Source of the DNA: a virus
Reading direction: 5' to 3' (one strand)
IMG/VR virus record: IMGVR_UViG_3300009605_000007
Span: 1-35,817 of that record
Length of the DNA: 35,817 bases
Made by a program: the position numbers and the translations under genes. The notes beneath the pieces are model-generated. The model did no database searches. It had not been told where the DNA came from and saw only the letters and a program-made list of their open reading frames with translations. Position 1 is the first letter of the stretch; each line of letters begins with the position of its first letter. This document shows positions 1 to 35,817 of this stretch, one piece after another.

Positions 1-123
1 CAATAAAGCTAGAACTGCCGCAGTCGAAAACTTTAATGCAGACCTCTCCGGTGGAATAAAGGGTTCTGATTTGGTTTATGCTCAATTAGCGGTGGTCTTA
101 GGTTCTGTTGGAACAGGCTTGGC
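1..123. repeat. Left copy of 123-bp terminal direct repeat
   Basis: Bases 1-123 are identical to bases 35695-35817. The repeat lies inside one reading frame that continues across the join, so the ends represent the same place in a circular or circularly permuted molecule. This could be assembly overlap of a circular map or, less likely, a true short terminal repeat. The sequence alone cannot separate these. Confidence 0.95.
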
Positions 124-1159
124 CGGAGGAAAGAATCCCGCGCTGGAAGCCTTTAACAGACTTATCGATAGAGATGTAGAGCGCCAGTATAAGGAGCAAG
201 AAGCACGGCTTAAGAATATGGACTTAACCAACGAGCAAACTCAAAACATGCTCTCACTGGCAAGAGCCGATAGGCAGAATGAAATAGCTGGACAGTTAAA
301 AGTAATAGCGCAAACCACAACAGATCTAGGTCAGAAAGCTAGGATAGAAGAGGTGTCTAAGCAATTAGAACTAAACTCAATATCGGCACAAAGGCAAACG
401 TATGATAATACGGCCCAACTAAGGGCTAAACAGTTCGAGGCAGAGCTTCTGGGCCTCACAGGAAAAGCCGCGCCCAAATCTTCAGCGGAACTTCAAAAGG
501 CAAAAAGGGACACCGACAAAATGAGGTATGCCGTTCGGGAGCTGAAAAACTCTTTTAAGGAAATGTCTAAAGAGGCTAGTTTCGGAGATAAACTAATGGG
601 CTATTTTGGAAAAGAGACCGGGTTTATGCGTGATGTAATAAGGGCCACGCATTTAATGCCCAAAGAAGTTGCTACCTATCTCAATAAAAGAACCAATACA
701 CTGGCTCAGGTTGTTAAGGCTCTTCAGGGTTCTCGTCCTTCTGATTTTGATTGGAGAAAGCTAGAGGTTCTTTTCCCCGGAGTCTTGGATAGTGAGGAGT
801 TGGCGATGGCCGACTTTGAAGCTGTAGAGGCTATGGTGGACGCTAATGCAAGAGCGCTGATGGGAGACGAGGCGGCGGCTGCACAGATTGACGCACTGAG
901 TGCGGCTCTAGCGGAGACCTATGGGGCGCAGTTTGCCAGATTTACCGTTGACGATAAGGGTAGGGTGACAGAGAACAAGGTGATGACTCCCAAAGAGAGG
1001 GCCGCTTTTTATAGTGAGGTGGAGGCTGCTGGTGCTGGTGGAAAGGACTTTTCCTCGCTAGTCAAGCAGCACATTTCCAAGGGTGCGGGTACCGCACCTT
1101 CGGCTCTGAGTGAGGGTGAACTGCTGCAATCCTTGGGTTCACAAAGGTATAATCCCTAG
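2..1159 (+). CDS. Probable ejection (internal virion) protein, C-terminal part of a junction-spanning gene
   Basis: This frame is open from base 2 and continues the gene that starts at 34856; joined across the repeat it encodes about 665 residues. The visible part begins with a short Gly/Ala-rich hydrophobic stretch, then long charged helices rich in Lys, Glu and Gln (likely coiled coil), and ends with a Gly/Ala/Ser-rich tail. Its stop TAG overlaps the GTG start of the next gene (TAGTG). It sits between a 233-residue and a 1,090-residue protein of similar character. By analogy with the three-protein ejection sets of P22- and T7-like podoviruses, I infer an internal virion protein. No enzyme motif was seen. 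An internal TTG at 71 should not be taken as its start. Confidence 0.7.
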   Translation, partial: NKARTAAVENFNADLSGGIKGSDLVYAQLAVVLGSVGTGLAGGKNPALEAFNRLIDRDVERQYKEQEARLKNMDLTNEQTQNMLSLARADRQNEIAGQLKVIAQTTTDLGQKARIEEVSKQLELNSISAQRQTYDNTAQLRAKQFEAELLGLTGKAAPKSSAELQKAKRDTDKMRYAVRELKNSFKEMSKEASFGDKLMGYFGKETGFMRDVIRATHLMPKEVATYLNKRTNTLAQVVKALQGSRPSDFDWRKLEVLFPGVLDSEELAMADFEAVEAMVDANARALMGDEAAAAQIDALSAALAETYGAQFARFTVDDKGRVTENKVMTPKERAAFYSEVEAAGAGGKDFSSLVKQHISKGAGTAPSALSEGELLQSLGSQRYNP

Positions 1160-4100
1160 TGGCTGTTAATCTCCTAAACGTAGCCAGCGGCTCGATCGAG
1201 ACAGTCGAGGATGCGGTGGTGCGCGATCTGGTTCTTGCCGGAACTCATCAAGCTTTAGGAGACAGTATAGGGGTGATGACAGAAGGCGGGGAGTCCTATG
1301 ATGTTCCCGTTGCAAAGTTCAGAGAAGCCCTGTCTATTCCGGGGGTAACTTATGACTCTCCAGAAATGCGAAAGCAGCGGGAGTTCGTTACGAGCGGAAG
1401 CGGTAACCTAGCAGCGATAGCTGCTGGTGCAGCGAGAGGACTCTCCTTCAGTGTCTCCGACTATATGCTTACGCTGGCTGGAGGAAAGGAGTCGGCAAAA
1501 GCCCTTCAGGAAGAAAGCCCTTGGCTATCGATGCTGGGCGAAGCGGGTGTAATTGCTGCCGCAATTTATTTTGGTGGCCCGATTGGTGCAGTAAGCAAAG
1601 CTGGGCAGGTTGTTAAGTTGGTGGGAACTGCTGGCCGCACTCTTATGCCCGCAACCAAAACGATGAAGGCTGCACGGGCGATCGGCTTTGCTCCGCGAAT
1701 GGCGGCTGAAACAGGTGCGCGGGTTGGACGTTGGACGCAGAAGATGATGCACCCAATCGTCAAGGATAGCAAGGTTAGGACGTTTCTAGGGAATCGCGTT
1801 TCACAGGGGGTGGCAACAGCGATAGAGGCATCCCCTTATGCAGTCGGCGCGGTTACCTTTGGACAGTCCCTAGAAGACGATCCTTTGACGATGGAACAAG
1901 CTGCGTCTGCGGTGGGTACGACAATGGCTCTGGGTGGGGTTCTGGGTGCAGCAATAGGAAGCGGAACCCTGAAGTCTATGAGGCAGCGTGAGCTTCCCGG
2001 CCAAATGGGTAGCCTAACGATAGGAGATAAGATCTTAAAGGTTGCTCCCTTTTTATCTCCTAAAGTAGCTGCGATGAAATCGGCCTTAGACCTTACGGAG
2101 GCACAGGGAAAACAGCTAGAGGAAAAGATAGGCCGATTAATGGCCGCTGAAGCTGCGGAGGGAACCGCACTCAAAGCCGGGGAGTTAACCACGCAACAAG
2201 CCTATGAACGAATAGGCGAGATAATGATGGATGATAATTTCTGGGCTGAAGTCCAAAGGCATTTTGCTGGTTCCCGGCTAAAGCCTGTCAGCACTCCCAT
2301 TCAAGGATTTGGGACTAAACTTCGATTTAAGACCCAACAAGAATTTGCCGATGCGTTTGCCGATGCTCAAGTTTACTTGCTGGACAAGATGGATGGCTAC
2401 ATGAAGGCGGCAGATACTCAGGACGCAGTGGTGAAGGAGATGGGTAGAATCGAGGCAGAGAAGCTGGCCCAGTATCAGCAATACGAAGAAGTGCTTGGTG
2501 CCTATAATCAGAGGATGAGAGACCTTGGAGATGAAGAGGGAATCCTAACAGTCGCGCAGCTTCAGCACGTTCATGAGCTTAAGTCTGCTCAAGCGATGAA
2601 AGCGGCAATGGATAAACGGGCTAAGTCTTTAAGGGAATTGCTTGGGCGCAAAGGAGAGGACATCTACCGGGGAGACGGCGCAGCACACTTGGCCGAATCT
2701 TTTGATGCCTTACGCGAAGCTAACTTAAGCGCGTCAGAGTGGGAGACGATGGGCCTTATACTTAAGCCGGATGGAACGATAGAGCGGCGAATGCTCGATG
2801 GGGTTTCCACTCAAGAAATAAAGAGTGGTGCAGATCTAATCGCTCAATTGGGCGAAGAAGGGAGGGAAATAATCCCATTAGAAAAGAGCATCATTGCAGC
2901 TCAAAAGGCTTATCAAAAACAAGAGAAAGCTTTTCTCAACTCCGAAAAGAAACTCTTAGCCAAAGTCAAAGGCGAAGATACCGCAGTAGCCAATCAAATT
3001 AAAAACACATTGCGCGAAGAGATAGGCACTCCCCAGTCTCCAAGTTCTCAATTTGTGAGAACCCCAATGAGTTTGGTTGATGAGGCTAATTACGTAGACA
3101 AGCTTATTCTAGACATGCGCCAGTCTATGCTAGATGGAGCAGTGGTCAAGGTTCCCATTAATGATCCAGAGCAATGGAAGTATGTTGTTAGGGGGGTGGA
3201 ATATACCCTTGAAGAGCTTGGCCCTATGATAAAGCAAGCGGAGCTAGATTCTAAGTTTATTCGTAACGCTATTGCGAAGGCAAAAAATAAAGCGATGTAC
3301 GGAGAGGGTGGAGTAGGAGGGTATCAGGAGCTGCTTCTTAAGAACGGCATGAAGGTTCCTGCGGAGCTTCCTCAAGTTCCAGAGGCTTACATTAATTTCG
3401 CTTCCTTCGGAAAGCCTGAACATTTAAAACTGTTCCGTCACCAGCGTTCGGCGGTCAGTCCTGCGGCGATTATGCGGAAGCGACTCGCCACGGTAGACAC
3501 TTCGATAGCCAGTGAGCAGCAGCAAGCCATTGGGATCTTGAGAGAGATGGGGCGCACCGACAAGGCACGGCTGGCAGAGATTAAAATGATACTCAAGAAT
3601 GAAGCACCTCCAGTGTTTCAGGCTGAACTCCCTGTCCCTGCGTGGAATATTGATTATCGGAAGATAGCTGGGCAGATGAGAAAAACAGCCCAAGAGCTAA
3701 AGAAGAAAGGCTTAACTCAAGAGAGTGAGCGAGAAGCCTATGAGACCTTGATAACTCAGGCCGATAGAATGGACGGCTTACAGGTCTCAGGGTTCCGGGA
3801 GGCCAACAACCTTAAGCAGACAATCGCTAAGAATATAAACTGGGGAAAGAAATGGGAAGCTGGGGCTGCTGGTGAAATGAGGAAGTTACGCCAATTGGTT
3901 AGGCAAGAGATCGATGATAAGCTGGCAGCAGTCTTTGTGCGAAATCATCCAGACTATGTTCCGGGGATGGACGCGGCGGCAATATCACGGGTGAGGCAAG
4001 AAGCGTTGGCTCATGTTGCGGAGTGGAATACGGCCAACAAGATGTATGGCGTAATGGTAGACATGACTACATTCGCCAAGGACAAAATGAGAAAGAAGGT

Positions 4101-4431
4101 GGGTACTCGTATCCAGCTTAGGAACCCTTGGATATGGGGAACTCTGATAGGGATGGGAACGGGACACATTAGTCCTCATGCACTGGCCTACCTCACCGGG
4201 GGTCTAGGCATCCATTTCATGAATGCGTACGGGGAACAGGCCATTGCCCAGATGATGAAATCACGAACAATGCGTAACGGGTTTAGGCGAACGGCCGCAT
4301 CTACAGAGCGGTCTATGGATGACGCGATTGATTCTTTATTTTCTAAGAAAGACTTGTTCTTTAAGACGGCTCGTTATCACGCTTATCTTGCTGGGGTTGA
4401 CGCGATCGTTCCTGAAGGGAAAGAAGAGTAA
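1159..4431 (+). CDS. Large internal virion / DNA-ejection protein (1,090 aa)
   Basis: The longest protein of the ejection cluster starts with GTG overlapping the preceding TAG. It has Gly/Ala-rich hydrophobic segments near residues 125-155 and 220-270 and another near 990-1020 (WIWGTLIGMGTG region), which could insert in a membrane. Between them lie long Lys/Glu/Gln-rich helical regions. Size, position after the tail genes and alternating hydrophobic and coiled-coil stretches fit the largest ejection protein of podoviruses (role of P22 gp16 or T7 gp16). I did not recognise a lytic transglycosylase motif, so an enzymatic role is unsupported. It is followed by a TAATG-coupled gene. The function is inferred from context. 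Confidence 0.7.
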   Translation: MAVNLLNVASGSIETVEDAVVRDLVLAGTHQALGDSIGVMTEGGESYDVPVAKFREALSIPGVTYDSPEMRKQREFVTSGSGNLAAIAAGAARGLSFSVSDYMLTLAGGKESAKALQEESPWLSMLGEAGVIAAAIYFGGPIGAVSKAGQVVKLVGTAGRTLMPATKTMKAARAIGFAPRMAAETGARVGRWTQKMMHPIVKDSKVRTFLGNRVSQGVATAIEASPYAVGAVTFGQSLEDDPLTMEQAASAVGTTMALGGVLGAAIGSGTLKSMRQRELPGQMGSLTIGDKILKVAPFLSPKVAAMKSALDLTEAQGKQLEEKIGRLMAAEAAEGTALKAGELTTQQAYERIGEIMMDDNFWAEVQRHFAGSRLKPVSTPIQGFGTKLRFKTQQEFADAFADAQVYLLDKMDGYMKAADTQDAVVKEMGRIEAEKLAQYQQYEEVLGAYNQRMRDLGDEEGILTVAQLQHVHELKSAQAMKAAMDKRAKSLRELLGRKGEDIYRGDGAAHLAESFDALREANLSASEWETMGLILKPDGTIERRMLDGVSTQEIKSGADLIAQLGEEGREIIPLEKSIIAAQKAYQKQEKAFLNSEKKLLAKVKGEDTAVANQIKNTLREEIGTPQSPSSQFVRTPMSLVDEANYVDKLILDMRQSMLDGAVVKVPINDPEQWKYVVRGVEYTLEELGPMIKQAELDSKFIRNAIAKAKNKAMYGEGGVGGYQELLLKNGMKVPAELPQVPEAYINFASFGKPEHLKLFRHQRSAVSPAAIMRKRLATVDTSIASEQQQAIGILREMGRTDKARLAEIKMILKNEAPPVFQAELPVPAWNIDYRKIAGQMRKTAQELKKKGLTQESEREAYETLITQADRMDGLQVSGFREANNLKQTIAKNINWGKKWEAGAAGEMRKLRQLVRQEIDDKLAAVFVRNHPDYVPGMDAAAISRVRQEALAHVAEWNTANKMYGVMVDMTTFAKDKMRKKVGTRIQLRNPWIWGTLIGMGTGHISPHALAYLTGGLGIHFMNAYGEQAIAQMMKSRTMRNGFRRTAASTERSMDDAIDSLFSKKDLFFKTARYHAYLAGVDAIVPEGKEE

Positions 4432-5111
4432 TGGCTAAGTTCAACGAATTAACTGAGCAGTTCAGGAAGCGCAGAGACGAGATTAATCTTGCGCTCGATA
4501 ATCCTGAGCTGGCTGGTGAGGCCATCGATGCAGAGGTCACTCCCCTAAACGAGTCTTCTCCTACCTTCGCGGCCAAGCTGGTGGAGAGATCGGTCAACAC
4601 GACAATGTACCTGAAGCAAATCATGCCTACTACCTTTGAAAAGAAAGGGCCATTCTCCAGAGAGATCTTGCCACCAGAAACCCAAATGGCTGAGTGGAAC
4701 AGGAACTATGATGTGGCCTATGACCCTAGAGAGTACTTTGAAGCAGTCGAGCGTGGAGATGTGACCAGAGGCATGACCGCTGCATTCAATGCGGTATGGC
4801 CTGAATTGTCTGTGGATTTTCGTACTAAGTTCCTAGAGCGTCTTGGAGATGAAGAGAATCTTGATATGCCCTTCAATGCTAAGGTAAATTTAGCTATGGC
4901 GCTTGGAATAGATACAGATCCGGTTTTAGATCCCAGCTTTGTTCTGCCTTTGCAGCAGGTCATTGCCGGGGAACCCTTGGCCGATGAGGCCCAGAAAGAT
5001 GAGGGTGCGGTTAAGCCCACTATGACCGGGATGAAACAATTAAAGGGCATTCCTGAAAGGGAGATGACAGGCCCACAACGAGTAAATCAATATGTTAAGC
5101 CTTGGAAATAG
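4431..5111 (+). CDS. Hypothetical virion-associated protein (226 aa)
   Basis: The ATG overlaps the stop of the 1,090-residue gene (TAATG), with GGGAAAGAAGAG upstream as ribosome site. The protein is soluble and acidic in its N-terminal third, has no membrane segment and ends with a basic Pro/Gln tail (QYVKPWK). Tight coupling to the ejection-protein genes suggests a structural or assembly partner, perhaps a small ejection or chaperone-like protein. I do not recognise the family. Confidence 0.6.
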   Translation: MAKFNELTEQFRKRRDEINLALDNPELAGEAIDAEVTPLNESSPTFAAKLVERSVNTTMYLKQIMPTTFEKKGPFSREILPPETQMAEWNRNYDVAYDPREYFEAVERGDVTRGMTAAFNAVWPELSVDFRTKFLERLGDEENLDMPFNAKVNLAMALGIDTDPVLDPSFVLPLQQVIAGEPLADEAQKDEGAVKPTMTGMKQLKGIPEREMTGPQRVNQYVKPWK

Positions 5112-5132
5112 GCAGAGTATAAGGAGAAAACA

Positions 5133-5594
5133 ATGGCAGAAAATATAACCAACTCGCCCACACTGTCGCTCCCCTATAAGGGTGCAGACTATAGGGCACA
5201 AAGCATCGTTGATGTTCTGGCTCCAGTAGGGATTCAAGCATCAGCTACATCCAATACTTTTTCGATAAGAGGGAAAGACCGTATAACGGTTCTGGCCACT
5301 TATGATCACAACGCGAGTCCCTGTACCGCAGTGAACGTTACGCTGGAGCTATGCGTGGATGATGGAGATACTTTCTTCTTCAAACAAAACGATGATCACC
5401 CCGGCCCAACTCCGGTACACACCCTCGCCACCGCAGTCTACACGCATGCCGTTGGAGCGGATTCAAACTTTGCGTTTGATATTCCCGTAAACGCTAGGTG
5501 GGCAAGACTCCACGCTATTGGCACTGGCGCTGATGATAGCGAGACTCTTGGTCTTAGTGTATGCATCGCTGTTGACGGGGGAATAGGTAGGTAA
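5133..5594 (+). CDS. Hypothetical beta-rich structural protein (153 aa)
   Basis: The start ATG has a strong AAGGAG site 6 bases upstream. The protein is rich in Thr, Ala, Val and Asp with alternating hydrophobic residues (predicted beta-sandwich type) and no membrane segment. It resembles in general character the 130-residue protein that follows the capsid gene. Because it lies among late genes, a virion decoration or tail-accessory protein is plausible. The family is not recognised. Confidence 0.6.
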   Translation: MAENITNSPTLSLPYKGADYRAQSIVDVLAPVGIQASATSNTFSIRGKDRITVLATYDHNASPCTAVNVTLELCVDDGDTFFFKQNDDHPGPTPVHTLATAVYTHAVGADSNFAFDIPVNARWARLHAIGTGADDSETLGLSVCIAVDGGIGR

Positions 5595-5598
5595 TGAT

Positions 5599-5829
5599 AT
5601 GCCTGATTGGTTTATATCGTGGGGGAAGATCGTGGCCATTGCAGCCACGACTGCCTCCTTTATGGCGGTGGCTTCACCTTGCAGCACCGGATACAAGTTT
5701 GTGGAGAAGTCGCCTCATGCCGGAGTTCACCAAGAACTAGACAGCCGTCTAAGGTCTATGGAAGTAAGACAGGCAGATATACATGATGATGTTAAACTAA
5801 TACTAGATCACATTTTAAGGAGTGAATAA
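5599..5829 (+). CDS. Small membrane-anchored coiled-coil protein (76 aa)
   Basis: The protein has one N-terminal hydrophobic segment (about residues 4-26) followed by a charged helical domain (about 42-74). This topology is shared by inner-membrane spanins and by some holin-like or lysis-accessory proteins. It lies about 1.2 kb before the holin and amidase, separated by small basic-protein genes, so a lysis role is possible but not shown. Its stop overlaps the next ATG (TAATG at 5827-5831). Confidence 0.55.
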   Translation: MPDWFISWGKIVAIAATTASFMAVASPCSTGYKFVEKSPHAGVHQELDSRLRSMEVRQADIHDDVKLILDHILRSE

Positions 5830-6140
5830 TGGCAAAGAAAAAGGTGAAGAAGAAGACGAGGGCAGGGAAGAGCAATGTGGGGAAGTATCCCCAAATAGCA
5901 AAGACCCGCACTGCACATAAATTAGCCCAAAAAATATCCCGGACTTCTTCTGAGGTTCCAGAAGGGTGGTACGTTTCCCCTGTTACGGGTAGGGCGTGGG
6001 TTAAGGCCGACTATCCAGATCGAACTAAGAAGGATATTGAAAAGTCCAAGAGCCTGAGAACCATAGTCACCTCCAGAGGCGAGAAGGCAAACGCCAAGCT
6101 CAAGCCCAAGAGAAGACCAGTTACCCAAAGGAGAAAATAA
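5829..6140 (+). CDS. Highly basic small protein (103 aa)
   Basis: The ATG overlaps the preceding stop, and GGAG lies just upstream. The protein is extremely rich in Lys and Arg at both ends (KKKVKKKTRAGK at the start, PKRRPVTQRRK at the end) with a short central segment containing GWYVSPVTGRAW. The charge suggests nucleic-acid binding, perhaps a DNA-associated or packaged protein. It begins a run of four small late genes, three of them basic. No known family is recognised. Confidence 0.6.
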   Translation: MAKKKVKKKTRAGKSNVGKYPQIAKTRTAHKLAQKISRTSSEVPEGWYVSPVTGRAWVKADYPDRTKKDIEKSKSLRTIVTSRGEKANAKLKPKRRPVTQRRK

Positions 6141-6298
6141 TGCCAATGGTAATAAATAAATCAGGAACCACAGAGTTCCCCTATACGGCTAAGGGCGTAA
6201 AGGACGCACAAGCGTTAGCACAGAAAACAGGTGGGCGTGTTGTTCACCATCAAGATGATCCTAGAAAGGAATTAAAAAATGAAAATGAAAGTACCTAG
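6140..6298 (+). CDS. Small hypothetical protein (52 aa)
   Basis: The ATG overlaps the stop of the basic protein (TAATG), with an AAAGGAG ribosome site about 7 bases upstream. The predicted protein begins MPMVINKSGTTEFPYT and contains TAKGVKDAQALAQKTGGRVV, a pattern that reads like a compact alpha/beta domain. It overlaps the next gene by 20 bases in another frame. It is short, but its coupling and ribosome site make it credible. The function is unknown. Confidence 0.6.
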   Translation: MPMVINKSGTTEFPYTAKGVKDAQALAQKTGGRVVHHQDDPRKELKNENEST

Positions 6299-6470
6299 AG
6301 CGCCTACTTCTACAGTGGCACCTTTCCCCAAGCTTAAGGGGAATCCATCACATAAAAAGGTTTATGACGATGCTGGCTTTGGAGCCAAAGGCATGACCTT
6401 GAAAGAAGAGTTAACCCAGTTAGACGCAACCCCAGAGGGTCGCAGGACTGACAGTAATAAGGGAGAATAA
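6279..6470 (+). CDS. Small hypothetical protein (63 aa)
   Basis: The start ATG has AAAGGAA about 8 bases upstream, and the gene overlaps the end of the 52-residue gene. The protein is Pro- and Lys-rich at the N-terminus and hydrophilic throughout, with the segment YDDAGFGAKGMTLKEELTQL. There is no membrane segment. It is one base from the next ATG after its TAA. It is probably a small late accessory protein of unknown role. Confidence 0.55.
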   Translation: MKMKVPRAPTSTVAPFPKLKGNPSHKKVYDDAGFGAKGMTLKEELTQLDATPEGRRTDSNKGE

Positions 6471-6471
6471 A

Positions 6472-6762
6472 ATGGCACAGGCAAGATCTACAGCCAAGGG
6501 CAAGAAACTATCTAAGGAATATATTAAGAAGGCGCGGCAACGCAAAGGTGGTTCAAATGTGGGGGAATACTCTGCGAGTGATACCTTCGCTGGCCCTTCT
6601 GGTGGTGCGCCCAAAGGCAGCTACCCGCTCACTATGAACGGAAAGCCTAGCAAGAAGCGCATCGAGTCGGCCATTATGCTGGCTCATAATGCACCCAATC
6701 CGGGCGGCATTAAGAAGAAGGCCAGAGCCTATGCAAAGCGTCACGGCATAGTGATCGGATAA
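6472..6762 (+). CDS. Small basic protein with phage capsid-type C-terminal motif (96 aa)
   Basis: The protein is Lys/Arg-rich. Its second half (SYPLTMNGKPSKKRIESAIM, then APNPGGIKKKARAYAKRHGI) resembles a short motif I recall from phage head-associated proteins, in which a 'sYPi...kkRi.sAi.l...a....k.kI...AkrhGi' pattern occurs (DUF6582-like; recalled, not searched). The role is unknown. Basic charge and the late position suggest a virion or DNA-associated function. The gene starts one base after the preceding stop. Confidence 0.6.
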   Translation: MAQARSTAKGKKLSKEYIKKARQRKGGSNVGEYSASDTFAGPSGGAPKGSYPLTMNGKPSKKRIESAIMLAHNAPNPGGIKKKARAYAKRHGIVIG

Positions 6763-6766
6763 ATAT

Positions 6767-7045
6767 ATGAAAGACGGAAAAAGTACTTCTGAACATAAGC
6801 TGGCGAAAGTAGCCATCATTACAAGTCTGGTTCTGCCAATTTTGGCGGCAATCGTCGAAGTGGTGCAAAATAGTGGGTATGTCGAAAGTCCTCTCACGCT
6901 TGCTATACTGGGGGTCGCAGGAACTTGTCTCGCTTCTCTTGGCTATGGTGCATCGCGCACAAAGCTTAAGGCACAACAGCTTGCGGTTGATGCACAGGCA
7001 CTCACTGTCCTGCACGAAGGAACCAAGAAGACAAAAAAGTCCTGA
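6767..7045 (+). CDS. Putative holin (92 aa, two membrane segments)
   Basis: The protein has a short charged N-terminus, two hydrophobic helices at about residues 14-33 (VAIITSLVLPILAAIVEVV) and 42-62 (PLTLAILGVAGTCLASLGYG), and a Lys-rich C-terminus ending GTKKTKKS. Size, topology and position directly upstream of the amidase gene are those of class II-like phage holins, which form the membrane lesion that starts lysis. The assignment rests on topology and context. Confidence 0.75.
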   Translation: MKDGKSTSEHKLAKVAIITSLVLPILAAIVEVVQNSGYVESPLTLAILGVAGTCLASLGYGASRTKLKAQQLAVDAQALTVLHEGTKKTKKS

Positions 7046-7066
7046 GTCAGATCGTGGCTGCGCTGG

Positions 7067-7933
7067 ATGAGGCGAAGGCGCTTCCTAAAAAACGTGGCCG
7101 AGTGGATCTACTCTTGGATTACCGCCATATTCACCTATTGGTCGGTGCCCGGTACATACACCGGATTACACAGAATCTATCCGCTACCGCAGAGGCGTGG
7201 GCCTCCGATAAGGAGTATGCCGCCAGCGGAGGAATCCGATGGGATTTTTGACGGGTCACCCCTACCTGTGGTTATTTTACCTGACGGGGAGCAGATGGAT
7301 CTGTATGACTTACACGTTGTCAATCAAATTCGTTCCGCAAATGACGGGCGCTATAAGGCCCTATTGCGCCCGGAAAAGATTGTAGTCCATCGAGTAGGCC
7401 CAGAGTTAGATTGCAGACTTAATGATTGCCATTATTGCCAGACAGAACATGCACATACAGATAAAAGTCATTCCTTTGCCCTCCACGTTTGCCGATGGTT
7501 TCAAACACATCCCCGGATCGGCCTGACCGGAGGCGCGAACCCGTACCACCTCATTATCGACTTTGACAAGACTGAACAGTCACTTTGTTTAGATGAATGT
7601 GGTGCCCACGCACGTAGGTGGAACTCCAAGAGCATAGCCATAGCTCTGCGCGGAGACTTCAATTATAGGCACCCGACACCCTACCAAAAAAGCGCCCTCT
7701 ACCAGCTCTGCTGTCTGCTCAGTCTGTATCTGGGAACCATAGATATCTGGGGTCACACTGAATTACCTAGCGCCACCAAAGACCCGATGAAGCGTTGTCC
7801 CGGAGGATACCTGAGAATGGAACAATTCAGAGAAGCAGTAAGGGATAAATTGCGAGGTAAAATGAGAACCTACACCAAAGAAGAAATAAAAGAGATGCTT
7901 ACATCTTGTGGTGTCTCAGTGGACGGTGTATAA
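7067..7933 (+). CDS. N-acetylmuramoyl-L-alanine amidase endolysin (Amidase_2 type)
   Basis: This endolysin should cleave the bond between muramic acid and L-alanine in peptidoglycan. The amidase domain spans about residues 100-260, with probable zinc ligands H108 (VVHRVG), H230 (WGHTELP) and C244 (KRCPGGY), and the family elements YHLIIDFD and IAIALRGDFN. The N-terminus carries RRRR followed by an aromatic hydrophobic helix (about residues 10-28), which could be a signal anchor. The ATG at 7067 has a poor ribosome site. An in-frame ATG at 7217 would remove the anchor, but its AAGGAG is only about one base away, so I keep 7067. The gene follows the holin. Confidence 0.85.
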   Translation: MRRRRFLKNVAEWIYSWITAIFTYWSVPGTYTGLHRIYPLPQRRGPPIRSMPPAEESDGIFDGSPLPVVILPDGEQMDLYDLHVVNQIRSANDGRYKALLRPEKIVVHRVGPELDCRLNDCHYCQTEHAHTDKSHSFALHVCRWFQTHPRIGLTGGANPYHLIIDFDKTEQSLCLDECGAHARRWNSKSIAIALRGDFNYRHPTPYQKSALYQLCCLLSLYLGTIDIWGHTELPSATKDPMKRCPGGYLRMEQFREAVRDKLRGKMRTYTKEEIKEMLTSCGVSVDGV

Positions 7934-8033
7934 CGGAGTTGACGAACTTATGTTTGTTACCTCTGGCTGCTTGGGGATTTTTACTCTCATCCAGTTTTAC
8001 CCCAAGCGGCCAAAATTCTTTTATATTCCGTAA
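7908..8033 (+). CDS. Possible small membrane protein overlapping the end of the amidase gene
   Basis: A GTG-started frame (41 residues), or an internal ATG at 7950 (27 residues), overlaps the amidase stop. It contains a short hydrophobic stretch (MFVTSGCLGIFTLIQFY) followed by basic residues. CGGAG lies 11 bases before the ATG, which is a weak fit. The lysis-cassette position makes a small accessory protein conceivable. Another frame across the same bases is also open, so support is poor. Confidence 0.25.
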   Translation: MVSQWTVYNGVDELMFVTSGCLGIFTLIQFYPKRPKFFYIP

Positions 8034-8316
8034 TACCCGGCATCTTAATCCGAAATGCGCGTCAAAGTTAGCATATTGCTGCACAGGTGCGCAGCAACGG
8101 CGGTTGATGCGCAGAAACAGTGCTTTTATGCGCAACAAAATTTTCACAAAACGGGTGCCTGTCTTGTGACGACTTGACTAAATGAAGCCACTTGCATTCC
8201 GTTTAGTGAAGATCTTCTGTACCCGTTCATGCGGATTCAACCCGTTCTCTTGCGTCGAGCGTAACTGCTGATTGTTCCTCATGTACCCTGTTAACCTTCT
8301 CTGCTGTTAAACTTTC
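8034..8316. other. Convergent non-coding junction with short repeats
   Basis: This stretch lies between the end of the rightward late genes and the end of the leftward early genes. It holds TGCGC-centred repeats at 8056, 8088, 8108 and 8129 (the last three about 20-21 bp apart, as TGCGCAGCAAC, TGCGCAGAAAC and TGCGCAACAAA), a direct repeat ACCCGTTC at 8221 and 8240 with its inverse AACGGGT at 8150, and inverted repeats TCACAA/TTGTGA and ACTAAA/TTTAGT. No terminator with a clear T-run was seen, although transcripts must end here from both sides. Confidence 0.5.
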
Positions 8317-8745
8317 TCACCGCTGTTCAAGTCTTGCTCCCCTACCCGGAGGCAGACCAGTCTCTATGATGTTTGGGTTACGCGCCTTGACCAGCTTGTT
8401 GAAGTCTATTGGCTGCTCCAGTAACCAGTCGTGGATTCCGTCTATCATCGCCCATTGGGAGTGGAAGAAGCGCATAAAGGTCTCCTCCTCTTTATCCACC
8501 TGTGCTTGCCTATCTTCCGGCCTGAAGCGTTCATGTGAGTCTGCTATTGCCTTTCCAACCATAGACTTAAAAAGGGGAACAACCTGTTCCATCATCCACT
8601 TCCAATTCTCTTGGCAGAACTTAGGGTTGAATCCCAACACAAACTCTTTGTCTCCCTTCCAAACTCCCTCCTCTACATATTTAGGGTCACTCCACTCCTC
8701 ATAATATTCTTCTAGTCTCTGGGCTACTGCTTCTTCTAATGTCAT
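8317..8745 (-). CDS. Hypothetical early protein with C-terminal TGLPPGxG motif (142 aa)
   Basis: The start is placed at 8745 because AAGGAGAAGAACA precedes that ATG, and it overlaps the upstream nuclease stop as ATGA; an earlier ATG at 8772 is less well placed. The protein is helical and acidic, with many Trp and Phe residues (ENWKWMMEQV). It ends with IIETGLPPGRGARLEQR. A nearly identical TGLPPGPGHKL occurs in the replication protein at 9785-10519. Being the last gene of the leftward block, it may act with that replication protein. The family is not recognised. Confidence 0.65.
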   Translation of the reverse strand: MTLEEAVAQRLEEYYEEWSDPKYVEEGVWKGDKEFVLGFNPKFCQENWKWMMEQVVPLFKSMVGKAIADSHERFRPEDRQAQVDKEEETFMRFFHSQWAMIDGIHDWLLEQPIDFNKLVKARNPNIIETGLPPGRGARLEQR

Positions 8746-9113
8746 TGTTCTTCTCCTTTTATTGTGGGACAAATCCCGGTTTCTTTAGCTTTAATCCATA
8801 GGTTTAACATAGGCATGAAGTCATCGAGAAGGAGGGTTGCGGTGGGGTCTTCCCTGTCATCCCGGCATATAGCGACTGCCATCCGGTCATCCTTGGCCTC
8901 CAGTGCTTGCTTGAGGGCGGCTTTGATGTTGGTCTTCTTTCCCCGCTTGGCCTCAACCCAGACGTAGGGCATCTCAACGTCCGGGCATTCCCGGTTGTCT
9001 CGTGTCTGCCCCAGTCCTCGCTTAATGGTGAAGTTAGGGAACCAGCGCCTAAACAGGTGAACCAGTTCTCTCTCGTAGTTGTGTCCTTTGTTCCTACTTC
9101 TTGCACCACTCAT
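8742..9113 (-). CDS. Hjc-like Holliday-junction resolvase / PD-(D/E)XK nuclease (123 aa)
   Basis: The small basic protein begins SRNKGHNYERELVHLFRRWF and continues with CPDVEMPYVWVEAKRGKK. The arrangement E14, D45, E54-x-K56 with a preceding RNKG motif matches the archaeal Hjc/phage resolvase branch of PD-(D/E)XK nucleases, which cut four-way DNA junctions and could debranch replicated phage DNA before packaging. The length (123 residues) is normal for the family. The ATG lies inside the end of the small lipoprotein gene, and the TGA overlaps the next start. Confidence 0.75.
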   Translation of the reverse strand: MSGARSRNKGHNYERELVHLFRRWFPNFTIKRGLGQTRDNRECPDVEMPYVWVEAKRGKKTNIKAALKQALEAKDDRMAVAICRDDREDPTATLLLDDFMPMLNLWIKAKETGICPTIKGEEQ

Positions 9114-9255
9114 CCGGTCTTCCTTTCAACTCACTGCTACAGTTTAACTGAGCATTGTAGAAAGTCTTACCATCATACACCGGGGTATGACCACATCCTA
9201 TAATAAAGAATCGCAGGATAATGACCAGAATAACGATCACCAAGAACCGTAACAT
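9094..9255 (-). CDS. Putative tiny lipoprotein (53 aa)
   Basis: The ATG at 9255 overlaps the stop of the preceding nuclease-like gene (TAATG), so translation is probably coupled. The first 20 residues are hydrophobic (MLRFLVIVILVIILRFFIIG) and are followed by Cys21. The I-I-G-C sequence fits a lipobox, so signal peptidase II processing would give a lipoprotein of about 33 residues ending EWCKK, with two more cysteines. An Arg at position 15 inside the hydrophobic stretch is unusual. Its place among early genes argues against an Rz1-type lysis role; a superinfection-exclusion or envelope role is possible. The function is unknown. Confidence 0.6.
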   Translation of the reverse strand: MLRFLVIVILVIILRFFIIGCGHTPVYDGKTFYNAQLNCSSELKGRPDEWCKK

Positions 9256-9710
9256 TAGAACCTCACAAAATGCTCAATGGGGAAGTGGGCTGCTGGCTCA
9301 ATGTCTGCACTGTCCCTTGTCTTCGCCGTTCGGGAACCCCATAAGATGGTTGCCTTGTTCATGTCAACTCGCATCCACCGCACTTCATCGTCCCACATGA
9401 CGGCAAGAAAGAATGGGAGTCCTGTCGTGTCTGCCATCTGGGCACCGTGCATTACCTTCCCTAAAGAGAAGAGCGCGGTGGGGTAGTCTCCAAATTTATG
9501 GTGCCTTCTTTTGAACTCCACCCACCCCGAAATTTCTTTCGTGCCTTTTTTGCATACGGCGAAATCCAGCCTATAAGAAATAGGGAGCTTATAAAAATCA
9601 TATTGCTTAGAGTACTTCCTTGTGAATAGTTTTTCGTTTTGAAGATCTTTCTTTGTTTCGTATCGCGGTCTCATGTTTCGCCCACTTCCGGTTAAGAATA
9701 TCGATCTCAT
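9255..9710 (-). CDS. PD-(D/E)XK-like nuclease domain protein (151 aa)
   Basis: Residues SYRLDFAV (D49) followed by SGWVEFKRR (E65-x-K67) are spaced like the catalytic core of PD-(D/E)XK nucleases, with alternating beta strands afterwards (LPFFLAVMWDD, VRWMRVD). The substrate is unknown; it may be DNA processing or a restriction-like endonuclease such as a VRR-NUC relative. The start at 9710 has AAGGAG 7 bases upstream. An alternative ATG at 9674 is also possible. The N-terminal part overlaps the preceding coiled-coil gene by 104 bases. The assignment is by motif only. Confidence 0.55.
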   Translation of the reverse strand: MRSIFLTGSGRNMRPRYETKKDLQNEKLFTRKYSKQYDFYKLPISYRLDFAVCKKGTKEISGWVEFKRRHHKFGDYPTALFSLGKVMHGAQMADTTGLPFFLAVMWDDEVRWMRVDMNKATILWGSRTAKTRDSADIEPAAHFPIEHFVRF

Positions 9711-9903
9711 AGTTTAACTCCTTAAGCGCCTTTGCGTCTAAAACGGCAAAGATTTTCATCTTGGTGATTTGGTGATTAACTCTTTCAAGTCGCTGGGTTA
9801 GTTGGCGGCACTCTTTGGAGTACTTCTTCAGGCGATCTTTTCGGAGCTGCATCTTTTTCTTTAGACTCGCTTGCTGCTCCCAGAGTTTCGTTAATAATGT
9901 CAC
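9607..9903 (-). CDS. Coiled-coil hypothetical protein (98 aa)
   Basis: The frame encodes a nearly continuous charged helix (Lys/Arg/Glu/Gln-rich with heptad-like Leu: LERVNHQITKMKIF, LKELNYEIDILNRK), typical of a coiled coil. The GTG start at 9903 overlaps the end of the DUF6475-like gene by 119 bases; an ATG at 9852 would reduce this to 68. The 3' part also overlaps the nuclease gene. Heavily overlapped on both sides, it is credible by composition but less certain than its neighbours. Confidence 0.5.
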   Translation of the reverse strand: MTLLTKLWEQQASLKKKMQLRKDRLKKYSKECRQLTQRLERVNHQITKMKIFAVLDAKALKELNYEIDILNRKWAKHETAIRNKERSSKRKTIHKEVL

Positions 9904-10519
9904 GGACTTTTTCTAGGTTCTCTTCAGGGTTGCCTTCGTACTGTGCCGCCAGAAGGTTCTGCTTTTCTTTAACTTCGGCCAGCAACTTATGTCCCGGCCC
10001 CGGCGGTAGTCCGGTCTGTATCTGGCGAGGGTGGTCCTTGTCAAACGTCCCTTGCAAAGGCAGCAAAGACTCCGCGCTTAGGTTGGCTCCGCATAGAACT
10101 ACATAATCAGCTATGAACTGCCTACGGATAAAAGACTCAAAGTGTTCTGCTGGCTGAGTGCAGATCCTTGACCATCCCCCCTGATTGCGGATGGTAGCGT
10201 TAATCAGAGGGTCATCAAAGTTTACGCAGCTATACCCTCCGATGCTCTTGGCCGCTCTCGACACGGCTCCCCACGCAAGGGTCGCTCGTTCCTCTGGAGT
10301 CATGTCGCTCTTGGTGAGTATAGCCAAGAACTCACTAGGCTTTGGCATCCACTGGGAATGCTTAACGTGTTCTGAAGCAGCCACGGAAATAAGATCTATC
10401 CTATGTTCCTTGAGTGCTTCCCAGTATAAAGTGATTGATACCTTAGACAGCTCCCCACCATACAGGTCAGAGAGTCCAGTTAAGATTTGTAAAAATTGTC
10501 CTTTGTCTTCCTTTATCAT
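9785..10519 (-). CDS. DUF6475-like phage replication protein, possible helicase-loader analogue (244 aa)
   Basis: The start at 10519 has GAGGGG about 7 bases upstream, lying in the end of the preceding gene; the longer ATG at 10561 is less likely. The N-terminal region (FLQILTGLSDLYGGELSKVS, then YWEAL...HSQWMPKPSEFL) and central FDDPLINATIRNQGGWSRIC match my recollection of phage proteins of the DUF6475 type found with DNA-replication genes in place of lambda P-like helicase loaders. The C-terminal part contains TGLPPGPGHKL and a charged tail. It probably helps recruit the host helicase to phage DNA. Its neighbours are a winged-helix protein and nucleases. Confidence 0.65.
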   Translation of the reverse strand: MIKEDKGQFLQILTGLSDLYGGELSKVSITLYWEALKEHRIDLISVAASEHVKHSQWMPKPSEFLAILTKSDMTPEERATLAWGAVSRAAKSIGGYSCVNFDDPLINATIRNQGGWSRICTQPAEHFESFIRRQFIADYVVLCGANLSAESLLPLQGTFDKDHPRQIQTGLPPGPGHKLLAEVKEKQNLLAAQYEGNPEENLEKVRDIINETLGAASESKEKDAAPKRSPEEVLQRVPPTNPAT

Positions 10520-10523
10520 TTTG

Positions 10524-10766
10524 TTACCCCTCTTTAATTTTATAAAGTTTCTCATCATCATTATAAGAAATGATTTTAACCAGCTCTCCCTCCGACAAGG
10601 AGCGAAGAGCCTTCACCAGTTTACTATTCGTCATGCTCAAGTAAGAGCATAACTCTGCCAGCGTCATCCCTGACTCATTATCCACAAGCGCCATTAGAAC
10701 GGTCGCGGTCTCGCGGCCATAAAATGGTCTATACTTGTGGTACGCATCTAACCCCTTCTGGGTCAT
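10524..10766 (-). CDS. Winged-helix DNA-binding protein (80 aa)
   Basis: The sequence shows a compact winged-helix pattern: helix (TATVLMALVDNESG), helix-turn-helix (MTLAELCSYLSMTNSKLVKALRSL) and a wing (GELVKIISYNDDEKLYKI). This resembles MarR/ArsR-type or replication-associated winged helices. It is the only clear sequence-specific DNA-binding candidate in the genome, so it may bind the repeat array at 18.3-18.7 kb (inference). Its ATG overlaps the TGA of the upstream gene, and it ends four bases before the DUF6475-like gene. Confidence 0.7.
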   Translation of the reverse strand: MTQKGLDAYHKYRPFYGRETATVLMALVDNESGMTLAELCSYLSMTNSKLVKALRSLSEGELVKIISYNDDEKLYKIKEG

Positions 10767-10963
10767 CCTTCCTCCCGATAGTGTAGTAATCGATCGGCCC
10801 AGTCGTACGCTGCGCCCGGAGTGCTTATCGTCCCCTGCGGCCCTTTGACGAGATAGATAACCGCAAGTACATCACGCAACCCGATGTTATTAATAGGGAT
10901 ATCATACAGATACCCTTCAGACGCTCTATATTGCTCACTGTCCTGTTTTTGATACTGTGCCAT
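10763..10963 (-). CDS. Small hypothetical early protein (66 aa)
   Basis: This is a soluble protein with a conserved-looking centre (YDIPINNIGLRDVLAVIYLVKG, then AAYDWADRLLHYREEG). It lies between the HNH endonuclease and winged-helix genes, is separated by 3 bases from the former and overlaps the latter by ATGA. Its ribosome site is weak, so it may depend on coupled translation. The family is not recognised. Confidence 0.5.
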   Translation of the reverse strand: MAQYQKQDSEQYRASEGYLYDIPINNIGLRDVLAVIYLVKGPQGTISTPGAAYDWADRLLHYREEG

Positions 10964-10966
10964 CGC

Positions 10967-11386
10967 TTACCCCTTTGCTGTTGTTCTGGTTTGCTGAGAG
11001 GCTTCCTTGCGCTTCTCAGCGTGTATTCTGTTATGACATCCCCTACACACCCACCGGACGTTGAGGAAGTCTTTTCTTTCATAGCTGTCGTGATGACCAT
11101 CTGGGTGGCAAGTGATGCCACACAATTCGCATGTTGTTGGTCGAGTGAGAAATCCGTACTCGACGGCAAAGGCAACGGCTCTTTGCGCTGCACGCTTCTC
11201 TGGATTGAGTCTTCGCCACTCCCGGACTTGCTCACGCTTCTTGCCCTTGGTCTCTCTCCAGCGTTTGCGCCGGGAGATTCTGGTACATTCAGCACACTCA
11301 CTTCGACGCCCATCCTTTCTCGATGGGTTTCGATGGAACTGGGATACTTCCTTGGTTGTCTGACACACCTTGCACAGCTTCGTCAT
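10967..11386 (-). CDS. HNH endonuclease (139 aa)
   Basis: The N-terminal half is a zinc-finger-like, strongly basic region (CKVC at 5-8, CAEC at 31-34, then RRKRWRETKGKKREQ). The catalytic half contains CELC (86-89), DGHHDSYERKDFLNVRWVC and CHNRIH, which is the beta-beta-alpha-metal HNH fold with H98/H99, N119 and H122. Such genes are common mobile nucleases of phage genomes, or nicking enzymes. Its 5' end overlaps the replisome-organizer-like gene by 89 bases, which could reflect insertion of a free-standing homing-type nuclease. Confidence 0.8.
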   Translation of the reverse strand: MTKLCKVCQTTKEVSQFHRNPSRKDGRRSECAECTRISRRKRWRETKGKKREQVREWRRLNPEKRAAQRAVAFAVEYGFLTRPTTCELCGITCHPDGHHDSYERKDFLNVRWVCRGCHNRIHAEKRKEASQQTRTTAKG

Positions 11387-11888
11387 CCGCTAACCATTCC
11401 TGCGCCGCAGTGATCGTACGGCGAGTCTTTGGTTTTACGAGAGTCTGTTTTGGCTTGTCAAAAATCTCAAGAAACATATCAACCTTCTCACCAGACCTAA
11501 CCACCAGTTCTAGCTGGAGATACTGCGTCTGGTTTTTATTATCTCCTAAGTGAAACGGACTTTGGTGCTGTCCGTCAATAGCATTACAAAGTTCTTGCAC
11601 AGAATAACCCTCTATTAAGCGTCCCTCGATCTTTTTAAAGATGCCTGAATTTTTTTTCACGGAACGCATTGCCTTGGGATGATATTTCTGATAGTGATTT
11701 ATGATATAGAATACGTTGTCATATATATTACTTCTTTTACTCTTAATTATATTCTTACTTGTGTTCTTAACTATATCCTTTTCTTTCTTTATCTTACTTT
11801 CTTTCTTTTGAATTTGTTTTTGCACTTGATGTAGCAACGCGATTGCTTGCCCCAAGGCTTCTTCTACTCCGTCAAGATTTTGACACAT
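11298..11888 (-). CDS. Replisome-organizer-like protein with an AT-rich Lys-rich linker (196 aa)
   Basis: The start at 11888 has GGAGG five bases upstream, better than the ATG at 11900. After a short helical N-terminus comes a Lys/Ser/Asn-rich linker (about residues 30-57), encoded by very AT-rich DNA with a 12-bp tandem repeat. It is followed by a domain (YDNVFYIINHYQKYHPKAMR ... IEGRLIEGYSVQELCNAIDG ... LELVVRSGEKVDMFLEI). This domain resembles the C-terminal domain of phage replisome organizers or DnaD/Phg_2220_C-like proteins (recalled). A lambda-O-like role is plausible. The C-terminus overlaps the HNH gene. Confidence 0.6.
   Translation of the reverse strand: MCQNLDGVEEALGQAIALLHQVQKQIQKKESKIKKEKDIVKNTSKNIIKSKRSNIYDNVFYIINHYQKYHPKAMRSVKKNSGIFKKIEGRLIEGYSVQELCNAIDGQHQSPFHLGDNKNQTQYLQLELVVRSGEKVDMFLEIFDKPKQTLVKPKTRRTITAAQEWLADDEAVQGVSDNQGSIPVPSKPIEKGWASK
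11741..11776. repeat. Three tandem 12-bp AT-rich repeats inside the replication gene
   Basis: Three adjacent 12-mers read TCTTAATTATAT, TCTTACTTGTGT and TCTTAACTATAT. They lie in an AT-rich, strand-asymmetric segment (about 11690-11830) within the replisome-organizer-like gene. On the coding strand they give a degenerate tetrapeptide repeat ending in Lys. Lambda-type origins also lie inside the initiator gene as iterons beside an AT-rich stretch, so this may be an origin or simply a repetitive linker. Confidence 0.5.
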
Positions 11889-11936
11889 TGTTACCTCCAA
11901 TAAAGTACCGGGAAAGGTCAGCGGGGTAAGAGCTGA

Positions 11937-12215
11937 TTATTGTCCTTCCCCGGCACCCTTCGTCTTTAGCTGCTCAAGCTCATCCCGCAGCTCTCTTAAA
12001 ATAATCTTCGCTTCTCTTCGTTCTTCTGCCAGTTGTGTGCGTAGCTTCCTATATGCGCGGATTAGGTAGAGAATATCAGACGCAGCATTCTTCAGAAAGC
12101 TATCCAGCTCCTCTGTTAGAAGAGCGTCTTTACCATCAATAAGGATTTGAAGAAGGACTCTACCGTCTACGTCAATCTTCCGAAAGTTCAGCCAGAATGC
12201 GCTCGACGAGTTCAT
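11937..12215 (-). CDS. Coiled-coil hypothetical protein (92 aa)
   Basis: The frame is open further upstream (to 12461), but that part overlaps the better-supported 109-residue gene, so I start at the ATG at 12215, which follows GAGGAG closely. The protein has a mixed N-terminal part (FWLNFRKIDVDGRVLLQILI) and a long charged helix toward the end (LRTQLAEERREAKIILREL), typical of a coiled coil. The start is uncertain because the ribosome site is very near the ATG. The function is unknown. Confidence 0.5.
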   Translation of the reverse strand: MNSSSAFWLNFRKIDVDGRVLLQILIDGKDALLTEELDSFLKNAASDILYLIRAYRKLRTQLAEERREAKIILRELRDELEQLKTKGAGEGQ

Positions 12216-12501
12216 CCTCTCCTCTATCCCTATCAATCTTTGTCTTATCCCTTTTTGTACCACGCTTTCTTCTCTTCTTAAATTTTGCCTTTCCACACCT
12301 GACGCTGGCAAGTACTTCTTCTCTCTGGCCGGGGAGAATCTTATCTCCCCCCCGGCGCTGAAGAATCCACGCTCTACCATCCGATGGAACGTTTTGTTCG
12401 GCATACCTAATCGCCGCTTCAAAACTTTCTGCACTGAACTCCAGTATGTTGTCCGGTTCATCTTGGTCTAGCTCTGGTTGATAGTATACTTCAAAATCCA
12501 T
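12172..12501 (-). CDS. Hypothetical early protein with basic C-terminal half (109 aa)
   Basis: The gene starts three bases after the stop of the DUF669-like gene. The N-terminal half reads like a small alpha/beta domain with an acidic start (VYYQPELDQDEPDNILEFSA, EAAIRYAEQNVPSDGRAWIL). The second half is Lys/Arg-rich (KAKFKKRRKRGTKRDKTK) and ends in an acidic helix. A nucleic-acid contact is possible. Position with the recombination genes suggests a role there. The family is unknown. Confidence 0.55.
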   Translation of the reverse strand: MDFEVYYQPELDQDEPDNILEFSAESFEAAIRYAEQNVPSDGRAWILQRRGGDKILPGQREEVLASVRCGKAKFKKRRKRGTKRDKTKIDRDRGEDELVERILAELSED

Positions 12502-12504
12502 TAC

Positions 12505-12951
12505 TTAGAATGGAGCGTCACCCACTTGGTTATCTTTTCCGCTCCAGTCTTTTCCTCCATTCACCGCAGCGCCAATGTAAAAGCGCACTTTAGGCCACTG
12601 GTGTTCTTTATCCTCGTCACCTACGAACGCCGCCCTTCCAGTCATGCCCACGATCTCATTGGTATCGCTAGGCTTGTTTGCAGGATCTAAGCCAATAGAA
12701 ACTAGGAATGCTTCAAAGCGAGGCTTGGCTGGCTCTGTAAAGAAAACCCTTTCATAGCATTTAAACGTTTTGCCGGAATTGTAAATCCCTTCAAGCGTTA
12801 AATTAATGCCCTGCTTGCCAGTTGAGTACGTGGCTGCTTCTGCCTCTATGACAGTGTAGTCATATTCTCCGTCTGGAAATACAAATTGTTCACCAGTATT
12901 CATTACTTCACCCTTTGCTTCAAATCCTTGTGGATAGTCTAAGTTTCCCAT
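12505..12951 (-). CDS. DUF669-like single-stranded-DNA-binding protein (148 aa)
   Basis: The protein has a beta-rich body (EYDYTVIEAEAATYSTGKQG, INLTLEGIYNSGKTFKCYERVFF, VRFYIGAAV) and an acidic-aromatic C-terminus ending GDAPF, reminiscent of the SSB tail that recruits partner proteins. DUF669-type proteins often accompany Sak4-like annealing ATPases and Cas4/RecB nucleases in phages, and exactly that order is present here. It should protect ssDNA during replication and recombination. The assignment rests on recalled family features plus context. Confidence 0.7.
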   Translation of the reverse strand: MGNLDYPQGFEAKGEVMNTGEQFVFPDGEYDYTVIEAEAATYSTGKQGINLTLEGIYNSGKTFKCYERVFFTEPAKPRFEAFLVSIGLDPANKPSDTNEIVGMTGRAAFVGDEDKEHQWPKVRFYIGAAVNGGKDWSGKDNQVGDAPF

Positions 12952-12952
12952 T

Positions 12953-13906
12953 TTAGTTTTCCTCTCTTTTGCTCATCAGCCAATTGACTAATGAATCAAG
13001 TTTCTGTTTTCCAAGACCACTGAAAGCTTCAGGCGAGAATGCCTTCTTCTTTGGTAGTCCTAATTTATTTGCAACAATCTTCTGGTCATCACTGGCTACC
13101 TGCTGGTACAGCTCAACCGCTCTTTGAATTAACTCCCCCACTACATCTGTCTTCAGAGCAGAACTGTAGGAAGTATAATCAAAAAGTACTTTTGGCGGCA
13201 TCTCATATCCTGCGCGGGATTTAACAATCCGTCCCGGCTCTGGCTCAAAGATCATCCACCGCTCAGACCCTCCACTTATAGCTTTGGTCTTCTCCCCTTC
13301 CCGGCTTACCGTTCTAACTACGCTCGTTGCGTGAGCTATCTGGTCTGCCCAAGAAGAAAGAACAGCCCAAGACTGCTTCGGTACATCTGCACCAAAAGCT
13401 GTATAGTCTGACCCAAGAGCGTTAGCCACTTTATGCTGTCCAGTGTGGGCGCATAGAATAACCATAACTCCTTGGTTCTGGAGCTTGTCTAGCCTGTTCA
13501 GTAATTTCTTTATTTCTTGTGCCACTGCAAAGTTCCCTTTGCCATAGCTATTAAATCCCTCTTGTCCTCTGGTAGGATTCCAGACTCCACCAAAGTCACG
13601 CTTGCATACGTACTCTTCGCAGAGTGTGACGGCTTGGTTAACAGTGTCCACTGCTACCGTCTTGCGGTCATGTTTACCACTTGCCAGTACATCCACGCAT
13701 TCAATCAACTCGCCCCAGTCATTACAAACGCCTTCGTTAGGCAGACGATAAACGTCTAAGCCCTGTGCGCCTGATTCTGTAGCGATGATGATAGGGTCTA
13801 CCCCTGAAGACGCGAAAGTAGTCTTACCTACTCCGGGGTCTCCATAAAGCAATAGCCTTGGGGGTGGTACATCAGCGTTTACCATCTTAATATCAAAACG
13901 GCTCAT
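12953..13906 (-). CDS. Sak4-like RecA-fold ATPase (single-strand annealing recombinase) (317 aa)
   Basis: Walker A is GDPGVGKTT (residues 22-30) and Walker B is KTVAVDTVN (D87). Further RecA-core strands are visible (NQGVMVILCAHTG, ERWMIFEPEPGRIVKSRAGY). The C-terminal region is helical. Sak4/AAA_24 proteins stimulate annealing together with a phage SSB, which would be the adjacent DUF669-like protein. AAGGAG lies 7 bases before the ATG, which overlaps the end of the nuclease gene by 14 bases. Confidence 0.8.
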   Translation of the reverse strand: MSRFDIKMVNADVPPPRLLLYGDPGVGKTTFASSGVDPIIIATESGAQGLDVYRLPNEGVCNDWGELIECVDVLASGKHDRKTVAVDTVNQAVTLCEEYVCKRDFGGVWNPTRGQEGFNSYGKGNFAVAQEIKKLLNRLDKLQNQGVMVILCAHTGQHKVANALGSDYTAFGADVPKQSWAVLSSWADQIAHATSVVRTVSREGEKTKAISGGSERWMIFEPEPGRIVKSRAGYEMPPKVLFDYTSYSSALKTDVVGELIQRAVELYQQVASDDQKIVANKLGLPKKKAFSPEAFSGLGKQKLDSLVNWLMSKREEN

Positions 13907-14870
13907 CTAGTTTCTCCTTTGTGTTTAGCTCTGGATGTAGATCGGTCTCCTTATTGAGATGCCCTGACGTTTCAGGTGTATCTGCTCCAGTGCAAATGTT
14001 AAAATATTCGCAGTTCCTTCCATAGCTCCAGCAATTGCTTGAACTCCGGGGGAAGCGATTCTCTTTCTTGCTGGCCTCTACCTGACGCGCTATAAATAGC
14101 AAGTCCTCAAGAGCGTTTTGATGCTCTTGGGCAGTGCAAGTTATTATTTTCCTTTGGTAGTTAGCTCCACTTTTTATGTAGTTATGCGCGAGTCTTTGTT
14201 GGTACTCTTCAAGGGTCTCCATCATGTTGGCTTTGCGCTGGCTAAACTCTTCGTCGGTCTCCTTCTTGCGCTTGCGCGGCTTGGGTATTTTCCCGTCTAC
14301 CATTCGATAGGTTGGGCCAGAGTTGTGCTTGGCTATTACATCGTAAAGAATCCCACACTCTTCTCCGGTCATGATCTTTACCGCCTCTGAATAAAGAACC
14401 AGTTGAGCGTCCATCCCATTAGCCAGCTTACGCCAATAGTTTTCGTTGGGGTTCCCACTGGTCTTGTGTTCGATTAGGAATTGCCTTCCGTCACTCTTGC
14501 GTCTTGCTCTTGCGTCTAACTTCCCTGAAAAAGGAATGCCTTGGATCTCTATGTTAAAGACTTCTTCAACGCCGAGTGTCTCCCAGTCATCAAGGTCATA
14601 GGTCTGGAAGTAACCCTCCACATAAGCGAGTATCTGGGCAAATCGTACCAGTCCCTCATTAGCGTGGAAGTATGCAGACCTGTCATTGATTAGCTTCCTC
14701 CTGGTATCGCTCCAAGAGTGACCTGACCAAAACCACTCCAGTCCTAGGTGAACGAGAGTTCCTACTTCTAGTTCTGGGTAGAGGGCTGTATCCCTCCACC
14801 CGTCTACATAACGCCAACGAAAGCGACGAGGGCAAGCCCGATATAGATTCAAGGATGATTGAGTTAACAT
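13893..14870 (-). CDS. Cas4/RecB-like PD-(D/E)XK nuclease with probable iron-sulfur cluster (325 aa)
   Basis: The sequence begins with QSSLNLYRACPRRFRWRYV (C13), followed by GTLVH (H41), FSGKLDA (D119) and LIEHKTS (E134-x-K136). These are the RecB-family catalytic residues. Cysteines at 280, 287 and 293 (CWSYGRNC...C) together with C13 fit a 4Fe-4S cluster of the Cas4/AddB kind. It should resect or process DNA ends for recombination with the Sak4-like ATPase. No cas1/cas2 or CRISPR array is present, so this is a phage recombination nuclease. Confidence 0.85.
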   Translation of the reverse strand: MLTQSSLNLYRACPRRFRWRYVDGWRDTALYPELEVGTLVHLGLEWFWSGHSWSDTRRKLINDRSAYFHANEGLVRFAQILAYVEGYFQTYDLDDWETLGVEEVFNIEIQGIPFSGKLDARARRKSDGRQFLIEHKTSGNPNENYWRKLANGMDAQLVLYSEAVKIMTGEECGILYDVIAKHNSGPTYRMVDGKIPKPRKRKKETDEEFSQRKANMMETLEEYQQRLAHNYIKSGANYQRKIITCTAQEHQNALEDLLFIARQVEASKKENRFPRSSSNCWSYGRNCEYFNICTGADTPETSGHLNKETDLHPELNTKEKLDEPF

Positions 14871-14895
14871 GTTCTTACCCCGTCACTTTCATATC

Positions 14896-14958
14896 TTAAG
14901 TACGCAAAATTATCAATAACATCGCTAGAAGAATAAGCACACAAACCACATTAATCAT
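14896..14958 (-). CDS. Possible 20-residue membrane micropeptide
   Basis: A small frame begins with an ATG overlapping the TGA of the upstream gene (ATGA) and encodes an almost entirely hydrophobic 20-residue helix (MINVVCVLILLAMLLIILRT). The coupling and the single membrane-helix composition make it credible, but very short frames can be chance. It sits between two early genes and could be a small membrane effector. The function is unknown. Confidence 0.35.
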   Translation of the reverse strand: MINVVCVLILLAMLLIILRT

Positions 14959-15413
14959 AGCAGTTTGTACTCTTCGATTAGACTGTCGAGCGCCATAGCT
15001 AACTCTGCACAGTCATCAACCGGATGCCCTAGGGCTTCCATAGCTTCACCAAGTCCTATCATAGCCGTCTGACAGATTATCAAAGAGTGCATGACTATCT
15101 CTCTTCGATTCACTATCCACCTGTCCCTGCACCTTTCCCTGTACTCTGTCCCACTAAGCTGCTCTACATCTGGGTCTGCCTTGTACACTTCCTTGAAGCG
15201 GTCTTGTCTCTTGTGGAGTTCCTTAAATTTTTCCAGCTTCTTGTCCATAGTATTGCATCCTTCATAGTCTCCGTATGCTCCCGCACAAGAGATCCTTGCA
15301 AAGTCCATCACCTTCCCGTCCGTCCACTTCAAGGTCTCCATCTCTGCGTAATAGCTCTGTTCAAAAGACTCTAGCTCTTCCTCTAGTTCGTTCTGTCTAA
15401 ATACTCTGCTCAT
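14955..15413 (-). CDS. Hypothetical early protein (152 aa)
   Basis: I start at 15413 because this ATG overlaps the TGA of the preceding gene (ATGA) and has GGAAGG about 10 bases upstream. The protein is strongly helical and acidic: an N-terminal Glu-rich helix (ELEEELESFEQSYYAEMETL), a middle with three Cys and many Lys/Asp, and a C-terminal helix (AMEALGHPVDDCAELAMALD). No catalytic motif or membrane segment was recognised. It may be a small regulator or adaptor. Confidence 0.55.
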   Translation of the reverse strand: MSRVFRQNELEEELESFEQSYYAEMETLKWTDGKVMDFARISCAGAYGDYEGCNTMDKKLEKFKELHKRQDRFKEVYKADPDVEQLSGTEYRERCRDRWIVNRREIVMHSLIICQTAMIGLGEAMEALGHPVDDCAELAMALDSLIEEYKLL

Positions 15414-15817
15414 GCTCTGTTGCCTTCCCACTCGATAAATTTAGTTATTACATCCTGCTCTAGCACTCCGGCCACCCGATCAATGTCTAGCCATACTCTC
15501 CCGTTCCCCCTCTCAGAAACGCACGGCCCGTGTACCCACTGCACACGAGCTTTGTGCATTCCTGCATCCACTAAGCGCCAGAGTCCTCTTATTGTTAGCT
15601 TGGTCTCTAGTGAGTCCTCTATCTGCGGGAAGTGTTTAACTAAGATTCCCCTGAACTCTTCGCCCAGATGGTCTTGCCAAGCACCCCATTCCCTATCAAG
15701 CTTTAGCAGCTTCGCCGCATGAGGGGACGCATGTACATCTATGCGCCAAGGTTTACGTAGTTCCAAGATGGTGACAAGCTCACCCTCTACTTTGATTCTG
15801 TGATTATTTTCCGTCAT
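15410..15817 (-). CDS. Hypothetical early protein (135 aa)
   Basis: The ATG has a strong AAGGAG site 7 bases upstream. The protein is mixed alpha/beta with a clear N-terminal strand pattern (HRIKVEGELVTILELRKPWR), many Trp residues and no membrane segment. It overlaps the genes on both sides by a few bases, as expected for one polycistronic unit. The family is not recognised. Confidence 0.6.
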   Translation of the reverse strand: MTENNHRIKVEGELVTILELRKPWRIDVHASPHAAKLLKLDREWGAWQDHLGEEFRGILVKHFPQIEDSLETKLTIRGLWRLVDAGMHKARVQWVHGPCVSERGNGRVWLDIDRVAGVLEQDVITKFIEWEGNRA

Positions 15818-15992
15818 TGTTTTTCTCCTTTTTGTATTCTATCCATAATTCACTAATAAAAATTTCCGCTTCTGACCCATCACCATACTCAATGTATGCA
15901 GTGCCTTCCTCATGATCTATATGAGTGATTTTTTTCACAACATTACAGCAGTCCGGTAGTGGATCGGGATCTCTCCATATGAGTCTTGCCAT
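15804..15992 (-). CDS. Small hypothetical early protein (62 aa)
   Basis: The ATG overlaps the stop of the 31-residue frame (TAATG), with AAGGAGG about 8 bases before. The product looks like a small beta domain (CCNVVKKITHIDHEEGTAYI, EYGDGSEAEIFISELWIEY) with two adjacent cysteines and a basic tail. It is a plausible small folded phage protein of unknown role. Confidence 0.6.
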   Translation of the reverse strand: MARLIWRDPDPLPDCCNVVKKITHIDHEEGTAYIEYGDGSEAEIFISELWIEYKKEKNNDGK

Positions 15993-16087
15993 TATTTCGC
16001 CTCCTTGGTCTTTTTAGTTTTCTTTTCCTGAGTCTGTTTTAATAGCTCAATGATAAATTGATTGAATATGTTATTGTACTGTTCCAT
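15992..16087 (-). CDS. Small early protein (31 aa)
   Basis: This tiny gene begins MEQYNNIFNQF and ends in a Lys-rich tail (QEKKTKKTKEAK). It has the same CTAAAA..AGGATG leader as three other early genes and is coupled to the next gene by TAATG. A perfect stem-loop lies just before the leader. Alternatively the frame may serve mainly as a translational leader for the 62-residue gene. Confidence 0.5.
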   Translation of the reverse strand: MEQYNNIFNQFIIELLKQTQEKKTKKTKEAK

Positions 16088-16107
16088 TATCCCATCCTTT
16101 TTTTAGT

Positions 16108-16129
16108 GGGGGAGCCGTCAGGCTCCCCC
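16108..16129 (-). other. Nine-bp perfect hairpin before the early-gene leader
   Basis: On the leftward RNA, GGGGGAGCC pairs with GGCTCCCCC around a 4-base TGAC loop. It lies between the stop at 16140 and the leader of the 31-residue gene, and is followed by ACTAAAAAAAGG rather than a T-run. It is therefore not a standard leftward intrinsic terminator and may be an mRNA processing or stability element. Confidence 0.65.
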
Positions 16130-16139
16130 TGTCACTGCT

Positions 16140-16739
16140 CTATCTTTTCTCTGCCACGTATACGATATCATCGGCATCGATAACGTGCCCTTCTATGTAT
16201 TTGGTGATTGCTATCATCAGCTCCCACTGCAAAGGCGAGAGATCCAGAGTAGCCATCCCAATCTTATTGTGCGCCTTGGCCGATGCCGTCATCACTACCC
16301 TCTTGGTGTAGTCATGACTGCTATAGCTGTCAGGCGATGGTTTCCGGTGATCCTCAAAGAAGCGTCTAAGCTCTGTGATCAGCTCGATAAACTCCTTCTC
16401 CAGATTCCCCGGACACATTCCATTGTCGTGATCGCGGTTGTTCCCCTTGGAGTCCATATAGTCGATCCATTGATCGCACAGAACTTCGGTGATGGTCTCC
16501 TCTAGTGTCTCCTGCGGTCTTGATTCTTTTAGCCATTTGTTTTCCTGACTGAGCTTCTTGTTCTGGCGCTCCAGTTTTTCGTTCTCGTTGCTAAGAGAGC
16601 GATAATCATCTGAAGCGGTCTGGCGGTTGGTGTATCCGTACACTTCACCGTCACCGCCTCCCCTGATATGCGTGTTCGGTTGTCCGTCTTCTGGTTTGAT
16701 TTGGGCAGCTTTGAACTCTGCAATCTTCTGACTAAACAT
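16140..16739 (-). CDS. Hypothetical early protein with central coiled coil (199 aa)
   Basis: The start at 16739 matches the spacing of the shared CTAAAA..AGGATG leader (AGGA plus 8 bases); ATGs at 16745 and 16748 are too close to the ribosome site. Residues about 45-70 form a charged coiled coil (LSNENEKLERQNKKLSQENK). The C-terminal part is helical (LEKEFIELITELRRFFEDHR, LSPLQWELMIAITKYIEGHV). It lies in the segment where GATC is frequent. No function is recognised. Confidence 0.6.
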   Translation of the reverse strand: MFSQKIAEFKAAQIKPEDGQPNTHIRGGGDGEVYGYTNRQTASDDYRSLSNENEKLERQNKKLSQENKWLKESRPQETLEETITEVLCDQWIDYMDSKGNNRDHDNGMCPGNLEKEFIELITELRRFFEDHRKPSPDSYSSHDYTKRVVMTASAKAHNKIGMATLDLSPLQWELMIAITKYIEGHVIDADDIVYVAEKR

Positions 16740-16759
16740 TTTCATCATCCTTTTTTAGT

Positions 16760-16781
16760 GGGCCAGCCTTTCGACTGACCC
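16760..16781 (-). other. RNA-specific hairpin with GAAA loop before the early-gene leader
   Basis: On the leftward RNA, GGGTCAGTC pairs with GGCTGGCCC around a GAAA tetraloop closed by C-G. Two of the nine pairs are G-U wobbles, which become C-A mismatches on the other strand, so the structure is specific to the leftward transcript. It lies just before the CACTAAAAAAGGATG leader of the 199-residue gene. Confidence 0.65.
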
Positions 16782-16806
16782 TGTTTTGTTAACTTAGCCT
16801 TCCATT

Positions 16807-17553
16807 CTATTTGTGTTGAACGATCGCAATTGACTTACGACGATCGGTTGAACTGCGCTTGCCATTACAAAGCAAACATTTTGCACACGTTGACTTGTTC
16901 CCGCCTTCCTTTGAGGCTGGGCATAAGATCTCGTTTTGTGGATCGATATCTTCTACCGATCTAATCAAGCGAAACGTTCGCCAGTCCTTTGACCATAACG
17001 ATCGGGCGATCTGGAGACTATCGCTGGATACATCGACTGAAGCCATAAGATAAGCCTTTGACCATTGAGCAAACCTTTCTTTAAAGGCGTGCGTATAGCC
17101 TGTATGCGCACGATCTGGATTTGGGGCGCTCTTGATCAACCGATCGGTTGTACGCTTGCCGATTAGCGAAGGTTCGCCATAATTGCCCAGCCTGACTGGA
17201 CGCCCTTTGGCTACCTGCTTATCGATTGCAGCAAAATCACGATCTTCTGGCATGCCTTGCGTGACCTTGTGAACCTTATTGATCGACTTGGCCAGATTCA
17301 CATAGCAACCTTCTTTATCTTCAAGCTTGAGTTTGGCTCGATTGATAGGGCGCAATGGGCACGATCCGCAGACCGATTCATCGTCCCCACAACCGATAAT
17401 ATCCAAGATATGTTTAGGGCTGTCGGGCAAGATCCCGATCTGCAGCATGTCACCTGTTTTGATGTTCTTTGACTTACGCTCGATGCATTGCGCCACAACT
17501 TTGATTGGGGCACCATTGAAAGCGCTTTTCTTTTTAAGTATGATCTGGCTCAT
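16807..17553 (-). CDS. Cysteine-rich conserved phage protein of unknown function (DUF7227-like, 248 aa)
   Basis: The start at 17553 follows the shared leader; the ATG at 17562 overlaps the ribosome site. The sequence has several patterns I recall from a widespread phage family of unknown function: SAFNGAPIKVVAQCIERKSK, KTGDMLQ, CGSCPLRP, a central RLGNYGEP, HTGYTHAFKE, YLMASVDV, WRTFRLIRSV, CPAS.E.GNKSTCAKCLLCNG and SIAIVQHK. Cys clusters CGSC and CAKCLLC suggest metal binding. The coding DNA is very rich in GATC, unlike genes nearby. The role is unknown. Confidence 0.65.
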   Translation of the reverse strand: MSQIILKKKSAFNGAPIKVVAQCIERKSKNIKTGDMLQIGILPDSPKHILDIIGCGDDESVCGSCPLRPINRAKLKLEDKEGCYVNLAKSINKVHKVTQGMPEDRDFAAIDKQVAKGRPVRLGNYGEPSLIGKRTTDRLIKSAPNPDRAHTGYTHAFKERFAQWSKAYLMASVDVSSDSLQIARSLWSKDWRTFRLIRSVEDIDPQNEILCPASKEGGNKSTCAKCLLCNGKRSSTDRRKSIAIVQHK

Positions 17554-17579
17554 TGTTTTCATCCTGTTTTAGTAGTTGG

Positions 17580-17933
17580 TTAAATGTGAGTCATTACGGG
17601 TTCGTCATTGCGCTTCGTCCATCGATGGTGAATCTTTTTAAGATCGCCAATATGGGGATCGTGGGTCAAATTGCCATCAACCCAGCCCTTTTCCACTGCC
17701 CGATCGTATTCTGCTAAATCTTCCTCTAACAACGTCAAAGTTCCGATTGTGTGACAAGCCCAGCACACAAAGTACCATACTTGTCTTCCCATTGGATTTG
17801 GGCGCTCTTTGATTGCGTATCCGCAGCAAGTGGATTCGCATCGCTCACAAGCTGGGGCGTTGTCGGTTAGGTGTGTGGCTTGGCGCTTTATGGCCGAACC
17901 TGCATTGATTGCTTCTTTTGTCAGCTCTATCAT
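17580..17933 (-). CDS. Zinc-ribbon-like first early protein (117 aa)
   Basis: I choose 17933 because a promoter (-10 at 17977-17982) lies downstream of the ATG at 18005, so a message starting near 17970 could not include that ATG, and because AAGGAT sits 7 bases before 17933. Residues CERC...CC and CWAC suggest a zinc-binding ribbon. The C-terminal part is basic and His-rich (IHHRWTKRNDEP). As the promoter-proximal early gene it could act as a regulator or host-takeover protein. The family is not recognised. Confidence 0.6.
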   Translation of the reverse strand: MIELTKEAINAGSAIKRQATHLTDNAPACERCESTCCGYAIKERPNPMGRQVWYFVCWACHTIGTLTLLEEDLAEYDRAVEKGWVDGNLTHDPHIGDLKKIHHRWTKRNDEPVMTHI

Positions 17934-17954
17934 GTAAATCATCCTTGTTTTGAT
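17931..17954 (-). promoter_or_regulatory. Shared early leader / ribosome site (copy 1 of 4)
   Basis: The leftward sequence ATCAAAACAAGGATGATTTACATG precedes the 117-residue gene. Related leaders with CTAAAA followed by A/C-AGGATG occur before the 248-residue gene (17551-17575), the 199-residue gene (16737-16760) and the 31-residue gene (16085-16107), each placing AGGA 7-8 bases before the ATG. Confidence 0.55.
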
Positions 17955-17976
17955 GGTCATAAGTAACCACATAAAG

Positions 17977-18005
17977 AGCATATAGGGCTTCCTATAACCA
18001 GTCAA
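17977..18005 (-). promoter_or_regulatory. Probable leftward early promoter (sigma70-like)
   Basis: On the minus strand a -35 TTGACT (18005-18000) and -10 TATGCT (17982-17977) are separated by 17 bp. Transcription would begin near 17970, upstream of the ATG at 17933, and read all early genes. TAGG-type motifs at 18036-18064 lie just upstream of the -35 and could be binding sites. Confidence 0.65.
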
Positions 18006-18269
18006 GATAAAAGCACAAGAAAGAACAATGATATCATGTAGTTAGAGGTAGGATAGAAACCTACACGCTGCCAGATTAAAACTAGAGTCAAGCCTAAAAA
18101 GAGCCTTTTTGATGTGTGTTGTACTCGCACTTTATCCTACCTTGCACACACGCTGAGAATGGCTTCTGAGGCGTTTTAAAATGGGATGAATGGCAAAGCA
18201 TCTCTTTTTTATAAATTGATTCTAACGCACGAGGTTGCGATCTGAGAGGCGCTCGTACCTTTGCCTACT
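18006..18269. other. Non-coding stretch upstream of the early promoter
   Basis: I see no gene here. It contains outlying copies of the array motif (ATGTAG at 18036, AGGTAGG at 18046-18052, CCTACAC at 18060, TCCTACC near 18136), an inverted pair GTAGG/CCTAC at 18048 and 18060, and a short AAAAAG/CTTTTT hairpin at 18096-18110. The motif density is lower than in 18270-18690. Confidence 0.5.
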
Positions 18270-18319
18270 TGACCTCCACTGTAAGTTTGTGTAAGCCTTG
18301 TCTCACCCTGTAGGCAAAG
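18259..18319. repeat. Ten-bp inverted repeat flanking the left edge of the array
   Basis: CTTTGCCTAC at 18259-18268 is the exact reverse complement of GTAGGCAAAG at 18310-18319, with 41 bp between. The right arm is itself one of the TGTAGG motif units. A second exact pair, GGAACC at 18340-18345 and GGTTCC at 18352-18357, lies inside the array around another TGTAGG unit. Confidence 0.6.
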
Positions 18320-18690
18320 TATGTTTATGTAGGGAATAGGGAACCAATGTAGGTTCCAAGGCGAGAATGTAGGGAATTGTAGGTAATAATGGGATATTTT
18401 AGTACATATACCTACTTATACCTACGATTACTCACCTTATCGCACCTTATACGACATAAACTTACATCAAACTACATCCAACGACACCTGAATACATTGG
18501 AATACATTGCTATACATGTAGGGAATATACTTACATGTATGGATAGGTGGGATAAATCATACATCCACCTACATTCCCCCACAAGTAGGGAAGTGTGGGA
18601 CATGTATGGAAATGTAGACAAAGGTGGTAGATGTAGGTGCGTGTATGGAGATGTAGGATATGTAGGGAAATGTAAGAATTTACGCACATC
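18270..18690. repeat. Helically phased array of short TGTAGG-type motifs
   Basis: About 400 bp is filled with ATGTAGG-like words at close to 10-bp intervals. In the left part, GTA or GTAGG units occur at 18281, 18291, 18310, 18319, 18329, 18349, 18369 and 18379. The orientation then reverses (18401-18520) and reverses again (18581-18680, GT dinucleotides 9-10 bp apart). Palindromic TACATGTA junctions occur at 18513-18520 and near 18532. I see no convincing gene here; open frames result from the repeated sequence. It lies between the divergent early and late blocks. Confidence 0.85.
18401..18520. repeat. Twelve consecutive decamers with invariant AC at positions 4-5
   Basis: In exact 10-bp register from 18401, all twelve units have A at position 4 and C at position 5, with consensus near NNTACATNNA. 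Clear members are CTTACATCAA, ACTACATCCA, AATACATTGG and TATACATGTA. The units are diverged, yet no base was gained or lost over 120 bp, which suggests selection for helical spacing rather than recent duplication. Confidence 0.85.
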
Positions 18691-18712
18691 CCCTTACACC
18701 CCCCTCCAACTC

Positions 18713-18743
18713 TTGAATACGCACTCATACCAGTCACTAATAT
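18713..18743 (+). promoter_or_regulatory. Possible rightward late promoter
   Basis: TTGAAT (18713-18718) and TAATAT (18738-18743) are separated by 19 bp, which is longer than ideal. The start point would be near 18750, immediately before a terminator-like hairpin. The repeat array lies directly upstream, where activator sites would be expected. Weak on its own; context adds support. Confidence 0.4.
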
Positions 18744-18751
18744 TTTTTACG

Positions 18752-18784
18752 GGCCTCCTCAAAACTGGGGTGGGTCTTTTTTTT
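18752..18784 (+). terminator. Terminator-like hairpin with eight T residues upstream of the first late gene
   Basis: GGCCTCCTC (18752-18760) pairs with GGGTGGGTC (18768-18776), with one mismatch and some wobbles around a 7-base loop. It is followed by TTTTTTTT at 18777-18784. Lying between a possible late promoter and the first late gene, it may attenuate late transcription unless read through. Confidence 0.6.
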
Positions 18785-18807
18785 AGTTACCCATAAAGGA
18801 GAATTTT

Positions 18808-19020
18808 ATGTCAGAGGAACAAGAACAGATAAGGCAGAAGTACACAGAATTATGTACTCAATTAGGTCATGTAGAGCAGCAGCTTATGAATCTTCAGTCT
18901 CAGAAGACGCAGCTCAAAACTCAGATTGATGGGCTGGAAATCGGAATGATGGTAGTATCTCAATTGGAGCCAGTAAGTGAAGATAAAGAAGAAAACCCAG
19001 AACAAATTAACGCCGCTTGA
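18808..19020 (+). CDS. First late-block protein, short coiled coil (70 aa)
   Basis: The ATG has AAAGGAG six bases upstream. Most of the protein is one charged helix (QIRQKYTELCTQLGHVEQQL, LQSQKTQLKTQIDGLEIG), a typical coiled-coil pattern, with an acidic tail. It is the first gene after the control region. It overlaps the next gene by 44 bases. A terminase-associated or regulatory role is possible; the family is not recognised. Confidence 0.65.
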   Translation: MSEEQEQIRQKYTELCTQLGHVEQQLMNLQSQKTQLKTQIDGLEIGMMVVSQLEPVSEDKEENPEQINAA

Positions 19021-19396
19021 AGACCGTCCGGTATTTGAAGCCTCAGACCTGCGTAGGCAGGAGAGGAAGGAATCGGATGGTTTTTTGAAGGCTGCGAAGG
19101 AGCAGGTTAGTGCATTGCGTATTCTGCCCAACACGCAGACTCTCGTTGCGGATGCTATGTCCATATGCCAGCTTGAAATAGCCAAGCTGATCGGACAGGC
19201 TTCTGGGACTCTATCTACTCTTCGCCCTGATGACTCAAAGCATTTCATGCGGATGGGGAATCTTCTCAGAACTCTCGCCACTCTGGAGGGGGATATGGAG
19301 AAGAGGACTCGCATAGACCGCCTGAGTGACAACGAGTTACGAGGCGAAGTTAAAAAGGCTCTTCATTTGATGAAGGCCGAAGAAGGAGATGAGTGA
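18977..19396 (+). CDS. Hypothetical protein, candidate small terminase or DNA-binding role (139 aa)
   Basis: The GTG start has GGAG seven bases upstream. The protein is basic at the N-terminus (KIKKKTQNKL) and otherwise helical (QTLVADAMSICQLEIAKLIG, MRMGNLLRTLATLEGDMEKR, LSDNELRGEVKKALHL). Helical proteins of this size near the terminase gene are often small terminase subunits, but I see no clear helix-turn-helix. It is offered as a candidate only. It overlaps the HExxH gene by eight bases. Confidence 0.5.
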   Translation: MKIKKKTQNKLTPLEDRPVFEASDLRRQERKESDGFLKAAKEQVSALRILPNTQTLVADAMSICQLEIAKLIGQASGTLSTLRPDDSKHFMRMGNLLRTLATLEGDMEKRTRIDRLSDNELRGEVKKALHLMKAEEGDE

Positions 19397-19790
19397 TTTT
19401 TTCCAGCAGCTACGGAAAACCGATATGCAAGTAAATGCAGGTTGGGCAGTCTTTGATATCTTAATCGAACACCCAGTAATGGACGGGGAAGACAACAGAT
19501 GTTTTGCTCATGTCGATTTTGAGACTCAGGAACTGACGATTGATGGAACACTCACCGATGAATGTGCTAGGCAAAGCTTCTTGCATGAGGTCTGGCACAT
19601 TCTTTGGGAAGGCATTGGTTACGGGGATATGGCGATAGCGGAAGAAACAGTGAAGCTCCATAACGAGCATTTAACCGAAAGTGCCACGAAGGCGATGATT
19701 TTATTCTGGAGGCTCAACCAAGAGGTCTGGCATTTGCTTTGGGATTCTGTCCCTCGCCAGCCTTCGCCGGAGGCGAGTGGTGGGGTCTAA
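19389..19790 (+). CDS. HExxH zinc-metallopeptidase-like protein (133 aa)
   Basis: Residues 65-70 read LHEVWH, an HExxH zinc motif within a helix, followed by a Glu-rich helix (IAEETVKLHNEHL) that could supply a third ligand. This resembles small phage metallopeptidase-like proteins of the ImmA/IrrE or SprT-like kind. The N-terminal half is beta-rich (CFAHVDFETQELTIDG). The substrate is unknown. The ATG at 19389 directly follows GGAG with no spacing, so the true start may be the ATG at 19425. Confidence 0.6.
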   Translation: MSDFFQQLRKTDMQVNAGWAVFDILIEHPVMDGEDNRCFAHVDFETQELTIDGTLTDECARQSFLHEVWHILWEGIGYGDMAIAEETVKLHNEHLTESATKAMILFWRLNQEVWHLLWDSVPRQPSPEASGGV

Positions 19791-19878
19791 GCCCAAGCGG
19801 AGGGCCACGCACCCGTCAACCAGTATCTTCCTGTTCAAGAGACCGGGAGTAAAGGTGATCTCATTTAGGAGGTATAAG

Positions 19879-19953
19879 ATGTATCAGATACTTAGGAATT
19901 GGAAAGAGCGCGTCATGAACGCCCTAACAAAGTTGTTCGGCAATGGCGAGTAA
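19879..19953 (+). CDS. 24-residue amphipathic peptide with strong ribosome site
   Basis: A short frame follows AGGAGGTATAAG and an ATG, which is an almost ideal ribosome site. The peptide begins MYQILRNWKERVMNALTK and continues with LFGNGE, an amphipathic basic helix. It overlaps the ATG of the GNAT-like gene by 11 bases, so it may be a leader whose translation drives the next gene, or a membrane-active peptide. The ribosome site makes it credible. Confidence 0.55.
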   Translation: MYQILRNWKERVMNALTKLFGNGE

Positions 19954-20416
19954 CCCACAAGGCGAGAAGGAAGAACTTCCCATAAGGATTAGGGAAGCCA
20001 TTCAGCCAGATATCCCTTTTGTATATAGTTCGTGGCTTCACCAGCATTGTCATTCTGCCTTCGCTGCGGGAATCCCCAAGGCGATCTTTTTTTCCAACCA
20101 TAGACGAATAATCGATAAGCTTATTACGCAAGCTGATGTATACGTGGCATGTGACGCTACAGACTTAAGCGTGATGTACGGATTTATTTGCGGGGAGGAA
20201 CACGAGTGGCCGCTGGTGCATTATGCGTACGTGAAGAAAAAGTTTCGGGGGTTTGGGATTGGCAAAATGCTTTTAGAGCAGTTGGGGTGGGAGCCGGAGA
20301 AGGAAGTAGTGGCCTCGCATTTTTTTGCTGCAAAGCCCTTGAGGATTGGGGGTAAAAAGGTGTTATACAACCCCTACGTTTTACACAACATTCAAATGGA
20401 GGTGACTAATGATTAG
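19943..20416 (+). CDS. GNAT-like N-acetyltransferase (157 aa)
   Basis: The sequence LVHYAYVKKKFRGFGIGKMLLEQLG contains the R-G-x-G-I-G acetyl-CoA-binding loop (residues 102-107) of GNAT proteins, preceded by the usual beta strand. The N-terminal part has the IREA.P.D expected at the start of the fold. The C-terminal part is short. The substrate is unknown; similar genes occur near phage terminase genes. The ribosome site is weak, so translation is probably coupled to the 24-residue peptide. Confidence 0.65.
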   Translation: MASNPQGEKEELPIRIREAIQPDIPFVYSSWLHQHCHSAFAAGIPKAIFFSNHRRIIDKLITQADVYVACDATDLSVMYGFICGEEHEWPLVHYAYVKKKFRGFGIGKMLLEQLGWEPEKEVVASHFFAAKPLRIGGKKVLYNPYVLHNIQMEVTND

Positions 20417-20717
20417 TTTAAAGACAGTACGATTTTTTGAGCCAGTGGCTGTATCGGCCAAGCGCCCGGAGACATTTATTCGGGTTAACAGTGCCAACCC
20501 TCCCATTTCCTATATAAAGCTCCACGAGAATTTTATTTTCATTCATAGCGAGAATGTGACTACTGTAGCTCCGCTTTCTAACGTATCTTTTTTTGAAACG
20601 GTGCATGAACCCGCTATAGTGGAATTTGGAGGTCAAGATCCAAATGCGAAGAAAGCGATTACAGCGAGTAAGGGAAGTAGGGGAACCAAAAAGAAGAGTA
20701 GAGCTTCCGTGGGATAA
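20409..20717 (+). CDS. Hypothetical beta-rich protein (102 aa)
   Basis: GGAGG lies six bases before the ATG, which overlaps the end of the GNAT-like gene. A central repeated-strand segment (SYIKLHENFIFIHSENVTTV, PLSNVSFFETV) resembles small beta proteins seen upstream of terminase in some phages. The C-terminal tail is Lys/Ser/Gly-rich (TASKGSRGTKKKSR). Its 3' third overlaps a small 51-residue gene in another frame. The function is unknown. Confidence 0.55.
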   Translation: MISLKTVRFFEPVAVSAKRPETFIRVNSANPPISYIKLHENFIFIHSENVTTVAPLSNVSFFETVHEPAIVEFGGQDPNAKKAITASKGSRGTKKKSRASVG

Positions 20718-20799
20718 ATTTTTTCGCTGGGAAGATGGCCCAGTCTATGTTCCGATAAAGACACCAGAAGATGGCAAAAAATACAAAGAAGACAACTAG
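20644..20799 (+). CDS. Small hypothetical protein (51 aa)
   Basis: The ATG has GGAGGT about ten bases upstream. The sequence starts with a basic helix (MRRKRLQRVREVGEPKRRVE) and continues with FFRWEDGPVYVPIKTPEDGK. It overlaps both the 102-residue gene and the start of the terminase gene. The compact WEDGPVYVPI segment and ribosome site suggest a real gene, perhaps coupling to terminase translation. The function is unknown. Confidence 0.5.
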   Translation: MRRKRLQRVREVGEPKRRVELPWDKFFRWEDGPVYVPIKTPEDGKKYKEDN

Positions 20800-22252
20800 C
20801 AATATGAATGTTCTTAAGGCCAGAACGGTCTTAAAAGAATATACTAAACGCTTCGGGGATCTCCCGCCCATAGGCAAGGACACCCGCCACACTGAGAGGT
20901 CTACCCAGTTTTTTAAGGATTGTTTTCAAGAGCAAATTGACTTTATAGCAGATCCGTCTAAATTGAAGACTGCACTGTGTTCAAGACGAGCCGGGAAGAC
21001 TCATGCAGCAGCAGTATATTTATTAAAAGAAATGGTAGAGCATCCCGGCTCTGAAGCCGCCTATATTGCCCTGACCCGCTCCAACGCCAAGCGGGTTATG
21101 TGGCCCAAGCTTAAGCAGCTTAGTGCCCAGTATTCTCTGGGTCTCCACTTCAATAATTCAGAACTTTTTTGCACCTTTCCGAACGAAAGCGTAATCTATT
21201 TAACAGGAGCTAATGACCAAGCTGATGTCGATAAACTTAGAGGATCTGCTTTTCGTCTCGTTGTTCTTGATGAGTGTGCGTCTTTTGGCCGACATATGGA
21301 TGAGCTGGTCGAAGAAGCCCTAGAGCCTACCCTCATCGATTGCGATGGAACCTTGTGTATGATCGGAACGCCGAACGCACACTGCTCCGGGATCTTCTTC
21401 CGCATGACCACAATGGAGGACAGCGATTACTCTAATCACGCTTGGACGATTATGGAGAATCCCCATATCCCTCACGCAGGGGACTGGCTAGATCAACGGA
21501 TGGCCCGGCGGGGGTGGGGAGATGACCATCCGGTCTTTCTCCGGGAGTGGCGCGGCAAGTGGGTTCGCAGCGCAGATTCTCTTGTCTATCGAATTTTTGA
21601 AGACAAGAACATTTACGAAACCCTCCCCATTGACGATTTCGACTTTGAGTACATTCTGGGTGTTGACTTGGGTTTCGAGGATGCAACGGCATTCACTGTC
21701 GTAGCATTCAGTCGAGACCTTCCCTTTCTCTATCTGGTCGATGAATTTAAGGCCAGCCATATGATACCTACAGAAATCGCGCAGCATATTCGTCAACTCA
21801 CGAACATTTATGAATTTATCAAAATCGTTGTCGATACGGGCGGCCTTGGCAAGAGCATTGCGGAGGAGTTTCGCATCCGCTACCAACTTCCCATCACTGC
21901 CGCAAGCAAATATGACAAATTCGCTTACATTGAGCTTCTTAACTCTGATCTGGCCTCCGGATTCATTAAGCTGCCTCGCGGAAGCGGTCTGGAAGATGAG
22001 TGGAGGCTCTTGCAGTGGGATGAAAAACGCCAGAAGGAAAGCGAACGCTGTGAGAACCATTTGTCTGATGCCTTTCTTTATGCTTGGCGTGAGTCAAGAC
22101 ACTATTGTAGTGAAGAATTGATAAGACCGCCAAAATACGGGACGAGCCAGTGGTTCACTGATGAATGCAAGAAGATGGAAGAAGAAGAATTACAGAGGCT
22201 TGAGAAGGTTGAAAACGAAGATGAATGGTGGGAAACGGAGAATTTACAATGA
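20771..22252 (+). CDS. terL: Terminase large subunit (493 aa)
   Basis: The ATPase domain has an atypical Walker A CSRRAGKT (residues 70-77), Walker B VVLDE (164-168) and a coupling region MIGTPNAHCSG. The nuclease domain has ILGVDLGFEDAT (D299), IVVDTGGLG (D355) and HLSDAFLYAWR (D433), the three acidic positions of the RNase-H-like fold. The enzyme translocates DNA into the procapsid and cuts it. Length and motif order are normal. The TGA overlaps the next ATG. Confidence 0.95.
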   Translation: MAKNTKKTTSNMNVLKARTVLKEYTKRFGDLPPIGKDTRHTERSTQFFKDCFQEQIDFIADPSKLKTALCSRRAGKTHAAAVYLLKEMVEHPGSEAAYIALTRSNAKRVMWPKLKQLSAQYSLGLHFNNSELFCTFPNESVIYLTGANDQADVDKLRGSAFRLVVLDECASFGRHMDELVEEALEPTLIDCDGTLCMIGTPNAHCSGIFFRMTTMEDSDYSNHAWTIMENPHIPHAGDWLDQRMARRGWGDDHPVFLREWRGKWVRSADSLVYRIFEDKNIYETLPIDDFDFEYILGVDLGFEDATAFTVVAFSRDLPFLYLVDEFKASHMIPTEIAQHIRQLTNIYEFIKIVVDTGGLGKSIAEEFRIRYQLPITAASKYDKFAYIELLNSDLASGFIKLPRGSGLEDEWRLLQWDEKRQKESERCENHLSDAFLYAWRESRHYCSEELIRPPKYGTSQWFTDECKKMEEEELQRLEKVENEDEWWETENLQ

Positions 22253-22452
22253 ACCCAAATGAATTAAAACAGTTTGTAGATATGATGAAAGAGAGCGGAG
22301 TGCAGGAGTTTGAATTTAGTCGAGACGGTTTTGATGTTAAGGTTAGATTTTTACCAGAGAAAATGATTCGACATGAAGATCTCGATGATTTAATAGTAGG
22401 TGACTCAAAAAAGTTAAGTGATGACGATCTACTTTTCTACTCAGCCGAATAG
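22249..22452 (+). CDS. Small protein resembling the N-terminus of biotin carboxyl carrier protein (67 aa)
   Basis: The ATG overlaps the terminase TGA (ATGA) and CGGAG lies seven bases upstream. The first 30 residues (LKQFVDMMKESGVQEFEFSR, then DGFDVKVRF) closely resemble the short N-terminal segment of bacterial BCCP ('...ik.li.l..esg..e.ei.e.g..v.i.r'). No biotinyl domain or MKM motif follows; the rest is acidic. It sits between terminase and portal, so its role is probably in head assembly rather than fatty-acid synthesis. Confidence 0.6.
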   Translation: MNPNELKQFVDMMKESGVQEFEFSRDGFDVKVRFLPEKMIRHEDLDDLIVGDSKKLSDDDLLFYSAE

Positions 22453-22461
22453 GAGAATTAA

Positions 22462-24366
22462 ATGGCAAAATATACAACAGACCCAGATGCGTTTTGGTGG
22501 AAAACGTCTAAAAAGCGTGTTTTCTCTGTAATCTTTGATACGGTCAACTTTATACGGGAGGCCCAGTCCTACCGGACGCAAGCGAACCTGCGTAACCTGC
22601 GCCTATACGGTAACTCTCCCCTCGTTGGCCTGAGCGGAGGATGGTATGCGCGTGTACCTACTTCTGCACCCGGAGAGGCTGCGAACAAGGTTACCCTGAA
22701 TATCGTCCACTCGATGATCTCCACAGTCGTATCTAAGATCATCAAAAACAGACCAAGAGCGACTTTCTTAACTTCTGGTGGGGATTTTTCTATGCAGCGT
22801 AAAGCGAAGCTGCTTAATCGCTTCATTCAGGGAATGTTCTACGAAACCAACATCTACAAGGAAGGTGATGCCGTAGCCAGAGACTCATGCATCTTTGGAA
22901 CGGGATTCATGAAGATCTTTGAAGAAGAGGGAAAGATCAAATGCGAGAGGGTATTCCCAGAAGAGATTTTGGTCGATGACCGGGAAGCCCTGTTCAACGC
23001 ACCGCGTCAAATGTTCCAGAGGAAGGTTGTTACGCGGGAGGTCTTAATTGCCCAATTTCCCGATAAGGAAAAGTTCATTCGGCAAGCGGCGAGAGATGAG
23101 GACTGGGAGGAGACCCTGAACGAGGGTTATGACTTGGCTAAGTCTTCAGATCAAGTAGCCGTCATTGAGGCGTGGCATTTGCCTAGCTCAACAGACAGTA
23201 ATGACGGGAGGAGGGTTATCAGCATCGATAACACCATCCTTCTCGACGAGAATTATAACAAGCCGTACTTTCCTTTCGTGAAGCTGGAGTGGAGCAACAG
23301 GTCTCTGGGCTATTTCGGCCAAGGGATTGCGGAGCAACTTACGGGTCTTCAGATCCAGATAAATCGCCTTTTGAACACAATTAGGGTCGCAATGGACTTA
23401 GTTTCAGTGCCTAAAGTGTTCGTGGAGGCCGGGTCAAAGGTCTCTAAGAGCCATCTAAATAACGAGATTGGGGGTATTATTACCTATTCTGGGACAATGC
23501 CAGAGTACCGGACTGCTCAAGCGGTCGGGCCTGAAATGTTCACGCACCTCGACAGACTCTACCAGAGAGCTTACGAGATTGTGGGAATATCTCAACTCAG
23601 TGCTTCAGCCAAGAAGCCGTCAGGAATAGACTCCGGACGAGCTTTGCGGGAGTACCACGATATCGAGTCTGAGCGATTTATGAGCTACGCCAAAGACCAC
23701 GAGCATATGTATATGGAAGCAGCCAAGATAATGATTGAGTTGGCGCGGGATATCTACATGAAGACGGGAGCATTTAAGGTGCGATCGTTTAATCGGGCCT
23801 TGGTTGAGCAAATCGACTGGAAGGATATCGATCTTGATGAGGATAAGTACGTTATGCAGATGTGGCCTGTCTCAATGCTTCCAGCTACTCCAGCCGGAAG
23901 GTTACAGACCATTCAGGAGATGATGACTGCTGGCCTAATAAGCCGGGAGGATGGACTGTCTTTGTTACAGTTCCCAGACTTGAAGGAAGTTCAAGATCTC
24001 CTGAACGCAGAGCGCAACGATATCAACATGATTATCGAGCTTCTTATCGATAAAGGCGTGTACGTCTCCCCGGAGCCGTTCACTAACTTGCCTTTGGCAA
24101 TAAAAACAATTAACTCCGCTTATTTGAAGGCCAAAACAGAAGGCGCACCAGACGATCGTTTAGATTTATGTAGACGATTCATTTCTGATGCAATGGCTCT
24201 TTTGGCACCTCCTCCTGAAGCAATGCCACAACCCCAAGCAATGGGGCCAGCACTTGCGCCAGAAGCAGAAGCGGCAGCACTAGAGCAAGGAGCCAGTCTA
24301 AGCCCGAATGATTTAGCAATGGCTACGCAACCACCTACAGCAGAACAGCTTGGTGGCGCTGCGTAA
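22462..24366 (+). CDS. Portal protein (634 aa)
   Basis: The protein forms the dodecameric ring through which DNA passes. Features expected for portals are the order after terminase, the size, repeated conserved segments such as VARDSCIFGTGFMKIF, YPFFPFVKLEWSN-like PYFPFVKLEW, GIAEQLTGLQIQINRLLN, and the helical middle region (YQRAYEIVGISQLSAS). The C-terminal part is helical and ends in a Pro/Ala/Glu-rich tail (PPPEAMPQPQAMGPALAPEA). AGGAG lies seven bases before the ATG. Confidence 0.85.
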   Translation: MAKYTTDPDAFWWKTSKKRVFSVIFDTVNFIREAQSYRTQANLRNLRLYGNSPLVGLSGGWYARVPTSAPGEAANKVTLNIVHSMISTVVSKIIKNRPRATFLTSGGDFSMQRKAKLLNRFIQGMFYETNIYKEGDAVARDSCIFGTGFMKIFEEEGKIKCERVFPEEILVDDREALFNAPRQMFQRKVVTREVLIAQFPDKEKFIRQAARDEDWEETLNEGYDLAKSSDQVAVIEAWHLPSSTDSNDGRRVISIDNTILLDENYNKPYFPFVKLEWSNRSLGYFGQGIAEQLTGLQIQINRLLNTIRVAMDLVSVPKVFVEAGSKVSKSHLNNEIGGIITYSGTMPEYRTAQAVGPEMFTHLDRLYQRAYEIVGISQLSASAKKPSGIDSGRALREYHDIESERFMSYAKDHEHMYMEAAKIMIELARDIYMKTGAFKVRSFNRALVEQIDWKDIDLDEDKYVMQMWPVSMLPATPAGRLQTIQEMMTAGLISREDGLSLLQFPDLKEVQDLLNAERNDINMIIELLIDKGVYVSPEPFTNLPLAIKTINSAYLKAKTEGAPDDRLDLCRRFISDAMALLAPPPEAMPQPQAMGPALAPEAEAAALEQGASLSPNDLAMATQPPTAEQLGGAA

Positions 24367-24393
24367 CAGCAATTAATTAACAAGGAGTAAAAA

Positions 24394-25404
24394 ATGTCTG
24401 AAGCAGAAGTACAAGACGCGCCACAGCAAGAAGTGGAAGCTCAAGAAGAAGTAATAGAACAAGATGCCTATGTGATGCCCGATAGCTTTGAGGTGCAGGA
24501 CAATGACTTAATCCCCGATTACAGTCAGAGTCCAGGAGGAACGTCTAAAGCACCAGAGCCGGAAACGCAGGTAGAAGCTGCGCCGGAAGAAGAAGTAGCG
24601 GAGACGGAAGGGGAAACCACTGAAGTCGAAGCCAAGGCAGAGGAAACAGCAGAAGAGCTAGAAACAAGGCTGTCAGAATTTAGAGCTAAGGCTAAAGAGG
24701 AGAAGTCTAGACTCACTGAAACAAATGAGTTGGATGAATACCGTACTAAAGTTAGTGAATATGAAAAACTCGAAAAGCTCAAAAGGGATAATCCTTTAGA
24801 GTTTATTAAAGAGAGCGGTTTAAAGTTTGAAGATCTAGCGCAACAAAGACTTAATGTAGGAGAGCAGCCAACCGCTGAACATCATTTATCTTTACAAGAA
24901 CAACGCCTTAATTTACTAGAGCAGCAAAATCAAGAATTAGCTACTCGACTAGATGCAAAAGAGCGTGAAAGCCAACAGAACTATTTTATTGGACAAATCA
25001 AAGACTTTGTTGATAATAATAGTAACTATGAACTCATCAAACATACAGATTCATACGAGAGTGTATTGCGGGAAGCAGAAGATTTTTACAAAGACACAGG
25101 ACAGCAGCTTGATGTCGCAGACGCTTGCAAACTCGTTACGAAAAATCTGCGGAGTGTAGCCAAACGGTTCTACTCCTCAGAGGCGCTTGCCAATGAGTTT
25201 GGATATGAGAAACGTCAAACGGATGACTCCCCACAGCAGGTCGTAAAGACCAAGGGGAACGGTAAAGTCATTGCAGAAGCTCCTAAGACCCTCACTAACA
25301 GTATGACCGCGCAGCCGTCTGTCGAAAAGGAAGAAGACGTCCTTAAGATGGATAAGCGAGAACGAATCTCAAGAGCGGCCAGACTTTTACAATTTACTGA
25401 GTAG
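24394..25404 (+). CDS. Scaffolding protein (336 aa)
   Basis: The protein is very acidic in its first 100 residues (repeated Glu/Ala runs such as QQEVEAQEEVIEQD) and has long charged helices in the middle (LSLQEQRLNLLEQQNQELAT). The C-terminal region is shorter and basic. Position between portal and major capsid genes and this composition are typical of phage scaffold proteins that guide procapsid assembly. No protease motif was seen. AAGGAG lies seven bases before the ATG. Confidence 0.8.
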   Translation: MSEAEVQDAPQQEVEAQEEVIEQDAYVMPDSFEVQDNDLIPDYSQSPGGTSKAPEPETQVEAAPEEEVAETEGETTEVEAKAEETAEELETRLSEFRAKAKEEKSRLTETNELDEYRTKVSEYEKLEKLKRDNPLEFIKESGLKFEDLAQQRLNVGEQPTAEHHLSLQEQRLNLLEQQNQELATRLDAKERESQQNYFIGQIKDFVDNNSNYELIKHTDSYESVLREAEDFYKDTGQQLDVADACKLVTKNLRSVAKRFYSSEALANEFGYEKRQTDDSPQQVVKTKGNGKVIAEAPKTLTNSMTAQPSVEKEEDVLKMDKRERISRAARLLQFTE

Positions 25405-25441
25405 GGGATAGGAATATCTCCTCTAGCTTTAGGAGAAAAAA

Positions 25442-26737
25442 ATGGCATTAGACTTTACGTCCTTTCAGGCAGCTCTGAAAGAACATTACAAACCCTTGGT
25501 TGTAAAAAACCTTGTTTACAAAAATAACCCTTTGCTTGCACTTATCGACAAGTACGAGAAATTTGGTGGTGAGGGAATGCCCATTCCGGTCATTAACGGA
25601 AACCCCCAGAATCGTAGTGCAACTTTTGCTCAGGCTCAAAACCCGACATCTATTACGGGTGCGAACTCCTTGGCATATCAATCTAGTAAAATTCAGCAAT
25701 TCTTTATTAGCCGGATCACAGATTACTCTATCGCTCAAATCAGCGGCCAGATGATCGATGCTTCAGCTTCTAATGCGGATGCTTTTATGAGAGCGTCAAC
25801 TACTGAAATTGATGGTGCGTTACATTCGTGTGCGCGTTCACTTGCCGTAGCTATGTATAGGGACGGTACGGGAACCATTGGTCAGGTAGCTGCGGCTGCT
25901 CCTCTTGGTAGTCCAACTATTGCTTTAGCTAACGCAGAAAACATTACTCACTTTGAAGTGGGTATGGCGTTAACTTCTAGTGCGCTGGCTGCTGGTGTAG
26001 TGCATAGTGGTGGTGGTTTAGAGAATACCGCTGTTGTTTTAGAAGTAGATCGTGACGCAGGAACCATCCGCGTTGGTAATGCTCTTGGAGTAGCAACCAA
26101 CTGGAATGGTCTGTTTAATGGTGCTGCTGGTGGTGACTTTATTCAAGTCCTTGGTGACGCACAGAACGGCGCTGCTGCTGGTCTCAAAGTATCAGGTGTT
26201 GATGCTTGGGTTCCATCTGCAACTCCCGGTACTGGTGCTATCCCCGGTACTTTGTTTGGGGTTGACCGCACAACTGATCCAACTCGTTTGGGTGGTGTGC
26301 GTTTTAACGGTGCTGCAATGCCGCTAGAGGAAGCTCTTATCGGCGGTGCGTCTTTAATCGGGCGTGAAGGTGGTAGACCAGATCATTGCTTCATGAGCTT
26401 TTCCAACTTTTCGGATTTGGTTAAGTCTCTTGGATCTAAGGTTATCTATGTAGATGTTGAAGGCCCAGCCGGAGTTGGTTTCCGCGCTCTGGAACTTCAT
26501 GCACCTTATGGAACAATGAAAGTTATCCCAGACCTTAACTGTCCAGATGATGCAGCGTACTTGTTGCAATTAGATACTTGGAGCCTCAATAGTATTGGTG
26601 GCGCACCTAAGATCTTAATGCAAGACGGCAACCGTATGCTTCGTATGGCTGCGGCTGATGCTGTTGAAGTTAGAATTGGATATTATGCAAATGTTGCTTG
26701 TAATGCTCCCGGCTGGAACTGCCGCGTAGCCTTATAG
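25442..26737 (+). CDS. Major capsid protein (431 aa)
   Basis: Location after the scaffold gene, size and sequence character (KNNPLLALIDKYEKFGGEGM, many Gly/Ala/Ser residues, PAGVGFRALELHAPYGTMKV) fit a HK97-fold capsid protein; phage capsids with N-terminal helices and this length occur in podoviruses. A Gly/Ala-rich insertion at about residues 180-270 may be a domain of its own. AGGAG lies seven bases before the ATG. The gene ends just before a stem-loop. The fold itself is inferred. Confidence 0.85.
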   Translation: MALDFTSFQAALKEHYKPLVVKNLVYKNNPLLALIDKYEKFGGEGMPIPVINGNPQNRSATFAQAQNPTSITGANSLAYQSSKIQQFFISRITDYSIAQISGQMIDASASNADAFMRASTTEIDGALHSCARSLAVAMYRDGTGTIGQVAAAAPLGSPTIALANAENITHFEVGMALTSSALAAGVVHSGGGLENTAVVLEVDRDAGTIRVGNALGVATNWNGLFNGAAGGDFIQVLGDAQNGAAAGLKVSGVDAWVPSATPGTGAIPGTLFGVDRTTDPTRLGGVRFNGAAMPLEEALIGGASLIGREGGRPDHCFMSFSNFSDLVKSLGSKVIYVDVEGPAGVGFRALELHAPYGTMKVIPDLNCPDDAAYLLQLDTWSLNSIGGAPKILMQDGNRMLRMAAADAVEVRIGYYANVACNAPGWNCRVAL

Positions 26738-26747
26738 ATTAATTACT

Positions 26748-26771
26748 AGGGGGAGTGGAGACGCTCCCCCT
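26748..26771 (+). terminator. Ten-bp hairpin with GAGA loop after the major capsid gene
   Basis: AGGGGGAGTG (26748-26757) pairs with CGCTCCCCCT (26762-26771), with one T-G wobble, around a GAGA tetraloop. Only TT follows, so it may partly terminate transcription or protect the 3' end of capsid mRNA. The next gene has its own strong ribosome site. Confidence 0.6.
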
Positions 26772-26790
26772 TCCGCGTAAGGAGAAGATA

Positions 26791-27183
26791 ATGGCGAATA
26801 GAACTTTTGATAATGTTCAAGCCTTAAATAAAGAGGTTAAAGTAATTTCTGGACAAGTGGAGTGTACTACTGCTGAGTCAGGAGGCGGTGCTGGTGATGC
26901 CGTTTGGACAACGAATCAAGGAATTGGGTTTACCCCAAACAGTGATGGAACGAGTGGGCATTTAGAGCTTACTCTTCAGGACAGCTATGTGGGCTGTCTG
27001 TCCATTACCTGTAACAGCCTTCAGGCAGATATCGATCATCATCAATCGGTACGGTCTGAGGATGTAACAAACACTAAAGTAGTTATTTTACAAAACGTAG
27101 ACACAGCAGGAAACCTTGCTGCGTTTGCTTTAAATGATATAGTTTATTTTACATTGGTTCTTCGGAACTCCACAGTTCAGTAA
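26791..27183 (+). CDS. Capsid-adjacent virion protein, possible decoration protein (130 aa)
   Basis: The start at 26791 has AAGGAG six bases upstream; a longer frame from 26755 runs through the hairpin and is unlikely. The protein is beta-rich (VKVISGQVECTTAESGGGAG, HLELTLQDSYVGCLSITC, VYFTLVLRNSTVQ) and soluble. Lying directly after the major capsid gene and flanked by two GNRA-loop hairpins, it may be expressed at a high level as a decoration or head-completion protein. Confidence 0.6.
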   Translation: MANRTFDNVQALNKEVKVISGQVECTTAESGGGAGDAVWTTNQGIGFTPNSDGTSGHLELTLQDSYVGCLSITCNSLQADIDHHQSVRSEDVTNTKVVILQNVDTAGNLAAFALNDIVYFTLVLRNSTVQ

Positions 27184-27189
27184 GAACTC

Positions 27190-27211
27190 AAGGGGGGCGA
27201 AAGCCCCCCTT
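27190..27211 (+). terminator. Nine-bp perfect hairpin with GAAA loop
   Basis: AAGGGGGGC (27190-27198) pairs perfectly with GCCCCCCTT (27203-27211) around GAAA. There is no following T-run (TATAAAC), so it is a terminator-like or mRNA-stabilising element rather than a classic terminator. It lies between the 130-residue gene and the adaptor gene. Confidence 0.6.
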
Positions 27212-27227
27212 ATAAACGGAGGGAAGA

Positions 27228-27932
27228 ATGGCTAACACCACCACGCTATTACAGATGAGAGATCGGGTTCGTCAACGAGCCGATATGCAAAACACCCTCT
27301 TTGTTTCTGATGCTGAAATTGATACCTACCTTAACGATGGACTGTCGGAGTTAAACGATTTATTCATTACTGAGTATGAGGAGTATGTCGTACAGGAGCA
27401 ACCTAACCAGAATCTAACTGGTGGGCAAACCGCCTATGACATTGTGACGGATTTTGGAATAAACAACTTCATGAAGATCCTTGGCATCGACTTAAACGTG
27501 GGTAGCCGACAGATTGCGTTAAAGCGTTTCATGTTCAGCGAGAGAAACTTCTGGACAATGCCTAACGCGCCTTGGGATGTGACTGTTACCCCTTACCGTT
27601 ATTCGGTGCGTGGAAACACAGTATACTTTTTCCCGGCTACAGGAATCGGTGGAACCGTGAGTATTTGGTATATACCCCAATACACCCCGATGACTTTACC
27701 CGCAGATCAAATTAATAACTTCCTTCCCTACCTTAATAATGGATGGGAGGAGTACGCAGTCATTACTGCGGCGATCAAGTGTTTGCAAAAAGAGGAGAGC
27801 GATACGCAGCCTCTGATGCAAGAAAAGCTTATGCAGCTAAAAAGAATTAACGATGTGGCAAAGAACAGAGACGTTGGGAACCCAGACCGGATTTCTTACG
27901 TCAACACGGCTCAGTCAGAGTGGTGGTGGTAA
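27228..27932 (+). CDS. Head-tail adaptor / head-completion protein (234 aa)
   Basis: The protein begins TTLLQMRDRVRQRADMQNTL followed by VSDAEIDTYLNDGLSELNDL, a helical pattern typical of phage head-tail adaptors (P22 gp4 or T7 gp11-like role) that attach below the portal. The middle is beta-rich with aromatic residues, and the end is helical then WWW. It follows the capsid genes and precedes the fibre genes. The assignment is from the sequence pattern and context. Confidence 0.75.
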   Translation: MANTTTLLQMRDRVRQRADMQNTLFVSDAEIDTYLNDGLSELNDLFITEYEEYVVQEQPNQNLTGGQTAYDIVTDFGINNFMKILGIDLNVGSRQIALKRFMFSERNFWTMPNAPWDVTVTPYRYSVRGNTVYFFPATGIGGTVSIWYIPQYTPMTLPADQINNFLPYLNNGWEEYAVITAAIKCLQKEESDTQPLMQEKLMQLKRINDVAKNRDVGNPDRISYVNTAQSEWWW

Positions 27933-28267
27933 TGGCGTTTTTCCAGCGACAACAATCCTCCGACTTTGATCTGCAACAAATGCAGTCCAACTTAGAATCT
28001 GTTTCCAGACAGGCTTTTTCTTCAGAGATAGCTCAAGGGGTCTTGCTTACGGAGGTAGTTCTTAAGGAGGCGCAGCCAGTCAAGGTATCTCATACCCTTG
28101 GTCGGGCGTGGAAAGGCTTCATCATAGTAAACAACACCCCCACCACAGGAACGCTGTACTCTGCGTATTATGATGATAGTGTGCAAGCCAACAAAACTTT
28201 AAGCATACCACTTCGGGGGATGGGAACGGCTGGCGCGATAGCCACTGTTTCACTCTGGGTTTTTTAG
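27932..28267 (+). CDS. Hypothetical tail-associated protein (111 aa)
   Basis: I use the ATG at 27932, which overlaps the stop of the adaptor gene (TAATG), instead of an upstream in-frame GTG. The protein starts MAFFQRQQSSDFDLQQMQS and then is beta-rich (EAQPVKVSHTLGRAWKGFII, TLYSAYYDDSVQANKTLSIP). It may connect fibres or form a tail-tip part. The family is not recognised, and the role is inferred from position. Confidence 0.6.
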   Translation: MAFFQRQQSSDFDLQQMQSNLESVSRQAFSSEIAQGVLLTEVVLKEAQPVKVSHTLGRAWKGFIIVNNTPTTGTLYSAYYDDSVQANKTLSIPLRGMGTAGAIATVSLWVF

Positions 28268-28276
28268 GAGATTATT

Positions 28277-30577
28277 ATGGGTTCGATGGGATTAGTTTTA
28301 CCAGTAGTCGGAGTTACCGCTGGAACAGCTTGGGCAACACTGCTCAACACTGCTCTTTCTCCCAATATTGAAGAGCATGATCATAGCGCAGGAAAAGGTC
28401 TCTTCGTTAAGACTTCTGGTCTTGTTGGAATCAACGTAAACGGGGATTTAAACTTTCAAGATATCGATCCCACCAGTCCCACCTTTGGGGATTATAATCG
28501 CTCTGTAAACTTGCGCTCTATTCGACTTAATCAGCTAACCACTCCCGGAGTTCCCGCCGGATTCGATCCTGACACTTTAACCGTAATGACTGACCTGATG
28601 GATCTCTGGTATAGGGATGGTGCTGGTACTCTCATTCAGCTTACTTCGGGCGGTGGCCCGGTTGGTTCTGGGAAGCAGTACGGCTTTCAGGTGGATTATG
28701 ATGCGTTTGTCGCAGCCAAGGGTTGGGCAATGTATGAGACCGCCGGGACGAAGTTCACCTTCAAGGACGATACTGCTGGCGCTTACGCCAACATGTATGC
28801 AGCTACCCTAAACAACGACACTGGAAGCTTGGCACTCACCTCAAGCGTAGAAATAACCGGAACAGCGGCAACCAATATCGTCATGACGGCTACGGGTGGA
28901 AGTGGATCTTACATAGCGCGGGACACTTCTTTGATCCAGTCTACTGTTGGAGACATAGAGCTGGATGCAAAGGGTGGTGACATTGAAGTTCATAACTCCA
29001 CTCCCGGTGATGTTCGAGTATTTTGCAACAACAACAATTTAGAGATTGAGGCTGATGATGCTCATCCCCTTGGAACGCTAACCTTAAAATCGAACACCAA
29101 TACGGTTACGGTTGATGCGGGGGGGAATCCGGCTGCGGGAACATCCGGGCTTGTAACCCTTACTGGGGCGAACCAGAATGCCGGGAATATGTCCCAGATA
29201 GATCTTCTCTCAGCTCGTACGGTGTGCCGCGCAGATAGCGCATTAAAGACCAACCCTATGCTTTGGTTTGTTGAGCATCCCAATACATTCGTAAACTCTG
29301 ATACCTATCCCCAGCTATCTCCGGGGCCGGGGACTGCACCTTCCTTTTATCTGTCCCAAGCGGGCTCTGTTTCGTATATGATTGGTGTGGGTGCCACCAG
29401 CATGATTATTGGGCCTGATGCGGGTCAGTATTTGTGGCTGGGAAATTACACTACGCCACCAGCGATAACCACCACAACAGCTACCACCAACATATCGGGT
29501 CAGGTAACCACCGCGCAGACTGCGCTTGGTCCACGCCACTATGTAACTGGACTCATAGGATCTACCGCGCCTCTGACAGGAAATGGAACAACCATCTTTT
29601 CGGTTGAGGATTTAATGGATCAATCAGGTGCAGCTCCAGCGGGGCCAAACACTCAACTGTATTTCAAGGTTGAGGGAGGAAAGGATCATAACGATGCAGG
29701 GGGAGCGGTCGCGGGACAAGGGTTTATTATAGCTACCGCAGCCAACAATGCTCAGACCGCCGGAACAGTTTCTCAGATGAACTTTCTTTCTGATGGAGCT
29801 ATGCACTCCCAGACCCCTTGTTTTGGAGCCTACACAAATCCCCTAAACCTTGGTGCGCCTTGGGCTGGAATGGATCTAGGAACTACCTTCTGGACTCCTT
29901 CTGTCGGGCCTTCTCCCTTTCTTGCTACTAATAGAAGATCTTCATCTTGGAGAAATGTAGTAACAGCCAAGAGTTTTCATACTGTTCCTGTTACCAAGCC
30001 GCACGACTTGATGGCGAGTAGCCCCACAACTTTACCACCCGATGCCAAGTGGACGGCGAATGCTTATGAATTAACTGCTCGTCATGCCCTAAATGCTGTA
30101 GTGGCTCAGGGTCATGTTAAAGGATGGACAGGAGGTATAGGGACTGGGCAAGTTGATGTTAGACACTGGAATGTCCAGAGGCTAGGTACGGCACCCACGG
30201 TATGGGTTCCATTTTATGGTCAATTTCTAGGAAGCATCGATCTATTAGGTAGTCGATGTAATGTGGCAAATGAGTATAATATTATATTTGATATTTCTGT
30301 CTCTATTAGCTCTACAGTAACTGTTCAGGGAACTGGCGTTCACGGTGCAGCTCCCGTAGCAGTTATGCCACCGCAGTTTACTGTTGAGTGGGTTTTAGGC
30401 GCTCCGGGAGAAGCGGTTGGTCTCAGGGTGCTTGGGTGGGACATGAACGGGCCTAACCCAGTTCCCACAGGGGGGGATTTTTGTTTTACCGTAATAGGAA
30501 GTCCATTCGGCGCGTCTTTCGATCCCGCCGTATATGAAGGTAATGCAGGTTGGCCGGATAGTGGATCACCAGACTAG
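28277..30577 (+). CDS. Tail fibre / receptor-binding protein (766 aa)
   Basis: The N-terminus (VTAGTAWATLLNTALSPNIE followed by EHDHSAGKG) matches a pattern common at the start of phage tail fibres, where an HDHS.GKG-like segment precedes a repetitive beta shaft. The middle is Thr/Ser/Gly/Asn-rich with repeated short beta strands (DIELDAKGGDIEVHNSTPG), and the C-terminal part is a distinct domain likely to contact the receptor. AGGAG lies seven bases before the ATG. Function as host-recognition protein is inferred. Confidence 0.75.
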   Translation: MGSMGLVLPVVGVTAGTAWATLLNTALSPNIEEHDHSAGKGLFVKTSGLVGINVNGDLNFQDIDPTSPTFGDYNRSVNLRSIRLNQLTTPGVPAGFDPDTLTVMTDLMDLWYRDGAGTLIQLTSGGGPVGSGKQYGFQVDYDAFVAAKGWAMYETAGTKFTFKDDTAGAYANMYAATLNNDTGSLALTSSVEITGTAATNIVMTATGGSGSYIARDTSLIQSTVGDIELDAKGGDIEVHNSTPGDVRVFCNNNNLEIEADDAHPLGTLTLKSNTNTVTVDAGGNPAAGTSGLVTLTGANQNAGNMSQIDLLSARTVCRADSALKTNPMLWFVEHPNTFVNSDTYPQLSPGPGTAPSFYLSQAGSVSYMIGVGATSMIIGPDAGQYLWLGNYTTPPAITTTTATTNISGQVTTAQTALGPRHYVTGLIGSTAPLTGNGTTIFSVEDLMDQSGAAPAGPNTQLYFKVEGGKDHNDAGGAVAGQGFIIATAANNAQTAGTVSQMNFLSDGAMHSQTPCFGAYTNPLNLGAPWAGMDLGTTFWTPSVGPSPFLATNRRSSSWRNVVTAKSFHTVPVTKPHDLMASSPTTLPPDAKWTANAYELTARHALNAVVAQGHVKGWTGGIGTGQVDVRHWNVQRLGTAPTVWVPFYGQFLGSIDLLGSRCNVANEYNIIFDISVSISSTVTVQGTGVHGAAPVAVMPPQFTVEWVLGAPGEAVGLRVLGWDMNGPNPVPTGGDFCFTVIGSPFGASFDPAVYEGNAGWPDSGSPD

Positions 30578-30585
30578 GAAGTGGG

Positions 30586-33500
30586 ATGGCATTAGAGAAG
30601 CAGAACATATCCTATGACTTTGGAAAAGGTCTTAGTGAAGCTGTTGATCCCGATCTATTGGCTGATGGATCTGTTCTTAAGGTAAAGAACGGAGTCTATA
30701 ATCAAGCTGGTCGCGTTGATAAGCGAGACGGCTATGAAGTTCTTTCCAAGGAAGTCCTAGACCCCGGAGGGTCAACGCCCATTCGTCCCTTGCAGGGAGT
30801 CATTGGGGTTCACGATCATAACGGTCAGCTTACTGCTTCTGAGGCTACGCAAGTTCTTGCCTATAATGAAGCCAGAGATATCTGGACAGAATCAGATGGA
30901 TTTTATCGTGCCTGTGCGCTCGATAAGGATGACCTTGTAGGCTGCGATTATGACATCATTCGCAGTGCATCCGCAGAGAACGATGACATTAAGGTGGTCG
31001 TGTTTGAGGGTGCCTCTCACGCAGTCGGATATAAGGTGATTGATAAATCATCCAACACAACTCTTTTTATGACGTATGACATTAATCTGGAATTAGTGGG
31101 TGGTCGCTATGCCGATGTAGCGGTTGGGGGCGCACTGTTTGCACGACAGTACACGGAGCCAATGGTAGTAGAGAAGGATGGTAAGTTCTTTATTTTTGCA
31201 GTTCGTGACCGATACAATAATTACGTAGGGGCTGCTGGTGGAACTGTTGTTCCTCCGGTGAGAGAACCCGCTTCCCTCACCCCCGGCACAGGGGTTAATG
31301 AGTATCCAGAGCTGGTCATGTTTGGCCTTAGCTTAGTGACCTATCAGCTTATTACTCAGGGTGGTGGTAATGATTATCTCATTCGCTTTGATGTTGGGGA
31401 TTACAATAATTTTCCTCACCACGCTGGCGGTGGCGCTCCGTTTAACGATCATTCCTATTGCTCTTACGATGTAAAGGTTCCCAAAACCGCACTGGGCCAA
31501 CCCACCCAAGACGATTACATTGTGGTTGCTCTTTCCGCGATATGGTTAACTCGCCTCTACACTGTCAGGGTCAGCACTTCGGTAATTGCCGATCATCAAG
31601 ATATATTGGATTCTGGAAGTGGGCCGTTTCCCTACACTGCCGGGGAAGAGCAAAACTTTATTTGCGTAGGCCAGAACAGCGATGCGGCAGCACTGACCCG
31701 ATGGAGGGTCTGGCATTGGAAGTGGGTTTTAGGCCCACCTAATAATGAGGCTTACTTTAGCATCTATGACATCACCCCTTCCGGCGCTATTCAGCTTGGC
31801 CCTGCACAAAACGTTGCGGTTCCTGATTTAGACACTGCGGTTCAACCTTGGTCGGATTATAATCCTTTAACTGAGAATAATATCATTGGAACCACTCACA
31901 CCAACATTTACACGGTCACCAATGTTCTTAAAATTTACGAGCTTACTGCCGCAGCGGTTGGTGGACTTCCTACAGATCCCGGTTGGTCGGAATCAGAGTT
32001 GCAACTTCCGCAAAAAGTAGCAGCCATTACAAATCCCTTTATCTACTATAAAGATCCAACCGGAACCACAGACCAAGAGACCTATGGTCTGGCCATTGGA
32101 GTAACGCCAACCCCGACTGGCCTTCAAACTAATTTTATCTACGCACAAGGAAGTCAAAAAAATGTTATCTGTAAATACTCTTCAGGTGCTGCGGGGGAAG
32201 AGCAGTGGGGAGTGTTCTTCAATCAGATTGCAGGGGATGAGCCATATAACTCCAGATGGGATCTGATGACGGGTGCGTTTCCGGGGCCATATGATATCTC
32301 CGCTGTTGTTCCAACTTTTATGTGGTCTTCGCCGCGCAATTCTCCGCTAGTTTCTCAGTCTGTCACCAATGGGCCATATGACACTACGCAGATATCCACC
32401 ATTGAGCGCATTCAGGCGCAGGTCGAAGATGGCGAGATCTCTGGAGATGGTCGCGTAAGAGAACTGTCGATGAGTTTAGCGGATGGGGTTTCCCCCGACT
32501 TTCTTAGTTTTTCCTCAGATCTCTACATGAATGGTGGTTATCTGGCTCTTTTCGATAACAACGTAATTGTAGAAAATAACTTTCACCTTCCCCCGGTTAT
32601 CACGAGCATTTCTAATGAAGGTGGCACTCGATGGAAATACAGAGCGGTCTATGAGTGGATTGATGATAATGGAAATCTTCATCGCTCAGAGCCTTCGGCC
32701 TTTGTCGTGACAGATACAGATCCTACAGGAGGTACGGGAACAGATCTAAATGTACTGGCACCCATTGTGACCGGAAAGAACGCGCATGATGTTTCTGTTG
32801 CAGTCTACAGAACAGAGGACGCGGGAGATGTTTACTATCGGGTCAGTCGCTTAACTCCTCCTGTCTATCCGGTTGCTCCTGCGGATGACGATGAAGACAA
32901 TCGACACATGAACCCCAATGTCTTGGGCGAGAATTTAGACTTCGTAGACGTATTATCCGATCCCAACATTATTGGTAATGAGATTCTTTACACCACTGGT
33001 GGTGTGCTTTCTAATGTTTCCCCTCCCTCAATGAATGTAATGACGGAGCATGATGGGAGAATCTTCGGTTCCGGGTTGGATAATCCCAATGTAATTTACT
33101 ACTCGAAAATAAAAAGACCCAATACTAGCGTGGAGTTTTCGGAGCTTCTCACCATAGACGTTCCTCCAGAGGGAGGGTCGATTACCGGACTTAATTCTCT
33201 GGATGGAAATCTGATTATCTTTAAAGAGGATAAGGTTTACCGGATGTACGGGGAAGGGCCAGCCGACACAGGAGCCAACTCAAACTACAGTAGGCCGACT
33301 CTCATCTCCAGCAGTCACGGCGCAGTCACCGACAAGGCGATTATCAATACCATCTATGGAATTATTTTCCGGGGAACCGATGGAGGTATTTACCTCTTAG
33401 ACCGTAGTCTGGTATTCAAGTATATCGGCGCGCCCATAGAAGACAGTAATGATCTAGAGATTGTTCACGCAACCAATTTAGGCGTGGACAACGAGGTAAG

Positions 33501-34134
33501 GTTTATCTTGGAAAACGGTGAGGCACTTGTGTACAACTACTGGTTTCAACAGTGGTCAAGATTCACCAATCATACTTCAGTAGATTCGACGGTCTGGAAA
33601 GACAAGTTTGTAATGGCTAGAGTTGATGATTCTAAGGGGATCTGGGTTCAGGATAGAACCTCCTATCTCGACATTACAGAGCCTATTTTTCTGGACGTAG
33701 AGACTGCGTGGATTAAACTGGCCGGGATTAAGGGATTTCAGCGCTGTAACTGGCTGAGTATTTTGGGTGAGCAGACGGACGCGCATGATGTGGATGTCTC
33801 CCTTTACAGGGATTACGATGTAGATCCTGTTGAGACTTTTACGGTAGACGGAGCGGATATCTTTAAGCTTCATGTTTATGGCGATCCTGCTTGCGGTGCC
33901 TATGGAGATCCACTATGCGGCCCTTACGGATGGCCCGGTGACGATGTTTACCAGTGGAGGCATAAGCCACGGATTCAAAAGTGCGAAAGTATTAAGTTAA
34001 GCATAAAAGACAAGGCTGAGATATCGGGAGTCTATAACCCCAATATAGCCACAAATTTTAGCTTAAAGAACGTTACGTTGTATATTGGTGTTAAGAAAGG
34101 TCAGTTTAAACTTCCTGAAAGAAAGACTGTATAG
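30586..34134 (+). CDS. Large tail nozzle / hub protein (1,182 aa)
   Basis: The N-terminus (LLADGSVLKVKNGVYNQAGRVDKRDGYE) resembles the start of podovirus nozzle proteins (T7 gp12 or P22 gp10 role). The long body is beta-rich; the segment EHDGRIFGSGLDNPNVIYYS, then SITGLNSLDGNLIIFKEDKV, is a pattern seen in those proteins. The C-terminus contains repeated GDPACGAYGDPLCGPYG turns. It is larger than P22 gp10. It likely forms the lower tail tube. Confidence 0.75.
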   Translation: MALEKQNISYDFGKGLSEAVDPDLLADGSVLKVKNGVYNQAGRVDKRDGYEVLSKEVLDPGGSTPIRPLQGVIGVHDHNGQLTASEATQVLAYNEARDIWTESDGFYRACALDKDDLVGCDYDIIRSASAENDDIKVVVFEGASHAVGYKVIDKSSNTTLFMTYDINLELVGGRYADVAVGGALFARQYTEPMVVEKDGKFFIFAVRDRYNNYVGAAGGTVVPPVREPASLTPGTGVNEYPELVMFGLSLVTYQLITQGGGNDYLIRFDVGDYNNFPHHAGGGAPFNDHSYCSYDVKVPKTALGQPTQDDYIVVALSAIWLTRLYTVRVSTSVIADHQDILDSGSGPFPYTAGEEQNFICVGQNSDAAALTRWRVWHWKWVLGPPNNEAYFSIYDITPSGAIQLGPAQNVAVPDLDTAVQPWSDYNPLTENNIIGTTHTNIYTVTNVLKIYELTAAAVGGLPTDPGWSESELQLPQKVAAITNPFIYYKDPTGTTDQETYGLAIGVTPTPTGLQTNFIYAQGSQKNVICKYSSGAAGEEQWGVFFNQIAGDEPYNSRWDLMTGAFPGPYDISAVVPTFMWSSPRNSPLVSQSVTNGPYDTTQISTIERIQAQVEDGEISGDGRVRELSMSLADGVSPDFLSFSSDLYMNGGYLALFDNNVIVENNFHLPPVITSISNEGGTRWKYRAVYEWIDDNGNLHRSEPSAFVVTDTDPTGGTGTDLNVLAPIVTGKNAHDVSVAVYRTEDAGDVYYRVSRLTPPVYPVAPADDDEDNRHMNPNVLGENLDFVDVLSDPNIIGNEILYTTGGVLSNVSPPSMNVMTEHDGRIFGSGLDNPNVIYYSKIKRPNTSVEFSELLTIDVPPEGGSITGLNSLDGNLIIFKEDKVYRMYGEGPADTGANSNYSRPTLISSSHGAVTDKAIINTIYGIIFRGTDGGIYLLDRSLVFKYIGAPIEDSNDLEIVHATNLGVDNEVRFILENGEALVYNYWFQQWSRFTNHTSVDSTVWKDKFVMARVDDSKGIWVQDRTSYLDITEPIFLDVETAWIKLAGIKGFQRCNWLSILGEQTDAHDVDVSLYRDYDVDPVETFTVDGADIFKLHVYGDPACGAYGDPLCGPYGWPGDDVYQWRHKPRIQKCESIKLSIKDKAEISGVYNPNIATNFSLKNVTLYIGVKKGQFKLPERKTV

Positions 34135-34143
34135 GAGATTGTT

Positions 34144-34845
34144 ATGGCAGAAGGCGCATTAAGGTTCGGAGACGCGAGAGATTTTACCCTGAGAGGCCCA
34201 CAGGATCAGTACGGCCCACCGCAAGGTGGAGGGCAGGGAAGTGGGTTTATGGGCGCTTTGAGTGGAACAGCGGAGGGTTTTAAGTTAGCTGCTCCTGCGC
34301 TGGGAATGGCTGGCGCTAGTGGAGCATTAGGATCGACTGGCCTAATGGCTGGACTTGGTGCTGCGGCTCCCTATGCAATCCCGGCTATTCTGGGAGCGGG
34401 AGCGTTATGGAAGTACTTTAAGGGAAGACAGGATGAGCCGGGTGATGCGGGTCAAAAGCAGCTTGGATTAGCCACTGACTATCATGAAGGCGTTATGTCC
34501 GGGGAAAATCCGCAGGGAAAGAAGCAGTTCCAGTTAGCACTTAATGAACTCCTGAAGAAAAAGGCTGCTGGGATAGGTTCTACGCGAGGAGTAAATCCAG
34601 CACTGGCCCTAAAGCTTATGCAGGAGGGTCAAGAGGGCGCAGAGGCCAAGGCTATGAGTGACTTCACGCGGCTAAACGAGCAAGCTAGGCAAGAGTCAGC
34701 GGGAGCTTTAGCGAGTCTGGGAGCGGGTGCATCTGCGCGGCGGCAAGCGTTTGATCTCGCCCAGCAAGCCAGAAGAGACCAGCTCTACGGCGAAATAATG
34801 AAGGGTATTAGTAGCGCAGCCATTAAAGGCTTCGGCGCAGGATAA
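34144..34845 (+). CDS. Small ejection protein with hydrophobic Gly/Ala segment (233 aa)
   Basis: Residues about 35-90 form a Gly/Ala/Leu-rich hydrophobic stretch (TGLMAGLGAAAPYAIPAILG) followed by a charged helical region (QQARRDQLYGEIMKGI at the end). These are features of the small ejection protein (P22 gp7 or T7 gp14 role) that helps DNA cross the envelope. AGGAG lies seven bases before the ATG. It precedes the 665-residue and 1,090-residue proteins. Confidence 0.7.
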   Translation: MAEGALRFGDARDFTLRGPQDQYGPPQGGGQGSGFMGALSGTAEGFKLAAPALGMAGASGALGSTGLMAGLGAAAPYAIPAILGAGALWKYFKGRQDEPGDAGQKQLGLATDYHEGVMSGENPQGKKQFQLALNELLKKKAAGIGSTRGVNPALALKLMQEGQEGAEAKAMSDFTRLNEQARQESAGALASLGAGASARRQAFDLAQQARRDQLYGEIMKGISSAAIKGFGAG

Positions 34846-34855
34846 GGAGAAAATA

Positions 34856-35817
34856 ATGGCCTACAGAGTGGACGAAGAACAGGGTTCTCATTATTCAGCT
34901 CCCAATCAATGGCAGCAGCTACAGGATATTATTTCTGAGTTAGACCCTAATCGTATCGGTGATGAAGCTGCTCTTATCAAGGTAGCCAAAAGAGCTGAAG
35001 AGCTAGGACTGGGAACCTATGACCAGCTAAGGGGGAAAGAAGGTCTTTGGCAAAACCCCCGAATGCCTTGGAGCAATGTAGGCTATGGGCCGATGGAGAG
35101 AGCTGTAGGGGAGAGAAAACTAGCCGCAGATGAGGCTGCGTTGGAGACACAAGAAAGAGCCGATGCTAGATATGTGTCTGCTCTTAGCCCTGCACAACAG
35201 GCTGAGTATGCCCTGCAACAAGCCCAGACCGCTGCACTCCCTATTGGGGAGAGAGGGCCAGTTTCTGGTGGTCAGAGATACATAGAAGATCTCCAAGCGC
35301 AGCAAACAGCTCAGGCACGGCGTTCTCCTGGACTCGCTCAAGAAGGTATGGTTGGGGCTGATGATCCCTTCTTTCTCCAAAAGATGGCAGAGGCAGAGGG
35401 AAGAGAGTCGCAAGCCGAAAGGTTATACAGGGAAGTACGACAGGGTAAATATGGTAAAGGGAGCAGTATTCCCAGACATTTACGCGAACGACTTCTTGAA
35501 CTGGCTCCAGAATATCGTGCAGCAATGGCGGCTCTCGATGAGTCTCCTGAAGCACAAAGGAAAGCAGCGGCTGAAGGAAGACTGGATACTCTTCTTGAAG
35601 AAGGGGAGCGCATTACAAAGTACGACGAGGAGACTGGCCGGGAACTCACTATGGCCGCAGACTCGTGGATCAAGTACGAGACTCAACAAGAGTTCAATAA
35701 AGCTAGAACTGCCGCAGTCGAAAACTTTAATGCAGACCTCTCCGGTGGAATAAAGGGTTCTGATTTGGTTTATGCTCAATTAGCGGTGGTCTTAGGTTCT
35801 GTTGGAACAGGCTTGGC
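34856..35817 (+). CDS. Probable ejection (internal virion) protein, N-terminal part of the junction-spanning gene
   Basis: AAGGAG lies about seven bases before the ATG. The frame is open to the window end and continues in frame from base 2, giving about 665 residues in total. This part is hydrophilic and rich in Ala, Glu, Gln and Arg (ALSPAQQAEYALQQAQTAAL), with predicted coiled coils. It lies in the trio of ejection proteins. Frames in other phases over 35.1-35.8 kb are shadows. Confidence 0.75.
   Translation, partial: MAYRVDEEQGSHYSAPNQWQQLQDIISELDPNRIGDEAALIKVAKRAEELGLGTYDQLRGKEGLWQNPRMPWSNVGYGPMERAVGERKLAADEAALETQERADARYVSALSPAQQAEYALQQAQTAALPIGERGPVSGGQRYIEDLQAQQTAQARRSPGLAQEGMVGADDPFFLQKMAEAEGRESQAERLYREVRQGKYGKGSSIPRHLRERLLELAPEYRAAMAALDESPEAQRKAAAEGRLDTLLEEGERITKYDEETGRELTMAADSWIKYETQQEFNKARTAAVENFNADLSGGIKGSDLVYAQLAVVLGSVGTGL
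35695..35817. repeat. Right copy of 123-bp terminal direct repeat
   Basis: This copy is identical to bases 1-123. Joining the copies restores one continuous coding frame (34856 through to 1159), which supports circularity of the map and a unit length of 35,694 bp. Confidence 0.95.

Follow-up and report, generated by a model that had tools for sequence, protein, structure and literature searches.

The window, that is the whole stretch of 35,817 nucleotides analysed here, represents the complete genome of a phage, ∼35.7 kb long and assembled as a circle, because bases 1–123 are repeated exactly at 35695–35817 and the final open reading frame continues into the first one. Despite this exact terminal repeat of 123 bases its record is classed as one without end repeats. 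The phage is uncultured and probably marine. Its leftward gene block codes for an exonuclease, a Sak4-like annealing protein, an O-like replication protein and a RusA-like nuclease, and its rightward block for the large terminase subunit (TerL, 20771–22252, plus strand), the portal and the capsid. Between both blocks lies an intergenic, helically phased array of the motif ATGTAGG and its complement CCTACAT (18260–18700). The array is a non-coding stretch with about two dozen motif copies in both orientations on a single face of the helix.

The array begins with a forward run (18280–18385, plus strand) with TA steps at 18282, 18292, 18311, 18320, 18330, 18350, 18370 and 18380. This run meets a reverse run (18401–18515, minus strand, matrix sites from 18403), which keeps an exact 10-bp register with ACA each 10 bp. 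The meeting point is an AT-rich core, TGTAGGTAATAATGGGATATTTTAGTACATATACCTAC (18376–18416), near-identical in the relatives L007 and G003. There follow two divergent, palindromic units, ATACATGTAGGG and TTACATGTATGG (18511–18541, reverse-to-forward offset 6), a short reverse run, CATACATCCACCTACATTCCCCCACAA (18558–18584, minus strand), a second long forward run (18585–18677, plus strand; 18586, 18605, 18615, 18634, 18644, 18654, 18663 and 18673) and terminal reverse units, CACATCCCCTTACAC (18685–18699, minus strand).

On the left side a putative satellite operator, ATGTAGTTAGAGGTAGGATAGAAACCTACAC (18036–18066), contains three sites of the same motif and is almost invariant in the window, G003 and L007. 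These sites are 20–60 bp upstream of a probable leftward early promoter, TTGACT-17-TATGCT (17977–18005, minus strand), for which the aligned site of G003 gives 10 of 12 consensus matches; the number of early-promoter-type matches in the region is not above that in shuffles. The listed start of a 141-aa open reading frame (17580–18005) overlaps this promoter, and its real start is likely the ATG near 17937 behind AAGGATG.

On the right side the array is followed by a C-run and a late-leader element, CACCCCCCTCC..CTCTTGAATACGCAC..ACTAATATTTTT (18697–18745, plus strand), and by a terminator-like hairpin with a T-run (18750–18785, plus strand) directly before the first late gene (18808–19020, plus strand). 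The latter codes for a coiled coil protein of 70 aa and is a conserved neighbor of the array in the clade of the window. In nearly all relatives examined the array is separated from the late leader by a C-run of some six to nine bases (18697–18707 in the window); a G-run replaces it in L003 and L005, and L002 has no C-run before its first late gene. Further downstream a gene for a helical protein of 139 aa (18977–19396, plus strand) occupies the terS position upstream of TerL, and by position only its product would be a small terminase.

Open reading frames do overlap the region 18260–18700, and the longest comprises 135 aa (18389–18796). Since stop codons occur in every frame of the window between 18260 and 18807 and in every forward frame of the corresponding region of L007, it is unlikely that the array is a coding sequence, and it appears to be mostly non-coding. 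Searches against Rfam and for tRNAs gave no match.

Periodicity and grammar of the array

A first-pass annotation had described a phased TGTAGG array at 18270–18690, and autocorrelation, shuffles and a matrix from another genome confirm it. The autocorrelation of 18261–18700 has its maximum at lag 10 (0.449, z ∼9 versus shuffles) with echoes at 19–20 and 29, a peak near 10 bp which shuffled sequence lacks, and nowhere else in the window is the lag-10 value as high. With shuffles that preserve dinucleotides, z is 8.3. A weight matrix built from L007 alone (consensus ACATGTAGGTAA) finds 24 sites in 18260–18700, where 0.9 are expected. By these three lines of evidence a chance origin of the array is ruled out. 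An unconstrained EM motif fit collapsed onto TG repeats and was discarded, and a comparison of substitution rates in core and spacer between the window and L007 was uninformative.

The motif is (A)TGTAGG, its TGTA core is most conserved, and the half-site ATGTAGG has an information content of ∼11 bits. All same-orientation pairs up to 45 bp apart are spaced by 9–10, 19–20, 28–30 or 38–40 bp. The true unit spacing is thus 9–10 bp with a mean of ∼9.8, a correction to the 9.5–10 bp assumed at first. Similarly, the "dozens" of motifs amount to about two dozen strong copies, the remainder being degenerate units in the same register; the orientation switches more than three times; and the array stands with its left limit moved to ∼18260 and the satellite added. 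Reverse-to-forward (R-F) pairs are separated by 6, 16 or 26 bp and forward-to-reverse (F-R) pairs by 13, 22–23 or 32–33 bp. The grammar can hence be written as offsets of 10 for F-F, 6 for R-F (the palindrome CCTACATGTAGG) and 13 for F-R, each plus 10n. These offsets fit one shared register through the orientation flips, so that the proposed location of all motifs on a single helix face is borne out.

In 12 arrays outside the training set the pooled pairwise phase coherence is 0.84 at a period of 9.8 bp, compared to at most 0.17 in 100 position shuffles. A search pattern that includes a 10-bp pair and part of the palindrome led to some of the large-phage loci, which are hence biased to the offsets 10 and 6, and L070 was picked up by scanning for three words spaced 10 bp apart. 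No pattern was involved in finding the window and L034, a free-spacing scan gave L183 and L196, and the offsets 13 and 23 bp are absent from every search pattern.

The array region in close relatives

A search with TerL yielded 24 loci, 22 of which show 66–100% identity. L007 keeps the array with ∼120 extra bases. In G003 (L004 and L034) both ends and the core are kept and the middle is a 30-bp repeat of Fur-like boxes; three Fur-box-like 19-mers lie at exact 30-bp spacing within the array (35626–35686). L002, L003 and L005 have other 10-bp words, for example, CGTATGG in L002 and L003, and the 67% clade carries different motifs, among them TGATATCATTAAGG in L009, L010, L013 and L015. Fur-like 19-mers with up to 17 of 19 matches occur in G012 at 5108, 5178 and 7395–7430. 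G012, G013 and L019 contain near-perfect sigma54-like sites (TTGGCACGN4TTGCA), 6 to 11 per record versus 0.8 in shuffles and many of them in the control region. They cluster at 7960–8369 in G013, 5065–8987 in G012 and 2881–3041 in L019, and many point into early genes. Early phage transcription via the host RpoN would be unusual; a literature search found no paper on sigma54 early promoters in phages.

The 800-bp stretch preceding the first late gene ranks high within the genome for a step periodicity of 9.5–10.8 bp in six genomes (1/44, 3/39, 1/41, 2/41, 4/49 and 1/51); in a seventh it ranks 26/45. Control periods are mostly without enrichment there. As the top ranks are reached despite differing motifs, the periodicity outlasts the sequence in the control region, and the conservation of phase but not of sequence expected from the first-pass annotation is seen in six of the seven genomes. 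Seven of 13 upstream contig ends (L002–L020) fall 300–900 bp before the first late gene (p = 3e-4), and two circular genomes were opened inside the array; both observations fit the expectation for a hypervariable locus.

The array in distant phages

Pattern scans of viral contigs identified L070, L183 and L196, whose TerL proteins are 30–33% identical to that of the window and which have the same array upstream of an acetyltransferase–TerL block. In L224 (TerL 35% identical) the array is likewise upstream of the packaging/late block. With the L007 matrix 25 sites are found in L196, 14 in L183 and 5 in L070 (expected 1.8, 0.5 and 0.2). The array length seems to change fast, because these 14 and 5 sites lie beside a neighbor protein of 150 aa which is 89% identical between L183 and L070.

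The same grammar is found at one locale per genome in the unrelated large phages G025 (160 kb), G027 (191 kb), G028 (74 kb) and G029 (131 kb), in three of the four within a small patch of genes on the opposite strand to the rest of the genome. The idea that the array is unique to one phage group must therefore be given up in view of both the large phages and those with distant TerL. In every large phage the array is flanked by two paralogous genes of ∼80 aa (L252: 13835–14101 and 15080–15307; L233: 7530–7763 and 9235–9480; L249: 4900–5118 and paralogues). The fold predicted for their products weakly resembles PC4/Whirly/PUR single-strand-binding proteins; they could be assigned to no Pfam family, and PHROG gave no significant match. 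BLAST at 1e-3 revealed no match between the proteins of the window or G017 and those of G025–G029, where distant homologues are possible, and the RusA-like nuclease is the only match of the window's early proteins in G017, though the motif is common to both.

No DNA match to the arrays was found in the annotated phages and plasmids searched, and no paper containing CCTACATGTAGG in the literature searched. A permuted control word also yielded 21 contigs with intergenic 10-bp arrays, and we dropped the notion that any 10-bp tandem repeat is special; in the free-spacing scan the matches listed show only a mild excess at 8–11 bp. Intergenic 10-bp tandem arrays of other words occur in unrelated phages (L080, L081, L083, L084, L090, L094 and L098), and arrays of this period may be common to phages in general, though uncatalogued so far. 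The array described here is real, specific and recurrent. It belongs to a known broad kind, the protein-binding repeat array, and in the literature searched its grammar and distribution were not found described.

Discussion

The sites, their single register, their position and their recurrence in other phages are observed directly. We suggest, at somewhat less than an even chance, that this single-copy control array is a transcription switch on which a sequence-specific protein assembles cooperatively and wraps the DNA that separates the early promoter from the late leader, in the main control region of the phage. One such protein would recognize the half-site ATGTAGG, form dimers on CCTACATGTAGG and spread cooperatively with one subunit per 9–10 bp, so that one face of ∼440 bp of DNA would become coated or wrapped. 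Binding to the array and to the satellite operator would regulate two flanking elements, the leftward early promoter and the late leader, the latter with a promoter-proximal terminator.

We infer cooperative assembly with one subunit per helical turn from the single register. A role in transcription is suggested by the position, by the satellite near the early promoter and by the promoter words next to the motif: TTGACA directly precedes it in L196 and L070, and it abuts sigma54-like sites in L183 and L196. Consistent with a switch, matrix and grammar hold in arrays outside the training set, and the array is upstream of the late or packaging block in L007, G003, L070, L183, L196 and L224. The upstream genes of L070 and L183 are co-directional, with terminators at their ends, so the constant neighbor is the late side. 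Moreover, the satellite beside the early promoter is almost invariant. Relatives which changed the motif retain the periodicity, and some have sites of host-regulator type in the region (Fur-like boxes in G012 and G003, sigma54-like promoters in G012, G013 and L019). The large phages have one array locale per genome of 74–190 kb, in three of four cases in the opposite-strand patch, with small genes adjoining.

Several points argue against a switch. Sigma70-like promoter counts around the arrays are not above shuffles (in L220, 11 versus 6.3), 400–600 bp is long for an operator, and the array length varies fast between L183 and L070. A cognate regulator was sought: the winged-helix protein named earlier as a candidate binder (10524–10766) does not track the motif, as it is kept in the motif-less G002 and G013 and has no match in the motif-bearing G017, and no other candidate was found. 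No protein common by BLAST to the window or G017 and the large phages was detected either. As the motif is shared and no shared phage protein is detectable, the evidence favors either a host factor or a small phage protein that diverges fast as the binder.

Related architectures are known. ParR/parC and the RHH proteins omega and MetJ use short sites in tandem, roughly one subunit for each 7–11 bp, and assemble cooperatively in a filament-like manner, which is the assembly proposed for the array. The latter is, however, much longer and has orientation flips, the window has no recognized partition genes, and no partition family was found among the annotated neighbors. Response-regulator sites of the OmpR/PhoB family are likewise direct repeats one helical turn apart, usually with 2–6 half-sites, whereas the array has two dozen in both orientations.

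We regard it as unlikely that the motifs are iteron-like initiator sites whose convergent runs flank a melting AT-rich core, where the O-like and helicase-loader proteins recruit the helicase. The single locale per genome in phages of 36–190 kb fits a replication origin, and the AT-rich core beside the repeats is conserved in the window, L007 and G003. In the large phages the two flanking genes, with their weak fold match to single-strand-binding proteins, would also suit an origin. The cumulative GC skew has its minimum at the array in the window (17790–18584) and near it in G013 (8506, array at 8200). Nevertheless, this minimum is confounded because the gene direction flips at the same place, and the array has no such signature in the skew of G017 or the large phages. 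Besides, no phage initiator conserved together with the array was detected, the RusA-like nuclease being the sole early protein of the window found in G017. The O-like gene (11298–11900) has an AT-rich low-complexity stretch of its own (11741–11808), and lambda-type origins lie at such a place. Iteron origins (lambda O, P4 alpha, plasmid Rep) are clusters of short motifs near an AT-rich core at one locale per genome, as is the array. They consist, however, of direct iterons of 17–22 bp, whereas the units of the array follow at 10 bp and flip their orientation within one register, and the array is common to phages without detectably related replication genes.

A packaging site is less probable still. 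In SPP1/SF6 it has been proposed that DNA wraps round the small-terminase ring by conformational selection; the SPP1 pac includes promoters as well as the beginning of terS, resembles nucleosome-positioning DNA and can be selected by its conformation (PMC4737164). Like the array it is non-coding, with promoters and repeats just upstream of the terminase genes and a proposed nucleosome-like phasing (PMC4737164), and this precedent would fit the motif swaps. The genomes appear to be circular or permuted, as G000, G003, G008, G013 and G017 have the head/tail overlaps of circular assembly. Furthermore, the array is directly upstream of the packaging operon in the window clade and in L070, L183, L196 and L224, and the periodicity is kept under sequence change while the neighboring 139-aa protein stays near-identical in L008, L012, L019 and L022. 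On the contrary, a specific 11-bit motif in two orientations over ∼440 bp, found across distant phages, is more specific than selection of shape needs, and in G027, which encodes a tail-sheath gene, the array is ∼100 kb from the portal gene. The 139-aa protein has no small-terminase match: no Pfam or PHROG family was found for it, Foldseek gave no fold match at E < 0.001 in PDB and BFVD, and hhalign no relation to the L196-family protein. It is a candidate small terminase by its position.

We consider it improbable that the array is a decoy or sponge which titrates a host DNA-binding protein, a regulator or silencer, during infection. Many sites at one place, the sigma54-like promoter arrays and Fur-like boxes that some relatives carry instead, the motif turnover within ∼10% TerL divergence and the clustered contig ends of a hypervariable locus would all be in line with titration, which needs, however, neither a strict phase nor a conserved satellite operator; the sampled bacterial genomes contained no comparable array, the sole match being one REP-like repeat. 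Neutral tandem repeat expansion by slippage is very improbable: 10-bp arrays of other words are indeed common between phage genes, as the permuted word illustrates, but slippage does not account for orientation switches within a single register, for palindromic units, for spacers that diverge around preserved cores, or for a grammar that recurs in the same gene neighborhood at 30–35% TerL identity.

Beyond the switch itself, it is possible, though we would sooner doubt it, that the array represents a widespread, undescribed cis-element of phages: a helically registered filament site with the grammar 10/6/13 bp, present once per genome of 36–190 kb in phages that have no detectable proteins in common, and recognized by one conserved host factor with which these phages organize their control region. 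A strict, orientation-independent grammar common to such phages implies a common, so far unnamed DNA-binding partner. The motif swaps in close relatives, some of them to sigma54-like or Fur-like sites, suggest a rapid reconnection of phage control regions to different host regulators, and the grammar of the array provides a search signature for control regions in the genomes of uncultured phages.
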